Source of the DNA: Gemmobacter caeni
GTDB lineage: Bacteria > Pseudomonadota > Alphaproteobacteria > Rhodobacterales > Rhodobacteraceae
Length of the DNA: 64,000 nt
Reading direction: 5' to 3'
NCBI RefSeq assembly: GCF_003054195.1
Contig: NZ_QBKP01000009.1
Span: 62,001-126,000 of the forward strand
The notes beneath the pieces were generated by a model, which did no database searches, was not told the origin of the DNA, and saw only the letters and a program-made list of their open reading frames with translations. Made by a program: the position numbers and the translations under genes. Below are positions 1 to 64,000 of the stretch, one piece after another; the first letter of the stretch is position 1, and every line of letters starts with the position of its first letter.

Positions 1-309
1 TGGCGCCCGTTTGACGGGTTCCGGGCCACGGTGGAAAACTCGGTCTATGTCGCACCCGAGGCGCGCGGGCGCGGCGTGGCGCTGGCCTTGTTGCAGGTTC
101 TGACAGATCGTGCCCGCGCCTGTGGCAAGCACGAGATGGTTGCCGCCATCACCTCGGAAAATACCGCCTCGCTGCACCTTCATGCCCGCGCCGGTTTCGT
201 GGAAACCGGCCGTATGCCCGAGGTCGGGCAAAAATTCGGGCGCTGGCTGGACCTCGTGTTCATGCAGCGCCGTCTTGACGACCGCGCCGCACCTCCGCCA
301 GCGCCCTGA
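1..309 (+). CDS. GNAT N-acetyltransferase, phosphinothricin-acetyltransferase-like (5' end outside window)
   Basis: The reading frame is open from the first base, so the N-terminus is missing. The visible part reads WRPFDGFRATVENSVYV then ARGRGVALALL, the acetyl-CoA-binding motif A (R/Q-x-x-G-x-G/A) of the GNAT fold. It ends with HARAGFVETGRMPEVG and KFGRWLD, a pattern typical of the phosphinothricin/methionine sulfoximine acetyltransferase subgroup. Such enzymes acetylate the amino group of small amino-acid analogues in the cytosol. The exact substrate cannot be told from a fragment. The stop lies 72 bases before obgE. Confidence 0.8.
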   Translation, partial: WRPFDGFRATVENSVYVAPEARGRGVALALLQVLTDRARACGKHEMVAAITSENTASLHLHARAGFVETGRMPEVGQKFGRWLDLVFMQRRLDDRAAPPPAP

Positions 310-2528
<2,219 letters not shown>

Positions 2529-2529
2529 A

Positions 2530-2600
2530 CGCGGAGGGAGATCCCGGGGGCTTCACGCCCCCGGACCCCCGTGGAGTATTTCTGCGAGAAGCAAAAGGGG
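2530..2600 (+). repeat. Intergenic G-rich hairpin plus GAGTATTT element, copy C
   Basis: The proB-proA gap holds a hairpin (GGGGGC-ttcac-GCCCCC), then a C-run, then GGAGTATTT and a purine-rich tail. The tail runs straight into the proA ribosome-binding site. The same layout recurs near 11130, 15200 and 20545 in this window. It looks like a dispersed operon-internal element rather than a chance hairpin. Confidence 0.5.
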
Positions 2601-2606
2601 CTGAGG

Positions 2607-3863
2607 ATGGAAGACGCAGGCAAGCTGATGCAGGAGATCGGGGCGAAGGCCCGCGAAGCTGCGGCGGAGCTTGCCTTCGCGCCAGCCGAAGCCAAACGCG
2701 CTGCGCTGCTGGCTGCTGCCGATGCGGTGGCGGCGAGCGTGCCCGCGATCATCGCCGCCAATGCCGAGGATCTGGCCTATGGCGCCGAAAAGGGGCTGAC
2801 GCCCGCCATGATGGACCGGCTGACGCTGGACGAGGGCCGGATCGGGGGCATCGTCGAGGGGCTGCGCGCCATTGCCGAACAGCCTGATCCTGTGGGGCGG
2901 GTTCTGGCGGAATGGGACCGGCCGACGGGCCTGCATATCCAGCGGGTGGCGACGCCTCTGGGCGTGATCGGCGTGATCTATGAAAGCCGCCCCAATGTGA
3001 CGGCGGATGCGGGTGCGCTGTGCCTGAAGGCCGGGAATGCGGTGATCCTGCGCGGCGGGTCGGAAAGCTTTCATTCCTCGCGGGCGATCCATGCCTGCAT
3101 GGTGGAAGGGCTGCGTTCCGCCGGTCTGCCGGAAGCGGCGATTCAGCTGGTGCCGACACGCAACCGGGCCATGGTTTCGGCCATGTTGCAGGCCGTGGCG
3201 TTCATCGACGTGATCGTTCCGCGTGGTGGCAAGGGGTTGGTGGGCCTTGTGCAGCGTGAGGCGCGGGTGCCGGTCTTCGCGCATCTGGAGGGCATCTGCC
3301 ACATCTATGCGGACGGGGCCGCCGATCTGGAAAAGGCGCGGCGCGTGGTGCTGAACGCCAAGACCCGGCGCACCGGCATCTGCGGCGCGGCCGAATGTCT
3401 GCTGATCGACCGGGCCTTCTATGCCCGCCACGGCGCGGTGCTGATCGAGGATCTGGTGAAGGCGGGCGTCGAGGTGCGGACCGAGGGCGAATTGCTGGCA
3501 GTGCCGGGCACGGTGCAGGCGGCGCCCGAAGACTTCGGGCGCGAGTTTCTGGACATGATTATCGCGGCGAAGCTGGTCGATGGCGTGGACGGCGCGATTG
3601 CCCATATCCGCCGCTATGGATCGAGCCATACCGAAAGCATCCTGACCGAGGATGATGCGGTGGCGGCGCGGTTCTTCCAGCGGCTCGACAGTGCGATCCT
3701 GATGCGCAACGCCTCCACCCAGTTCGCGGATGGCGGCGAGTTCGGCATGGGGGCGGAAATCGGCATCGCCACCGGCAAGATGCATGCGCGCGGCCCGGTG
3801 GGGGCCGAGCAACTGACCAGCTTCAAATATCTGGTCACCGGGGATGGCACCTGCCGCGCCTGA
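2607..3863 (+). CDS. proA: Gamma-glutamyl phosphate reductase
   Basis: A 418-residue NADPH-dependent reductase that converts gamma-glutamyl phosphate to glutamate semialdehyde, the second step of proline synthesis. It has the aldehyde-dehydrogenase fold, with [11 protein letters not shown] in the N-terminal half and the catalytic cysteine in RTGICGAAE. The ATG is chosen over an in-frame GTG at 2571 because family members begin near this point and AGGGGCTGAGG lies just upstream. The 78-base gap to proB is filled by the hairpin element. Confidence 0.95.
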
Positions 3864-3875
3864 GGGGCGCGGCAG
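3851..3875. terminator. Hairpin between convergent proA and RTX gene
   Basis: CTGCCGCGCC and GGCGCGGCAG form a 10-base-pair stem around a 5-base loop that contains the proA stop codon. No long T-run follows, so intrinsic termination is only probable. Confidence 0.45.
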
Positions 3876-3881
3876 AAGGTT

Positions 3882-5195
3882 TCAGCCGAGGATGAAATCA
3901 CCGGCGCGCAGGGAAAGCGCGCTGTTGAGCAGGATCACCAGATCCGCCGCGCCGTCACCGTCGACATCGCCCTGGATCTCGGTTTTGCCGCCGGAGGTTT
4001 CGTAGCGCAACTGGCCTGCCTTTTCGGTGAAATCCTTCTTGCCGATGAAGGCGAAGGACTGGTTGCCATTTGCCGCCGCATTGGCGTCGATGGCGCTGAG
4101 GTCGATCCGGTCGCCCTGCTTGCGGCTGAAATCGAGGATTGTATCGGCAAATTCCTCGGTGCTGTCGGCGACGCTGGTAAAGACGAAACGATCCGCCCCG
4201 GCATTGCCGCGCAGCATGTCGGCGCCTTCACCGCCGGTCAGCGTGTCACGCCCGCCGCCGCCGGTCAGCGCGTTGTCCTCGCCATCGCCGGTCAGGCGGT
4301 CGGCGCCGCGTCCGCCGGTCACATCCTCGATGTCGCGCAGAAGGAAGGTGCCCTGCGCCGAGGTTGCGTTGCCGCTGGAAAGGTCGACCGTCAGCGATTT
4401 GGTGAAGGCCGAGAAATCGACAAGATCGCGGTCCTCGTCCTCCGGGGTGGAGATATTGCCGCCGCCTCCGACCACGACAAGGGCGGTCGGATCGGCCTGC
4501 TGTTTCACCACCAGCACATCGGCATCGCGGCCCAGAGCCACGAAAGAGGCGCCGCCGCTGCCCAGCACCACCTTGTCCATGCCGCGCCCGGTGTTGATCG
4601 CGTCGACATAGTTCACCCCGGTGGTGATCTGGTCATTGCCGCGCCCGCTGTAGAGGGTTTCGATCTCTCCTGTGGCAGTGATCGTGTCGTTGCCGCTGCC
4701 CGCGCGAACCGAGCTCGCGCCGCCCGCGCCGATGCTGGCGAAATTGTCCCCCTCGCCGAGGTCGATATACATCACCCCGGCATTTCCGGTGGTCACGCGG
4801 TCATTGCCCTCGCCGGTGGCGATGAAGCCGATCCAGTTCTTGCCGGTCGTGATCGTATCGTTGCCGTTGCCGGTGGTCAGAAGCTGCACGTCGCTGCGGG
4901 CCAGCTTCACCACATTGTCGCCCGCGCCGTCCAGGCGGATGGTGGCAATGAAGCGGCCGCTGCCCTTTGCGGAATCGGTGAGCGTCACTCCCAGATCGCC
5001 GCCGGCCTGAATGAGGTTGGTGCCCCAGTTGTTTCCGGTCAGCGAGATCTTGACCGTGGCAAGGCCGCTGTCATCCGGTTTCCAAAGCTCAAGTGCCTTC
5101 AGATGTCTGTCGGACCACACATATTCATCAAACCCGATGCTGAAATCGGTCGAGCCGTTCAGGGTCAGGCTCAGGTTACCATCAAGCGTTGCCAT
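3882..5195 (-). CDS. RTX-type calcium-binding protein, probable type I secretion substrate
   Basis: A 437-residue acidic protein without a signal peptide. RTX-like nonapeptides (GNGNDTITTG, GSGNDTI, GRGNDQI) are scattered from about residue 105. A canonical block of GGxGxDxLx repeats spans about residues 290 to 340, and a serralysin-type C-terminal region ends in LSLRAGDFILG. A terminal DFIL-like motif is the usual type I secretion signal. A DVDGDGAADL stretch near the end resembles a calcium loop. No catalytic domain is recognised and no ABC/MFP transporter genes are adjacent. The start is set at the ATG behind GGGAGAGAG; an upstream ATG would add 10 residues with no support. Confidence 0.8.
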   Translation of the reverse strand: MATLDGNLSLTLNGSTDFSIGFDEYVWSDRHLKALELWKPDDSGLATVKISLTGNNWGTNLIQAGGDLGVTLTDSAKGSGRFIATIRLDGAGDNVVKLARSDVQLLTTGNGNDTITTGKNWIGFIATGEGNDRVTTGNAGVMYIDLGEGDNFASIGAGGASSVRAGSGNDTITATGEIETLYSGRGNDQITTGVNYVDAINTGRGMDKVVLGSGGASFVALGRDADVLVVKQQADPTALVVVGGGGNISTPEDEDRDLVDFSAFTKSLTVDLSSGNATSAQGTFLLRDIEDVTGGRGADRLTGDGEDNALTGGGGRDTLTGGEGADMLRGNAGADRFVFTSVADSTEEFADTILDFSRKQGDRIDLSAIDANAAANGNQSFAFIGKKDFTEKAGQLRYETSGGKTEIQGDVDGDGAADLVILLNSALSLRAGDFILG

Positions 5196-5265
5196 GTCTC
5201 TCTCCCTCGCGCTTACAACAGGCATTATTCATGCCCGCCCTGCGGAAGGAAGAAAAAAAGGGTTT

Positions 5266-5862
5266 TCAGAAGCTCAGCCGGATTTCCCCGTCCCGCGTCT
5301 CGACCCCGAGAGTGCGGCCAAGCCGGGTCAGTTCGTCCGGCACGAGGGCAAACTGCACCTGCGCGGCGGTGATCTGGTGCCGGGCGCCGGGGTTGGAAAG
5401 CACCTCCCACAGATCGGGGTCGATCCGCAGCTTCGGGCCCAGCCCGAGGATATGCCAGCCCCGGTCGTCGCGCTCGATCCGGATGCGGCCACCATGCACC
5501 ATGGCGGTTTCCAGGCACATGATCAGCAGGAAGGCCAGTTTGACTTCGCGGCGGGGCATGTCCTGCGGTCCCGTCCAGTCAAAGCTCAGCCGGCTGCCGC
5601 GCGCCAGATCGGCCAGCAGCGCCTTCACCTCGGGCCGTCCAAGCCGCTGATCCCCGGTGCAGGCCCCGAAGGCGATGCGGAAGAAACGGATGCGCGCATT
5701 GGCATGGCCCACGCTTTCGGCAATTAGCGCGATTTCCGGCCCCGGCGTGCCGCCATCCAGCATGAGAAGCTCGACCCCGTTGCCGATCGCGCCGATCGGG
5801 CTGATAAGATCATGGCAGATTCGGGAGCCCAGAAGGGCACTGAGGTCGGGGCGGTCCGGCAT
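5266..5862 (-). CDS. chpT: Histidine phosphotransferase ChpT
   Basis: A 198-residue protein with the ChpT signature RICHDLISPIGAIGNGVELL, where His17 is the expected phospho-acceptor in a dimerisation-helix bundle, followed by a degenerate ATPase-like domain. ChpT passes phosphate from the hybrid kinase CckA to CtrA and CpdR in the alphaproteobacterial cell-cycle relay. In Rhodobacteraceae this relay mainly controls motility and gene transfer agent expression. The start is placed at MPDRPDLS; a longer reading would overlap the divergent neighbour. The relay's target, ctrA, lies in this window at 41493. Confidence 0.85.
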   Translation of the reverse strand: MPDRPDLSALLGSRICHDLISPIGAIGNGVELLMLDGGTPGPEIALIAESVGHANARIRFFRIAFGACTGDQRLGRPEVKALLADLARGSRLSFDWTGPQDMPRREVKLAFLLIMCLETAMVHGGRIRIERDDRGWHILGLGPKLRIDPDLWEVLSNPGARHQITAAQVQFALVPDELTRLGRTLGVETRDGEIRLSF

Positions 5863-5900
5863 GGATGTTCCTGACAGAGGACGGAGGGCAGGGAACGGAA

Positions 5901-6083
5901 ATGCAACTGGGACTGAATGCACTGCTGGAGCCCGGCATGCTGGTACGCCACCCGCAGGAACCCGACTGGGGTCTGGGACAGGTCCAGTCGAATGTCGGAG
6001 CCCGGATCACCGTGAACTTTGAACACCGCGGCAAAGTTGTAATAGACGGGAGCCGCGTCACCCTGGAGCGTGTATTCGATTGA
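5901..6083 (+). CDS. DUF3553 domain protein
   Basis: A 60-residue protein beginning MQLGLNALLEPGMLVRH, then PDWGLGQVQSN, ITVNFEHRGKVVID. This matches the small DUF3553 family, a CarD/SH3-like beta fold of unknown function found widely in alphaproteobacteria. The ATG after GGAACGGAA is preferred over an ATG 36 bases upstream, which would leave only 2 bases to the divergent chpT start. The two genes probably share a compact divergent control region. Confidence 0.75.
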   Translation: MQLGLNALLEPGMLVRHPQEPDWGLGQVQSNVGARITVNFEHRGKVVIDGSRVTLERVFD

Positions 6084-6207
6084 TATAGCTTTATATCTCG
6101 AAACACCCCGGCGCAACTGGTGATTGAGCCGCAGAGGCGGGCCGCTTGCATTGCGCGGCCCCAGCGCCTAAAGCCGGTTCGGGCCGGAACGGACGAGGGA
6201 GCGCCGG

Positions 6208-6993
6208 ATGAAGACCGACGAAAGCTTGTTCGAGGTGCGGCTTGCGGCCGATGCGCGCGACCTGCGCGCGGCGCAGCGCCTCCGCTATGAGGTGTTTGTC
6301 GGGGAAATGGGCAGCGACGGGCCGATGGTCGATCACGCGGCGCGGCTGGAATGCGACGATTACGACGATCTGTGCGATCACCTTCTGCTGATCGACCGCA
6401 GTCGTGATCCCGAACGGCTGGAAGATGTGGTGGGCGTCTATCGGCTGTTGCCGGGCGCGCGTCTGCCCGAGGGCCGGGATTTCTACTCGGAGCAGGAATT
6501 TGACCTTGGCCCCTTGCTGGGCGGGGGGCGGCGCCTGCTGGAACTGGGCCGTTCCTGCGTGCATCCCGATTATCGGGGCGGGCCTGCGATGATGCTGATG
6601 TGGAACAAGCTGGCCGAGTATGTGCTGGACCGCGACATCGACCTGATGTTCGGCACGGCGAGCTTTCCGGGCACCGATCCCGCCAGTGTGGCCGAGCCGC
6701 TGGCCTACCTTTACCGCCACCACCTTGCACCCGAGGGGCTGCGCCCGGTGGCGCGTGCCCCGCACCGGCTGGAGATGGACGCTCTGCCGCCCGAGGCGGT
6801 GGACCGCCGCCGCGCCATGCAGGCGACACCGCCGCTGATCAAGGCCTATCTGCGGCTGGGGGGCTTCGTCGGGGATGGTGCCTGGATTGACCATGAATTC
6901 AATACCATCGACGTGTTGCTGGTGATGGACACTACGCAGATGTCGGCACGGCACCGCGACTATTACACCCGCCGTCGTGGAGACGAAGCATGA
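6208..6993 (+). CDS. olsB: L-ornithine N-alpha-acyltransferase OlsB
   Basis: A 261-residue GNAT-fold acyltransferase of the OlsB/hemolysin-like family, with LRYEVFVGEMG near the N-terminus and RRLLELGRSCVHPDYR, a family hallmark. It moves a 3-hydroxyacyl chain from acyl carrier protein to ornithine, giving lyso-ornithine lipid, a phosphorus-free membrane lipid precursor. GAGGGAG precedes the start. The stop overlaps the olsA start as ATGA, an olsBA arrangement known from Rhodobacter. Confidence 0.88.
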   Translation: MKTDESLFEVRLAADARDLRAAQRLRYEVFVGEMGSDGPMVDHAARLECDDYDDLCDHLLLIDRSRDPERLEDVVGVYRLLPGARLPEGRDFYSEQEFDLGPLLGGGRRLLELGRSCVHPDYRGGPAMMLMWNKLAEYVLDRDIDLMFGTASFPGTDPASVAEPLAYLYRHHLAPEGLRPVARAPHRLEMDALPPEAVDRRRAMQATPPLIKAYLRLGGFVGDGAWIDHEFNTIDVLLVMDTTQMSARHRDYYTRRRGDEA

Positions 6994-7829
6994 GCTCCTG
7001 GCACGAGGCGCGGCTGGAACCCGGCCGCATCGGACCGCTGGGCTGGGGGCTCGTCGGGCTGCGGGGGCTGGCACTCGGGGCAGTGACCTATGGCTGTCTG
7101 GCGATCTTCCTGCTGGTACGGCTGGTCGAAAAACCGCTGTTCGGCCTGCACCGCCCGATCACGCCCTGGATCACCCAGTTCGTCTGCCGCGCAGGTCTTG
7201 CCATCATGGGGTTCGGCTATAGCGTGACCGGGCGGCCGATGCAGGGGCAGGGCGCCATCGTGGCCAATCATGTCGGCTGGCTGGACATCTTCACCCTGAA
7301 CGCCGCCGACCGGGTGTATTTCGTATCGAAGGACGATGTGGCGAACTGGCCCGGCATCGGCATCCTGGCACGCGCCACCGGCACCATGTTCATCAACCGC
7401 CGCCCTGCCGAGGCCAGGACCCAGCAAGAGATGATGGAGACGCGGCTGCGGGCCGGTCATCGGCTCCTGTTCTTCCCCGAGGGCACCTCGACTGATGCGA
7501 CCCGGGTCTTGCCGTTCAAGACCCCGCTGTTTCAGGCGTTTTTCACCCATGGCATGGACCGGGTACTGCATATCCAGCCAGTGACGGTGGTCTATCATGC
7601 CCCCGTGGGCCGCGACCCGCGCTATTATGGCTGGTGGGGCGACATGGATTTTGCGGGCCATCTGATCAAGGTTCTGGCCACCCCCCGGCAGGGCCGTGTC
7701 GAGGTGATCTTTCACCCGTCCGTCCCCGTCGATGCCTTCGCAGATCGCAAGCAACTGGCGGCCTATTGCGAAAGGGTGATCCGCACCGCGCATCCGCTTG
7801 CGCAGACCGCCGAAATCCACGCGGAATGA
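6990..7829 (+). CDS. olsA: Lyso-ornithine lipid acyltransferase OlsA
   Basis: A 279-residue membrane-associated acyltransferase of the PlsC family. The NHxxxxD box is NHVGWLD and the phosphate-binding box is FPEGTSTD. A hydrophobic segment near residues 20 to 45 (LRGLALGAVTYGCLAIF) probably anchors it in the inner membrane. With OlsB it completes ornithine lipid by O-acylation. In R. capsulatus OlsA also works as a lysophosphatidate acyltransferase, so a dual role is possible here. It is translationally coupled to olsB by a 4-base overlap. Confidence 0.88.
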   Translation: MSSWHEARLEPGRIGPLGWGLVGLRGLALGAVTYGCLAIFLLVRLVEKPLFGLHRPITPWITQFVCRAGLAIMGFGYSVTGRPMQGQGAIVANHVGWLDIFTLNAADRVYFVSKDDVANWPGIGILARATGTMFINRRPAEARTQQEMMETRLRAGHRLLFFPEGTSTDATRVLPFKTPLFQAFFTHGMDRVLHIQPVTVVYHAPVGRDPRYYGWWGDMDFAGHLIKVLATPRQGRVEVIFHPSVPVDAFADRKQLAAYCERVIRTAHPLAQTAEIHAE

Positions 7830-7906
7830 CGTCGGAGCGACGCGGATCGGCTATTGATCAAATCGCGGTGCTGCCCCATGTTCCGCGAGATCACGGAGGG
7901 CAGGCG

Positions 7907-8581
7907 ATGGACGACACAGGGCAGGACCGGGGCGAGGCGCGGAAAATTCCGACGCATGAGCTCACCTATCTGCGGCTGCGCGACATGGTGCTTTATGGCG
8001 TGCTGCTGCCGGGACAGCCGGTTACCATCCAGGGTCTGATCCGCGATCTGGATGCGGGCATGACCCCGGTGCGCGAGGCGATCCGCCGACTGACCGCCGA
8101 AGGGGCGCTGGCGCTTCAGGACAACCGCCGCGTGACCGTGCCAAGGATGACGCCAGATCTGTTTGGCCAGCTGGTCCATGCCCGTCTGGCAATCGAACCG
8201 AAGCTTGCGGAACTGGCCGCCCCCCGGCTGACGCCCGAACGCATTGCCCGGCTGGAGGCGATCGACGCGCTGATCGAGCCGGCGATCCGGGCGGGCGACG
8301 TGCAGGAATACCTGCGTCAGAACCACGCCTTCCACTTCACGCTGTACGAAGCAGCCGGGGCAACCGTGCTGGAAGACATCGCCCGCTCGCTCTGGCTTCG
8401 GTTCGGGCCGTCGCTGCGGGCCGTTCTGGGGCGCTATATCGAGAATGGCCTGCCGGACCGTCATGCCGATGCCCTGGCTGCAATGAAGGCGGGCGATCCG
8501 CAGGCGCTGGCCGAGGCGATCCGCCTCGACCTGACGCAGGGGGTGGAACAGGTGCGCGACGCGCTGGCGGAAACCGCCTGA
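7907..8581 (+). CDS. GntR-family (FCD) transcriptional regulator
   Basis: A 224-residue regulator: an N-terminal winged helix (THELTYLRLRDMVLYGVLLPG, TPVREAIRRLTAEGAL) and an FCD ligand-binding domain with the metal-site residues ARLAIEP and QNHAFHFTLYEAAG. FadR-subfamily members usually sense small carboxylates or amino acids. The ATG is chosen behind GGAGGGCAGGC. The gene ends 4 bases from the convergent ornithine cyclodeaminase gene, so it may control arginine/ornithine use, but that is inference from position. Confidence 0.82.
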   Translation: MDDTGQDRGEARKIPTHELTYLRLRDMVLYGVLLPGQPVTIQGLIRDLDAGMTPVREAIRRLTAEGALALQDNRRVTVPRMTPDLFGQLVHARLAIEPKLAELAAPRLTPERIARLEAIDALIEPAIRAGDVQEYLRQNHAFHFTLYEAAGATVLEDIARSLWLRFGPSLRAVLGRYIENGLPDRHADALAAMKAGDPQALAEAIRLDLTQGVEQVRDALAETA

Positions 8582-8584
8582 GGC

Positions 8585-9643
8585 TCAGGCGGCCTGCGCC
8601 GCCCCAGCGCGCAGCAGCATGCCGAACAGGTCGCGCGGATCATCCGGGTCGGCGATCATATCAAGGTTCTGATACAGGCCCGAGGTGCGCAGCCGCGAAT
8701 GGACGTAGCGCAGCGCGCTGAAATCCTCGATGGCGAAGCCCACGCTGTCAAACAGCGTGATCTGCCGCGCATCGGTGCGTCCCGCCGCCTGACCGCCGAT
8801 GACCTGCCAAAGCTCCGTCACCGGATGATCGGCCTCAAGCTGCTGGATCTCGCCCTCGATACGGGTTTGGGGCGGGTATTCGACGAAGATGCCCGACCGC
8901 AGCAGGATGTCGCGGTGGAGTTCCGTCTTGCCGGGGCAATCGCCGCCGACCGCGTTGATATGCACGCCGCTGCCAACCATATTGTCGGTCAGGATGGTGG
9001 CATATTGCTTGTCGGCGGTGCAGGTGGTCACGATCTCCGCGCCTTCCATGGCCTGTTCGGCACTGGTGCAGGATACGACGGTCAGCCCGCGCCCCGCCAG
9101 ATTGCGGGCGCATTTCACGGTCGCAGCCGGGTCGATGTCGTAAAGCCGGATCTCCTCGATGCCGCAGACTGCCTTGAAGGCCAGCGCCTGAAACTCCGCC
9201 TGCGCGCCATTGCCGATCATCGCCATCACCCGCGCGCCCTTCGGCGCCAGCCATTTCGCTGCCATGGCGCTGGTCGCCGCCGTGCGCAGCGCCGTCAGCA
9301 GGGTCATTTCACTGAGCATCAGCGGATAGCCCGTTGCCACATCCGCCAAAAGACCAGATGCTGTAACGGTTTGCAGGCCTTTCTTCATGTTCGACGGATG
9401 GCCGTTCACATATTTGAACCCATAGGTCTCACCATCCGAGGTCGGCATCAGCTCGATCACGCCCACCTCGGAATGGCTGGCCACGCGCGGGGTCTTGTCG
9501 AACAGCGGCCAGCGCAGGAAATCGGCCTCGATCTCGGCTGCAAGCTCGGCCATCATGCGTTCAACCCCGATGTGAAGAACAAGCTTCATCATGTTGTCAA
9601 CGCTGACAAAAGGCACAAGAGCATTGCGGGAGGGGGCGGTCAT
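8585..9643 (-). CDS. ocd: Ornithine cyclodeaminase
   Basis: A 352-residue enzyme of the ornithine cyclodeaminase/mu-crystallin family, with RTAATSAMAAKWL, the Rossmann motif MIGNGAQAEFQALA, and GVHINAVGGDCPGKTEL. It converts ornithine to proline with release of ammonium, using bound NAD. The gene follows arginase by 10 bases on the same strand, so the pair forms an arginine to ornithine to proline route that releases urea and ammonium. The proline synthesis genes proBA lie about 5 kb away but are not part of this operon. Confidence 0.92.
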   Translation of the reverse strand: MTAPSRNALVPFVSVDNMMKLVLHIGVERMMAELAAEIEADFLRWPLFDKTPRVASHSEVGVIELMPTSDGETYGFKYVNGHPSNMKKGLQTVTASGLLADVATGYPLMLSEMTLLTALRTAATSAMAAKWLAPKGARVMAMIGNGAQAEFQALAFKAVCGIEEIRLYDIDPAATVKCARNLAGRGLTVVSCTSAEQAMEGAEIVTTCTADKQYATILTDNMVGSGVHINAVGGDCPGKTELHRDILLRSGIFVEYPPQTRIEGEIQQLEADHPVTELWQVIGGQAAGRTDARQITLFDSVGFAIEDFSALRYVHSRLRTSGLYQNLDMIADPDDPRDLFGMLLRAGAAQAA

Positions 9644-9653
9644 GTCATCTCTC

Positions 9654-10580
9654 TCAGGTAAAGCTGCGGGTCGGACGGTCGAACACCTTGCGGCCCATCA
9701 GCGAGCCGACCAGATCGACCATCAGCTTAGCGGTGCGGCCCCGGTCGTCGAGGAAAGGGTTCAGTTCCACAAGGTCGAGCGAGGTCACCAGCCCGGATTC
9801 GTGCAGAAGTTCCATCACCAGATGCGCTTCGCGGAAAGTGGTGCCGCCCGGAACAGTGGTGCCCACCGCAGGCGCGATGGAGGGGTCTAGGAAATCGACA
9901 TCGAGGCTTACATGCAGCATCCCGCCCGCCTCGCGCACCTTGGTCAGGAAGCTGCGCAGCGGTGCGACGATGCCATGTTCATCCAGCACCCGCATGTCAT
10001 TGATCGCGATATCATGTTCCAGCAGCGCCGCATGTTCTGCCGGATCGACCGAGCGGATGCCGTAAAGACAGATGCGGTCTGCCGGAATCGGGGCCGGGAA
10101 GGGCGGGAAAGCGTCGAACCCGTCGCGCCCGGCGATATAGGCGACCGGCGTGCCATGCAGATTGCCGCTGGTCGTGGTCATCGGCGTGTGGAAATCCGAA
10201 TGCGCATCCAGCCACAGCAGGAACAGCGGCCGCCCGGCCCGGCGTGCATGGGCCGCCGCCCCGGATACTGACCCCAGCGCCAGCGAATGATCGCCCCCCA
10301 GAATCACCGGCATCGCGCCTTCGGACAGCGCGTCATCCACACGGTCCGCCAGAACCTCGGTCCAGCCCAGCGTCTCGGGCAGCTGATCCACCGCCGGGTT
10401 GGCGCAAACGGCCTCCTGCAGATCTGGCAGGGCGACGTCGCCCCAGTCCTCGACCCCATGGCCCAGATCGCGGATGGCGCCGGCAATCCCCGCCACGCGA
10501 TAGGCCGCCGGGCCCATCAGACAACCGGGGCGGCGCTGGCCGGAATCGACGGGCGCGCCGATCAGAATGGTCCGTGTCAT
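9654..10580 (-). CDS. rocF: Arginase
   Basis: A 308-residue member of the ureohydrolase family. The two-manganese site is visible as GGDHS, DAHSDFH and SLDVDFLDP, and the late ELNPFLD segment matches arginase. It hydrolyses L-arginine to ornithine and urea. GGAG precedes the ATG. It is first in an operon with ornithine cyclodeaminase and is divergent from an Lrp-type regulator, the usual arrangement for substrate-induced arginine catabolism. Confidence 0.92.
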   Translation of the reverse strand: MTRTILIGAPVDSGQRRPGCLMGPAAYRVAGIAGAIRDLGHGVEDWGDVALPDLQEAVCANPAVDQLPETLGWTEVLADRVDDALSEGAMPVILGGDHSLALGSVSGAAAHARRAGRPLFLLWLDAHSDFHTPMTTTSGNLHGTPVAYIAGRDGFDAFPPFPAPIPADRICLYGIRSVDPAEHAALLEHDIAINDMRVLDEHGIVAPLRSFLTKVREAGGMLHVSLDVDFLDPSIAPAVGTTVPGGTTFREAHLVMELLHESGLVTSLDLVELNPFLDDRGRTAKLMVDLVGSLMGRKVFDRPTRSFT

Positions 10581-10633
10581 GGCAAATCTCCTGTTCCGAC
10601 AAACATGTTTTCACTTTGCGGCAGCATCCAGCG

Positions 10634-10650
10634 GCATTATGAGCATTATG
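10634..10650 (+). promoter_or_regulatory. Direct repeat GCATTATG-A-GCATTATG between rocF and lrp
   Basis: Two identical 8-base units separated by one base lie in the divergent control region, just before the likely Lrp-type start codons. Lrp-family proteins often bind tandem or imperfect AT-rich repeats next to their own gene, so this is a candidate site for auto- and cross-regulation. Confidence 0.35.
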
Positions 10651-10668
10651 CGCGAAGAATTCAGCGGG

Positions 10669-11121
10669 ATGAAAAGGAAAACCGTCGAAATGGACGAAAT
10701 CGACCAAAGGCTGATCGCTGAGTTGCGCCGGGATGGCCGGGCGGCCCTGTCCGAACTTGCTGATCGCCTTGGCCTCAGCCGTGCCACGGTGCGCGCCCGG
10801 ATGGAGCGGCTGACCGCACGGGGCGAGATTGCTGGGTTTACCGTGCTCACCCGCGCCGATGTCACCGCTGCCCCGGTGCGCGGGCTTATGATGATCGGGA
10901 TCGAGGGGCGCGGCGGCGAAAAGATCATGGCGCGCCTCGCTGGTCTGCCTGCCGTCATGGCGGTGCATTCGACCAACGGCAAATGGGATCTGATCGTGGA
11001 ACTTTCGACCCAGACGCTGCTGGAACTCGATGAGGTGATCCACCGCATCCGCAATATCGAAGGCGTCACCACATCCGAGACCAACCTTCTCCTCTCCACC
11101 CGCAAGGCGGGCCGACGCTGA
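10669..11121 (+). CDS. Lrp/AsnC-family regulator of arginine catabolism (predicted)
   Basis: A protein of about 150 residues with an AsnC helix-turn-helix (IDQRLIAELRRDGRAALSEL, LGLSRATVRARM) and a C-terminal RAM ligand-binding domain ending in NLLLSTRKAG. Starts at 10648, 10669 and 10690 are all possible; the middle ATG is chosen, and homologues begin close to MDEIDQRL. The divergent position next to arginase suggests it activates rocF-ocd in response to arginine or ornithine, by analogy with Lrp-type activators of amino-acid degradation. The ligand is inferred. Confidence 0.82.
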   Translation: MKRKTVEMDEIDQRLIAELRRDGRAALSELADRLGLSRATVRARMERLTARGEIAGFTVLTRADVTAAPVRGLMMIGIEGRGGEKIMARLAGLPAVMAVHSTNGKWDLIVELSTQTLLELDEVIHRIRNIEGVTTSETNLLLSTRKAGRR

Positions 11122-11123
11122 TC

Positions 11124-11184
11124 ATTTTCTGTCCACAAATATCCCGGGGGAATCGCGCGGCACGCGCGATGGGGGCTGGCCCCC
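11124..11184 (-). repeat. Intergenic hairpin plus GGATATTT element, copy A
   Basis: Read on the minus strand this has a G/C-rich hairpin core, CCCCCGGGATATTT, then a tail ending AGACAGAAAATG-like bases (here GGACAGAAAATG). Its first 15 to 20 bases on the plus strand (CATTTTCTGTC, then AAATATCC) closely match copy B at 15194. Unlike copies B and C it does not lead into a start codon. Confidence 0.5.
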
Positions 11185-11230
11185 AAATCTTTTCAACGAA
11201 AAGATTTACAAATTTCTTCAAAGAAATTTG
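11153..11230. repeat. Cluster of four perfect hairpins upstream of ccmF
   Basis: Four perfect inverted repeats follow one another in 78 bases: TCGCGCG/CGCGCGA (11153-11169), GGGGGC/GCCCCC (11171-11184), AAATCTTTTC/GAAAAGATTT with a 3-base loop (11185-11207), and CAAATTTCTT/AAGAAATTTG with a 2-base loop (11209-11230). The last two are AT-rich, unlike the surrounding DNA. Together they may terminate transcription from lrp or belong to a repetitive element. Confidence 0.6.
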
Positions 11231-11315
11231 GGCGCGCCGGTTGCGACGCTTGGGCGCAGCCCCATGGCGGCGCGCGGCGTCTTGTCCTATGATCCCGCCT
11301 GCAAGGGAGACGCGC

Positions 11316-13289
11316 ATGATTTCAGAGCTTGGGCATTTCGCGCTGGTGCTGGCACTGGCGGTGGCCGTGGTACAGGCGGTGGTGCCGCTGATCGGGGCGC
11401 AGAAGCGCTGGTCGGGGTGGATGGCAGTGGCCGATCCGGCGGCGGTCGTGCAGTTTGTGCTGATCGCGGTGGCCTTCGGGGCACTGACCTGGGCTTTCGT
11501 GACCTCGGATTTCTCGCTGCGTCTTGTGGTGCTGAACAGCCATACCGACAAGCCGATGCTCTACAAGGTCTCGGGCGTCTGGGGCAACCATGAGGGGTCT
11601 CTGCTGCTCTGGGTGCTGATCCTTGCCGCCTATGGCAGCGCGGCGGCGCTGTTCGGCGGCAACCTTCCCGCAACGCTGAAGGCGCGGGTTCTTTCGGTGC
11701 AGGGGATGATCGGGGTGGCTTTCCTCGCGTTCCTTCTGTTCACCTCCAATCCTTTCCTGCGTCTGGCCGAACCGCCACTGAACGGTGACGACCTGAACCC
11801 GCTGCTGCAAGACCCCGGTCTCGCCTTCCATCCGCCCTTCCTCTACCTCGGCTATGTCGGGCTCAGCATGGCGTTCAGCTTTGCCGTCGCGGCGCTGATC
11901 GAGGGGCGGGTTGATGCCGCCTGGGCACGCTGGGTCCGGCCCTGGACACTGGCGGCTTGGATCTTCCTGACCATCGGTATCGCGCTGGGGTCGTGGTGGG
12001 CCTATTACGAGCTTGGCTGGGGTGGCTTCTGGTTCTGGGACCCGGTCGAAAACGCCAGCTTCATGCCCTGGCTGTTTGCCGCGGCCCTGCTGCATTCCGC
12101 CATCGTGGTGGAAAAGCGCGAAAGCCTGAAGGCATGGACGATCCTTCTGTCCATCCTCGCCTTCGGATTCTCGCTGATCGGCACGTTCATCGTACGCTCG
12201 GGTGTCATCACCTCGGTCCATGCCTTTGCCAATGACCCAGAACGTGGCGTGTTCATCCTGATGATCCTTGGTGTCTTCATGGGTGGCGCGCTGACGCTGT
12301 TTGCCGCCCGTGCCGGCGCGATGGAGGCGAAGGGCATCTTCGCCATGGTCAGCCGCGAAAGCGCGCTGGTGGTGAACAACCTGCTGCTGGCAGTTGCGGC
12401 CTTCGTGGTCTTTGTCGGCACGATCTGGCCCTTGGTGGCCGAGATGCTGTGGGACCGCAAGCTGAGCGTCGGCGCCCCGTTCTTTGACGCGGCCTTCTCG
12501 CCCTTCATGATCGGTCTGGCGGTACTTTTGCCCATTGGCGCGATGCTGCCGTGGAAGCGGGCCGAGGTCGGGCGCGTGTTCCGGCAACTGATCCCCGCGC
12601 TGATCCTGGCAGTGGCCTGTGGTTTGCTGGCCTGGGCGCTGGAAACCGGCCGTTCGGCGGTGGGGCCGGTGGCGGCGGCGCTTGGCGCCTGGCTGGTGTT
12701 CGGCGCGCTGACCGACCTTTGGGCGCGCACCGGGCGTGGCGCGGTCCGCGGGCGCCTGCAACGCCTTGGCCGTCTGCCGCGCGCCGACTGGGGCCGCGTG
12801 ACCGCCCATGCCGGGCTGGGCGTCACGATGATTGCGGTCGGCGCGATGAACGCCTGGGCGACCGAGATCATCAAGGTCGTGCAGGTGGGCGAAAGCTTCC
12901 CGCTGCATGGCTATGAGGTGACGCTGAACAAGGTTGAACAGGTCGAGGGTCCGAACTACCTGTCCACCATGGCCGAGATGGCGGTGCGCCGCGACGGGCG
13001 CGAAGTGGCGGTGCTTTACCCCGAAAAGCGCGTCTATCCGGTGCAGGCCATGCCGACCACAGAAGCCGCGCTGGATTACGGCTTTTTCCGTGACATCTAT
13101 CTGGTGATCGGCGATCCGCAGGATAACGGCGGCTGGGCGATCCGGGGCTACTGGAAACCACTGGCGAACTGGCTGTGGATTGGCGCCGCGCTGATGGCGC
13201 TGGGGGGGCTTCTGTCCCTTTCGGACCGCCGCTACCGCGTGGCGGCAGGGGCAGCCCGGCGCGCGGCTGCCCCGGTCGCGGCGGAGTAA
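11316..13289 (+). CDS. ccmF: Cytochrome c-type biogenesis protein CcmF (heme lyase subunit)
   Basis: A 657-residue polytopic inner-membrane protein, the usual CcmF length, with about 15 hydrophobic segments. It contains the VWGNHEGSLLLW segment and the WWD heme-binding domain GWGGFWFWDPVENASFMPW. CcmF with CcmH attaches heme from CcmE to apocytochrome c in the periplasm. The ATG behind AAGGGAG is chosen; an upstream reading would run through the hairpin cluster. ccmH follows after 4 bases. ccmE and ccmI are not in the window. Confidence 0.95.
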   Translation: MISELGHFALVLALAVAVVQAVVPLIGAQKRWSGWMAVADPAAVVQFVLIAVAFGALTWAFVTSDFSLRLVVLNSHTDKPMLYKVSGVWGNHEGSLLLWVLILAAYGSAAALFGGNLPATLKARVLSVQGMIGVAFLAFLLFTSNPFLRLAEPPLNGDDLNPLLQDPGLAFHPPFLYLGYVGLSMAFSFAVAALIEGRVDAAWARWVRPWTLAAWIFLTIGIALGSWWAYYELGWGGFWFWDPVENASFMPWLFAAALLHSAIVVEKRESLKAWTILLSILAFGFSLIGTFIVRSGVITSVHAFANDPERGVFILMILGVFMGGALTLFAARAGAMEAKGIFAMVSRESALVVNNLLLAVAAFVVFVGTIWPLVAEMLWDRKLSVGAPFFDAAFSPFMIGLAVLLPIGAMLPWKRAEVGRVFRQLIPALILAVACGLLAWALETGRSAVGPVAAALGAWLVFGALTDLWARTGRGAVRGRLQRLGRLPRADWGRVTAHAGLGVTMIAVGAMNAWATEIIKVVQVGESFPLHGYEVTLNKVEQVEGPNYLSTMAEMAVRRDGREVAVLYPEKRVYPVQAMPTTEAALDYGFFRDIYLVIGDPQDNGGWAIRGYWKPLANWLWIGAALMALGGLLSLSDRRYRVAAGAARRAAAPVAAE

Positions 13290-13293
13290 CGCG

Positions 13294-13740
13294 ATGCGCC
13301 TGATCCTTGCCCTGTGCCTGTCGCTTCTGGCCTTCCCCGCGCTGGCGGTCCAGCCGGACGAGGTGCTGCCCGATCCGGCGCTGGAGGCGCGCGCGCGCGC
13401 TATCTCGCAACTGCTGCGCTGCCCGGTTTGTCAGGGCGAGAATATCGACGATTCAAACGCCGACATCAGCCGCGATCTGCGCCTTCTGGTGCGGGAACGG
13501 CTGGTGGCTGGCGACAGCGACGACGCGGTGATCGACTTCGTGGTGGATCGCTATGGCGAGTTCGTGCTGTTCGAACCGCGCGCCACCGGCTCGAACCTTG
13601 TTCTCTGGCTGGCCGGTCCGGGGATGCTGCTGCTGGGCGGGATCGCCGCCTTTGCCTTCCTGCGCCGCCGCGCGGCCCAGCAGACCGAGGCGCTGAGCGC
13701 CGAGGAAGAGGCCCGGCTGAAAGAGATTCTGAAAGAGTGA
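13294..13740 (+). CDS. ccmH: Cytochrome c-type biogenesis protein CcmH
   Basis: A 148-residue protein: signal peptide (about residues 1 to 18, ending ALAVQ), a periplasmic three-helix domain with the redox motif LRCPVCQGENI, and a single C-terminal membrane segment (LVLWLAGPGMLLLGGIAAFAFL). It reduces the CxxCH cysteines of apocytochrome c so that heme can be ligated. It directly follows its partner ccmF and is probably co-translated with it. Confidence 0.93.
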   Translation: MRLILALCLSLLAFPALAVQPDEVLPDPALEARARAISQLLRCPVCQGENIDDSNADISRDLRLLVRERLVAGDSDDAVIDFVVDRYGEFVLFEPRATGSNLVLWLAGPGMLLLGGIAAFAFLRRRAAQQTEALSAEEEARLKEILKE

Positions 13741-13807
13741 CGCGCCGTTCCGCTTTCCCCCCGGTGCCCGGCGGCTAATCTGCCGGGCAAAGGAAAGGGA
13801 GGCAGAA

Positions 13808-14581
13808 TTGGACCCGATCATTCTGGAAGAACAGGGCGGCATCGCCACGATCACGCTGAACCGGCCGCAGGTGATGAATGCCCTGTCGTCGGAGCTGCGC
13901 AAGCAGATGCTGGCCGCAATCCGGCAGGCCGAATCCAGCGCCCGCGTCATCGTTTTCTCCGGCGCCGGAAGGGCTTTCTGCTCCGGTCAGGATCTGGCGG
14001 ATGCACAGGGTATGGGCACCGACGTCCCGTTCGAGAAAATCCTGAACGAGGAATATGTGCCGCTCCTCAATGCGATCTATGATTGCCCGGTGCCGACCAT
14101 CGCCGCTGTCAATGGCGCGGCGGCCGGGGCGGGCGCCAATCTGGCGTTGGCGGCGGATGTGGTGATCGCGGCGGAAAGCGCGAGCTTCGTGCAGGCCTTC
14201 ACCCGGATCGGCCTGATCCCCGATGCGGGCGGCACCTGGTGGCTGCCGCGCCAGATCGGCGCCGCGCGGGCAATGGGCGCCTGCCTCTTCGCCGACAAGG
14301 TCACGGCGCGGCAGGCAGAATCCTGGGGCATGATCTATGAATGTGTGGCGGATGACGCCTTTACCGCCCGTGTCGCCGAACGCGCGACCCATCTGGCCAA
14401 CGGCCCGACCGCGGCCTATCGCGCGCTGAAACAGGCGCTGCGCGGGTCGCTGTCGAATGACCTGCAAGCGCAACTGGCGCTGGAGGCCCGGCTGCAGGAG
14501 GCGGCAGGCAAGACCACCGATTTCCGCGAAGGGGTGGCCGCCTTCCTTGAAAAGCGCCCGCCGCGCTTTACTGGGGCATGA
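13808..14581 (+). CDS. Enoyl-CoA hydratase/isomerase, PaaG-like
   Basis: A 257-residue crotonase-fold enzyme. The oxyanion-hole glycines lie in GRAFCSGQDL and NGAAAGAGANLALA, and the stretch FTRIGLIPDAGGTWWLPR is characteristic of PaaG, the ring-1,2-epoxyphenylacetyl-CoA isomerase. No other phenylacetate genes are adjacent, so another acyl-CoA substrate is possible. The start codon is TTG, supported by AAAGGAAAGGGAGG just upstream and by agreement with family N-termini (LEEQGGIATITLNRP). Confidence 0.82.
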   Translation: MDPIILEEQGGIATITLNRPQVMNALSSELRKQMLAAIRQAESSARVIVFSGAGRAFCSGQDLADAQGMGTDVPFEKILNEEYVPLLNAIYDCPVPTIAAVNGAAAGAGANLALAADVVIAAESASFVQAFTRIGLIPDAGGTWWLPRQIGAARAMGACLFADKVTARQAESWGMIYECVADDAFTARVAERATHLANGPTAAYRALKQALRGSLSNDLQAQLALEARLQEAAGKTTDFREGVAAFLEKRPPRFTGA

Positions 14582-14587
14582 AGCAAG

Positions 14588-14610
14588 GGCTGCCCCGGCA
14601 AGGGGCAGCC
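14588..14610. terminator. Hairpin between convergent paaG-like gene and ilvH
   Basis: GGCTGCCCC and GGGGCAGCC form a perfect 9-base-pair stem with a 5-base loop, midway between two convergent stop codons. There is no clear T-run on either side, so termination is probable but not certain. Confidence 0.45.
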
Positions 14611-14619
14611 ACCAGTCGC

Positions 14620-15180
14620 TCAGGCGCCGCGCGACAGCGCCGCAACGCCGGTCCGCGCCACTTCCCGCAGACCCAGAGGCCGCATCAGCTCGGCGAAAGC
14701 GTCGATCTTCTCCGGCGTGCCGGTCATCTCGAACACAAAGCTTTCCAGCGTCGAATCAACCACATTGGCGCGGAAGATCTCGGCCAGACGCAGCGCCTCG
14801 ATCCGTGCATCGCCTTTTCCGGCAACCTTCAGCAGCGCCAGCTCGCGTTGCACCGCCGGCCCCTCGACCGTCAGATCGTTCACCGCATGCACCGGCACCA
14901 GACGGCCCAGCTGCGCCTTGATCTGCTCGATCACCTGCGGCGTGCCGCGCGTGACGATGGTGATGCGGCTGCGGTGGCCGGTATGATCCACCTCCGCCAC
15001 GGTCAGACTGTCGATGTTGTAGCCACGGCCCGAAAACAACCCGATAACGCGGGCCAGAACCCCGCTTTCGTTATCGACAAGCACGGCCAGCGTATGGCTT
15101 TCGATCACCTCGGCATAAGGATCGCGGAGGTCGTAGGCGGAATGGCTCGACGAGCCCTTGGTGATATTGAGCGCCGACAT
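14620..15180 (-). CDS. ilvH: Acetolactate synthase small (regulatory) subunit
   Basis: A 186-residue regulatory subunit. An N-terminal ACT domain (HTLAVLVDNESGVLARVIGL, GYNIDSLTVAEV) binds valine, and a C-terminal IlvH domain (FRANVVDSTLESFVFEMTG) contacts the catalytic subunit. It raises the activity of IlvI and confers feedback inhibition. It lies downstream of ilvI on the same strand, separated by the hairpin element whose purine-rich end (AAAGGGAG) provides its ribosome-binding site. Confidence 0.95.
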   Translation of the reverse strand: MSALNITKGSSSHSAYDLRDPYAEVIESHTLAVLVDNESGVLARVIGLFSGRGYNIDSLTVAEVDHTGHRSRITIVTRGTPQVIEQIKAQLGRLVPVHAVNDLTVEGPAVQRELALLKVAGKGDARIEALRLAEIFRANVVDSTLESFVFEMTGTPEKIDAFAELMRPLGLREVARTGVAALSRGA

Positions 15181-15189
15181 GGGGGCTCC

Positions 15190-15270
15190 CTTTCATTTTC
15201 TGTCTGAAAATATCCTCGGGGGGAAGGGGCGCGCTTGCGCGCCCCTGTCGGGGGGCAGACAGCCCCCCGT
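15190..15270 (-). repeat. Intergenic hairpin plus GGATATTT element, copy B
   Basis: Fills the ilvI-ilvH gap. In gene orientation there is a CGGGGGGC/GCCCCCCG stem, then an AGGGGCGCGC/GCGCGCCCCT stem, then CCCCCCGAGGATATTTTCAG and a purine-rich tail that merges with the ilvH ribosome-binding site. It matches copy A near 11124 base for base over most of the A/T-rich part, and copy C before proA in layout. Confidence 0.55.
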
Positions 15271-15277
15271 GCAAGGG

Positions 15278-17044
15278 TCACACCAGCACCGCGCCGCCAG
15301 CCTTGATCACGCCCTGCGTCTCGGCCTCGCCCAGCAGCATCTCGTTATGCGGCTTGCCCGAGGGGATCATCGGGAAGCAGTTCTCGTGCTTCTCGACCAG
15401 ACAGTCGAAGATCACCGGCCCGTCGTAGCGGATCATTTCCATGATCGCATCGTCCAGATCCTTCGGGTCGCTGCACTTGATGCCCTTGCAGCCGAAGGCC
15501 TCGGCCAGTTTCACGAAATCGGGCAGGCTTTCCGACCAGGAATGGCTGTAACGCTCGCCATGCAGCAATTCCTGCCACTGACGCACCATGCCCAGCCGTT
15601 CGTTGTTCAGGATGAACTGTTTGACCGGCGCGCGGAACTGCATCGCAGTGCCCATTTCCTGCATGTTCATCAGCCAGGACGCCTCACCCGCCACGTTGAT
15701 GACCAGCGCCTCGGGGTGGGCCACCTGCACGCCGATCGAGGCGGGCAGGCCGTAACCCATCGTCCCCAGGCCGCCCGAAGTCATCCAGCGGTTCGGTGCG
15801 TCGAAGCCCAGGAACTGTGCCGCCCACATCTGGTGCTGGCCGACCTCGGTGGTGATGTAGCGATCCATCCCCTTGGTCAGCGCCTCCAGCCGTTGCAGCG
15901 CATATTGCGGCTTGATTGTCTTTTCGCTGTTCTTGTAGTCGAGGCAGTCCACGGCTTTCCATTCCGTGATCTGTGCCCACCACTTCGCCAGACCTTCCTT
16001 GTTCACCTTGCGCCCGCGCGATTTCCAGATGCGGAGCATATCCTCCAGCACATGGCCCACGTCACCGACGATGGGCAGATCGACGCGGATCACCTTGTTG
16101 ATTGACGAGGGGTCGATGTCGATATGCGCCTTCACCGAATGCGGGCTGAAATCGGCGACGCGGCCGGTGATCCGGTCATCGAAGCGGGCGCCGATGTTGA
16201 TCATCAGGTCGCAGCCGTGCATCGCCAGATTGGCCTCGTAAAGCCCGTGCATCCCCAGCATGCCCAGCCAGTTCCTGCCGCTGGCCGGATAGGCCCCCAG
16301 ACCCATCAGGGTCGAGGTGATGGGGAAGCCCGTCGCATCCACCAGTTCGCGCAAGAGCTGGCTCGCGGCGGTGCCCGAGTTGATGACGCCGCCGCCGGTG
16401 TAGAACACCGGGCGTTCGGCCTTCTCAAGCAGTTCGACCAGTTTCGTGATGGCCTCGATGTCGCCCTTCACGCGCGGCTGGTAATGCGAGGTCTTGATCT
16501 TCTCGCGCGCCACATATTCGGCCTGGGCGAATTGCACATCCTTCGGAATGTCCACCAGCACCGGGCCGGGACGGCCCGAGGTTGCCACATGGAAGGCGGT
16601 ATGAATGGTTTCCGCCAGTTTCGCGGTATCCTTCACCAGCCAGTTCATCTTGGTGCAGGGGCGGGTGATGCCCACGGTATCGGCTTCCTGAAAGCCATCG
16701 GTGCCGATCATGAATGTCGGCACCTGACCCGACAGCACCACCAGCGGGATCGAATCCAGCAGCGCATCGGTCAGCCCGGTCACCGCATTGGTGGCGCCGG
16801 GGCCGGAGGTCACCAGCACCACCCCCGGTTTCCCGGTGGAGCGGGCATAGCCTTCGGCCATGTGCACCGCGCCCTGTTCATGACGGACGAGAATGTGCCG
16901 GATGTCGTTTTGCAGGAAGAGTTCGTCATAGATCGGAAGCACGGCGCCGCCGGGGTAGCCGAATACGACCTCGACCCCCTGATCCTTCAGCGCCTTCACG
17001 ATCATCTTTGCGCCCGTCATGGCGCTCGCATTCGCCTGAGTCAT
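15278..17044 (-). CDS. ilvI: Acetolactate synthase large (catalytic) subunit
   Basis: A 588-residue thiamine-diphosphate enzyme that condenses pyruvate with pyruvate or 2-oxobutyrate, the first common step of valine, leucine and isoleucine synthesis. Visible motifs: VFGYPGGAVLPIYDEL with the catalytic glutamate in RHEQGAVHMAEGYAR, the FAD-site region, and a C-terminal ThDP/Mg site (NVAGEASWLMN, where many family members have GD). The ATG is chosen because an upstream in-frame start would read through the tandem hairpins of the leader. Expression is probably controlled by the attenuator upstream. Confidence 0.94.
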   Translation of the reverse strand: MTQANASAMTGAKMIVKALKDQGVEVVFGYPGGAVLPIYDELFLQNDIRHILVRHEQGAVHMAEGYARSTGKPGVVLVTSGPGATNAVTGLTDALLDSIPLVVLSGQVPTFMIGTDGFQEADTVGITRPCTKMNWLVKDTAKLAETIHTAFHVATSGRPGPVLVDIPKDVQFAQAEYVAREKIKTSHYQPRVKGDIEAITKLVELLEKAERPVFYTGGGVINSGTAASQLLRELVDATGFPITSTLMGLGAYPASGRNWLGMLGMHGLYEANLAMHGCDLMINIGARFDDRITGRVADFSPHSVKAHIDIDPSSINKVIRVDLPIVGDVGHVLEDMLRIWKSRGRKVNKEGLAKWWAQITEWKAVDCLDYKNSEKTIKPQYALQRLEALTKGMDRYITTEVGQHQMWAAQFLGFDAPNRWMTSGGLGTMGYGLPASIGVQVAHPEALVINVAGEASWLMNMQEMGTAMQFRAPVKQFILNNERLGMVRQWQELLHGERYSHSWSESLPDFVKLAEAFGCKGIKCSDPKDLDDAIMEMIRYDGPVIFDCLVEKHENCFPMIPSGKPHNEMLLGEAETQGVIKAGGAVLV

Positions 17045-17054
17045 GTTCTCTTCC

Positions 17055-17137
17055 TTCTTGCCGCTTGCACCGCGGCTGGCACGTTCTTGCCGCGATACCG
17101 CGGCGGGCACTTCTTGCCGCAATATCGCGGCGGGCAC
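17055..17137 (-). repeat. Three tandem hairpin units in the ilvI 5' leader
   Basis: Units at 17055-17083, 17084-17110 and 17111-17137 each begin TTCTTGCCGC on the plus strand and end in a GGCAC or GGGCAC stretch. In the ilvI transcript each folds as a hairpin with GCCGC/GCGGC arms (6 base pairs in unit 2), while the loop bases differ between units. They lie between the attenuator terminator and the ilvI start codon. Confidence 0.75.
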
Positions 17138-17144
17138 GGGTATG

Positions 17145-17173
17145 AAAAAGCCCCCGGAGTTTCCTCGGGGGGC
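17145..17173 (-). terminator. ilv attenuator terminator
   Basis: In the transcript GCCCCC pairs with GGGGGC, then after one C-C mismatch GAG pairs with CTC around a GAAA tetraloop, followed by five U residues. It lies upstream of ilvI and downstream of a leader peptide rich in Leu/Val/Ile codons, so it is an attenuator rather than an end-of-gene terminator. Confidence 0.85.
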
Positions 17174-17217
17174 GCATGGGGAACCGAGATGGTCTGCCGT
17201 TACCGGCCCATGCGCCC
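17170..17217 (-). promoter_or_regulatory. ilv antiterminator arms
   Basis: The plus-strand segments 17207-17217 (CCCATGCGCCC) and 17170-17180 (GGGCGCATGGG) are perfect 11-base complements. The second arm overlaps the 5' side of the terminator stem, so the two structures are mutually exclusive. The first arm lies in the last codons of the leader peptide, so a ribosome that reaches the stop codon would cover it. Confidence 0.8.
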
Positions 17218-17247
17218 AATCCCTACGATGACGAGAAGCGACATCAT
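17200..17247 (-). CDS. ilv operon leader peptide (attenuation)
   Basis: A 15-codon reading frame, MMSLLVIVGIGRMGR, with Leu-Leu-Val-Ile-Val-Gly-Ile at its core, preceded by a GGGGA ribosome-binding site. Seven branched-chain or neighbouring codons in a row is the hallmark of an ilv leader: ribosome stalling at these codons when charged Leu/Val/Ile tRNA is scarce would free the antiterminator. It precedes the terminator and ilvI in the right order and spacing. No product beyond the peptide itself is expected. Confidence 0.85.
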   Translation of the reverse strand: MMSLLVIVGIGRMGR

Positions 17248-17281
17248 GTCGTGTCCCCAGTGGCTTGATTCAGTGCAGCGG

Positions 17282-17310
17282 ACCTTATGAGCGGCGGCGG
17301 GGGGCGTCAA
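17282..17310 (-). promoter_or_regulatory. Sigma-70-type promoter of the ilv leader
   Basis: On the minus strand TTGACG (-35) and TAAGGT (-10) are separated by exactly 17 bases, placing the transcription start about 28 bases before the leader-peptide ATG. This fits the attenuation layout. Confidence 0.6.
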
Positions 17311-17449
17311 TGGCAAAAATCCAAGAAAAATGTCGCAGTGACGCAGAAAGTTGAACTTTTATTGCGTTTACTGGCAATTAATGGAAATAACTGCAAAATA
17401 CATGGGTCGGGGAAGGGGCGAGTCGCCGCGTCATGCAACCTTCGCAAGG

Positions 17450-17467
17450 CTGTAACCCCCGTGTCAC
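17450..17467 (+). promoter_or_regulatory. Pho-box-like direct repeat upstream of phoX
   Basis: CTGTAAC and GTGTCAC, separated by 4 bases, fit the PhoB box layout (two 7-base units of the CTGTCAT type with 4-base spacing). It sits about 75 bases before a phosphatase gene that is a common PhoB target. Confidence 0.5.
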
Positions 17468-17542
17468 CTCCGACTGGCAGTCAGCCGGAAGGGTCCCCGA
17501 AGGTGACGGAGGGGCGCCGATCCAGCCTTTCAGGAGCCAGTG

Positions 17543-19408
17543 ATGACCGACCGCTTTTCCTTCGACGACTTCGACGAGGCCCGCAGCCCGCGTGCCGAAA
17601 CCACCGATTTCGACCGTATCGTGGCGAGTGGCCTGTCGCGTCGCGGCTTCCTGACCGGGCTCGTGGCTTTCGGCTCGGGTGCCAGCGTCATGGGCAGCCT
17701 GCTGCGCGGCACGGCGGCAGAGGCCGCGACCGCCCGTTTCGCCTTCACGCCGATCCCGGTCGCCACCGATGGCACCGTACATGTGCCGGAAGGCTATGAA
17801 TGGAAGCCGGTGGCGCGCTGGGGTGATGCGCTGTTTTCCGATGCACCGGCCTATGACGCGGCAAAGGGCGTGCCCTCGCAGGGGGCCGACCGGGTGTTCG
17901 GTGAAAACACCGACGGGATGGAGCTGTTCAATATCGGCGGCCATCAGGTCATCGCGGTGAACCATGAATATGTGAACCCCGAGATCAACCTGCCGGCGGA
18001 GCAGGAGGAAAAGGTCAAGTCCGAGGCCGATGTGCGCCTGCTGCAAAACCTGCAGGGCGTGACGGTGATGGAAGTCGCGGAAGGGCCGGATGGCTGGGCC
18101 ATTGTGCCCGACAGCCCGTTCAACCGCCGCATCACCCATCTGACGCCGATGCGCCTGTCCGGCCCGGCGGCGGGGCATGAGCTGCTGCGCACCCCGGCTG
18201 ATCCCGCTGGCACCGAGGTTCTGGGCACGCTGAACAACTGCGGCGCAGGCAAGACGCCCTGGGGCACCTATCTGACCTGCGAGGAAAACTTCAACGGGTA
18301 CTTCGGTGCGACCGATGTCGGGGCAAAGCTGCCCGAAGCCTTCGCCCGGTACGGGATCGAGGCGGAATCGGTCTATGGTTACGAACAGTTCGATCCGCGT
18401 TTCGATCTGGCGAAGAACGTGAATGAACCCAATCGCTTCGGCTATGTGGTCGAGATCGACCCGGCCGATGCCACCTCGAAGCCGGTGAAGCGTACCGCCC
18501 TCGGCCGCTTCAAACATGAAAACGCCGCCTGCACCCTGGCGCGCGACGGGCGCGTGGTGGTCTATCTGGGCGATGATGAACGTGGCGAGTTTCTGTACAA
18601 ATTCGTCTCGACCGGCGTTTACGCCCCCGGCGCGCCGACCGATGCGCTGCTGGATGAAGGCCAGCTTTACGTCGCCAAATTCGCCGAGGACGGCACCGGC
18701 AAGTGGCTTGCCCTGACGCCCGAGGCGACCGGCATGACGGCGGCGGAAATCTGCATTCACACCCGTCAGGCCGGGTCGAAGGTTGGCGCCACCACCATGG
18801 ACCGCCCGGAATGGGTGGCGGTGAACCCCCGCGCGATCGAGGCCTATTGCGCCCTGACCAACAACAAGAACCGGGGTATGAAATCCAATGCCGGTGGCGA
18901 CGAAACCCCGGTGGGCGGTCCGAACCCGCGTGCCGAAAACCATTATGGCCAGATCGTGCGCTGGTATCCGGCGGACGAGGATCACGCGGCCGACAGCTTC
19001 CGCTGGGATCTCTTCGTGATGGCGGGCAACCCCGGGGTGCACAAGGATGCCTATGCCGGATCGTCCAACATCAACGCGGGCAACATGTTCAATTCGCCCG
19101 ATGGGATGATGTTCGATCAGACCGGAATGCTGTGGATCCAGACCGATGGCGAAGACAGCAACGAGGGCGATTTCGCCGGGCAGGGCAACAACCAGATGCT
19201 GGTCGGTGACCCGGCCTCTGGCCGGATCGAGCGGTTCCTGACCGGCCCCAAAGGCTCGGAGGTGACGGGCATGACCTTCTCGTCGGATCGCCGCACGGTC
19301 TTTGTGGGCATCCAGCATCCGGGTGGCGATTTCCCTGATATGGCAGGTGGCCTGCCGCGCTCGACCCTTATCGCCATCCGCCGCACCGATGGCGCGACGC
19401 TGGCCTGA
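17543..19408 (+). CDS. phoX: PhoX-family alkaline phosphatase (Tat-exported)
   Basis: A 621-residue protein with a twin-arginine signal (SRRGFLTG, near residue 32, then a hydrophobic stretch ending ...AEAATA). The mature part follows the DUF839/PhoX pattern: VPEGYEWKPVARWGDALFSD, NTDGMELF, AVNHEYVNPE, LTCEENFNGYFG, HENAACTLA, FSSDRRTVFVGIQHPGGDFPD. PhoX enzymes are calcium/iron phosphomonoesterases that release phosphate from organic esters in the periplasm. The ATG directly after a GTG is chosen, 5 to 6 bases after CAGGAG. The Pho-box-like repeat supports phosphate-starvation control. Confidence 0.87.
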   Translation: MTDRFSFDDFDEARSPRAETTDFDRIVASGLSRRGFLTGLVAFGSGASVMGSLLRGTAAEAATARFAFTPIPVATDGTVHVPEGYEWKPVARWGDALFSDAPAYDAAKGVPSQGADRVFGENTDGMELFNIGGHQVIAVNHEYVNPEINLPAEQEEKVKSEADVRLLQNLQGVTVMEVAEGPDGWAIVPDSPFNRRITHLTPMRLSGPAAGHELLRTPADPAGTEVLGTLNNCGAGKTPWGTYLTCEENFNGYFGATDVGAKLPEAFARYGIEAESVYGYEQFDPRFDLAKNVNEPNRFGYVVEIDPADATSKPVKRTALGRFKHENAACTLARDGRVVVYLGDDERGEFLYKFVSTGVYAPGAPTDALLDEGQLYVAKFAEDGTGKWLALTPEATGMTAAEICIHTRQAGSKVGATTMDRPEWVAVNPRAIEAYCALTNNKNRGMKSNAGGDETPVGGPNPRAENHYGQIVRWYPADEDHAADSFRWDLFVMAGNPGVHKDAYAGSSNINAGNMFNSPDGMMFDQTGMLWIQTDGEDSNEGDFAGQGNNQMLVGDPASGRIERFLTGPKGSEVTGMTFSSDRRTVFVGIQHPGGDFPDMAGGLPRSTLIAIRRTDGATLA

Positions 19409-19426
19409 GCGTTAACGCATGGTACG

Positions 19427-19454
19427 AAAGGGGCCGTCGCAAGCGGCTCCTTTT
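19427..19454 (+). terminator. Terminator after phoX
   Basis: AAAGGGGCCG and CGGCTCCTTT form a 10-base-pair stem with one G-T pair and a 7-base loop, ending in TTTT. Confidence 0.75.
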
Positions 19455-19535
19455 GCTGTGACTGGCAGAGCGTTGTGCCGGATGACCTGTGGGTAAGCGT
19501 GCCGTGTCAGCCGTGCAGGGCAGGCGGCCCGAGCG

Positions 19536-19952
19536 TTACCGCGCCCGACGCGCCATGCCGAGAGAGCGGGGCGCCGTCTCCACAAACCCGAACTTTTCGT
19601 AAAGCTTATTTGCCGGAACGTCGGCGATGAGGCTGACATAGGCTGATGCGGGAAGCCGGGTTGTGACAAACTCCATCAACTCCCCCATGATCGTCTTGCC
19701 CAGCCCCTGTCCCTGATCCGACGGGGTCACGGCAATATCCACGATCTGGAAAAAGCACCCGCCGTCCCCGATCAGCCTGCCCATGCCTGCGACGCGGTCG
19801 CCATGCTCAAGCACCACGGCAAAGACTGTACCGGCGAGGCCTTTCGTGGCGGCCTCTTCGGAAAACGGGCTCAGGCCCGCCTCTGCGCGAAGCTGCATAT
19901 ATTCGCCGACAGTGGGTGTCCGCCTGACAACCTTGTAGGTGTTTCCGGCCAT
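19536..19952 (-). CDS. GNAT-family N-acetyltransferase
   Basis: A 138-residue protein with the GNAT core: AVVLEHGDRVAGMGRLIGDG, then VDIAVTPSDQGQGLGKTIM, the acetyl-CoA-binding motif A, and NKLYEKFGF near the C-terminus. The substrate cannot be inferred. The ATG is chosen behind AAAGGAAG; upstream in-frame codons look non-coding. The 245-base gap to the next gene holds no further reading frame I can support. Confidence 0.8.
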   Translation of the reverse strand: MAGNTYKVVRRTPTVGEYMQLRAEAGLSPFSEEAATKGLAGTVFAVVLEHGDRVAGMGRLIGDGGCFFQIVDIAVTPSDQGQGLGKTIMGELMEFVTTRLPASAYVSLIADVPANKLYEKFGFVETAPRSLGMARRAR

Positions 19953-20197
19953 GTTCGGCTTCCTTTCGGGATCGGTTTGCACTTGCAGAAACAGCACCCT
20001 AGTGAGTTTGGCTGTCGACTGCAAAGGTCGCGGGTCCTCTTTTGGGTGTCCGGCAGAGGTTCCATTCAATCCTGCCAGCCTGAGGTCTCCGACCCGCCCC
20101 CGAACCTCCGGCTGCTATAGCGCCCGCGGTCAACCTTTGCTAATGCCTCTCGAAAGATCATCTGGATACGAAAGACTTTTCCAAGGGGGATAAACAT

Positions 20198-20506
20198 ATG
20201 ACAATCAGGAACTTTTATCTCCTGATGGCGATTGTCGGGACCGGGGTGCCATGGTTATTCTTCGGCTCTTTTTTCGCGCAGCACGGGCTCGCGCTTCCGC
20301 TCTTTATTCAGTCGCTGTTCGCAAACGGGCCCGCTGCGGGCTTCTCGGCAGATGTGCTCATTTCGATTCTGATATTCTGGGTATGGTCCTGGTCTGACGC
20401 AGCGAAGCACAAGGTCGAGCGGTGGTGGCTGGTTCTGCCCGCAAGTTTCTTCGTGGGTCTTTCGCTGGCGCTCCCGCTCTACCTGTATCTGAGAGAGCGG
20501 GACTGA
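20198..20506 (+). CDS. DUF2834 small membrane protein
   Basis: A 102-residue protein with three hydrophobic segments (about residues 5-25, 46-68 and 76-98) and the motif PWLFFGSFFAQHG, matching the DUF2834 family of unknown function. CAAGGGGG precedes the ATG. Its DNA is less GC-rich than the genes around it, so recent acquisition is possible. It is not obviously linked to either neighbour. Confidence 0.72.
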   Translation: MTIRNFYLLMAIVGTGVPWLFFGSFFAQHGLALPLFIQSLFANGPAAGFSADVLISILIFWVWSWSDAAKHKVERWWLVLPASFFVGLSLALPLYLYLRERD

Positions 20507-20540
20507 CGAGGGCGACCATCAGTCCCGCGCTCCAGTTCAT

Positions 20541-20572
20541 TATGGGGGGCCGATCCCCCCGAGTATTCCATC
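20541..20572 (+). repeat. Intergenic hairpin plus GAGTATT element, copy D
   Basis: GGGGGGccgaTCCCCCC is followed directly by GAGTATTCC, the same order as in copy C before proA (hairpin, C-run, GAGTATTT). It lies between the ends of convergent genes, so here it cannot supply a ribosome-binding site. Confidence 0.4.
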
Positions 20573-20611
20573 CCGCGAAGCGCTGGCCTCGTGCGCTCCG
20601 TTCAGATGGCC

Positions 20612-21010
20612 TCAATGCCGTTGCAGCAGATCCCAGCGGTTGCCGAAAGGATCGCGCCAGACCGCGACGGTGCCATAGGGTTCGTGGCGCGGGGCTTCCT
20701 CGAAGATGGCGCCTGCGGCCAGAAGGGCGGCGTGGTCGCGGGCGAAATCGCCGGTTTCCAGAAACAGCCAGACCCGACCCGCGCCCTGCCTGCCGATGGC
20801 GGCGCGCTGTTCCTCCGTGTCGGCGCGGGCCAGCACCAATACCGGGCCACCGCCGGGCGGCGCGACGGTGATCCAGCGTTTGCGGCCCTGATCGACATCC
20901 TCGATCAGCCGGAAGCCGAGCCTCTGGACATAAAACGCCAGCCCCGCCGCGTAATCCGGCACGATCAGCGCCAGCGCGGCGATGCGCGCATCCGAAAGCG
21001 GTGCGGTCAT
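20612..21010 (-). CDS. VOC-superfamily protein (glyoxalase/bleomycin-resistance fold)
   Basis: A 132-residue protein with two beta-alpha-beta-beta-beta halves: [29 protein letters not shown] and the late segment [28 protein letters not shown]. The ending matches the metal-site region of VOC metalloenzymes. The reaction is unknown. The start overlaps the bpt stop as ATGA, so it is translated with bpt. Confidence 0.82.
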
Positions 21011-21843
21011 TCGTGATGGGGGCGGGCTTCGGGCAGGGCGATGCGCGCCACCTGTTCGGCGATCGGGTCGACGGACAGCGGGTGCAGTTCCGCCGTGTGA
21101 TCCTCGGGGCTGCCGATGTCCTGCCACTGGCCAGCCTTGTAAAGCTCCAGCGCGGCGAAATTCGCCTTGTAACCCATCTTGCGGCTGCCCGGCACCCAGT
21201 AGCCCAGATAGACATAAGGCAGCCCGGCCTCGCGCGCGATCTCGATATGGTCAAGGATCAGATAGGTGCCCAGGCTCTGCGCCGTCAGGTCAGGGTCATA
21301 GAAGCTGTAGACCATGCTCAGCCCGTCATCGAACACATCGGTCAGACAGACGGCGGCCAGCGGCCGGGCGCGGCTGCCATCCCCGGCGGGGCGGGTATAT
21401 TCGATGACACGCGACCGGATCGGGGTTTCCTCGATCATCGCGGCAAATTCGAAGATGTCCATGTCGGCCATACCGCCATCGGCATGGCGATGATCCAGAT
21501 AGCGACGGAACAGCGCGAACTGATCTTCGGTCGCCCAGGGGCTTGTGGCGTTGCGGCGCAGATGGGCGTTGCGGCGGAGGATCTTGCGCTGCGTGCGGTT
21601 CGGTTCGAAATCCGCGACGCGGATGCGGGCCGACAGACAGGCAGAGCATTCGGCACAGGAGGGCCGGTACAGCACGTTCTGGCTGCGCCGGAACCCCTGC
21701 TTGGACAGCGCATCATTCAGCCGCTGCGCATGTTCGCCCTGAAGGGCTGTGAACAGCTTGCGCTCCATCCGCCCGTCCAGATAGGGGCAGGCTTGTGGGG
21801 CCGTCACATAGAACTGCGGCGCGATGGGGACCGTGTGGCGCAT
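21007..21843 (-). CDS. bpt: Aspartate/glutamate leucyltransferase (Bpt/Ate family)
   Basis: A 278-residue aminoacyl-tRNA-protein transferase. Features are [16 protein letters not shown], the cysteine cluster [12 protein letters not shown], and [18 protein letters not shown]. Bacterial members attach leucine to N-terminal Asp/Glu, making proteins substrates for ClpS/ClpAP degradation (N-end rule). The ATG giving [14 protein letters not shown] is chosen; the longer reading has a low-quality N-terminus. It forms a pair with the downstream VOC gene. Confidence 0.88.
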
Positions 21844-21945
21844 CTTGGCGGGCGGGCCTGTCCGGTTGCGGGATGGGAAAGGGCTTTGTCGCGCGAAGCC
21901 TAGCAAGCCCGCGCCCGCTCGCCAAGACCGGATTGCGAGAGGATG

Positions 21946-21970
21946 AAAAGCCGGGCAGTGGCCCGGCTTT
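21946..21970 (-). terminator. Terminator after the RDD gene
   Basis: On the minus strand AAAGCCGGGC and GCCCGGCTTT form a 10-base-pair stem with a 4-base loop, ending in TTTT. It would end transcription from DUF2852/RDD before bpt. Confidence 0.75.
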
Positions 21971-21979
21971 CGTCAGGGT

Positions 21980-22429
21980 TCAGCGCGGACGGTTGATCGC
22001 CACCGTGCCCAGAACGTGATCGCTGAGCCCCTGACCGCGGGAGGAGGTCGCCATCAGAAAGACCGACAGCACCTGAACCAGCAGCGTACCGATGGACAGC
22101 GTGTAACCCAGCGTGTGCAGGAAGGCATGGGCGAAATCGAATTTCTCGCCATTGCGGGTCAGGAAGGTGATGTTCATCAGCCGCATGCCGGGCGTGGCCG
22201 AAGAGGAGGCCAGCGTCAGCACCCGATAGGCAAAGCTGACACAAAGATACAGCAGCGGCAGGAAGAACAGCGCCGTGAAGGCGGTGAATGGCACGATCAT
22301 CGCAGTGATGATCGCGGTCAGGATCACATCCACCACCCAGGCAAGGCCCCGCTTCATCGTCACGCCTTCATAGAATTCGGCGTGGCGTTCGGGGTCGGGC
22401 AGGAAGTGGTCTTCGCTGTTGGCATACAT
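21980..22429 (-). CDS. RDD-family membrane protein
   Basis: A 149-residue protein with the RDD signature: VTMKRGLAWVVDVILTAIITA (the R and two D positions), two or three transmembrane segments and ATPGMRLMNITFL. Function is unknown; some RDD proteins act in ion transport or osmotic response. AAGGA lies 9 bases before the chosen ATG. It follows the DUF2852 gene at 67 bases on the same strand and probably shares its promoter. Confidence 0.82.
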   Translation of the reverse strand: MYANSEDHFLPDPERHAEFYEGVTMKRGLAWVVDVILTAIITAMIVPFTAFTALFFLPLLYLCVSFAYRVLTLASSSATPGMRLMNITFLTRNGEKFDFAHAFLHTLGYTLSIGTLLVQVLSVFLMATSSRGQGLSDHVLGTVAINRPR

Positions 22430-22496
22430 CGGCGGCGGTCCTTGGTTCGGGCCTCGGTTCGGGGAAGGGCGGGGGCCGAAGCCCCCGTCCTGTGGA

Positions 22497-22961
22497 TCAA
22501 TACGCGCCGGGGGCTGCCGGTTCCTCGGCTTTGGGTTCGGCGGCACGGCGGGCGCGTTCATCCATGAAGCTGTCGAATTCCTGCTTGTCCTTGGCTTCGC
22601 GCAGGCGTTGCAGGAAGCTTTCGAAAGCCTCTTGCTCGGTTTCCAGCCGCTTCAGCGTTTCGGCCTTGTAGGCGTCGAAGGCGGTATTGCCCGAGCTGCG
22701 GAAGGCGGCATGGTCATGGTGATGGTGGCGGTGACGGCAGAACATGGTGTCATCCTTTCGGTCGGAGTAGCTGGAGGATCTGAACTTGCCGGCGAAGATC
22801 ATGTAGGCCAGCAGCGCGAGGCCCACGGGCCAGACGAAGATGAAGCCCAGCACCATGGCGGCGATCCAGGCGAGCTTGCCGCGCTGGTCCAGCCAGCCTT
22901 CGGCGCGGCGGAAGATGTTGGTGGGGCCGCTCGGCACGGCGGTGGAGGTGGCGTAGGACAT
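22497..22961 (-). CDS. DUF2852 membrane protein
   Basis: A 154-residue protein: one hydrophobic segment at about residues 31-52 (WIAAMVLGFIFVWPVGLALL), a histidine-rich patch (CRHRHHHHDHAAF) that could bind metal, and a charged helical tail with ETLKRLETEQEAFESFLQRL and a KDKQEFDSFMDERARR repeat-like ending. This is the DUF2852 family, of unknown function. Two palindromes with identical arms lie upstream, so it is tightly regulated by an unidentified factor. Confidence 0.75.
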   Translation of the reverse strand: MSYATSTAVPSGPTNIFRRAEGWLDQRGKLAWIAAMVLGFIFVWPVGLALLAYMIFAGKFRSSSYSDRKDDTMFCRHRHHHHDHAAFRSSGNTAFDAYKAETLKRLETEQEAFESFLQRLREAKDKQEFDSFMDERARRAAEPKAEEPAAPGAY

Positions 22962-22983
22962 GGCGGTCTCCCGGTTGCGTTGG

Positions 22984-23002
22984 ATGTGAATTGCTTTCAC
23001 AT
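22984..23002. promoter_or_regulatory. Operator palindrome 1 of DUF2852: ATGTGAA-N5-TTCACAT
   Basis: Perfect 7-base arms with a 5-base spacer (TTGCT), 22 bases upstream of the DUF2852 start codon. The arms are identical to those of the second palindrome 59 bases upstream. Confidence 0.65.
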
Positions 23003-23042
23003 GATCCGAGATGCGCATGGGACGCCCCCGCTTCAAGGGCTG

Positions 23043-23061
23043 ATGTGAAAGATTTTCACAT
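23043..23061. promoter_or_regulatory. Operator palindrome 2 of DUF2852: ATGTGAA-N5-TTCACAT
   Basis: Same arms and spacing as palindrome 1, with spacer AGATT. A TTGAAG hexamer on the minus strand lies between the two palindromes, so they probably bracket the promoter. Confidence 0.65.
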
Positions 23062-23098
23062 TTTTATCTGACGCAGGGGAAGCCGGGTCGCCAAGTGC

Positions 23099-23440
23099 TT
23101 AATGCGGCAGGCTTTTCGACATCAGATTGATGACCGCGACCCCGGCGATGATCAGCCCGAGCCCGGTCAGGGCCCAGAAATCGAGGCTCTGGCGCAGGAA
23201 AACCACCGAAACGGCGGCGATCAGCACGATGCCCATGCCACTCCAGATCGCATAGACGATGCCAACGGGCAGAACACGCACCGCCAGTGACAGGCAATAG
23301 AACGACACCCCATAGCACAGCGCCATGATGACGGTGGGCAGGGGGCGGGTGAATTGCTGTGTCGCATTCAGAAGCGAGGTGCCGATGACCTCCAGCGCGA
23401 TGGCGAAGCCAAGGATGGCATAGGTGGCGGGCAGGGTCAT
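23099..23440 (-). CDS. Small multidrug resistance (SMR/EmrE-type) transporter
   Basis: A 113-residue protein with four transmembrane helices. The essential glutamate lies in AIALEVIGTSLLNAT, and YAIWSGMGIVLIA is the SMR signature. SMR dimers expel cationic compounds or guanidinium in exchange for protons. Its ATG overlaps the stop of the upstream tetR gene (ATGA), so regulator and pump form one operon. Confidence 0.9.
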   Translation of the reverse strand: MTLPATYAILGFAIALEVIGTSLLNATQQFTRPLPTVIMALCYGVSFYCLSLAVRVLPVGIVYAIWSGMGIVLIAAVSVVFLRQSLDFWALTGLGLIIAGVAVINLMSKSLPH

Positions 23441-23997
23441 GGCGCGTCCTTCCGGGTGCGGGCAAGAAGATGAGCAAACAGCGCGTCCGGCCCCGGCGGC
23501 ACGGGGACCGATCCGAAGACGCGCGACATCCAGTAGCCGTCGGCCGCCAGCCGCACCGCCACCAGCGCGGTGTTGCTGTCCGTGTCGGCATGAACCGCCA
23601 TCTGCGCGGCAATCCAGTCGCGCCACAGCCCGGCCAGTGCCGTATCGGCAAGGCTGCGCAGCGAGGGCGCGGCCCAGGGGCTGTGCGGGCTGGCGGGATG
23701 GAAGATGCAGTGCAGATAGGCGCGGGTCAGAACGCCGTGCCCCCCTGCATCCTTGGCCAGCGCCGCCTGAAACTCGGCGTCGATCCGGGCAAGGATTTCT
23801 GCCGCTACCGCCTCGACCAGCCCCTGACGATTGCCAAAGTGGTGAAAGAGAGCGCCTTTCGTCACGGCGGCTTCAGCCGAAACCGCAGGCAGGGCCAGCG
23901 CCGCCAGCCCCTCGGCCAGCGCCAGCCGCACGCCTGCGTCCAGCAGGGCCTGCCGGGTGGCCTCGGGCGTTTTAGGGCGGCGATGGGCGTCTGACAC
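23437..23997 (-). CDS. TetR-family regulator of the SMR pump (predicted)
   Basis: A 186-residue protein with an N-terminal TetR helix-turn-helix (TRQALLDAGVRLALAEGL, VTKGALFHHFGNRQGLVEAV) and a C-terminal ligand domain. The start codon is GTG. It is co-transcribed with the SMR pump and has a palindrome about 30 bases upstream, the classic layout for a self-regulated efflux repressor. The inducer is unknown. Confidence 0.85.
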   Translation of the reverse strand: MSDAHRRPKTPEATRQALLDAGVRLALAEGLAALALPAVSAEAAVTKGALFHHFGNRQGLVEAVAAEILARIDAEFQAALAKDAGGHGVLTRAYLHCIFHPASPHSPWAAPSLRSLADTALAGLWRDWIAAQMAVHADTDSNTALVAVRLAADGYWMSRVFGSVPVPPGPDALFAHLLARTRKDAP

Positions 23998-24027
23998 GGC
24001 GGAGCATCCGGGGATTTCCCCAGAAAG

Positions 24028-24041
24028 ATACCGTAGGGTAT
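24028..24041. promoter_or_regulatory. Candidate TetR operator ATACC-N4-GGTAT
   Basis: An inverted repeat with 5-base arms lies between the tetR start and the end of the ybaK-like gene, the right place for a self-regulating TetR repressor. Confidence 0.5.
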
Positions 24042-24048
24042 GTTTTCG

Positions 24049-24519
24049 TCAAGCCGTGAAATCGGCCAGTTTGGCGCCGGTGATGCGCAGCAGTTCGCCC
24101 GGCTCGATGGGGAAGATGTGACGCGGGGTGCCCGCCGCCGCCCAGACCTGCGCGAAATCCATCAGGCGGGGGTCAAGGAATTCGGGGCTGGGTGTCAGAT
24201 GCCCGACCGGGCTGACCCCGCCGATGGCAAAGCCCGTCACCGCACGCACTTCCTGCGCATCAGCGCGACCCAGGGGCTCCCCGGCGAGGGACGAGGCTTT
24301 GACCGCGTCGATCCGGTTGCCGCCCGCCGTCAGGAACAGGTAAAGCCGCCCCGAACCTTCGCCCCGGAACAGGATGGATTTCACGATCTGGTCCAGCGCG
24401 CAGCCCGCCGCCGCGGCCGCCTGTTCGGCAGTGCGGGTTTCGGCGGGCATCTCGACCGGGCGCGCGGCGACCCCGGCGGCCTCCAGCGCAGCGGTGACAC
24501 GGGCAAGGCTTTTCGACAT
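24049..24519 (-). CDS. YbaK/EbsC-type aminoacyl-tRNA deacylase
   Basis: A 156-residue protein of the YbaK/ProX editing fold: QIVKSILFRG (with the conserved lysine), LTAGGNRIDAVKAS, and AIGGVSPVGHLTPSPEFLDP. Such proteins hydrolyse misacylated tRNAs, for example Cys- or Ala-tRNAPro. GAAGGATG precedes the chosen ATG. It is divergent from glnE. Confidence 0.85.
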   Translation of the reverse strand: MSKSLARVTAALEAAGVAARPVEMPAETRTAEQAAAAAGCALDQIVKSILFRGEGSGRLYLFLTAGGNRIDAVKASSLAGEPLGRADAQEVRAVTGFAIGGVSPVGHLTPSPEFLDPRLMDFAQVWAAAGTPRHIFPIEPGELLRITGAKLADFTA

Positions 24520-24637
24520 CGGCACATCCTTCGCAGGGCACAGGGGGGATACGGCCATTCCCGGTGCGGCGGGTCAAGGGGGCGCAGGGTCGGTTCCGCC
24601 CGTTGACGCGGGCGTGGCCGGGCGCCATGGTCGCGGC

Positions 24638-27433
24638 ATGACACAGACGCATTTCGCCGCCCGCCTGACCCGCTCGCCCATCGCTTTCGACCCCGAGGCC
24701 GGGGCGGATGCCGCCGCGAGTTTCGCCGATCTTGCGCCCGAACTGCGCGGGTTGCTGGCCGGAACGGCGGGCTGCTCGCCCTATCTGAAAGGGCTGATGG
24801 GGCGCGAGGCCGACTGGCTGCGCGCCGCACTTGCCGGGGCGCCGGAAGCTGCCATCGAGGCAGTGCTGGAGGGGCTGGACGAGGTGCCGCTGGACGGCCT
24901 GGGCAGCGCCTTGCGGCAGGCCAAGCGGCGGGTGGCGCTACTGACCGGGCTGGCCGATCTGGGCGGCGTCTGGCCGCTGGAGGCGGTGACCGGCGCGCTG
25001 TCGGCGCTGGCCGACCGGGCGGTGGACCTCAGCCTCAGGCGGCTGGTGGCCGATGAAATCCGTCGTGGCAAACTGCCCGGTCAGCGTCCCGAGGATGCCG
25101 AAACCGCCGCCGGGATGGTGGTGCTGGCCATGGGCAAGGGCGGTGCGGGCGAGCTGAATTATTCGTCCGACATCGACCTCGTGTGTCTGTTCGATCAGGA
25201 CCGTTATGGCGAAGACTGGCAGGAGGCGCGGATGGGATTCATCCGCGTGACCCGCAAGATGGCGGCGCTGCTGTCCGACATCACGGCCGAGGGTTATGTC
25301 TTTCGCACCGACCTGCGGCTGCGGCCCGATGCGGCGGTGACGCCGGTCTGTATCTCCATGGCGGCGGCGGAAGCCTATTACGAGGCGCAGGGCCGCACCT
25401 GGGAACGCGCGGCCTATATCAAGGCGCGGCCAGCGGGCGGCGATCTGGCGGCGGGGGAGCGGTTCCTCAAGGCGCTGGTGCCCTTCGTCTGGCGCAAGCA
25501 TCTGGATTTCGTGGCGATTCAGGATGCACATGACATGCGGCTGCGCATCCGCGATCATCGCGGGCTTCACGGCCCCATCTCGATCGAGGGGCATAACATG
25601 AAGCTCGGCCCCGGCGGCATCCGCGAGATCGAGTTCTTCACCCAGACCCGGCAATTGATCGCGGGGGGGCGCGACCCGTCCTTGCGCGACCGGACCACGG
25701 TGGGGGGGCTGGCCGCGCTGGCGGCGGCGGGCTGGGTGCCGGGCGAGGTGACGGACGAGCTGACCGCGCTTTACCGCGCGCATCGGGAAATCGAGCACCG
25801 CTTGCAGATGGTCGCCGATGCCCAGACCCATGACATGCCGAACAGCGCCGAGGGTGTCGCGCGCATCGCGGCCTTCTGCGGCGAGGGCGATGTGGCTGCC
25901 TTCCGGGCAGCGCTGAAGGCGCGGCTGGAACGGACCGAGGCGCTGACCGAGGGTTTCTTCGCCCCCGGCGCCGCCGAGGAAGGGCCGGAGCTTTCGGACA
26001 GCGCGCGCGAGATCGTCGATGGCTGGCGCGCCTATCCGGCGCTGCGATCGGAACGCGCTGTGCGCATCTTCAAGCGCCTGCGTCCCACGCTGCTGCGCGC
26101 GCTGCAAAAGGCGGCGAACCCCGACGAGGCGCTGCTGGCCTTTGACGGGTTCCTCAAGGGCCTGCCCGCAGGGGTGCAGCTTTTCGCGCTGTTTGACGCC
26201 AATCCGGTGCTGGTCGATCTGATCGTGGACATCGCCGGCACGACGCCCGCGCTGGCGCGTTACCTCAGCCGCAACGCCGGGGTGCTGGATGCGGTGATCG
26301 GCGGCAGCTTCTGGGCCCACTGGCCCGGCACCGCTGACCTGCGTGCCAACCTGACCGCGACGCTGGGGGAGGTGGCGGATTACGAGGCGAAGCTTGATAC
26401 CGCGCGGCGCTGGATGAAGGAATGGCACTTCCGCATCGGCGTGCATCACCTGCGCGGGCTGATCGACGCCTTCGAAGCCGGGAAAAGCTATGCCGATCTG
26501 GCGGATGCCATCGTGGGTGCGCTCTGGCCCGTGGTCAGCGCCGAATTCGCCCGCAAGCACGGGCCTGCGCCAGGGCGCGGGGCGGTGGTGCTGGGCATGG
26601 GCAGCCTTGGGGCCGGGCGGCTGAACGCCGGATCTGACTTGGACCTGATCGTCATCTATGATGCGCAGGGCGCGGAAAACAGCGAGGGGCCGAAGCCGCT
26701 TGCGACGCGGCCCTATTTCGCCCGGCTGACGCAGGCCATGGTGACGGCGCTGACTGCCCAGATGCCGGAAGGGCGGCTTTACGAAGTCGACATGCGGCTG
26801 CGCCCCTCGGGGCGGCAGGGGCCGGTGGCCACCTCGATCACCAGCTTCTGCAGCTACCAGATGGACGAGGCCTGGACATGGGAGCATCTGGCCCTGACCC
26901 GCGCGCGGGTGCTGGCGGGTGATCCGAACCTTGCCGCTGATCTTGAGGGGGTGCGGCGCGAGGTGCTGGCGGCCAAGGCGGGCGGCGACAGCGTGCTGTC
27001 CGATGTGGCCGAGATGCGCAAGCGCCTGCAAGCGGCCAAGCCCCCGGCCGGCTCGTGGGAGGCGAAGAACGGGGCGGGCCGCCTGATGGATATTGAGTTG
27101 CTGGCGCAGACCGCCTGCCTGCGCGTGGCCGATCCGGCGCGGCGGGTGGAACAGCAACTGCGCGCGGGCGTAAAGCGCGGTTTCCTGTCGGTTTCCGACG
27201 AGCAGGTGTTGCTGGATGCCTACAGGCTTCTGTGGCGGTTGCAGGCGGGAACGCGGCTTCTGACCGACCGGACGCTGGACCTCGACACTGTGGGCGAGGG
27301 CGGACGCGCCTTTCTGGTGCGCGAGACCGGGGCGGCAGACGGCGCGGATCTGTCGGCGCGGCTTGAGGCGGCGGTTGCCGCGGCGGCGGCGGTGATCGAC
27401 GCGCGGCTGGGAGAGACGACAGATGCAGCTTGA
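24638..27433 (+). CDS. glnE: Glutamine synthetase adenylyltransferase/deadenylase GlnE
   Basis: A 931-residue two-domain enzyme. The N-terminal nucleotidyltransferase centre GKGGAGELNYSSDIDL is the deadenylylating half; the C-terminal centre GMGSLGAGRLNAGSDLDL is the adenylylating half. Each is followed by a GlnD/PII-uridylyl-like linker region. GlnE sets glutamine synthetase activity in response to PII and glutamine. The ATG giving MTQTHFAARL is chosen; upstream in-frame residues look non-coding. Confidence 0.95.
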   Translation: MTQTHFAARLTRSPIAFDPEAGADAAASFADLAPELRGLLAGTAGCSPYLKGLMGREADWLRAALAGAPEAAIEAVLEGLDEVPLDGLGSALRQAKRRVALLTGLADLGGVWPLEAVTGALSALADRAVDLSLRRLVADEIRRGKLPGQRPEDAETAAGMVVLAMGKGGAGELNYSSDIDLVCLFDQDRYGEDWQEARMGFIRVTRKMAALLSDITAEGYVFRTDLRLRPDAAVTPVCISMAAAEAYYEAQGRTWERAAYIKARPAGGDLAAGERFLKALVPFVWRKHLDFVAIQDAHDMRLRIRDHRGLHGPISIEGHNMKLGPGGIREIEFFTQTRQLIAGGRDPSLRDRTTVGGLAALAAAGWVPGEVTDELTALYRAHREIEHRLQMVADAQTHDMPNSAEGVARIAAFCGEGDVAAFRAALKARLERTEALTEGFFAPGAAEEGPELSDSAREIVDGWRAYPALRSERAVRIFKRLRPTLLRALQKAANPDEALLAFDGFLKGLPAGVQLFALFDANPVLVDLIVDIAGTTPALARYLSRNAGVLDAVIGGSFWAHWPGTADLRANLTATLGEVADYEAKLDTARRWMKEWHFRIGVHHLRGLIDAFEAGKSYADLADAIVGALWPVVSAEFARKHGPAPGRGAVVLGMGSLGAGRLNAGSDLDLIVIYDAQGAENSEGPKPLATRPYFARLTQAMVTALTAQMPEGRLYEVDMRLRPSGRQGPVATSITSFCSYQMDEAWTWEHLALTRARVLAGDPNLAADLEGVRREVLAAKAGGDSVLSDVAEMRKRLQAAKPPAGSWEAKNGAGRLMDIELLAQTACLRVADPARRVEQQLRAGVKRGFLSVSDEQVLLDAYRLLWRLQAGTRLLTDRTLDLDTVGEGGRAFLVRETGAADGADLSARLEAAVAAAAAVIDARLGETTDAA

Positions 27434-27689
27434 AGAAGCGGACCCCAAGGGGCTGATACGCGAAAGCTATAACATCGACGGGATCACCGACGGCGAATGC
27501 CGGTCGATCTTCATCGACTGGGCGCTGAGCCTGCGCGCGGGCACCGAAACGCCCGAGGCGCTGAGCGTGCTGCTGGCGCGCTATGGCGCGGCGGCGGATC
27601 ACCCGATGACGGCAATCCTTGAAGCCGCGCGGGCCGCGCCCGAAGCGCCGCGCCGTCGCGGTGGCCGCATCGGCCGCATGGCGGGCTGA
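27423..27689 (+). CDS. Small conserved-looking protein coupled to glnE (unknown function)
   Basis: An 88-residue acidic protein ending in a basic tail (RRRGGRIGRMAG). It contains DGECRSIFIDWALSLRAG and TPEALSVLLARYG. I do not recognise a characterised family. It overlaps the end of glnE by 11 bases and has coding-like composition, so it is probably co-translated and may act in nitrogen control. The gap of 133 bases to pyrH follows. Confidence 0.65.
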   Translation: MQLEEADPKGLIRESYNIDGITDGECRSIFIDWALSLRAGTETPEALSVLLARYGAAADHPMTAILEAARAAPEAPRRRGGRIGRMAG

Positions 27690-27822
27690 GCCCCATCCGG
27701 CGATCTGTCGCGGACCCCCGGCGCTTCGCCCGGTTCTGCCCGGTTGAACCTGCCCGCGTTTTCCGACATTTTGCGCCACGACAATTTCGCCGCCACCCGA
27801 AACAACGACAGGGACAAACCCG

Positions 27823-28557
27823 ATGACCGCCGACACCGCCCATCCGCCCGTGAAATACAGCCGCGTCATGCTGAAAATCTCGGGGGAGGCGTTGATGGGC
27901 GATCAGGGCTTTGGCCTGCATCCGCCGACCGTGGCCCGCATCGCAGCCGAGGTGAAATCGGTCCGCGATCTGGGCGTCGAGGTCTGCATGGTGATCGGTG
28001 GCGGCAATATCTTCCGTGGTCTGGCCGGATCTGCGCAGGGGATGGAACGCACCACCGCCGATTACATGGGGATGCTCGCCACCGTGATGAACGCGCTGGC
28101 CATGCAATCGGCGCTGGAGCAGATGGGGGTCTTTACCCGCGTCATCAGCGCCATTCCGATGGATCAGGTCTGCGAGCCCTATATCCGCCGCCGCGCGGTG
28201 CGGCACCTTGAAAAGAAGCGGGTCTGCATCTTCGCCGCAGGCACCGGCAACCCCTATTTCACCACCGATACGGCTGCCACGCTGCGCGCCAATGAAATGG
28301 CCTGTCAGGCGATCTTCAAGGGCACCAAGGTCGACGGGGTTTATGATAAGGACCCCAAGAAACACGCCGATGCGAAACGCTACGATCATGTCAGCTATGA
28401 CGAGTGTCTGGCGAAACATCTGGGCGTTATGGATGCCTCGGCCATTGCGCTGGCCCGCGACAACAACCTGCCGATCATCGTGTTCTCGCTGGATGAGCCG
28501 GGCGGCTTCCGCGGCATTCTGGCCGGGCAGGGCACCTATACCACTGTGCAGGGCTGA
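27823..28557 (+). CDS. pyrH: UMP kinase
   Basis: A 244-residue amino-acid-kinase-fold enzyme that phosphorylates UMP to UDP. Visible are [40 protein letters not shown] and [11 protein letters not shown]. PyrH is essential and allosterically regulated by GTP and UTP. In this window it begins the block pyrH-frr-uppS-cdsA-dxr, a very conserved order in proteobacteria. Confidence 0.96.
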
Positions 28558-28682
28558 TCCGGCTTCCGGGCGGCAAGGCGTCGCCCATCGCGCCCCTGCG
28601 GCGCGCATCCCCCTATATCCAACGGCGCCGCCTGCTGTTATAGAGGCCCGAAACGGCGCCCGAGCCGAAAGATGAGGACCCC

Positions 28683-29249
28683 ATGTCGCACGACGAAATC
28701 GAAATCGACCTCGACGACCTGAGCCGCCGCATGGACGGCGCCATGACCGCCCTGAAGATGGAATTCGCCTCGCTGCGCACCGGCCGCGCCTCGGCCCAGA
28801 TCCTCGACCCGATTCAGGTGGAGGCCTATGGCCAGATGACCCCGATCAACCAGCTTGGCACCGTGAACGTGCCCGAGCCGCGCATGGTCGTGATCAATGT
28901 CTGGGACAAGGGCATGATCAACAAGGTGGAAAAGGCGATCCGCGAATCCGGTCTGGGCATCAACCCGGTGACCGACGGGCCGCTGATCCGCCTGCCGATC
29001 CCCGAACTGAACGAAGAGCGCCGCCGCGAACTGACCCGCGTCGCCGCGCAATATGCCGAAAGCGCCAAGGTCGCCATCCGCAACGTGCGCCGCGACGGCA
29101 TGGACCAGATCAAGAAGGCCAAAGGCTCGGGCATGTCCGAGGACGACCAGAAGATGTATGCCGACGAGGTGCAGGAGCTGACCGACAAGGCCATCGCGCA
29201 GGTGGACAAGGCGCTCGAGTCGAAGCAACAGGAAATCATGCAGGTCTGA
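28683..29249 (+). CDS. frr: Ribosome recycling factor
   Basis: A 188-residue protein shaped like a tRNA: a three-helix bundle plus a small beta domain. Motifs are [34 protein letters not shown] and [14 protein letters not shown]. With EF-G it splits post-termination ribosomes. GAGGACCCC precedes the ATG. The 125-base gap from pyrH holds no clear gene. Confidence 0.96.
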
Positions 29250-29282
29250 CGACCTGCATCCGCGCCAGCGAAAGGGCTGCTC

Positions 29283-30007
<725 letters not shown>

Positions 30008-30011
<4 letters not shown>

Positions 30012-30670
30012 GCGGCGCGAACTGGGCCGATCTTCGGGCACGCAGCCTGTCGGCACTGGTGATGCTGGCGGTCGGCGCCGTCGCGATCTGGCTGGGCGGG
30101 TCGGTCTATCTGCTGCTGATCCTTGCAGCCGTTGCCGCGATGCAGTGGGAGCTGTGGCGCATGACGCTGGGGCAGGGCCGGGATACCCCGCTCTGGGCCG
30201 GTTACGGGCTGGCCATCCTGCTGGCCGGGGCGGCGCTGATCTGGCTGCGCGGTCTGCCGAACGGATTTTTGCTGATCTGCTGGTTGCTGGCCGTGGTCAT
30301 TGCATCCGATGTGATGGGTTATTTCGCGGGCCGTGCGCTTGGCGGGCCGAAGTTCTGGCCGCGCATCAGCCCGAAAAAGACATGGAGCGGCACAGTCGCG
30401 GGCTGGATCGGTGCGGCGCTGGTTGGTGTGGTCTTTGCCGCGCTGGACCGGGGGACGGGTCCTGGCCTCGTGCTGCTGTCGCCGTTTGTGGCTTTCGCCG
30501 GGCAGATGGGCGACATTGCGGAAAGCGCGATCAAGCGGCGGGCAGGTGTCAAGGACAGCTCGAACCTCATCCCCGGTCACGGCGGTGTGCTGGATCGGTT
30601 TGACGCGCTGATCTTCGCGGCGATTGTTGTCGGCGCGGCGGCGCTGTTCCTTTTCGGTGCGGGGCACTGA
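30008..30670 (+). CDS. cdsA: Phosphatidate cytidylyltransferase
   Basis: A 220-residue integral membrane protein with about six transmembrane helices. The catalytic region SDVMGYFAGRALGG, PRISPKKTWSG and the C-terminal signature KDSSNLIPGHGGVLDRFDAL are clear. It makes CDP-diacylglycerol, precursor of all phospholipids. It is shorter than the E. coli enzyme, as is common in alphaproteobacteria. It overlaps uppS by 4 bases. Confidence 0.93.
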
Positions 30671-30671
30671 C

Positions 30672-31862
30672 ATGCGGCGCATTTCGGTTTTCGGCGCCAC
30701 CGGCTCGATCGGCGAATCCACCTTCGACCTGATGATGCGGGCGGGCGGGCCGGAGGCGTTTCACACTGTCGCGCTGACCGGCGGGCGCAATGTGACCCGG
30801 CTGGCCGAGATGGCACGCGCCCTGCGGGCCGGGGTGGCGGTTACCGCGCATGACGACTGTCTGCCCGCCTTGCGCGACGCGCTGGAAGGCAGCGGCATTG
30901 CGGCGGCGGCGGGGTCTGAGGCGCTGCTGGAAGCCGCAGACCGCCCGGCGGACTGGGTGATGTCGGCCATCGTCGGTGCGGCAGGGCTGGCACCGGGGTT
31001 CCGGGCGCTGCGCCATGGCACCACGCTGGCGCTCGCGAACAAGGAAAGCCTTGTGACCGCCGGGCCGCTGCTGATGGCCGAGGCTGCGCGTCATGGTGCG
31101 CGTATCCTGCCGGTGGACAGCGAGCACAGCGCCATCTTTCAGGCGCTGGTGGGCGAGGATCTGGCGGCGGTGGAACGCATCGTCCTCACCGCTTCTGGGG
31201 GCGCGCTGCGCGACTGGCCGCTGGACAAGCTGGCGAAAGCCACGGTGGCCGAGGCGCTGGCGCATCCCAACTGGTCAATGGGGCCGCGCATCACCATCGA
31301 CAGCGCCTCGATGTTCAACAAGGCGCTGGAGGTGATCGAGACCCGCGAATATTTCGGTGTCGCGCCGGAGCAGATCGAGGTCATCATCCACCCCGAAAGC
31401 ATCATTCATTCCATGGTGGGTTACCGCGACGGTGCCATCATGGCGCATCTGGGGGCGGCGGACATGCGCCATGCCATCGGCTATGCGCTGAACTGGCCCG
31501 AGCGTGGCGAACTGCCGGTGGCGCGGCTGGATTTCGCGGCCCTCGGTCGCCTGAGTTTCCGCGCGCCGGACGAGGCGCGCTATCCGGCGCTGCGGCTTGC
31601 GCGCGAGGTGATGGCGGTGCGCGGCCAGGCGGGTGCGGCGTTCAATGCCGCGAAAGAGATCGCTCTCGACCATTTCATTGGCGGAGGGGTGGGGTTTGCC
31701 GATATGGCGGGAATCGTGGAAGACACGCTTGCCGCGCTTTCGCGCGAGACCGGCCTTGGAAATGCCCCGATGAGCCTTCAGGAGGTTCTGGCGGCGGATC
31801 TTCGTGCCCGTGCCCTGGCGACCGGCATTGCGTCGGATCTGGCGGCGCGGCGCGCGGGCTGA
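30672..31862 (+). CDS. dxr: 1-deoxy-D-xylulose 5-phosphate reductoisomerase
   Basis: A 396-residue NADPH-dependent enzyme of the MEP isoprenoid pathway. Motifs are VFGATGSIGESTFDL, ALANKESLV, PVDSEHSAIFQ and NWSMGPRITIDSA. The ATG one base after the cdsA stop is chosen. Its product feeds the isoprenoid supply used by UppS two genes upstream. Confidence 0.95.
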   Translation: MRRISVFGATGSIGESTFDLMMRAGGPEAFHTVALTGGRNVTRLAEMARALRAGVAVTAHDDCLPALRDALEGSGIAAAAGSEALLEAADRPADWVMSAIVGAAGLAPGFRALRHGTTLALANKESLVTAGPLLMAEAARHGARILPVDSEHSAIFQALVGEDLAAVERIVLTASGGALRDWPLDKLAKATVAEALAHPNWSMGPRITIDSASMFNKALEVIETREYFGVAPEQIEVIIHPESIIHSMVGYRDGAIMAHLGAADMRHAIGYALNWPERGELPVARLDFAALGRLSFRAPDEARYPALRLAREVMAVRGQAGAAFNAAKEIALDHFIGGGVGFADMAGIVEDTLAALSRETGLGNAPMSLQEVLAADLRARALATGIASDLAARRAG

Positions 31863-31912
31863 GGCCCTCGCCCGACTGCCGCACGCCGGACGATTGAGGA
31901 AAGGACGAAGGT

Positions 31913-33250
31913 TTGGACATTCTCGCACTGATGCCCGGTTTCGGAAATCTGGCCCTGACGGTGCTGGCCTTCGTTCTGGCGCTGTCGATCATCGTGGCGG
32001 TGCATGAATACGGCCATTACATCGTCGGCCGCTGGTCGGGCATCCATGCCGAAGTGTTCAGCCTGGGATTCGGCCCGGTTCTGCTGAGCCGGGTGGACCG
32101 GCACGGCACGCGCTGGCAACTCGCGGCACTGCCCTTCGGCGGCTATGTGAAATTCCTTGGCGATGCCGATGCAGCCTCGGGCAAGGATGGCGAGGCGATT
32201 GGCAGGCTGTCCCCTGCCGAGCGGCGCCATACGATGCATGGCGCGCCGCTTTGGGCGCGGGCGGCCACTGTAGCGGCGGGGCCGGTCTTCAACTTCATCT
32301 TTTCGGCGCTGGTATTTGCAGGCTTCTTCTGGGTCAGCGGGATCGCCACCGACGAGCCGCTGGTGGGCAAGACCAAGGCCTTTCCCTATGATGGCCAGCC
32401 GCTGCTGCCCGGAGATCGCATTCTGGCGCTGGAGGGCACGCCGGTCACCACGCTGGAAGAACTGATGGCGCGGGGCAATGCCCTGCCACCGGCGCCCAAC
32501 GCGGATTACCGCGTGCTGCGCGACGGGGCAGAGCAGGAGATCATTGGCCCGCATCCCTATCCGGCGCTGGTGGATTCGGTGCAGCCCAAATCGGCGGCGG
32601 ATGAAAGCGGTATCCTGCCGGGCGATCTGGTGCGGGCCATTGACGGTACTGCGGTGCAAAGCTTCGGCCAGATGCGCGAAATCGTCGGCGCCTCGGAAGG
32701 CCGCACGATGGTGCTGACCGTGCAGCGGGGCAGCGAATTGCTGGACCTGTCGCTGACGCCCCGCCGCGTTGACCTGCCGCTGCGCGAAGGCGGATTCGAG
32801 ACGCGCTGGCTGATCGGGCTGACCGGCGGGCTGGCCTTCGGGCCCGAACTGCGCACCCCCGGCGTGGCCGAGGGGCTGGGTCTGGGCGTGCAGCAGGTGG
32901 GCCTTGTCGCACGCACCAGCCTGTCGGGCCTGTGGCACATGATCACCGGCGCGATTTCGTCGTGCAACCTGCAAGGTCCGCTGGGAATCGCCGAGGCCAC
33001 GGGCACGGCGGCTTCGCAGGGGATCGACAGTTTCATCTGGCTTGTGGCGCTGCTTTCGGCGGCAGTCGGGCTGATGAACCTGCTGCCGGTGCCGGTGCTG
33101 GATGGCGGCCATCTGGTGTTCTACGCCTGGGAAGCGGTCATGCGCCGCCCGCCCTCGGATGCGATGTTGCAGCGACTGATGTCGCTGGGGCTGATCGTGG
33201 TTCTGGCGACCATGGCCTTCGGTCTGACGAACGATCTGTTCTGCCGCTGA
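31913..33250 (+). CDS. rseP: RseP-family site-2 zinc metalloprotease
   Basis: A 445-residue intramembrane protease. The zinc motif HEYGH lies in transmembrane helix 1, two PDZ-like regions lie in the middle, and NLLPVPVLDGGHLVFY marks the C-terminal catalytic half. RseP cleaves membrane-bound anti-sigma factors and leftover signal peptides. The start codon is TTG behind GAGGAAAGGACG. Confidence 0.93.
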   Translation: MDILALMPGFGNLALTVLAFVLALSIIVAVHEYGHYIVGRWSGIHAEVFSLGFGPVLLSRVDRHGTRWQLAALPFGGYVKFLGDADAASGKDGEAIGRLSPAERRHTMHGAPLWARAATVAAGPVFNFIFSALVFAGFFWVSGIATDEPLVGKTKAFPYDGQPLLPGDRILALEGTPVTTLEELMARGNALPPAPNADYRVLRDGAEQEIIGPHPYPALVDSVQPKSAADESGILPGDLVRAIDGTAVQSFGQMREIVGASEGRTMVLTVQRGSELLDLSLTPRRVDLPLREGGFETRWLIGLTGGLAFGPELRTPGVAEGLGLGVQQVGLVARTSLSGLWHMITGAISSCNLQGPLGIAEATGTAASQGIDSFIWLVALLSAAVGLMNLLPVPVLDGGHLVFYAWEAVMRRPPSDAMLQRLMSLGLIVVLATMAFGLTNDLFCR

Positions 33251-33302
33251 GCCACGCTGAGGCGGTTCCGGGCCGCCCAAATCATGCCACAATGGCGCGA
33301 TA

Positions 33303-33331
33303 TCACATCCTCGTGTCGATATGAGGTGTGA
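33303..33331 (+). promoter_or_regulatory. Hairpin that can mask the ribosome-binding site of the 46-codon gene
   Basis: TCACATCCTC (33303-33312) and GAGGTGTGA (33323-33331) pair with one bulged T around a 10-base loop. The 3' arm contains GAGG, the only ribosome-binding site for the small gene starting at 33333, so folding would block its translation. Confidence 0.45.
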
Positions 33332-33332
33332 C

Positions 33333-33473
33333 ATGCAAACCGTCATGAATGGCTATCGCGGCTTGTCCTATCTGGTCGGTCTCAACTGGGACTGGCTGTT
33401 CACGCTTGGCACCGTTCTCGTGGGCCTTCTGGCCGGGGCCTTTCTGGGCACCCAACTGCTGCCCGCGTTCTGA
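33333..33473 (+). CDS. 46-residue membrane protein between rseP and bamA
   Basis: A short reading frame: a polar N-terminus (MQTVMNGYRGLSYLVGLNWD) followed by a single transmembrane segment at about residues 21 to 43 (LFTLGTVLVGLLAGAFLGT). GAGGTGTGAC precedes the ATG at a good distance. I cannot name a family. Its place inside the conserved envelope operon suggests a small membrane partner, but that is inference. The frame ends in TGA, 157 bases before bamA. Confidence 0.6.
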   Translation: MQTVMNGYRGLSYLVGLNWDWLFTLGTVLVGLLAGAFLGTQLLPAF

Positions 33474-33488
33474 CGCCGGGTCAGGTTT

Positions 33489-33514
33489 CGTGCCCGCGGC
33501 TGACGGCGGGCACG
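33489..33514. terminator. Hairpin after the 46-codon gene
   Basis: CGTGCCCGC and GCGGGCACG form a perfect 9-base-pair stem with an 8-base loop. No T-run follows, so it may be a partial terminator or RNA-stability element. Confidence 0.4.
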
Positions 33515-33566
33515 ACAGGGCTGGTGCCCGAGACCCACAATGCCCCTAGAGATAGCGCCGAGTCTT

Positions 33567-33595
33567 TTGACAAGTCCCGCCAATCCCGCTAGTCA
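33567..33595 (+). promoter_or_regulatory. Sigma-70-type promoter upstream of bamA
   Basis: TTGACA and TAGTCA are separated by exactly 17 bases, with the expected start about 28 bases before the bamA ATG. bamA may therefore have its own promoter inside the operon. Confidence 0.55.
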
Positions 33596-33629
33596 GGTCC
33601 AGGAATTTCATTCAGGTGTGGGACCGGCC

Positions 33630-36011
33630 ATGGATCAGGCACAGCGCGCAACGAAAGCCCGGAACCGGGGCAAGTCTGTTCTGATGCGCAGTGTCGCCGT
33701 ATCGGTTTTTCTTGCGGGGGCAATCGTTTCGCAGCCCGCACTGACCCCGGCACTGGCGCAAGGGATCAACCTGACGCAGGTGACCGTGGAAGGAAACCAG
33801 CGCGTCGACAATACCACCATCCTGAAACTGGCCGGAATCGGTCGCGGGCCGATCGGGGCCGCGCAGCTGAATGACGCCTATCAGGGGCTGCAAAATTCGG
33901 GTCTGTTCGAGGAAGTCTCGGTCGAGCCGCAGGGCTCGCGGCTGGTTATCCGGGTCAAGGAATACCCGATGATCAACGCCATTTCCTTCGAGGGCAACAA
34001 GCGCCTGAAGGACGAAGTGCTGTCCGAGGCGATCCAGTCCAAGGCGCGCCGGGCCTACTCGCCCGCGCTGGCCGAAGCCGATGCCGCCTCCATCGCGGAA
34101 GGCTACGAGGTGCAGGGTCGCCTTGCTGCCACCGTGACGCCGAAGATCATCCGCCGCTCCGACAATCGCGTCGATCTGGTGTTCGAGATCACCGAAGGCA
34201 AATCGGTCGAGATCGAGCGTCTGGCCTTTGTCGGCAACCGTGCCTTCAGCGACCGCCGCCTGCGGCAGGTTCTGCAAACCAAGCAGGCGGGTCTGCTGCG
34301 CACCTTCATCCGCCGCGATTCGCTGCAACCGGAACGGCTGGATGTCGACAAGCAGTTGCTGCGGGATTTCTACCTGTCGCGCGGCTTCGTCGATTTCGAG
34401 GTGCTGGATGCCGCCGCCGAAGTCGCGCGCGAGCGTGATGGCGTGTTCGTGACCTTCTCGGTTCGTGAGGGGCAGCAGTTCAGGTTCGGCAAGATCACCA
34501 CCGTCAGCGAGATCGAGGGGCTGGATGCCGCCCCCTATGACGCGGCGCTGAAGGTGAAATCCGGCTCGGTCTATTCGCCGGGGGTGGTCGATACCAACAT
34601 TGCCCGTCTGGAAAGCCTTGCGCTGAAGCAGGGGCTGAACTTCGTCACCATCGAGCCGCGCATCACCCGGAACGACCGGGATGGCACGCTGGATATCGCC
34701 TTCACGCTGGTGCGCGGACAGAAAGTGTTCGTCGAGCGTATCGACATCGAAGGCAACACGACCACGCTCGACCAGGTGGTGCGCCGCCAGTTCCGCACGG
34801 TCGAAGGCGACCCCTTCAACCCGCGCGAGATCCGTCAATCGGCCGAGCGTATCCGTGCGCTGGGGTATTTCGCGGATGCGAAGGTCAATGCCGAACCCGG
34901 CTCGGCGCCGGATCAGGTGGTGGTCAACGTCGATGTGGAAGAACAGCCCACCGGCTCGCTGTCCTTCGGCGTGTCCTATGGGGTGCAGACCGGCGTCGGC
35001 CTCAGCATGGGCCTCACCGAGAACAACTTCCTTGGTCGTGGGCAGACCCTGGGCCTGAACATCAGCTCGGGCACCGACAACGCCAACAGCTCGATCACTT
35101 TCGTCGAACCGGCCTTCCTTGGCCGTGACCTGAAGTTCAAGTTCAACGCCTATTACAACGAGACCGACAATCAGGATGCGACCTATGACACGCGCCTGAT
35201 CGGTATTTCGCCGGCCATCGAATTCCCGGTCAGCGAACTGGGGCGGCTGGAACTGCGCTATACCCTGAAGAATTCCAAGCTGCTGGACCTGCGTCAGGCG
35301 GTGGCGGATGATCCGGCGACCCTCGATGTTGATGAAACCGTGGTGGCGACCACGCCGATCATTCAGCGGGATGCGGCGCGGGGCAACATGATGTCGTCGG
35401 GGGTGGGGCTGAGCTACACCTATGACAACCGCACCAGCGGGCTCAATCCCAATGGCGGTGTGTTGCTGCGCTTCGGTCTGGATTATGCGGGGCTGGGCGG
35501 CGATGTCGAAAGCGTGACCGCCAGCGCCCTGGCCGTGGCCGAACAGAAGGTCTGGAACGAGGAAGTCACGCTGCGCGCGATCTTTGAAGGCGGCGCGGTG
35601 CATATGCTGGACGGCGACAGCCGCGTGACCGACCGCTACTTCGGCGGTGGCAAGATTCGTGGCTTTGAACGCGGCGGTCTTGGCCCGCGCGATCTGGCGA
35701 CCGATGACGCCCTGGGCGGCAACCTGTTTGCCGTCGCACGGTTCGAAGCCGACTTCCCGCTGGGCCTGCCCGAGGAATACGGCATCACCGGCGGTCTGTT
35801 CGCCGATTTCGGCTCGGTCTGGAGCCTCGATGACGTGGCCGGGGCCAGCGGCACGGTGGATGACGGCTTCCACCTGCGCTCGGCCGTCGGCTTCTCGGTG
35901 TTCTGGAACACGCCGATCGGGCCGCTGCGCTTCAACTTCGCCAAAGCCATGTCGAAGCAGAGCTACGACAAGGAACAGGTCTTCGACCTGACGATCTCGA
36001 CGAAGTTCTGA
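33630..36011 (+). CDS. bamA: Outer-membrane protein assembly factor BamA
   Basis: A 793-residue outer-membrane protein. A signal peptide with a long basic n-region ends at about PALAQG. Five POTRA domains follow (first one ITLTQVTVEGN-like, here INLTQVTVEGNQRVD), then a 16-strand beta-barrel from about residue 400 ending in an aromatic C-terminus (LTISTKF). BamA inserts beta-barrel proteins into the outer membrane. Two later ATGs are possible; the first with a complete n-region is chosen. Confidence 0.93.
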   Translation: MDQAQRATKARNRGKSVLMRSVAVSVFLAGAIVSQPALTPALAQGINLTQVTVEGNQRVDNTTILKLAGIGRGPIGAAQLNDAYQGLQNSGLFEEVSVEPQGSRLVIRVKEYPMINAISFEGNKRLKDEVLSEAIQSKARRAYSPALAEADAASIAEGYEVQGRLAATVTPKIIRRSDNRVDLVFEITEGKSVEIERLAFVGNRAFSDRRLRQVLQTKQAGLLRTFIRRDSLQPERLDVDKQLLRDFYLSRGFVDFEVLDAAAEVARERDGVFVTFSVREGQQFRFGKITTVSEIEGLDAAPYDAALKVKSGSVYSPGVVDTNIARLESLALKQGLNFVTIEPRITRNDRDGTLDIAFTLVRGQKVFVERIDIEGNTTTLDQVVRRQFRTVEGDPFNPREIRQSAERIRALGYFADAKVNAEPGSAPDQVVVNVDVEEQPTGSLSFGVSYGVQTGVGLSMGLTENNFLGRGQTLGLNISSGTDNANSSITFVEPAFLGRDLKFKFNAYYNETDNQDATYDTRLIGISPAIEFPVSELGRLELRYTLKNSKLLDLRQAVADDPATLDVDETVVATTPIIQRDAARGNMMSSGVGLSYTYDNRTSGLNPNGGVLLRFGLDYAGLGGDVESVTASALAVAEQKVWNEEVTLRAIFEGGAVHMLDGDSRVTDRYFGGGKIRGFERGGLGPRDLATDDALGGNLFAVARFEADFPLGLPEEYGITGGLFADFGSVWSLDDVAGASGTVDDGFHLRSAVGFSVFWNTPIGPLRFNFAKAMSKQSYDKEQVFDLTISTKF

Positions 36012-36013
36012 TC

Positions 36014-36631
36014 ATGGGGCGGGGCCTGCGACAGGCGCTTCTGGCGCTTTGGGCGGGTCTTTCGCCCGCCCTGTGGGCCATGCCCGCCCTGGCGCAGGAG
36101 GGTCAGCCCGGTCCTGTCTTCAAAAGCCAGCTTGCCGTGGTGCAGCAGGACCAGCTTTTCGCGCGCACGCTTTATGGCAAGGCGGTTCAGGCCCGGATCG
36201 AGGCGGCCCGGCAGTCGCTTCTGTCAGAAAACCAGCGCATCGAGGCCGGTCTGGAAGCGGAAGAACGTGCGCTGACCCAGCGCCGCCCGACGATGACACC
36301 CGCCGAGTTCCGCAAGCTGGCCGATGCCTTCGACGCCAAGGTTGAGGGCATCCGTTCCGCGCAGGAGGCCAAGGGCCGCGCCGTGGCCCGCCAGGCCGAG
36401 GAGGACCGGCAGCGGTTCTTCCAGACCGCCTATCCCGTTCTGGCGCGGCTGATGGCGGAAATCGGTGCCGTGGCGCTGATGGACAAATCCGATATCATCA
36501 TCTCGCTGGAAGCGATTGACGTGACGGACCGTGCGGTGGCGCGGATCGACAGCACGCTGGGTGACGGGTCGGCGAGCGAGGCCCCGGCCGAGGCCCCGGA
36601 ACCGTCCGATGCGGGCCAGCCCGAACAATGA
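36014..36631 (+). CDS. skp: Periplasmic chaperone Skp/OmpH
   Basis: A 205-residue protein: signal peptide to about ALAQE, then a basic coiled-coil region (residues about 40 to 140) of the OmpH type, with IAVVQQDQLF-like N-terminal strand and RLMAEIGAVALMDKSDIIIS near the end. Skp holds unfolded outer-membrane proteins for BamA. It begins 2 bases after the bamA stop. An acidic, proline/alanine-rich tail is extra compared with E. coli Skp. Confidence 0.88.
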   Translation: MGRGLRQALLALWAGLSPALWAMPALAQEGQPGPVFKSQLAVVQQDQLFARTLYGKAVQARIEAARQSLLSENQRIEAGLEAEERALTQRRPTMTPAEFRKLADAFDAKVEGIRSAQEAKGRAVARQAEEDRQRFFQTAYPVLARLMAEIGAVALMDKSDIIISLEAIDVTDRAVARIDSTLGDGSASEAPAEAPEPSDAGQPEQ

Positions 36632-36673
36632 CACGCGGGCTGCCGGTACGGCGGCCCCTGAGAGGAGTGATCG

Positions 36674-37141
36674 ATGACCGCAACCGAGACCGCGCCGCAG
36701 ACTGCTGATATCGCGCTGATCCAGCGCATCCTGCCGCACCGCTATCCGTTCCTGCTGGTCGACAAGGTGCGTGACATCTATGTCAACGAAAGCTGCGTCG
36801 GCATCAAGAATGTCACGATGAACGAGCCGCAGTTCACCGGGCATTTCCCGGAGATGCCGGTGTTTCCGGGCGTGCTGATCATCGAGGCGATGGCGCAGAC
36901 TTCGGGCATTCTCGTCGGTCTGTCGATGGATCTGGTCGACAAGAATGCCAAGGTGTTCTTCATGGGCGTCGACAAGGTGAAGTTTCGCCGCAAGGTTGGC
37001 CCCGGCGACGTGCTGGAACTGCATGTGAAGGCGGTGCGCGGCGGCGGCCGGGTCTGGAAATTCGAGGGCCGGGCGATGGTCGGCGACGAACTGGCCTGTG
37101 AGGCCGAGTTCATGGCCATGTTTGACGTGCCGAAGGCCTGA
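36674..37141 (+). CDS. fabZ: 3-hydroxyacyl-ACP dehydratase FabZ
   Basis: A 155-residue hot-dog-fold enzyme. The catalytic His and Glu lie in [34 protein letters not shown] precedes them. It dehydrates 3-hydroxyacyl-ACP in fatty acid synthesis and sets the branch towards lipid A. GAGAGGAGTG precedes the ATG. lpxD, often found between skp and fabZ, is absent here. Confidence 0.95.
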
Positions 37142-37145
37142 GCGG

Positions 37146-37934
37146 ATGTCGGACGCGCGCATTCATCCCATGGCGGTGGTCGAACCGGGGGCGCTCATCG
37201 GCCCCGGCTGTGACATCGGCCCCTTCGCGGTGATCGGGCCGGAGGTTACGCTTGGCCCCGGCGTGGTGGTGAAGCCGCATGGCGTGGTCACTGGCTGGAC
37301 CGAGGTCGGCGAGGGCACGGTGATCTTTCCGGGCGCCGTTGTGGGCGAGGTGCCGCAGGATCTGAAATACAAGGGGGAGCGCACGCGGCTGATCGTCGGC
37401 AAGCGCTGCCGCATCCGCGAGGGTGCAACACTGAACACCGGCACCGAGGGTGGTGGTGGCGTAACGCGCGTGGGCGACGATGTGCTGATGATGACCGGCA
37501 GCCATGTTGGCCATGACGCGATCATCGGCGACCGCGTTGTCATGGCCAATCAGGCTGCCATCGCCGGGCATTGCCATATCGGGGATGATGTCATCATCGG
37601 CGGGCTGTCCGGCGTTCATCAATGGGTCCGCGTCGGGCGTGGTGCCATCATCGGTGCAGTGACGATGGTGACGAATGATGTGCTGCCGCATGGTCTGGTG
37701 CAGGGACCGCGCGGCGTGCTGGATGGGCTGAACCTCGTGGGGCTGAAGCGGCGCGGGGTCGAACGGTCGGAAATCACCGCGCTGCGCGCCGCCTATCAGA
37801 TGCTGGCGCAGGGTGAAGGGTCTTTCCTCGACCGCGCGCGCCGTCTGGCGGATGAAACCGACAGCCAGCATGTGCGCGAAATGACCGATTTCATCCTGTC
37901 TCAGACTGACCGCAGTTTCCTGACCCCGAAATGA
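37146..37934 (+). CDS. lpxA: UDP-N-acetylglucosamine acyltransferase
   Basis: A 262-residue left-handed beta-helix protein built from hexapeptide repeats (IHPMAVVEPGALIGPGCDIG, VVKPHGVVTG). NTGTEGGGGVTRVGDDV and SHVGHDAIIGD hold the catalytic histidine region. It makes the first committed lipid A intermediate. The ATG five bases after the fabZ stop is chosen. It overlaps lpxI by 4 bases. Confidence 0.95.
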   Translation: MSDARIHPMAVVEPGALIGPGCDIGPFAVIGPEVTLGPGVVVKPHGVVTGWTEVGEGTVIFPGAVVGEVPQDLKYKGERTRLIVGKRCRIREGATLNTGTEGGGGVTRVGDDVLMMTGSHVGHDAIIGDRVVMANQAAIAGHCHIGDDVIIGGLSGVHQWVRVGRGAIIGAVTMVTNDVLPHGLVQGPRGVLDGLNLVGLKRRGVERSEITALRAAYQMLAQGEGSFLDRARRLADETDSQHVREMTDFILSQTDRSFLTPK

Positions 37935-38734
37935 GCCGCACCGCCATCATTGCAGGCGCCGGGCACTTGCCCGCTGCCCTTGCCGCCGCGCTGCCGTCAC
38001 CACTGGTTTGCACGCTGGACGGTTTCACCCCCGCAGGGCTGGCCGTGGATCAGCTGTTCCGGGTGGAACGGCTGGTGCCCTTCCTGCGCGCGCTGGAGGA
38101 TGCGGGCGTGACCCGTGTGGTCTTTGCAGGTGCGGTGCAGCGGCCAAGACTGGACCCGTCGCTGTTCGATCAGGGCACCGCCCAGATGGTGCCGCGCCTT
38201 CTGGCCGCGATGCAGGCGGGCGATGATGCCACCCTGCGCGAGGTGGTCGCGATTTTCGAGGAAGCCGGATTCGCCGTTGTCGGCGCGCAGGAGGTCGCGC
38301 CCGATCTGGTGCCGGGGCCGGGCATCCTGTGCGGAACGCCGGGTGCCTCCGATGAGCGCGACGCCGCGCGGGCCGCTGCCATTGTCGCCGCGCTCGGGGC
38401 CGTGGATGTGGGGCAGGGTGCTGTGGTGGCACAGGGGCTGTGCCTTGCGGTCGAGGCGTTGCCGGGCACCGATGCCATGCTGGACTGGGTGGCGCAAACC
38501 GCCCGCCGTCCTGACCCGAATGGCGCGAAAGGCGTGTTCTACAAGGCGCCGAAACCGGCGCAGGATCGGCGCATCGACCTTCCGGCGCTGGGGCTGGAGA
38601 CGCTGAAACGTGCCCATGCCGCCGGGCTTGCAGGGATTGCCTTCGAGGCGGGCGGGGTGATCCTGCTCGACCGTACGGCGATGATTGCCGAGGCAGACCG
38701 GCTGGGCCTGTTCCTCTGGGCGCGCGAGCCATGA
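37931..38734 (+). CDS. lpxI: UDP-2,3-diacylglucosamine pyrophosphatase LpxI
   Basis: A 267-residue protein of the DUF1009/LpxI family, which replaces LpxH in alphaproteobacteria. Visible are the N-terminal IIAGAGHLPAALAAAL, GAVQRPRLDPSLFD, and the C-terminal catalytic domain with GAKGVFYKAPKPAQDRRIDLP. It cleaves UDP-diacylglucosamine to lipid X. It is translationally coupled to both lpxA and lpxB by ATGA overlaps. Confidence 0.92.
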   Translation: MSRTAIIAGAGHLPAALAAALPSPLVCTLDGFTPAGLAVDQLFRVERLVPFLRALEDAGVTRVVFAGAVQRPRLDPSLFDQGTAQMVPRLLAAMQAGDDATLREVVAIFEEAGFAVVGAQEVAPDLVPGPGILCGTPGASDERDAARAAAIVAALGAVDVGQGAVVAQGLCLAVEALPGTDAMLDWVAQTARRPDPNGAKGVFYKAPKPAQDRRIDLPALGLETLKRAHAAGLAGIAFEAGGVILLDRTAMIAEADRLGLFLWAREP

Positions 38735-39855
38735 AGCTGTTCCTCGTCGCGGGCGAGCCTTCCGGCGACCGACTGGGGGCCGCGTTGATGGCGGGGCTGA
38801 AGGACCTCGCGCCGGGTGTCCGTTTTGACGGGGTGGGCGGCCCACTGATGCAGGCCGAAGGGATGCAAAGCCTGTTCCCGATGGCTGAGCTTTCGGTGAT
38901 GGGCATTGCCGAGGTGCTGCCGAAATATCGCCACCTGAAGCGGCGTATCCGCGAAACCGCCGAGGCCGTGCTGGCCAGCGGGGCGCGGGCGTTGATCACC
39001 ATCGACAGCCCCGATTTCTGCCTGCGCGTGGCGCGGCTGGTGAAGGCGGCGCGGCCCGACCTGCGGACAATCCACTATGTCGCGCCCTCGGTCTGGGCCT
39101 GGCGGCCGGGCCGGGCGGCGAAGATGGCGACGGCGGTCGATCACGTTCTGGCGCTGCTGCCCTTCGAGCCGCCCTATATGACGGCGGCGGGGATGAGCTG
39201 CAATTTCGTCGGCCATCCGGTTGTGGCTGAACCGCTGGCGACGGAGGTGGAGCGTGCGGCCTTTGCCGTTGATGGTCCGTTGCTGCTGGCCCTGCCCGGA
39301 TCGCGTCAGGGCGAGGTGCGGCGGCTGGCACCGGTGTTGGGTGCGGTTCTGGGCCTGTTACGGGCGCGTCATCCGGGCCTGCGCGTGGTGCTGCCCACCC
39401 TGCCGACGGTAGAGCCTCTGGTGCGCGAGGTGACCGCCGAATGGCCGGTGGCACCCGAAATCGTGCTGGACCCGGCCCGCAAGCGTGGCGCCTTTGCCGC
39501 CGCTGATGTGGCGCTGGCGGCCTCGGGCACCGTGTCCCTGGAGCTGGCGGCCAATGGCTGCCCCATGGTCATTGCCTATCGCCTGCATCCCGTCAGCTTC
39601 TGGCTGATGAAGCGTGCGGCGCTGATTGATACGGTAACGCTGGTCAATCTGGTGTCCGAGACGCGGGCGGTGCCGGAATTCCTTGGCCCCGCCTGTCTGG
39701 CCGAAAACATCGCCCCCGCCGTACTGGCCCTGCTGGCACAAGGCCCCGAGCGCGCGGCGCAGGAGGCGGCGATGCGCCTGACGATGGAGCGTCTGGGCAA
39801 AGGTGGCGAGCCGCCCGGCCTGCGCGCGGCGCGCTCTGTGCTTTCGGTGCTTTAA
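38731..39855 (+). CDS. lpxB: Lipid-A-disaccharide synthase
   Basis: A 374-residue GT-B glycosyltransferase of family 19. Motifs are [47 protein letters not shown] and [20 protein letters not shown]. It joins lipid X and UDP-diacylglucosamine. It is the last gene of the envelope block and its stop overlaps that of the convergent mnmA gene by 4 bases. Confidence 0.95.
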
Positions 39856-40988
39856 CGCCCGCGCCAGATCCAGCCGCCGCCGAGGATGCGGCTGCCTTCC
39901 GGCGCATAGAACACGCAGGCCTGACCTGCGCTGACGCCATCCTCGGGGTTCAGCAATTCCACCTCTGCCTCGGTGGCAGAGATGGGGCGGATCACTGCCG
40001 GGCGCGGCGGGCGGGTGGAGCGGACCTTGACGTTCACATGCCATTCCGCCCGGCTGTCAAAGGGTGTATCGCCCAGCCAGTTGACCTCGCGCACCGGCAC
40101 GATGCGGGTGGACAGCGCCTCTTTCGGGCCGACGATCACACGGCGACTGTCGGGGTCCAGCCGTACGACATAGACCGGATCGCCCAGACCGCCGATGCCC
40201 AGCCCCTTGCGCTGCCCGATGGTGTAATGGATCACGCCGCGATGGGTGCCCAGCACGCGACCCTCCAGATCGACGATCTCGCCCGGTTCGGCCGCGCCGG
40301 GGCGCAGCTTTTCGATCACAGCGGCATAATTGCCGTTCGGGACAAAGCAGATGTCCTGGCTGTCGGGCTTGTCCGCCACCGGCAGCCCGTATTTCGACGC
40401 CAGCGCCCGTGTTTCCGCCTTCGAGGCCAGATGCCCCAGAGGGAAACGCAGGTAATCGAGCTGTTCCGGCGTGGTCGAGAACAGGAAATAGCTCTGGTCG
40501 CGGTTGGCATCGGCGGCGCAATGCAGTTCCGGCCCGGCCGCGCCTTGCATGCGCTGGATGTAATGGCCGGTCGCCATGCAATCGGCCTCCAGATCCTTCG
40601 CCGTGGCCAGCAGATCCTTGAACTTCACACGCTCGTTGCAGCGGATGCAGGGCACTGGCGTCGCGCCGGCCAGATAGGCATCGGCAAATTCCTCGATCAC
40701 CGCCTCGCGGAAGGTGTTCTCGTAATCCAGGACGTAGTGCGGAAAGCCCATCGTCTCGGCCACGCGGCGGGCATCATGGATGTCGCGTCCGGCACAGCAG
40801 GCCCCCTTTTTCGCCAGCGCCGCGCCATGGTCGTAAAGTTGCAGCGTCACGCCGACAACGTCATAACCCTCCTCCTTCAGCTGCGCGGCCACCACCGAAC
40901 TGTCGACGCCGCCCGACATGGCAACGACGACGCGCGTCTCGGAGGGGGGCTTTGCGAAGCCCAGGGAATTCAGCGGATGGTCCAGCAT
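39852..40988 (-). CDS. mnmA: tRNA-specific 2-thiouridylase MnmA
   Basis: A 378-residue PP-loop ATPase. [15 protein letters not shown] is the PP-loop, and the catalytic cysteines lie in [11 protein letters not shown] and [13 protein letters not shown]. It installs the 2-thio group on the wobble uridine of tRNAs for Lys, Glu and Gln. It is divergent from sciP. Confidence 0.95.
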
Positions 40989-41117
40989 GACGGAGCTCTG
41001 GCAGGATCAGGGAAAGTTACGCGCAATATAGGAAAATGCGCGACACTCTCAACCCGTCGCTTCACCAAGGCTTAAGCCTGTCGGCCGAAACTTCGCGTGA
41101 TAGACGAGGGGAATGCC

Positions 41118-41396
41118 ATGTATCTGAAACGTGTCCACGGGCCGCGGCAGGTCACGCTGCCGGATGGCTCGATCCTGACCCGCGCCGATCTGCCACCGCC
41201 GGAGACCAGTCGCTGGGTGGCCTCGCGCAAGGCAGTGGTGGTTAAGGCGGTGATCTACGGGCTTCTTCCGCTGGCCGAGGCGCTGGAACGCTATGCCCTG
41301 TCGGAAGAGGAATTTGCGCTGTGGCGTGCCGCAGTCGAACGCCATGGCGAGAAAGCCCTGAAAGTGACAGCCATCCAAAAGTATAGACAACTTTAG
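41118..41396 (+). CDS. sciP: CtrA inhibitor SciP (DUF1153)
   Basis: A 92-residue helix-turn-helix protein. PRQVTLPDGSILTRADLPPP and RWVASRKAVVVKAV then AEALERYALSEEEFALWRAAVE match SciP. In Caulobacter SciP binds DNA-bound CtrA and blocks RNA polymerase recruitment. The ATG is chosen over a GTG-type start 21 bases upstream. A 12-base palindrome AGGCTTAAGCCT (41068-41079) lies in its leader. ctrA follows, an arrangement that ties regulator and target together. Confidence 0.87.
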   Translation: MYLKRVHGPRQVTLPDGSILTRADLPPPETSRWVASRKAVVVKAVIYGLLPLAEALERYALSEEEFALWRAAVERHGEKALKVTAIQKYRQL

Positions 41397-41434
41397 ATTG
41401 TTTTCTGCGCAACCTATGTCACAGTAACCGCTAG

Positions 41435-41442
41435 TTAACCAT
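41435..41442 (+). promoter_or_regulatory. CtrA half-site TTAACCAT upstream of ctrA
   Basis: The 8-mer TTAACCAT is the established alphaproteobacterial CtrA half-site. A second TTAAC lies at 41458-41462. Both lie within 60 bases of the ctrA start, consistent with autoregulation. Confidence 0.5.
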
Positions 41443-41492
41443 TGCCCTCCAGTATCGTTAACAACCCTGGCGCTGAAGCGGAGAAGACAGAG

Positions 41493-42206
41493 ATGCGCAT
41501 TTTGCTGGTGGAGGATGACCCGACGACCTCGCGCAGTATCGAACTGATGTTGACCCATGCGAATCTCAACGTCTATTGCACGGATCTCGGCGAGGATGGC
41601 ATCGACCTGGCCAAGCTCTATGACTACGATCTGATCCTGCTGGACATCAACCTGCCGGACATGAGCGGGCATGAGGTCCTGCGGCAACTGCGCCTTGCAC
41701 GGGTGGATACACCGATCCTGATTCTTTCTGGCGCGGACGATACCGACAGCAAGCTGAAGGGCTTTGGCTTCGGCGCGGATGACTACATGACCAAGCCTTT
41801 CCATCGTGAGGAACTGGTGGCGCGTATCCATGCCATCATCCGCCGGTCCAAGGGACATTCGCAATCGGTGATCCGTACCGGACGAATCTGCGTCAATCTG
41901 GATGCCAAAACTGTGGATGTGGATGGCAAGACCGTGCATCTGACCGGCAAGGAATATCAGATGCTGGAGCTGCTGAGCCTGCGCAAAGGCACCACGCTGA
42001 CCAAGGAAATGTTCCTCAACCACCTCTATGGCGGTATGGATGAGCCGGAGCTGAAGATCATTGACGTCTTCATCTGCAAGCTGCGCAAGAAACTGGCCGA
42101 GGCGACGGGTGGGCAGAACCACATCGAAACCGTCTGGGGCCGTGGCTATGTGCTGCGCGACCCGCTGCCCGATGATCTGGGGCGGCGACTGGCGATGGGG
42201 GCGTGA
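41493..42206 (+). CDS. ctrA: Cell-cycle response regulator CtrA
   Basis: A 237-residue OmpR-type response regulator. The acidic pocket and phospho-acceptor Asp51 lie in [13 protein letters not shown], with KPF at the usual lysine. The C-terminal winged helix includes [16 protein letters not shown] and [11 protein letters not shown]. Very high similarity to CtrA across alphaproteobacteria is visible. It is the endpoint of the CckA-ChpT relay (chpT at 5266 here). The ATG behind GAGAAGACAG is chosen. Confidence 0.95.
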
Positions 42207-46597
<4,391 letters not shown>

Positions 46598-46660
46598 GCT
46601 CGCCTTTCTGTGTTGGAACCCTGGGGCGCGCTCTGGCGTTCTCTCTTTATGTTCACGGAT

Positions 46661-46675
46661 GTTCTCAAAAAGTTC
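46661..46675 (+). promoter_or_regulatory. SOS box 1: GTTC-N7-GTTC
   Basis: GTTCTCAAAAAGTTC is an exact match to the alphaproteobacterial LexA-binding direct repeat GTTC-N7-GTTC. TTTACA, a possible -35 hexamer, follows immediately. Confidence 0.8.
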
Positions 46676-46698
46676 TTTACAGGATGTGAATCATGTGA

Positions 46699-46713
46699 GA
46701 ACAATAATGGAAC
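46699..46713 (-). promoter_or_regulatory. SOS box 2: GAAC-N7-GAAC
   Basis: GAACAATAATGGAAC is an exact LexA box in the opposite orientation to box 1, 38 bases away centre to centre. It overlaps AACAAT, a possible -10 hexamer 18 bases from TTTACA, so LexA binding would block the promoter. Confidence 0.75.
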
Positions 46714-46731
46714 AAACGACAGGAGGTTCCG

Positions 46732-46854
46732 ATGCTGAAGGAAGTCAAAGCCATCATCACCCGCTCCCGCGCAACTTTGCTGGAGGATGCCGCCGGGGCG
46801 GTCTCGCTGTTCGTTCTCTTGATTGTCGGCCTGAATCTGCCAGGCCTTGCCTGA
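46732..46854 (+). CDS. 40-residue membrane protein, probably SOS-induced
   Basis: A short reading frame: a charged amphipathic N-terminus (MLKEVKAIITRSRATLLED) and one transmembrane helix at about residues 20 to 38 (GAVSLFVLLIVGLNLPGLA). ACAGGAGGTTCCG is a strong ribosome-binding site. Two LexA-type boxes lie upstream and a strong terminator downstream, so it is a self-contained transcription unit. Size, topology and SOS control recall Caulobacter SidA, a 29-residue inner-membrane division inhibitor, but I see no sequence proof of homology. Confidence 0.75.
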   Translation: MLKEVKAIITRSRATLLEDAAGAVSLFVLLIVGLNLPGLA

Positions 46855-46966
46855 GCCGCTGACACTGCCGGTTTTTCACTGCCTGCGGTCTGTTAAGGGC
46901 GCATCGACCCCAAGCGATGCCCGCGTCACTGTCCCCGACGCACCTGCCTGCCAGACACGCCACTCA

Positions 46967-46998
46967 CCGCCGCAGCATGACTGCGGCGGTTTTTTTTT
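46967..46998 (+). terminator. Strong intrinsic terminator after the SOS-controlled small gene
   Basis: CCGCCGCAG and CTGCGGCGG form a perfect 9-base-pair stem with a 5-base loop, followed by nine T residues. The stop codon of the convergent Fe-S scaffold gene lies at the end of the T-run. The 112 bases between the small gene and this hairpin also contain a GCATCG/CGATGC stem and may form a structured 3' UTR. Confidence 0.92.
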
Positions 46999-47437
46999 AT
47001 GCGGCCTCTGCCGCCGTGATGGCCTCTGCCAGCGCCTCGATCGCCAGCAGGATCGAAGCGTGGCGGTTCTTGTAATCCCGCGCGGGCAACAGCACTTCGA
47101 ACCCGGCGAAAGCGCCCGAAGGCGGTGGCGCCCCGTCCTTCAGCATGGCGCGCAGCGCGTCCCGCGCAGCTTCAACCTCAGCCCGGTTGCGGCCGATGGC
47201 GGCACCGCCCACCACGGCGGCCGAGGCCTGACCCAGTGCGCAGGCCTTCACGTCCTGCGCAAATTCCGCGACGCGGCCATCCCGCATCACCACATCTGCC
47301 GTGATGGTCGAGCCGCAGACCGGCGAGCGGCGGCGCGCGCTGCCCTGTGGCGCGGGCAGGCGGCCCAGATGCGGGATGTCGGCGGCCAGGGCCAGAATCC
47401 GGCCGGAATAGAGTTTCACAAGATCGCTGTCGCTCAT
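46997..47437 (-). CDS. NifU/SufU-like iron-sulfur cluster assembly scaffold
   Basis: A 146-residue protein starting MSDSDLVKLYSGRILALA. Cluster-ligand cysteines are visible in SPVCGSTIT and VKACALGQAS. The third position, usually a cysteine in R-I/V-K-C, reads KNRHASILL here, so one ligand appears to be missing. The family provides a platform for nascent Fe-S clusters. The chosen ATG follows GGAGAAAAG. Confidence 0.78.
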   Translation of the reverse strand: MSDSDLVKLYSGRILALAADIPHLGRLPAPQGSARRRSPVCGSTITADVVMRDGRVAEFAQDVKACALGQASAAVVGGAAIGRNRAEVEAARDALRAMLKDGAPPPSGAFAGFEVLLPARDYKNRHASILLAIEALAEAITAAEAA

Positions 47438-47503
47438 CGCTTTTCTCCGCCGCTGTCCCCGCATAGATAGACCTGCAACTGCGGCAATGCAAAGGAGGCG
47501 CCG

Positions 47504-47863
47504 ATGCCATTCGATCCGGCTGGCCTAAAGTATGATGCGAACGGTCTGATCCCGGCCATCGCGCAGGACCATGCCACGGGCGAGGTGCTGATGATGGCCT
47601 GGATGAATGCCGAAAGCCTGAAGCGCACGTTGGAAACCGGGCAGGTGACTTATTGGTCCCGCTCGCGTCAGGGGTTCTGGGCCAAGGGCGAGACCTCGGG
47701 CCATGTGCAGCGGCTGGTGGAGCTGCGGGTGGATTGTGACCGCGATTGCCTGTTGATGCAGGTCGATCAGATCGGACCCGCCTGCCACACCAACCGGCGG
47801 TCGTGTTTCTATACTGCGATCCGCGACGGGCAGGAGGTGGTGACCTCGGACCCTATCGCCTGA
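47504..47863 (+). CDS. hisI: Phosphoribosyl-AMP cyclohydrolase
   Basis: A 119-residue metal enzyme of histidine synthesis (step 3). Signatures are [35 protein letters not shown] and the zinc-site cysteines in [10 protein letters not shown] and [11 protein letters not shown]. It is not fused to HisE. AGGAGGCG precedes the ATG. It is divergent from the Fe-S scaffold gene. Confidence 0.95.
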
Positions 47864-47870
47864 GGCAAAG

Positions 47871-47902
47871 AAAAAGGCCGCGCGGAACCCGCGCGGCCTT
47901 TT
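47871..47902. terminator. Bidirectional terminator between hisI and rplI
   Basis: GGCCGCGCGG and CCGCGCGGCC form a perfect 10-base-pair stem with a 3-base loop. A-run on the left and T-run on the right serve both convergent genes. Confidence 0.9.
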
Positions 47903-47919
47903 CCATTCTGTCGGTCGGA

Positions 47920-48489
47920 TCACTCGTCCGAAGCGGCAGCGCCCACTTCGTCGAACAGTTCCGCGATCTCGAACTCGGCCGCGGCTTCCGCTTCGGCTGC
48001 GAGTTCCTGGATCGACTTGCCCGAGGCTTGCAGTTCGGCTTCTTCGGCCGAACGGGCGACGTTGATCGTGATGCGCACCGAAACTTCGGGGTGCAGAACG
48101 ACGGTCACCGAATGCAGACCCAGATCCTTGATCGGACGATCCAGAACGACCTGACCGCGCGCGACGGTGAAGCCGCCCTCGGTCGCCGCATCGGCCACGT
48201 CACGGGTGGTGACGGAACCATAGAGCGCGCCGGAATCCGAAGCCGAACGGATGACGATGAACGCCTGACCGTCGAGCTTGGCGCCCACGGCTTCGGCTTC
48301 TTTCTTCGTTTCCAGGTTCTGCACTTCGAGTTGCGCCTTGCGGGCCTCGAAGGATTTGATGTTCGCGTCGGTGGCGCGCAGCGCCTTGCCTTGCGGCAGC
48401 AGGAAGTTCCGGCCGTAGCCGTCCTTCACCTTCACCACATCGCCCATCTGGCCCAGCTTGGCCACGCGCTCAAGAAGGATGACTTGCAT
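47920..48489 (-). CDS. rplI: 50S ribosomal protein L9
   Basis: A 189-residue protein, longer than the 149 residues of E. coli L9 because of an acidic, alanine-rich C-terminal extension seen in alphaproteobacteria. The N-terminal signature [20 protein letters not shown] and [12 protein letters not shown] are clear. It is the last gene of the rpsF-rpsR-rplI operon. GGAGATAC precedes the ATG. Confidence 0.96.
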
Positions 48490-48501
48490 CGAAGTATCTC
48501 C

Positions 48502-48729
48502 TTATTTCACGGCATAGGGCAGCAGGGCGAGGAAGCGGGCGCGTTTGATGGCCTGGGCCAGTTCACGCTGCTTCTTCGCCGAGACGGCGGTGATGCGCGA
48601 CGGAACGATCTTGCCACGCTCGCTGATGTAGCGTTGCAGCAGACGCACGTCCTTGTAGTCGATCGCCGGGGCATTGTCGCCCGAGAAGGGGCAGACTTTC
48701 CGACGGCGGAAGAAGGGTTTGTTCGCCAT
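48502..48729 (-). CDS. rpsR: 30S ribosomal protein S18
   Basis: A 75-residue protein. [34 protein letters not shown] and [14 protein letters not shown] match S18. It forms a heterodimer with S6 on the 30S platform. It lies 24 bases after rpsF and 12 before rplI. Confidence 0.96.
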
Positions 48730-48753
48730 GATGATGGTCCTTTCCCTGTCAGA

Positions 48754-49185
48754 TCAACGACGACGGTCGCCGCCGAAGCTGCGCTCGCGGCGTTCGCCAC
48801 GTTCGCCTTCCGGACGGTCCCCACGGTCACCGCGATCGCCACGGTCCCCACGCTCGCGCTCGTCGCGCTTCTGCATCTGGACCGACGGGCCTTCGGCGTG
48901 CTTTTCGACCTTGATGGTCAACACGCGCATCACGTCGTCATGCAGGCGCATCAGGCGTTCCATTTCCTGCACGGCAGCGGCGGGCGCGTCCGATTTCAGG
49001 AAGGCGTAGTGGCCCTTGCGGTTCTTGTTGATCTTGTAGGCCATCGTTTTGACGCCCCAGTATTCGTGTTCAACGACTTTGCCGCCGTTGTCCGCGAGGA
49101 CCGTGGAGAAATGATCGATGAGACCTTCGGCCTGCGCGTTGGACAGATCCTGACGCGCGATCATGACATGCTCGTAGAGAGGCAT
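48754..49185 (-). CDS. rpsF: 30S ribosomal protein S6
   Basis: A 143-residue protein. The core [20 protein letters not shown] and [19 protein letters not shown] is standard. The C-terminus is a highly charged tail rich in Arg, Gly, Asp and Glu with a repeated GDR unit ([10 protein letters not shown]). First gene of its operon; the 5' leader could carry the known S6-S18 autoregulatory hairpin. Confidence 0.95.
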
Positions 49186-49221
49186 GTAAGCTCCGTATCA
49201 TAGGCGCATTTCATAGGGCGG

Positions 49222-49256
49222 GCCTTTTCGCCTTCCGCGGCCCGTCCACGAGAGGC
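49222..49256 (-). promoter_or_regulatory. Candidate rpsF leader hairpin
   Basis: On the minus strand CGGGCC and GGCCCG pair around a 14-base purine-rich loop, some 40 bases before rpsF. S6-S18 feedback hairpins are known in rpsF leaders, but the conserved CCG-bulge arrangement is only partly recognisable here. Confidence 0.25.
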
Positions 49257-49473
49257 TGCGCCGGTTCATGGGTCATGCGGAAGGATGGGCGTCCTTACAC
49301 AGGATTGTGCTTTGGCGCAAGCAAACTTCCGGGGAGTTGCCGGAATTCCCGCCTGTCAGGGGCTGTCGGTGGCATGATATGGCATATCAGCGGGGATTTT
49401 TGTCTACAGGGAACCATCTCCGGTGCAGGTGGTTGCCCTTTGGCCCACCGCAAAGAATCGAAAGAGGATAGGC

Positions 49474-51276
49474 ATGAACCGTATTCTGAACTGCACGACG
49501 GCACTGGCCGTCGCTCTGGCTGGCATCAATCCCGCAGCCCTGAGCGCGCAGACCCGTGTCCAGGTCCAGGGGCAGACCGTGGTCTGCCTGCCCGACAAGA
49601 AGACGGCCTGCCCGGATGGCGCCAACTGCATCGTGGTAAAGAACCCCGCGAATTGCGAGAAGCGCGCCTTCGAGAAATTCGGTGGCGGCTCGCCTGAGCG
49701 CAAGAACGGCGAAGGCGCCGAGCAGCCGAAGAAGAAAAAAGCTGCTGCCGAGCAGGATGCGGCGCCTGCCAAGAAGAAGGCGGCGGATGAGCCGGTGAAG
49801 AAGCAGAAAAAGGCGGCTGAGGAACAGAAACCCGCCAAGGAGAAGAAGGCCGACAAGCCCGTAAAGGAGAAGAAGGCCGAGAAGAAAGAGAAGAAAGACG
49901 ACAAGAAGGACAAGGTAGTCCCGAAGGCACCCACGCGCAGCGAAGCCGTCGCGCCGGTCGAGGAGCCGCAGGTGAAAGTGCCCAGCGGCGCGCCGCGCAG
50001 CTCGGACAACGACAATGCGCCGACGCTGGCGCCCGATACGTCGGTCAACACCGCCAATACCGCCCCTGCCGAACAGAAGCCGCGCAAGCCGCGCAAGCCG
50101 CGTGCCGAAGAGGACCAGGCGATTCTCGATGTGCTCGGCTCGGAACCCGCCGCGCAGCAGGCCGACACCACGCAGAAGGATGGCACCAAGAAGCGCCGGA
50201 ATTCGAAGAAGCCCGAAAAGCCCGAGGCGGCTCTGGTGCCCTCTGGCGCGCCGCGTTCCGGGGATGATGGCCCGCAGGTCACGGAATCCCGCGTAACACG
50301 CGAGGATCGCCGCGACGCCAGCCGGGATTATGACACGCCGGTGATCGGTGACCAGCAGACCGCCAAGAAAGACAGTGGTGGCCTCTCGAAACTGGAAAAG
50401 GCCGGGCTTCTGGCGCTTGGCGCGCTGGCCGTCGGGACGCTGCTGAAGAACGGCAACAAGGTCGTGTCGAACACCGGCGACCGGGTGGTCGTTGACCGGG
50501 GCTATGGCGATTATGTCGTGCTGAAGGATGATGACGCGCTGATCCGCGAACCGGGCAGCAATGTGCGCACCGAAACCTATCGCGATGGCTCGACCCGCAC
50601 CACGGTGGATCGCGCCGATGGCACGCAGATCATCACCATCCGCGATGCCTCGGGCCGGGTGCTGCGCCGGGCGCGCATCAATCTCGATGGCAGCCAGACA
50701 TTGCTGATCGACGATCTGAGCGACCGCGTGCAGGAAGTGGACGTGACGCGTCTGCCGAAGCCGCAGCCGGGTCTTGCCATCTCGACCTCGGGCGAGGATG
50801 CGGCGCTGCGTGCGCGCATGCTGAGCCTGCGCGCGGCGGAAGCGGGACGTTCGTTCAGCCTTGCGCAGATCCGCGATTATCCGGAGGTGCGGGCGCTGGC
50901 GCCGACCGTGGATGTCGACAACATCACCTTCGAAACCGGCTCTGCCGCGATCCGGCCTTCGGAGGCGGAAAAGCTGTCGCAACTGGGAGAGTTCATGTCC
51001 CAGATGATCGAGGAAAACCCCGGCGAGATGTTCCTGATCGAAGGTCATACGGATGCGGTGGGGGATGCTGCCTATAACCTCGCGCTGTCGGACCGTCGCG
51101 CCGAAAGCGTGGCGCTGGCGCTGACCGAATACTTCGACGTTCCGGCAGAGAACATGGTTGTGCAGGGCTATGGCGAGGGCGAGCTGCGCATCGCTTCTGC
51201 CGGAGACGAGCCGCGCAATCGCCGGGCTGTTGTGCGGATGATCTCGCCGCTGATGCGTCAACTTGCCTCGAACTGA
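49474..51276 (+). CDS. OmpA-family protein with Lys/Ala-rich linker
   Basis: A 600-residue protein: signal peptide to about ALSAQ, a short cysteine-containing region (VVCLPDKKTACPDGANC), then a long low-complexity region (about residues 75 to 245) rich in Lys, Ala, Glu and Pro, and a C-terminal OmpA peptidoglycan-binding domain (NITFETGSAAIRPSEAEK, EGHTDAVGDAAYNLALSDRR, GYGEGELR). It probably links the outer membrane or periplasm to peptidoglycan. A hydrophobic stretch (GLLALGALAVGTLL) near residue 315 could be membrane-buried. The ATG behind AAAGAGGATA is chosen. Confidence 0.83.
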   Translation: MNRILNCTTALAVALAGINPAALSAQTRVQVQGQTVVCLPDKKTACPDGANCIVVKNPANCEKRAFEKFGGGSPERKNGEGAEQPKKKKAAAEQDAAPAKKKAADEPVKKQKKAAEEQKPAKEKKADKPVKEKKAEKKEKKDDKKDKVVPKAPTRSEAVAPVEEPQVKVPSGAPRSSDNDNAPTLAPDTSVNTANTAPAEQKPRKPRKPRAEEDQAILDVLGSEPAAQQADTTQKDGTKKRRNSKKPEKPEAALVPSGAPRSGDDGPQVTESRVTREDRRDASRDYDTPVIGDQQTAKKDSGGLSKLEKAGLLALGALAVGTLLKNGNKVVSNTGDRVVVDRGYGDYVVLKDDDALIREPGSNVRTETYRDGSTRTTVDRADGTQIITIRDASGRVLRRARINLDGSQTLLIDDLSDRVQEVDVTRLPKPQPGLAISTSGEDAALRARMLSLRAAEAGRSFSLAQIRDYPEVRALAPTVDVDNITFETGSAAIRPSEAEKLSQLGEFMSQMIEENPGEMFLIEGHTDAVGDAAYNLALSDRRAESVALALTEYFDVPAENMVVQGYGEGELRIASAGDEPRNRRAVVRMISPLMRQLASN

Positions 51277-51304
51277 GGCAGGACAATTTGACCAAAATCA
51301 AGGT

Positions 51305-51335
51305 GGCAGGGCTTCGGCCCTGCCATTTTGCTTTT
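51305..51335 (+). terminator. Terminator after the OmpA-family gene
   Basis: GGCAGGGC and GCCCTGCC form an 8-base-pair stem capped by a TTCG tetraloop, followed by ATTTTGCTTTT. Confidence 0.85.
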
Positions 51336-51396
51336 GCGCGGGTTCTCCCTGTTCTCCGCGCGGGCCTGCCCGGCAATGCTCCGAAGCCGGACACCG

Positions 51397-51435
51397 GGCG
51401 CCGCCGGGCCTCCCCCCTGCGGCGCCTGCTTTTTT
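51397..51435 (+). terminator. Second terminator-like hairpin upstream of xdhC
   Basis: GGCGCCGC and GCGGCGCC pair around a 14-base loop, followed by TGCTTTTTT. Confidence 0.5.
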
Positions 51436-51524
51436 GCTGCGGCGCGCGCGTGGCTGTGGCACCTTCGTCGCATGGCAGGCCACCCCGTGCTGGGGCTAGC
51501 TTGGGCCACAGGCGGGAGGGCAGC

Positions 51525-52511
51525 ATGGAATTCCGGCACGATCAGATTCCCGAAATCGCGCTTGACTGGCATCGCGGCGGGCGCGGTGCGGTTCTGGCCA
51601 CCGTGGTTGAAACCTGGGGCTCGGCGCCGCGCCAGCCCGGTGCGCAATTGGTCATTGACGGGCAGGGTGCGATCATGGGTTCCGTCTCTGGCGGGTGCGT
51701 CGAAGGCGCGGTGATCGCCGAGGCGGAGGAGGCGCTGCGCGACGGCAAGCCCCGGCTCCTGACCTTCGGGGTCAGCGACGACACCGCCTTTGCCGTGGGT
51801 CTGGCCTGTGGCGGCACCATCCGTATCCTGCTGGAACCCGTGGGCGTCGCGCTGCCCGAGGCCATGCTGGCCGAAATCGTTGCTGCCCGCGCAACCCGCC
51901 GCGCCCTGGCCTATGCCGTGCATCTGGAAAGCTGGGAACGCCGTCTGGTCGACGGGCCGGGCGATGCCTTGTCGGCCGCGGTCGCCACCCGGATGCGTGC
52001 CGACCGCTCCGGTCCAGAGGAGGACGGCTGGTTCATCGCCATTCACAACCCCGGCCTGCGTCTGGCTATCGTGGGGGCGGTGCATATCGCGCAGCCACTG
52101 GCACAGATGGCGCGGCTGTGCGGCTATGACGTCAGCATCATCGACCCGCGCGAAACCTTCGGTTCCGCCGCGCGCTTTCCCGGCGAGGTGATCCGTGACG
52201 ACTGGCCGGACGAGGCGCTGGCGGCGCTTGGTCTGGATGCGCGGACGGCGGTTGTGACGCTGACGCATGACGCCAAGCTGGATGACCCGGCCATCCGCGC
52301 CACGCTGGGCAGCCCGGCCTTCTATCTGGGCTGTCTCGGCTCGACCCGCACCCATGCGAAACGCGTGGAACGGCTGCTGGCTGCCGGGTTTGACGCGGGC
52401 CAGATTGCGCGCATCCATGCGCCTGTCGGTCTGGCGATCGGGGCGAAAAGCCCGGCGGAAATCGCGGTTTCGGTCATGGCCGAGATCACCCAGGTTCTGA
52501 GGCAGGGCTGA
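51525..52511 (+). CDS. XdhC/CoxI-family molybdenum-enzyme maturation protein
   Basis: A 328-residue protein. The N-terminal XdhC_CoxI domain reads VLATVVETWGSAPRQPGAQL and GSVSGGCVEGAVIAEA. The C-terminal Rossmann-type domain has LAIVGAVHIAQPLAQMA and YLGCLGSTRTHAKRVERL. XdhC proteins bind molybdenum cofactor and help insert its sulfurated form into xanthine dehydrogenase-type enzymes. No xanthine dehydrogenase structural gene is in the window. Its stop overlaps the next start (TGATG). Confidence 0.87.
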   Translation: MEFRHDQIPEIALDWHRGGRGAVLATVVETWGSAPRQPGAQLVIDGQGAIMGSVSGGCVEGAVIAEAEEALRDGKPRLLTFGVSDDTAFAVGLACGGTIRILLEPVGVALPEAMLAEIVAARATRRALAYAVHLESWERRLVDGPGDALSAAVATRMRADRSGPEEDGWFIAIHNPGLRLAIVGAVHIAQPLAQMARLCGYDVSIIDPRETFGSAARFPGEVIRDDWPDEALAALGLDARTAVVTLTHDAKLDDPAIRATLGSPAFYLGCLGSTRTHAKRVERLLAAGFDAGQIARIHAPVGLAIGAKSPAEIAVSVMAEITQVLRQG

Positions 52512-53521
52512 TGCAGTTCGGGCCGGTGTCACTGACCGAGGCTGAGGGCGCCATTCTGGCGCATCGGGTGGATACGGCGGATGGGCCTTTGCCCAAGGGC
52601 GCCCGGCTGGATGCGATGGCGCTGGCGCGTCTGGCGGCGGCGGGGCTGTCCGAGGTCATCGTGGCTCGCCCCGACACCGGCGAAATCGGCGAGGATGCGG
52701 CGGCGGCCCGGCTGGCGGAGGCGCTGCTGGCCGGGGCGGGCGGCCTGCGCGGTGGCGGGGCGGCGACGGGGCGGGTGAACCTTCATGCCACCGGGCCTGG
52801 GCTGTTGCGTGCCGATGTCGCGCGGATCGACGCGCTGAATGCGGTGCATCCGATGATCACGCTGGCCACACTGCCCGATCTGGCGCGGGCAGAGCCGCGC
52901 AGCATGGTCGCGACCGTCAAGATCATCTCTTACGCCGTGCCCGAAGCCGCGCTGGAGGCGGCCTGTGCCCATGCAGCCGGGGCCTTGCGGCTGGTCCCCC
53001 CCGTGCTGACACGGGCGGCGCTGATCGAGACGGCGCTGCCCGGCGCAGAGCCGCCAGCCCCCAAGGGGCGCGAGGCGCTGGCGCTGCGGCTTCGGCGGCT
53101 GGGTGTGGCACTGGCACCGCGTTGCATCGTCCCGCACCGGACCGCGCCTCTGGCCGGGGCATTGACCGACGCGCTGGCGGAAACGGATGCGGAGATCCTG
53201 TTCATCCTCACCGCCTCGGCCACATCTGATCCCGCCGATGTCGCCCCCGCCGCGCTGGTAGCGGCGGGCGGGCGGCTGGAGCGGTATGGCATGCCGGTCG
53301 ATCCGGGGAACCTGTTGTTCATTGGCGCGCTTCATGGCCGCCCGGTGATCGGCCTGCCGGGCTGTGCCCGTTCGCCTGCGCTGAACGGGGCGGACTGGGT
53401 GCTGGAACGGGTGATCTGCGGCTTGCCGGTCGGGGCGGCTGACATTGCCCGGATGGGCGTCGGCGGTCTTCTGAAGGAAATCGCCGCTCGGGGCCGCCTG
53501 CGCGAGGCGCCGTCGGAGTAA
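52511..53521 (+). CDS. Molybdopterin-binding protein (MoeA/MogA-like domain)
   Basis: A 336-residue protein: the N-terminal part (LTEAEGAILAHRV, KGARLDAMALARLAAAGL) resembles the start of MoeA, and the C-terminal part has the MoCF fold with ILFILTASATSDPADV and GMPVDPGNLLFIGALHGRPVIGLPG. Such proteins pair with XdhC or CoxI genes and probably process molybdenum cofactor for one enzyme class. It is translationally coupled to the XdhC-family gene. Confidence 0.8.
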   Translation: MQFGPVSLTEAEGAILAHRVDTADGPLPKGARLDAMALARLAAAGLSEVIVARPDTGEIGEDAAAARLAEALLAGAGGLRGGGAATGRVNLHATGPGLLRADVARIDALNAVHPMITLATLPDLARAEPRSMVATVKIISYAVPEAALEAACAHAAGALRLVPPVLTRAALIETALPGAEPPAPKGREALALRLRRLGVALAPRCIVPHRTAPLAGALTDALAETDAEILFILTASATSDPADVAPAALVAAGGRLERYGMPVDPGNLLFIGALHGRPVIGLPGCARSPALNGADWVLERVICGLPVGAADIARMGVGGLLKEIAARGRLREAPSE

Positions 53522-53544
53522 ACCGGGTAGCGCTGACAGCAAAA

Positions 53545-53570
53545 CGGGGGCCGGAAGGCCCCCGCTGTTT
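53545..53570. terminator. Bidirectional terminator between the molybdopterin gene and infC
   Basis: CGGGGGCC and GGCCCCCG pair around a GGAA tetraloop. The minus-strand side ends in TTTTGC and the plus-strand side in CTGTTTCTTC, so it suits infC best. Confidence 0.7.
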
Positions 53571-53590
53571 CTTCTGCCGGTCAGTCCCGC

Positions 53591-54130
53591 TTACTTGGGC
53601 GCGATCATCATGACCATCTGACGGCCTTCCAGCTTGGGCATGGATTCGACCTTGCCAGCCTCCACCACGTCTGCGGCGACGCGGTTCAGCAGTTCAAGGC
53701 CAAGTTCCTGGTGGGCCATTTCGCGGCCACGGAAGCGCAGGGTGATTTTCACCTTGTCGCCTTCGCCAAGGAACTTCAGCACCGCTTTCATCTTGACGTT
53801 GTAATCATGGTCGTCCGTGCCGGGACGGAACTTGATTTCCTTGATCTCGATGATCTTCTGCTTCTTGCGGGCCTCGGCTTCACGCTTCTGCTGTTCGTAT
53901 TTGAACTTGCCGAAGTCCATGATCTTGCAGACCGGGGGTTCCGCGTTGGGCGAAATCTCGACCAGATCAAGCCCGGCTTCTTCCGCCATGGCGAGGGCGC
54001 GGGCGGGCGTCACGACGCCGACGTTTTCGCCGTCTGCGCCGATGAGACGGATTTCCGGCGCGCGGATGCGGTCGTTCACACGGGGGCCCGTATCGCGTTG
54101 CGGCGGGGCGTTGTGGGGTCTGCGGGCTAT
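53591..54130 (-). CDS. infC: Translation initiation factor IF-3 (AUA start codon)
   Basis: A 179-residue protein, the usual length. The N-terminus reads (I/M)[16 protein letters not shown] then [14 protein letters not shown], the standard alphaproteobacterial IF-3 beginning, which requires the ATA codon at 54130-54128 as start; AGAAGGA lies 8 to 9 bases upstream. A GTG at 54079 would cut off 17 conserved residues. Both IF-3 domains are present ([33 protein letters not shown]). A non-canonical start is known for infC in other bacteria, where IF-3 rejects its own start codon and so limits its own synthesis. Confidence 0.93.
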
Positions 54131-54328
54131 GGCTTCGGTCCTTCTGCCATTGGAATTATGGGCGCAAAATAGTCTCGCGCCCCGGCCAGTTCAACCGGAT
54201 TCGACGGATCGGAGGGATCGTCGCGGTCGCTGGTGCAGGATACGGCAATTTCCCCTTCAAATTGCGGCGCCAAACCCCCATCTGGGACGGGAGTGCCAGA
54301 TTTCGGTGCCACAGGAAGGGACACGACT

Positions 54329-55195
54329 ATGAACAGCAAGGTCATCATTGGCGGTGTGGTCGTCGCGGCTGCTGCTGCGGGCTACTATTTCTTCGGTCAG
54401 CAGGCCCCGGGTGAAGCCGAGAAAGCTGCGGAGACCGCGACGGAGGCGGCGCAGACCGCAGCCCAGACGGCCGCGACCGAAGCCGCGACCGCGACCGAAG
54501 CTGCCGCGGATGCGGTGGAAGGTGCGGGTGAGGATGCGGCGCGTGCGGCGGCGGAAGCTGCGAATGCGGCGGCCGAGGCCACCCAGCAGGCGGGTGACGC
54601 GGCGGCGGCTGCTGTCGGGGCGGCCTCTGACGCGGCAGCGGATGCGGCGGGCAAGGTGACCGGCGCGGCGGAAGAGGCGACGGCTGCGGCAACCGAAGCT
54701 GCGGCAGGCGCTGCCGAGGCCGCGAAACAGGCGGCGGAAGCGGCGGAAGGTGCGGCGAAGGCAGCGGCCTCCGAAGCGGCGCAGGCGACCGGGCAGGCGG
54801 TGCAGGCCGCAGGCGATGCTGCGGCTGCGGCGGGTGAGACCGCGGGCACCATGGCTGACACTGCTGCCAAGACGCTGGAGGGCGCGGCCAACAGTGCCGC
54901 CGCGACAGCCGATGCAACGGCGGGCGACACGGCTGACGCCGCGCAGGATGCGGCGGCTGCTGCCAATGATGCTGCCGCAGCGGCCAATGATGCGGCTGCA
55001 GGTGCGGTGGCCGATACCGCCAATGCTTTCGATCCCGCGACGTTTGACGCGGCCAAGCTGAACGGCCTGATTGATGCCTCGACGCTGGATGATGGCACCA
55101 AGGCTGCGCTCAAGGCGGCAGTGGATGGCGCAGCGAAAAATCCGGCGCTGGTGGAGGCGGCGCTGAAACAGGTGAAAACCGCGCTGGGGATGTAA
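54329..55195 (+). CDS. Membrane-anchored alanine-rich helical protein (unknown function)
   Basis: A 288-residue protein. An N-terminal transmembrane anchor (VIIGGVVVAAAAAGYYFF) is followed by about 200 residues made mostly of Ala with Glu, Thr, Asp and Gln in an 11-residue-like pattern, predicting a long amphipathic helix, and a folded C-terminal piece (FDAAKLNGLIDASTLDDGTK, AALKQVKTALGM). This resembles LEA or apolipoprotein-like helices. I do not recognise a named family. GGAAGGGA precedes the ATG. It is divergent from infC. Confidence 0.65.
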   Translation: MNSKVIIGGVVVAAAAAGYYFFGQQAPGEAEKAAETATEAAQTAAQTAATEAATATEAAADAVEGAGEDAARAAAEAANAAAEATQQAGDAAAAAVGAASDAAADAAGKVTGAAEEATAAATEAAAGAAEAAKQAAEAAEGAAKAAASEAAQATGQAVQAAGDAAAAAGETAGTMADTAAKTLEGAANSAAATADATAGDTADAAQDAAAAANDAAAAANDAAAGAVADTANAFDPATFDAAKLNGLIDASTLDDGTKAALKAAVDGAAKNPALVEAALKQVKTALGM

Positions 55196-55210
55196 GCCCC
55201 GATCAAATGG

Positions 55211-55242
55211 AAACGCCGCGCGAAACCCGCGCGGCGTTTTTG
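55211..55242. terminator. Bidirectional terminator between the alanine-rich gene and fpr
   Basis: AAACGCCGCGCG and CGCGCGGCGTTT form a perfect 12-base-pair stem with a 5-base loop, followed by TTG. Confidence 0.9.
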
Positions 55243-55266
55243 TTTCAAGGACTTGTGGCGTGACCC

Positions 55267-56091
55267 TTAGACGCCATCCCCCACGAAGGCTTTCTCGACC
55301 ACATATTCGCGCGGTTCGGAATTGGCGCCCTCACGCAGACCAAAGCTTTCCAGCACCGCCATCACATCCTTGTTGAACGCAAGGCTGCCGCAAACCATCG
55401 CGCGATCCGTCGCCGGGTCCATTGGCGCCAGCCCCAGATCGGCAAACACCTTGCCCGAGGACAGGTTGTCAGTGATCCGGCCAGTATGGTGGAAGTCCTC
55501 GCGTGTGGTGGTGGGGTAGTATTTCAGCTTGCCCGCCACCAGTTCGCCGATCAGCGGATCATCGTGCAGGCCTTCCACCAGTTGCCGGCCGTATTCCAGC
55601 TCGGCCACGGTGCGGCAGGTGTGCATCATCACCACTTCGTCGTATTTCTCATAGGTCTCCGGGTCGCGCATCAGGCTGGCAAAGGGCGCGATGCCGGTGC
55701 CGGTGGCAAGGAACCACACCCGCTTGCCCGGCAGCAGCGCATCATGCACCAGCGTGCCCACGGGTTTGGGGCGCAGGATGATCTCGTCCCCTGGCTGGAT
55801 ATGTTGCAGCTTCGAGGTCAGCGGGCCATCCGGCACCTTGATCGAGTAGAACTCCAGCTCTTCGTCCCAGTTGGGCGAGGCAATGGAATAGGCGCGCAGC
55901 AGCGGTTTGCCGTTGTCGCCCATCAGGCCGATCATCACGAACTCGCCGGACCGGAAGCGCAGGCTTTGCGGACGGCTGACGCGGAAGGAAAACAGGGCAT
56001 CGGTCCAGTGCTTCACCGACAGCACGGTTTGCGCATCGGGCAGGTGGACCTTGGTCGCGGCGGTATCGGACACGGGTTTTTGCTCGGTCAT
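55267..56091 (-). CDS. fpr: Ferredoxin/flavodoxin-NADP reductase
   Basis: A 274-residue flavoprotein. FAD-binding RAYSIASPNWDEELEFYSIK and NADP-binding WFLATGTGIAPFASLMRDP are clear, and the C-terminus (EYVVEKAF) is the subclass type. In this operon it can supply electrons for sulfite reductase. In Rhodobacter FPR also responds to oxidative stress. It is last in the sulfate reduction operon. Confidence 0.92.
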   Translation of the reverse strand: MTEQKPVSDTAATKVHLPDAQTVLSVKHWTDALFSFRVSRPQSLRFRSGEFVMIGLMGDNGKPLLRAYSIASPNWDEELEFYSIKVPDGPLTSKLQHIQPGDEIILRPKPVGTLVHDALLPGKRVWFLATGTGIAPFASLMRDPETYEKYDEVVMMHTCRTVAELEYGRQLVEGLHDDPLIGELVAGKLKYYPTTTREDFHHTGRITDNLSSGKVFADLGLAPMDPATDRAMVCGSLAFNKDVMAVLESFGLREGANSEPREYVVEKAFVGDGV

Positions 56092-56142
56092 GGAATATCA
56101 AATCCTGAATATGTCAGGTGGAGGCCAGAGAAAAGCCCGGAT

Positions 56143-56544
56143 TCAGGCCCGCAGCCGCGACTGATAGTCATGGGCCTGCCAGTCGGCGCGGAATTTCCAC
56201 TGCGGCTCCGGCTGGCGGGCGGCCAGATCGTCGGGGATCTCGACCGAGTCGAAGCCGACGCGGCGGGCCATGGCATATTGATCGGCGATGACATGGCCAA
56301 AGGCGCGCAGCTCGCCCTTGTAGCCCATCATGCGCAGGCGGCGGCCGATGGTGAAGGCGCGGCCATCGCTGAAGGCGGGGAAGGCGACGCGGATCAACGC
56401 AATCGCTTCCAGCCGGTCTGCCAGCGCTGAAGGATCATCAGTATGCGCAAGGTCCAGTGCCGTCGCGGTGGCCGCGGCATCAAGACCGGGGTTCTGGCTG
56501 TCGGCCACGGGGGTGAAGCCGGTATCGGTGACGATCACGCTCAT
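56143..56544 (-). CDS. DUF934 protein of sulfate assimilation
   Basis: A 133-residue protein of the DUF934 family (LEAIALIRVAFPAFSDGRAFTI, RLRMMGYKGELRAFGHVIADQ). It is regularly found beside cysH and sulfite reductase genes in proteobacteria, with no proven reaction; an electron transfer or assembly role has been proposed. Its start overlaps the cysH stop as ATGA. Confidence 0.85.
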   Translation of the reverse strand: MSVIVTDTGFTPVADSQNPGLDAAATATALDLAHTDDPSALADRLEAIALIRVAFPAFSDGRAFTIGRRLRMMGYKGELRAFGHVIADQYAMARRVGFDSVEIPDDLAARQPEPQWKFRADWQAHDYQSRLRA

Positions 56545-57302
56545 GCCGCGTTCTCCTCGGTGGTGCCGCCGCGCACGGCGCGGCCGTTGATGAAATGGAT
56601 GCCGCATTCGGTTTTGGCGCTGCCGCGCCAGCGGCCCGCACGCGGGTCTTCGCCGGGTTTCACCGGGCTGGTGCAGGGCGCGCAGCCGATGGAAGGGTAG
56701 CCCTTGGCGACCAGCGGATGCCGGGGCAGGCGGTTGTTGACGATGTAATCCTCAAGATCCTCGCGACCCCAATGTGCCAGCGGATTGACCTTGATACGGG
56801 TTTCGCCCTCGGCCTCGAAGAACTCGACCTCCTGCCGCGTCGCGCCCTGATAGCGCTTGCGCCCGGTGATCCAGCCGTCGAAATCCTTCAGGGCCCGTTC
56901 CAGCGGCTCCACCTTGCGGATGGCGCAGCAGGCATCGGTGTTGAACTGGTGCAGCGTCCCGTCGGGATCGTCGAATTCCACCTTCTTGGGGTGCGCGCGG
57001 ATGGTGCGGATGTCGCAAAGCGCCAGTTTCTCGGCCAGTTCGCGCTGATATTCCAGCGTTTCTTTGAACAGCATCCGCGTATCGACAAACAGCACCGGCG
57101 TTTCCGGCGCGATGACGGAAACGAGGTGCAGCAGCACGACCGATTCCGCCCCGAAAGAGGACACCAGCGCCACGCGCCCCAGATCGGGGTCACCCAGCGC
57201 ATGTTCCAGAACGGCAGTCGCGCCGTGATGGCGATAGCGGGCGTTCAGCGCGGCGACCCTGTCGGCCACCGTACCGACCGGCCCCGAGGTGTCACGCGGC
57301 AT
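56541..57302 (-). CDS. cysH: Adenylylsulfate reductase (APS type, Fe-S)
   Basis: A 253-residue reductase. VSSFGAESVVLLHL is the PP-loop-like site. The cysteine pair DACCAIRKVEPL plus the CAPC motif (IGCAPCTSPVKPG) bind a 4Fe-4S cluster, which marks the APS-using rather than the PAPS-using type. The nucleophilic cysteine is in KTECGIHF. It converts APS to sulfite. It overlaps sulfite reductase by 11 bases. Confidence 0.93.
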   Translation of the reverse strand: MPRDTSGPVGTVADRVAALNARYRHHGATAVLEHALGDPDLGRVALVSSFGAESVVLLHLVSVIAPETPVLFVDTRMLFKETLEYQRELAEKLALCDIRTIRAHPKKVEFDDPDGTLHQFNTDACCAIRKVEPLERALKDFDGWITGRKRYQGATRQEVEFFEAEGETRIKVNPLAHWGREDLEDYIVNNRLPRHPLVAKGYPSIGCAPCTSPVKPGEDPRAGRWRGSAKTECGIHFINGRAVRGGTTEENAA

Positions 57303-58962
57303 CCCGGTTTCCTTCCCCCGGATAAAGCGCCGCCTTGAAGGGCGGCAGGCCCACCCGGCGATAGGCTTGCAGGAAGGTTTCTTCCGGGCCTTCGCGCAGG
57401 TCGAGATAGGCGAGAACGATCCGCTCGATCGCGGGCACGATCTCGTCATAGGCGAAGCCCGGACCGGCACGCTCACCGATCACGGCATCTTCGGTGCCGT
57501 CGCCACCCAGGGTGATCTGGTAATTCTCCACCCCCGCGCGATCCAGACCCAGAATGCCGATATGGCCGACATGGTGATGACCGCAGGCGTTGATGCAGCC
57601 CGAGATCTTGATCTTGAGCGGCCCCACGTCATGTTCCAGCTTCAACGCGTCGAAGCGGGTGGCGATTTCCTGCGCGACCGGGATGGCGCGGGCGGTGGCC
57701 AGTGCGCAGTAATCCATGCCGGGGCAGGCGATGATGTCGGAGATCAGCCCGACATTGGCGGTGCCCAGCCCCGCCTGCATCAGCGCGGCATGCACCGCCG
57801 GCAGGTCCGATTTGTGGACATGCGGCAGGATGACGTTCTGTTCGTGGCTGACGCGCAGCTCGTTATGGCCGTAACGCTCGGCCAGATCGGCCATGACACG
57901 CATCTGGTCGGCAGTGGCGTCGCCCGGCGTCTGGCCATGGGCCTTCAGGCTGATCGTCACGATGGCATACTGGTCGTTGCGGTGTTTCGCCAGGTTGGTA
58001 TCGGCCCAGGCGCGGAACACCGGATCGGCCTTGTAGAAGGCGTCATAGGCCTCGACCGGCGCATTGCGGAAGGCGGGCGGCGCGAAAGCCGCGCGGATGT
58101 CGGCCAGCAGCGCCTGATCGTTGCCGCCGAACAGCGGGCGCAACTCGGCAAAGCGCGCCTCGATCATGCGGGTGATTTCTTCCTTGCCGGTCTCGTGCAG
58201 GGTGATCTTGATGCGCGCCTTGTATTTGTTGTCGCGGCGGCCAAGCGTGTTGTAGACGCTCAGCACGGCCTCGACGTAAGGCAGCAGATCTTCCACAGGC
58301 AGGAAGTCACGCACGGTCATGGCGACCATCGGCGTGCGGCCCAGACCGCCGCCCACCAGCACCTGAAAGCCGGTCTCGCCCGCGTCGTTCTTCACGATGC
58401 GCAGCCCGATGTCATGCGCCGCCGTCACCGCACGATCCTGCGCGGCGCCGGTAATGGCGATCTTGAACTTGCGCGGCAGGAACTGGAACTCCGGGTGGTC
58501 GGTCGACCACTGGCGCAGCAGTTCGGCATAGGGGCGGGGGTCTTCGATCTCATCCGCCGCGGCGGCGGCGAAATGGTCGGCCGTCACGTTGCGCACGCAA
58601 TTGCCGCTGGTCTGGATGGCATGCATCCCCACATCGGCCAGCGCCGACAGCATCTTCGGCACGTCCGACAGTTTCGGCCAGTTGAACTGGATGTTTTGCC
58701 GCGTGGTGAAATGGCCATAGCCCTTGTCCCAGGTCTGGGCGATATGGGCCAGTTGCCGCATCTGGCGCGGGTTCAGCGTGCCATAGGGGATCGCCACGCG
58801 CAGCATGTAGGCGTGCAGTTGCAGATACAGCCCGTTCATCAGGCGCAGCGGGCGGAACTCCTCTTCCGTCAGGCTGCCGTCGATGCGGCGTTCGACCTGA
58901 TGGGTGAATTGCGCCACGCGGGTGCGAACGAAGGCTTCGTCGAATTCGGAATAGCTGTACAT
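57292..58962 (-). CDS. cysI: Sulfite reductase hemoprotein (nitrite/sulfite reductase family)
   Basis: A 556-residue siroheme enzyme with two homologous halves. The siroheme/4Fe-4S ligands are IIACPGMDYCALATA and ISGCINACGHHHVGHIGIL. It reduces sulfite to sulfide by six electrons. The chosen ATG gives MYSYSEFDEAF. It is upstream of cysH and downstream of DUF2849, a common alphaproteobacterial order; cysG is not present here. Confidence 0.93.
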   Translation of the reverse strand: MYSYSEFDEAFVRTRVAQFTHQVERRIDGSLTEEEFRPLRLMNGLYLQLHAYMLRVAIPYGTLNPRQMRQLAHIAQTWDKGYGHFTTRQNIQFNWPKLSDVPKMLSALADVGMHAIQTSGNCVRNVTADHFAAAAADEIEDPRPYAELLRQWSTDHPEFQFLPRKFKIAITGAAQDRAVTAAHDIGLRIVKNDAGETGFQVLVGGGLGRTPMVAMTVRDFLPVEDLLPYVEAVLSVYNTLGRRDNKYKARIKITLHETGKEEITRMIEARFAELRPLFGGNDQALLADIRAAFAPPAFRNAPVEAYDAFYKADPVFRAWADTNLAKHRNDQYAIVTISLKAHGQTPGDATADQMRVMADLAERYGHNELRVSHEQNVILPHVHKSDLPAVHAALMQAGLGTANVGLISDIIACPGMDYCALATARAIPVAQEIATRFDALKLEHDVGPLKIKISGCINACGHHHVGHIGILGLDRAGVENYQITLGGDGTEDAVIGERAGPGFAYDEIVPAIERIVLAYLDLREGPEETFLQAYRRVGLPPFKAALYPGEGNRDAA

Positions 58963-58990
58963 GATGCGGTCCGGGGCTGGCTGGCTGCGG

Positions 58991-59290
58991 TCAGACGAGT
59001 TCGGCCTGCTTGCCGAGGAAGTAGTTGGACGGGCCACGGGTGCGGAACACCTCGCGGAAATGGGTGGGTTCCGGGCCATTCGGGCCTGCCTTGGCATCGG
59101 CCAGATAAGCCCCTACAGCAACGGATTTCTGCGCCATGGCATGCAGCAGGCGCAGCTGCGCATGGGCTTCGTCCTCGATCAGTTCCGCCTCGTGATGCAG
59201 GCGGGTCCAGCGGTCGTCGGCGGTGAGATAGATCACGTCGCCCTCGATCAGCGCATTGGCGGTCACGACTTTCGGGGTGAAGCGGGCCAT
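58991..59290 (-). CDS. DUF2849 protein, first gene of the sulfate reduction operon
   Basis: A 99-residue protein of the DUF2849 family, starting MARFTPKVVTANALIEGDVIYL with ADDRWTRLHHEAELIED. It usually precedes sulfite reductase in Rhodobacterales and Rhizobiales; function unknown. The chosen ATG follows GGAGGATCG. It lies 28 bases before cysI. Confidence 0.83.
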   Translation of the reverse strand: MARFTPKVVTANALIEGDVIYLTADDRWTRLHHEAELIEDEAHAQLRLLHAMAQKSVAVGAYLADAKAGPNGPEPTHFREVFRTRGPSNYFLGKQAELV

Positions 59291-59327
59291 TCGATCCTCC
59301 GGCACTTGCGGTTTCTGCATTGCAATA

Positions 59328-59342
59328 TAGGATATTTTCCTA
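59328..59342. promoter_or_regulatory. Palindrome TAGGA-N5-TCCTA between the sulfur operon and its regulator
   Basis: A perfect inverted repeat with 5-base arms and an AT-rich centre, 38 bases before the DUF2849 start codon and 92 before the AsnC gene. Lrp/AsnC proteins bind such short AT-rich palindromes. Confidence 0.5.
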
Positions 59343-59433
59343 GTTTCGCGCCATATGGGCGGATAGATAAGGAAATCCGTTCCGAATGGGCGGCGATGTG
59401 GGACGGGGTTCCACGAAACAGGAGGAACAGGGA

Positions 59434-59898
59434 ATGTCGGCCCGGCTGGACGAGATGGACAGGAAAATTCTTGCGGAACTGCAGGAAGATGCCGAGCAAT
59501 CGCTGGATGAAATCGCCCGAAAGGTGGGGTCTTCCAAGACCCCGGTGTGGAATCGCATCCGCAAGATGAAAGAGACCGGGGTGATCATCCGGCAGGCCGC
59601 GCTGCTGGACCCCGAGGCGCTGGGGCTGGAGGCCTGTTTCTTCGTGCTGATCCGCACCTCGGAGCACGAGGCCGACTGGCAGCGCCGCTTCCTGCAAACC
59701 CTGCGCGAACGCCCCGAAGTGCTGGAGGCGCATCGGCTGGCCGGCGACATCGACTATATCCTGAAGGTTCGGGTGAAGAACGCGCGGGCCTATGACACCT
59801 TCTATCAGGCGCTGATTTCACAGGTGAAAATCCACAACGTCACGGCGCTGCTTTCGATGGAGGAAATCAAGGCGACGACGGCGCTGCCGCTGGGCTGA
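59434..59898 (+). CDS. Lrp/AsnC-family regulator next to the sulfur operon
   Basis: A 154-residue regulator: helix-turn-helix (MDRKILAELQEDAEQSLDEI, VGSSKTPVWNRI) and RAM domain (AHRLAGDIDYILKVRVKN). Divergent from the sulfate reduction genes, it probably controls them in response to a sulfur amino acid; cysteine- or methionine-sensing AsnC proteins are known. AACAGGAGGAACAGGG precedes the ATG. Confidence 0.87.
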   Translation: MSARLDEMDRKILAELQEDAEQSLDEIARKVGSSKTPVWNRIRKMKETGVIIRQAALLDPEALGLEACFFVLIRTSEHEADWQRRFLQTLRERPEVLEAHRLAGDIDYILKVRVKNARAYDTFYQALISQVKIHNVTALLSMEEIKATTALPLG

Positions 59899-59904
59899 AA
59901 TGCA

Positions 59905-59932
59905 AACGGCGGCCCTGCATGGGGCCGCCGTT
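59905..59932. terminator. Bidirectional hairpin between the AsnC gene and tkt
   Basis: AACGGCGGCCC and GGGCCGCCGTT form a perfect 11-base-pair stem with a 6-base loop between convergent stops. Confidence 0.75.
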
Positions 59933-59951
59933 CCGCGATTTCAAGCCGGGA

Positions 59952-61967
59952 TCAGAGCAGGGCCTTGGCCTGTGCCACGGCATTGTCGGCGGTGATGCCG
60001 AATCCCTGATACAACCGCTCTGCCGGGGCCGAGGCGCCGAAGGAGGACATGCCGACGAAAGCGGCTTTGGCCTCTTTACCGCGCTCGCCCAGAAGCCAGC
60101 GGTCCCAGCCCTGACGCACGCCTGCCTCGACGGCGACACGCACCGGACCGGCGGGGAGCACCTTCTTGCGATAGGCCTCGTCCTGCGCGGCGAACAGTTC
60201 CATGCAGGGCATGGAGACGACGCGGGTGCCGATACCTTCCGCCTCCAGCGTCGCGCGGGCCTGCATGGCGATTTCGACCTCGGACCCGGTGGCGATCAGG
60301 ATGACCTGACGCTTGCCCGTCGCCTCGGCCAGCACATAGGCACCGCGCGCCGACAGGTTCTGGTTGGTGTGCGTGGTGCGCACCGGGGCCAGACCCTGAC
60401 GGCTGAGCGCCATCACGCTCGGCGTGGTTTTCGATGACAGCGCCAGTTCCCAGGCCTCAGCCACCTCGACCAGATCGGCGGGGCGGAACACCCAGGTGTT
60501 CGGCGTCGCGCGGGAAATCGCCAGATGCTCGACCGGCTGGTGGGTCGGGCCATCCTCGCCCAGACCGATGGAATCATGCGTCATCACATAGACGACCGGA
60601 ATGCCCATCAGCGCCGACAGACGCATCGAGGGGCGGGCATAGTCGGTGAAGGCCATGAAGGTGCCCGAATAGGGCCGCACGCCGCCATGCAGCGCCATGC
60701 CATTCATCGCCGCGGCCATACCGTGTTCGCGGATGCCCCAGTAGACGTAACGACCCTTGCGGTTCGTCGGATCGAACACGCCCAGATCGGCGGTCTTGGT
60801 GTTGTTCGACCCGGTCAGGTCTGCCGAACCGCCGATGGTTTCCTGCGCGATCGGGTTCACCGCCGCCAGCACCACTTCCGAGGCCGAGCGGGTCGCCATC
60901 TTCTTCGGCGTCTCGACAGCGGCTTTCTTCACGCCACGGATGGCCGACACCAGCTTCGGCGCCGGATCGCCTGCGAAGATGCGGGCGAATTCGGCCTGCT
61001 TGCCCTGCGGCAGCGCGGCCAAACGCTCAGCCCAGGCGGCGCGGGTGGCCGCGCCACGGGCACCGATGGCCTCCCATGCCGATTTCACATCGGCCGGGAT
61101 CTCGAACGGGCCATGCTCCCATCCATAGGCGGCGCGGGTATCGGCGATCAGCTGCTTGTCGGTCAGCGCGCCATGGCCTTTCGACGTGTCCTGCGCCGAC
61201 GACCCCAGCGCGATATGCGTCTTGCAGGCGATCATCGCCGGGCGGGGCGAGCGCTTGGCCTTGTCCAGTGCCGCGTCGATTTCCACCGGATCATGGCCGT
61301 CACATTCGAACACATCCCAGCCCGAGGCGGCAAAGCGTGCCTTCTGGTCGGTCACATCCGACAGCTCGACCTTGCCGTCGATGGTGATGCCATTGTCATC
61401 CCACAGCACGATCAGGCGCGACAGCTGATGTTTGCCCGCGATGCCGATGGCTTCCTGGCTCACACCTTCCATCAGGCAGCCGTCGCCCGCGATGACATAG
61501 GTGTAGTGATCCATCACCTTGGCGCCCCAGCGGGCGCGCAGGCTTTCCTCGGCCATCGCGAAGCCCACGGCATTCGAGATGCCCTGACCCAGCGGGCCGG
61601 TGGTGGTTTCCACCCCTTCCATATGGCCGAATTCAGGGTGGCCCGCCGTGCGGGCGCCCCATTGGCGGAAGTTCTTGAGTTCTTCAAGGCTGGCCTGCTT
61701 GTAGCCCGTCAGGTGCAGCAGGCTGTAGATCAGCATGGAGCCATGGCCCGCCGACAGGATGAAACGGTCACGGTTGGGCCATTTCGGATCGGTCGGGTCG
61801 AAGTTCAGGTGTTTTTCGAACAGCACCGTCGCCACATCGGCCATGCCCATCGGCATGCCGGAATGGCCGGAATTGGCGGCCGCCACCGCATCGAGCGTCA
61901 GCACCCGGATGGCGCAGGCTTTCTTCCAGTGGTCGGGGTGCTGGGCGCGCAGGCTCGCAATATCCAC
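59952..61967 (-). CDS. tkt: Transketolase
   Basis: A 671-residue thiamine-diphosphate enzyme that moves two-carbon units in the pentose phosphate and Calvin cycles. Signatures are [17 protein letters not shown], the ThDP motif [13 protein letters not shown], and the C-terminal [15 protein letters not shown]. The start codon is GTG with GAGGATCC upstream. No Calvin-cycle genes are adjacent. Confidence 0.95.
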
Positions 61968-62207
61968 GGCGAGGATCCTCGTTGTTGCGTCGGTTCGCTT
62001 CGGTCCATATCAGCCCGGCGGGCAAGATCAAGCTTCGCAAGGCGCATGGGCGGGCTTTTGTCCGCAAGTGCTTGGCGGATAAGGATCTGCCGTTTTGGGG
62101 GCACATTCCCGGCGATGTTTGCGCTAAGATCGAATGAAACGACGCGCCGGGGCGATTCGTGCAAATGCACCCGTCTCGGCACAGACGGCAAGCAAGGGCA
62201 GAATGAC

Positions 62208-62753
62208 ATGAACGATTTGGCAGAGCTGGAGCGGCGCATTTCCGCGGCGCTGACACGGATCGGGGCGGGGATCGACAGGCTGGGTGCCACGCCCGCCGAA
62301 CCCACCGCCGCCACCGGGGCCGGGCCGGATACGGAAGAGCTTGCCCGCCTGCGCGAACAGCTTGAGGCCGAACGCACCACCAATGCACAACTCACTGCCC
62401 GCCTGCGGGCCGTGAAGGCGCGCGACAACAAGGCCGGTGCGGCGCTGGAACAACGGGTCGCGGAACTGACCCGGCAACTGGATGCGCAGGGGCTGGAAGC
62501 GCAGCGCATGAAGAAGAACATGATCCAGTTGCGCGAGGCGCTGCGGATGCTGCGGGAAGAGGCGCAGGAGCGTGTCGAGGCGCATTTGATCAACAAGGCC
62601 ATGCTGGCCGAGCTGGAATCGCTGCGGTCGGAACGTGCGGCAGAGGCGGCAGAGCTGGCCGAAATCCTGTCGGAGATCGGGCCCATCGTGCGCGCCGCCG
62701 CCGGGGACGAGGCGGCCAGCGCCGAAGACACGAAGGAGGCCACGGATGCCTGA
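62208..62753 (+). CDS. Coiled-coil protein upstream of zapA (ZauP-like)
   Basis: A 181-residue protein with a predicted coiled coil from about residue 40 to 150 (LRAVKARDNKAGAALEQRV, MKKNMIQLREALRML, INKAMLAELESLRSERAA). Its position directly before zapA, with 8 bases of overlap, matches the ZapA partner ZauP described in Caulobacter, which helps focus the Z-ring. The assignment rests mainly on context and coiled-coil nature. The ATG giving MNDLAELERRISAA is chosen. Confidence 0.7.
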   Translation: MNDLAELERRISAALTRIGAGIDRLGATPAEPTAATGAGPDTEELARLREQLEAERTTNAQLTARLRAVKARDNKAGAALEQRVAELTRQLDAQGLEAQRMKKNMIQLREALRMLREEAQERVEAHLINKAMLAELESLRSERAAEAAELAEILSEIGPIVRAAAGDEAASAEDTKEATDA

Positions 62754-63126
62754 GATTGATATTACCATCGCAGGCCGCAGCTTCGCCGTGGCCTGTCAGG
62801 CGGGCGAAGAACATTTCCTGCGTTCGGCCGCCGCTATGCTGGATGCCGAGGCGCAGCCGCTGGTGGCGCAGATGGGGCGTCTGCCGGAAGGGCGGATGCT
62901 GCTGATGGCCGGGCTGATGCTCGCTGACAAGACCGCCGCGCTGGAAGACGAGATGCGCGCCCTGAAGTCTCGTCTGGCCGAGCTTGAGGCCCGCCCCGCG
63001 CCCGAGCCGCAGCGGATCGAGGTGCCGGTGATCCCGCCGCAGGTCGAGGAAACGCTGGCCGAGATTGCTGCGCGGGCCGAGGCGCTGGCGCAGAAGCTGG
63101 ACGAAAACGCCCCGGCTGTGGGCTGA
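62746..63126 (+). CDS. zapA: Cell division protein ZapA
   Basis: A 126-residue protein starting MPEIDITIAGRSFAVACQAGEE, the ZapA N-terminal globular domain, followed by a coiled coil (LLMAGLMLADKTAALEDEMR). ZapA crosslinks FtsZ filaments in the Z-ring. It overlaps the upstream coiled-coil gene and stops just before a convergent gene. In many bacteria 6S RNA follows zapA; here there is no room for it. Confidence 0.88.
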   Translation: MPEIDITIAGRSFAVACQAGEEHFLRSAAAMLDAEAQPLVAQMGRLPEGRMLLMAGLMLADKTAALEDEMRALKSRLAELEARPAPEPQRIEVPVIPPQVEETLAEIAARAEALAQKLDENAPAVG

Positions 63127-63129
63127 GGG

Positions 63130-64000
63130 TCAGCCCACCCGCCGCAGCCGCCGCCAGTGCGGCACCGCCAGAACGGCCTGAACCAGCGCCAGCGCCGCGC
63201 CTGCCGCTGCAAGAGCGACGAAGGCGCGCGCGAGAACCTGCATTTGCGGCAGGGCCTGCGCCCTGAATTCGGCGGCGGTTCCCGCCTCGACAAGCCTGGG
63301 TCCGATGGCAGAGGCCACCGTGGCGCCGTTGCTGATGGCGCGACCCGGCTGTTCATACCAGATCGTCGCCAGCATACCGCCCCTGAGCCCGCAGCCGCCG
63401 AACCCGTCCTCCAGCGGTGGCAGGTCGCCGTAATCGCGGGATTTCGCGGGCAGGTGCAGCAGCGCGCTTGGACCATCAGTCAGTTCAAGGTGCACAAGGC
63501 CGGGCAGCCGGGACTTGACGTTGCTGTTCCCGGGGGGCACGGCACCCGAACGGGCATTGCAGGGCAGGCGGATAACCTCCGCCGCAGCCATTCCGAGCGC
63601 GGGCAGAGGCGCCACACGCCCCTCCAGCAGAAAGCCGTTCACATAGGCGCCGCGCGGGCCTTCCAGCAGGGCCAGGATATCCGCGGTGCTGCGCGCAACC
63701 GGGGCATCGGTCAGGCCCAGCCACCAGTCAGCCGTGCGCCACAGACTTCCCGCCGCGATCAGCGCGACCCCCAGCACCAGAGCCGAGAGGACCGGCACCG
63801 CCAGCGCGCGGTCACGCCCCTTCAGTTTCGGATAGACCAGCCGCAGCAGCAGGTGCCCCAGCCCCAGCGGCAGGGCCAGCGCAGCGGCGGCGGCAAGGTT
63901 CGGCTCGAACACATCGGTCCGGTTTCCGGTCATCACCAGGGCCACCACCAGCCACAGTGCGGCGCCCGCCGCCGCCACCGTCCATTTCCAGCTGAGCCGG
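63130..64000 (-). CDS. Membrane protein of unknown function (5' end outside window)
   Basis: The frame is open to the window edge, so the start is missing. The visible part has transmembrane segments at the N-terminal end (AAAGAALWLVVALVMTG, AAAAALALPLGLGHLLLRLV, VPVLSALVLGVALIAAGSLW) and one near the C-terminus (VALAAAGAALALVQAVLAV). A large periplasmic-looking domain between them has LEGPRGAYVNGFLLEGRV and TIWYEQPGRAISNG. I recognise no family. It converges on zapA with 3 bases between. Confidence 0.65.
   Translation of the reverse strand, partial: RLSWKWTVAAAGAALWLVVALVMTGNRTDVFEPNLAAAAALALPLGLGHLLLRLVYPKLKGRDRALAVPVLSALVLGVALIAAGSLWRTADWWLGLTDAPVARSTADILALLEGPRGAYVNGFLLEGRVAPLPALGMAAAEVIRLPCNARSGAVPPGNSNVKSRLPGLVHLELTDGPSALLHLPAKSRDYGDLPPLEDGFGGCGLRGGMLATIWYEQPGRAISNGATVASAIGPRLVEAGTAAEFRAQALPQMQVLARAFVALAAAGAALALVQAVLAVPHWRRLRRVG

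Follow-up and report, generated by a model that had tools for sequence, protein, structure and literature searches.

A short transcription unit is found immediately downstream of ligA and recG in the window, which is the whole stretch of 64,000 nucleotides of Gemmobacter caeni DNA that was analyzed. It includes a promoter-like site with two LexA-type boxes, a 40-codon open reading frame (ORF), a 3' untranslated region (UTR) with predicted RNA structure, and a terminator shared with a convergent gene. These elements and their neighbors are as follows.

42264-44516: LigA, upstream of RecG
44486-46597, + strand: recG (RecG), the upstream neighbor, conserved next to the gene; context outside the unit
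46661-46675, + strand: LexA-type box 1, GTTC-N7-GTTC, GTTCTCAAAAAGTTC, a sequence match that adjoins the -35 element
46676-46705, + strand: promoter-like TTTACA (46676-46681) and AACAAT (46700-46705), with 18-nt spacing
46699-46713, - strand: LexA-type box 2, GAACAATAATGGAAC, GTTC-N7-GTTC in inverted orientation, overlapping the -10 element; exact in the window
46722-46726, + strand: ribosome-binding site GGAGG, from the sequence
46732-46854, + strand: 40-codon ORF (ATG at 46732, TGA at 46852-46854) for the predicted single-helix protein MLKEVKAIITRSRATLLEDAAGAVSLFVLLIVGLNLPGLA
46879-46964, + strand: predicted conserved structured 3'-UTR RNA (covariance model R1, 100.3 bits)
46885-46892, + strand: 5' strand of the outer stem P1, GCGGTCTG; partner CAGACACGC at 46952-46960, with one A bulged
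46901-46920, + strand: arm P2, GCATCG - ACCCCAAG - CGATGC, in the structure used for R1
46923-46941, + strand: arm P3, GCGTC - ACTGTCCCC - GACGC, in the structure used for R1
46942-46951, + strand: ACCTGCCTGC, unpaired in the R1 structure, containing a UGCCUG motif
46966-46998, + strand: intrinsic terminator (46966-46990) with nine T residues (46990-46998)
46997-47464, - strand: convergent SufU-like gene, ending at the shared terminator

The TTTACA/AACAAT pair is the sole promoter-like site between positions 46400 and 47300, where shuffled sequences give 0.1. The product of the convergent gene scores 43 bits against the SufU model, below its cutoff of 92.5, and a SufU-like gene is found downstream in 55 of the 79 loci from named records that were examined. 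A preliminary description of this DNA had reported two exact LexA boxes of opposite orientation bracketing a promoter, followed by GGAGG, a 40-codon gene and a nine-T terminator; all of these are present where it placed them. Its placement of the gene right behind ligA-recG is likewise borne out, by the position and identity of both upstream genes.

Distribution and properties of the 40-residue protein

Searches with the single window protein find matches in 29 of 61 genomes, namely, 29 of 37 in Rhodobacteraceae and 0 of 24 in other families. A 28-row profile, applied to genomes at least 90% complete with E-values calculated per genome, recovers the gene in 365 of 390 Rhodobacteraceae genomes and 136 of 139 genera. 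Twenty of the 25 profile misses were inspected, 7 through the promoter and 13 through recG, and 18 of them carry the ORF; it is absent in the other two (G289 and G327), the latter of which retains a promoter-like stretch. Among seven further family genomes from the single-protein search that were checked through recG, four have the gene (G011, G014, G025, and G026), two lack it (G018 and G027), and one (G024) gave no readable recG end. Since the profile and the anchored checks recover the gene, most of the single-protein misses reflect limited sensitivity, and the idea that many family members lack the gene, raised by that search, is ruled out. In a class-wide search, all five Rhodobacteraceae members match. 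Outside this family, a match is seen in 1 of 284 genomes; it is partial, falls within a frame of 246 codons, and is taken as chance. Judged from these surveys, the gene is nearly universal in Rhodobacteraceae and occupies a single chromosomal locus.

Retrieval with the promoter pattern from named records, an arbitrary subset that partly covers the same genomes as the survey, gives at least 118 loci, of which 115 encode the protein (score of at least 20). Among the named-record matches listed, the immediate upstream gene is recG in 111 of these 115 gene-encoding loci. The four loci that have promoter and protein and show no recG match within 400 bases upstream are L185 (Frigidibacter albus), L267, L284, and L295. 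Three loci fail the protein score: a cyanobacterial one (L211), evidently a chance match, one from Roseicyclus without a match (L280), and one from Sagittula marina (L202). In the last, the promoter is present, the protein match is weak, and the family frame ends after 13 residues, through either gene loss or a sequence error. At the locus of G327 (L169), GTTC-N7-GTTC, TTTAC, and GAACAA are kept behind recG with no family ORF downstream, and another short transcript with a terminator-like end seems to replace the gene.

A phage or plasmid origin was considered and rejected, as there is no phage match and none of the 28 profile members matches PHROGs. The plasmid set contains one match, on a 1.58-Mb replicon of Pseudorhodobacter turbinis.

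In every one of the 299 sequence pairs compared, pN is lower than pS; the same holds for all 33 disjoint pairs, whose median pN/pS is 0.21. By this codon-level comparison, the ORF is coding and under purifying selection. None of the 28 members matches Pfam (E up to 0.1), and the window protein has no match in NCBIfam. AlphaFold2, run with the family alignment, predicts one continuous helix of residues 2 to 39 (mean pLDDT 88). Weighted conservation over 106 distinct proteins is highest at G22 (100%) and D19 (98% Asp plus 2% Glu), followed by P37 (92%) and L34 (89%); in the same set, residues 20 to 34 are an uncharged hydrophobic stretch. The product is almost certainly a small membrane peptide with a single predicted span. 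Conservation is not significantly concentrated on one face of the helix, whether residues 19 to 37 (p 0.06) or residues 22 to 36 (p 0.28) are tested, and this result was counted against a role in division.

In Paracoccus, where the profile is weak or fails, the same promoter stands before shorter proteins, most of them 31 residues long (MTREFLSDLLGVTALSVITGVMLWLPAILQA is an example), so that much of the charged N-terminal stretch is dispensable. Orthology of the shortest Paracoccus forms, whose profile score is not significant, is taken from the promoter, the position relative to recG, and the D..G..LP motif. The family core, as read from the alignment, is thus D-x-x-G, a predicted membrane helix, and L-P. 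The protein had been described as an amphipathic segment plus a membrane helix. A small single-span membrane protein is well supported by the comparative sequence data; the amphipathic N-terminal part can be missing, as it is from most versions in Paracoccus, and is thus no essential feature of the family.

The promoter and its LexA-type boxes

The bare GTTC-N7-GTTC box is common: three copies are found in the window against 1.3 expected, a number reached in 12 of 100 shuffles, and the source genome has 165 copies against 72 for the reversed control. The number of boxes is therefore weak evidence, and the case for a control element rests on conservation. GTTC-N7-GTTC precedes the gene in all 60 loci that were found by the protein alone. 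It is also present in 114 of the 115 gene-encoding loci among the named-record matches listed, which by construction were selected with a promoter pattern containing part of the box. Since the arrangement is conserved across Rhodobacteraceae, the occurrence of two boxes within 53 bp at a promoter is not due to chance. In the protein-derived loci, an additional upstream GTTC with six-base spacing is found in 53 of 60, and GAAC-N7-[GC]AAC covers the -10 region in 57 of 60. The exact pairing of boxes described earlier holds for the window and for few relatives: the second box is exact in just 11 of the 60 loci, and relatives usually have GAAC-N7-CAAC instead.

From 74 loci, the consensus obtained is gttc-N6-GTTC-N7-GTTC-TTtAC-N15-TGagAAcAA-N5-cAAc, in which TTTAC and TGAGAACAA are strongly conserved. 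The derived pattern AGTTCTTTAC-N14-20-GAACAA is found in 152 of 196 family genomes, as a single copy in 150 and in two copies in 2; beyond Rhodobacteraceae, 1 of 284 genomes has it. Two extra pattern matches (L139 and L140) were inspected, and no such gene is found there.

In the source genome, GTTC-N7-GTTC is located at lexA (C3:348719; the LexA domain match is 45 bases away) and at recA (C9:179554; the RecA domain match begins at 179683). It is also found at uvrA, at genes for a DinB-type polymerase and a methyladenine glycosylase, at an S24-peptidase/IMS-polymerase pair, and at an imuA-imuB-like pair, whose identity was read from the sequence without a family match. For this group, the consensus by which LexA sites are recognized consists of GTTC/GAAC motifs (PMC6473078). 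The same study predicts LexA sites in Dinoroseobacter shibae at lexA, recA, dprA, and other genes; recG is absent from its main text (PMC6473078).

There is accordingly little room for doubt that the promoter of the 40-residue peptide is a LexA target, with binding in vivo predicted from the boxes, and the gene is expected to be induced by DNA damage in the cell. The SOS control proposed in the preliminary description is well supported by comparative sequence data, and the homologues and upstream boxes that it expected in relatives are both conserved there. Recognition of the boxes by a regulator other than LexA might be suggested by the array GTTC-N6-GTTC-N7-GTTC ... GAAC-N7-CAAC, which is more elaborate than a single LexA box, and by the occurrence of the promoter pattern once per genome in 150 of the 152 matching family genomes. 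However, the match to the LexA consensus of the group (PMC6473078) and the presence of the same box at lexA, recA, and uvrA make such a regulator very improbable.

Some other copies of the box deserve a mention. The third copy in the window (11769-11783, - strand, GTTCAGTGGCGGTTC) has a G+C-rich center and is probably a chance occurrence. The box GTTCTCATTGTGTTC is found twice in the source genome, at G000:C1:564163 (L075) and G000:C9:2411, and a gene for an SOS response-associated peptidase (SRAP) begins about 350 bases from the former. AT-rich copies at G000:C13:6239 (L146) and G000:C32:2957 (L147), on contigs that may be plasmids, adjoin related genes that resemble KlcA-type antirestriction genes (read by eye, without a family match).

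The 3' untranslated region

The part of the message downstream of the stop codon was previously described as a terminator. The terminator is indeed present, but a conserved structured RNA in front of it was overlooked, and this RNA, carried on the same message as the peptide, is the main addition to the earlier observation. The sequence from the stop codon to the terminator is alike across genera. Its layout combines an outer stem with hairpin arms that differ in number between genera, and the motifs CUGCCUG, CUGUCCC, and UGCCUC lie between or in the arms. Because of this difference in arm number, plain MAFFT alignment and RNAalifold over 59 UTRs yield little beyond the terminator; group-wise folding and a comparison of cognate with noncognate stem partners were used in their place.

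Among 110 loci, 18 have no terminator within 200 bases downstream and were excluded from the RNA tests, leaving 92 UTRs, 88 of which were scored after removal of the terminator (four were too short). The mean z-score of their folds relative to shuffled sequences is -2.34 (n = 88), with 53 UTRs below -2 and 22 below -3. In 64 nonredundant sequences of 84, the outer stem pairs far better with the partner from its own sequence (-19.5 kcal/mol) than with partners from other species (-13.0 kcal/mol). None of 20,000 permutations, which treat related sequences as exchangeable, is as low, and in 14 of the 64 the own partner is the best of all. An additional 79 nonredundant sequences, all new, give -18.7 versus -12.3 kcal/mol. 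For the arm around the first GUCCC, the values are -9.5 (own) and -6.7 (other) in 52 sequences, with the own partner first in 5. A reversed-segment control still differs by 1.7 to 1.9 kcal/mol, with no permutation as low, whereas a mid-segment control differs by 0.1. Composition thus explains part, but not most, of the advantage of the own partner. Two observations count against the overall interpretation: for the UTR of the window itself, the folding advantage over shuffled sequences is weak (z of -1.35), and within the window's genus the stems hardly vary, both sides having changed in 1 of 19 pairs. Taken over the family, the comparative data identify the 3' UTR (46879-46998) as a conserved, covarying structured RNA.

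When the source genome is scanned with covariance model R1, which was derived from the window's genus, a single good copy is seen (100.3 bits); the next match has 16.9 bits and an E-value of 9.5. Over 71 sources, R1 gives 18 matches, and its weak scores outside the genus mean that it is not a family-wide model. Rfam searches produce no match at the gathering threshold. The best match, suhB/mmgR (RF00519), has 24.4 bits against a threshold of 41, and identity with suhB was rejected on this score.

That the conserved 3' structure has some function, as we infer, is quite probable. The motif UGYCY, chosen after inspection of the sequences, is found 3.98 times per RNA (350 occurrences versus 126 in shuffled sequences, z of 25); in 87 of 88 RNAs, its bases are, on average, less paired than those of the remaining sequence. 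Stable stems beside terminators commonly protect messages, and the structure might do no more than stabilize the message or aid its processing or termination, with no role in trans. The differing number of arms between genera and the lack of a known target are in line with this possibility, which is somewhat less likely than not; what speaks against it is that the UGYCY loops, a post hoc motif, are kept while the stems vary. By eye, the CCUGUC-type loops of the UTR are partly complementary to the ribosome-binding site region GACAGGAGG (46719-46726) of the same message, so that 5'-3' pairing in cis is conceivable.

In Rhodobacter sphaeroides, the homologue of the gene (position 1,264,700) lies on a 3,188,524-base contig, which we take to be chromosome 1 of strain 2.4.1. 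Given that identity, the 5' end of the small RNA UdsC (1,289,874) is about 25 kb away, and UdsC was rejected on position as the same RNA. UdsC/RSP_7527 offers a parallel in that a small-protein message of about 300 nt yields an sRNA cut from its 3' UTR (PMC6238624; PMC9779115), but its promoter is reported to be RpoHII dependent.

Possible roles of the peptide and the RNA

The closest analog of the peptide is SidA of Caulobacter crescentus, a 29-residue inner-membrane protein of the same bacterial class that is SOS induced, has a single helix, and acts on FtsW (PMC4211646); sidA is described as an early and strongly expressed SOS gene (PMC12700426). The likeness is one of size, predicted helix, and SOS control and does not come from sequence comparison, and the present family differs in being found only in Rhodobacteraceae, with its D..G..LP core and structured 3'-UTR RNA. 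DidA, YneA, SosA, and ChiZ are likewise small damage-induced membrane proteins that act on late division proteins. However, most of these are longer or have additional domains (LysM, for instance), DidA is SOS independent, and in the accounts available none of them is said to have a structured RNA on its message. YneA uses its membrane helix to bind transmembrane helix 7 of FtsW, and models, albeit of low confidence, put SidA, SosA, and ChiZ on FtsW as well (PMC13396833). The membrane helix of YneA alone is reported to bind FtsW without blocking division (PMC13396833), and DinQ depolarizes the membrane, reportedly without an effect on filamentation (PMC3567139); both observations count against a role of the present peptide in division. 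Because SOS-induced single-helix peptides inhibit division elsewhere, the same may hold here, and the division-checkpoint role raised in the preliminary description is an analogy of this kind, with SidA, YneA, and similar proteins; by this analogy, inhibition of division is a prospect for which the arguments are evenly balanced, with a component of the divisome as the presumed target.

Two other roles can be envisaged. The peptide might regulate another membrane protein, such as a protease, a transporter, or a respiratory or secretion component, and have no direct part in division. Small single-span proteins mostly exert their effect on a larger membrane protein to which they bind, and a D..G..LP core would be compatible with any partner. 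Yet SOS control is described as typical of division inhibitors of such build, and the only conserved neighbors, recG and in many loci the SufU-like gene, do not suggest another partner, which leaves this role rather unlikely. The peptide could also resemble TisB and DinQ, which are SOS-regulated single-span inner-membrane peptides; DinQ is toxic and depolarizes cells (PMC3567139). Insertion into the inner membrane would then lower the membrane potential and ATP and lead to dormancy or nucleoid change, leaving the divisome untouched. Such an activity would suit a single-span peptide of this size under SOS control, but TisB and DinQ are encoded in type I toxin-antitoxin loci together with antisense RNAs (PMC3567139), whereas here the promoter closely follows recG in most named loci, GGAGG stands close behind the promoter, and inspection reveals no apparent room for an antisense gene. 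In addition, the gene is not patchily distributed but occupies one chromosomal locus in nearly all family members, and a TisB/DinQ-like activity, too, is unlikely, marginally more so than regulation of another membrane protein.

In the preferred interpretation, a LexA-repressed message would specify a SidA-like division inhibitor together with a structured, perhaps trans-acting, RNA; as a whole, this could as easily prove wrong as right. In undamaged cells, LexA bound to the -35 box and the -10 box would shut the dedicated promoter behind recG. RecA on single-stranded DNA would promote self-cleavage of LexA, and the promoter would fire a message of about 290 nt. The peptide, of 31 to about 43 residues, would enter the inner membrane as one helix, probably with its N terminus inside. 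There, the Leu-Pro end, together with the conserved Asp and Gly close to the inner edge, might bind a membrane protein of the divisome, most likely FtsW (or FtsI or FtsN), and septal wall synthesis would be held until repair finishes. The multiarm 3' RNA would expose about four UGYCY motifs and may be a second product, either a base-pairing RNA or a protein sponge, or may protect or tune the message.

More tentatively, the locus might be a damage checkpoint with two products, in which the micropeptide stalls the divisome while the UGYCY RNA captures a protein or pairs with messages. The dicBF operon of Escherichia coli likewise produces from one message a small protein and an sRNA that both act on division (PMC10448788). 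That locus, however, belongs to a prophage and is controlled by DicA rather than LexA, the sequences are unrelated, and a trans role of the RNA is, in the present case, a proposal. On this equally tentative comparison, the locus would be a chromosomal, family-wide parallel to dicBF within the core SOS response.

The openly available literature that was searched yielded no account of this gene or RNA, and the papers found contain no statement of how Rhodobacteraceae halt division upon DNA damage. At the thresholds applied, neither the peptide nor the RNA reaches a family in Pfam, NCBIfam, or Rfam. The gene is thus a nearly universal candidate for damage-linked division arrest in the Roseobacter group, Rhodobacter, Paracoccus, and Gemmobacter. 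If this role is correct, the 31-residue Paracoccus form would be among the smallest natural single-helix division inhibitors and would offer a handle on divisome control; if the RNA is functional, it would add posttranscriptional control to the SOS response.
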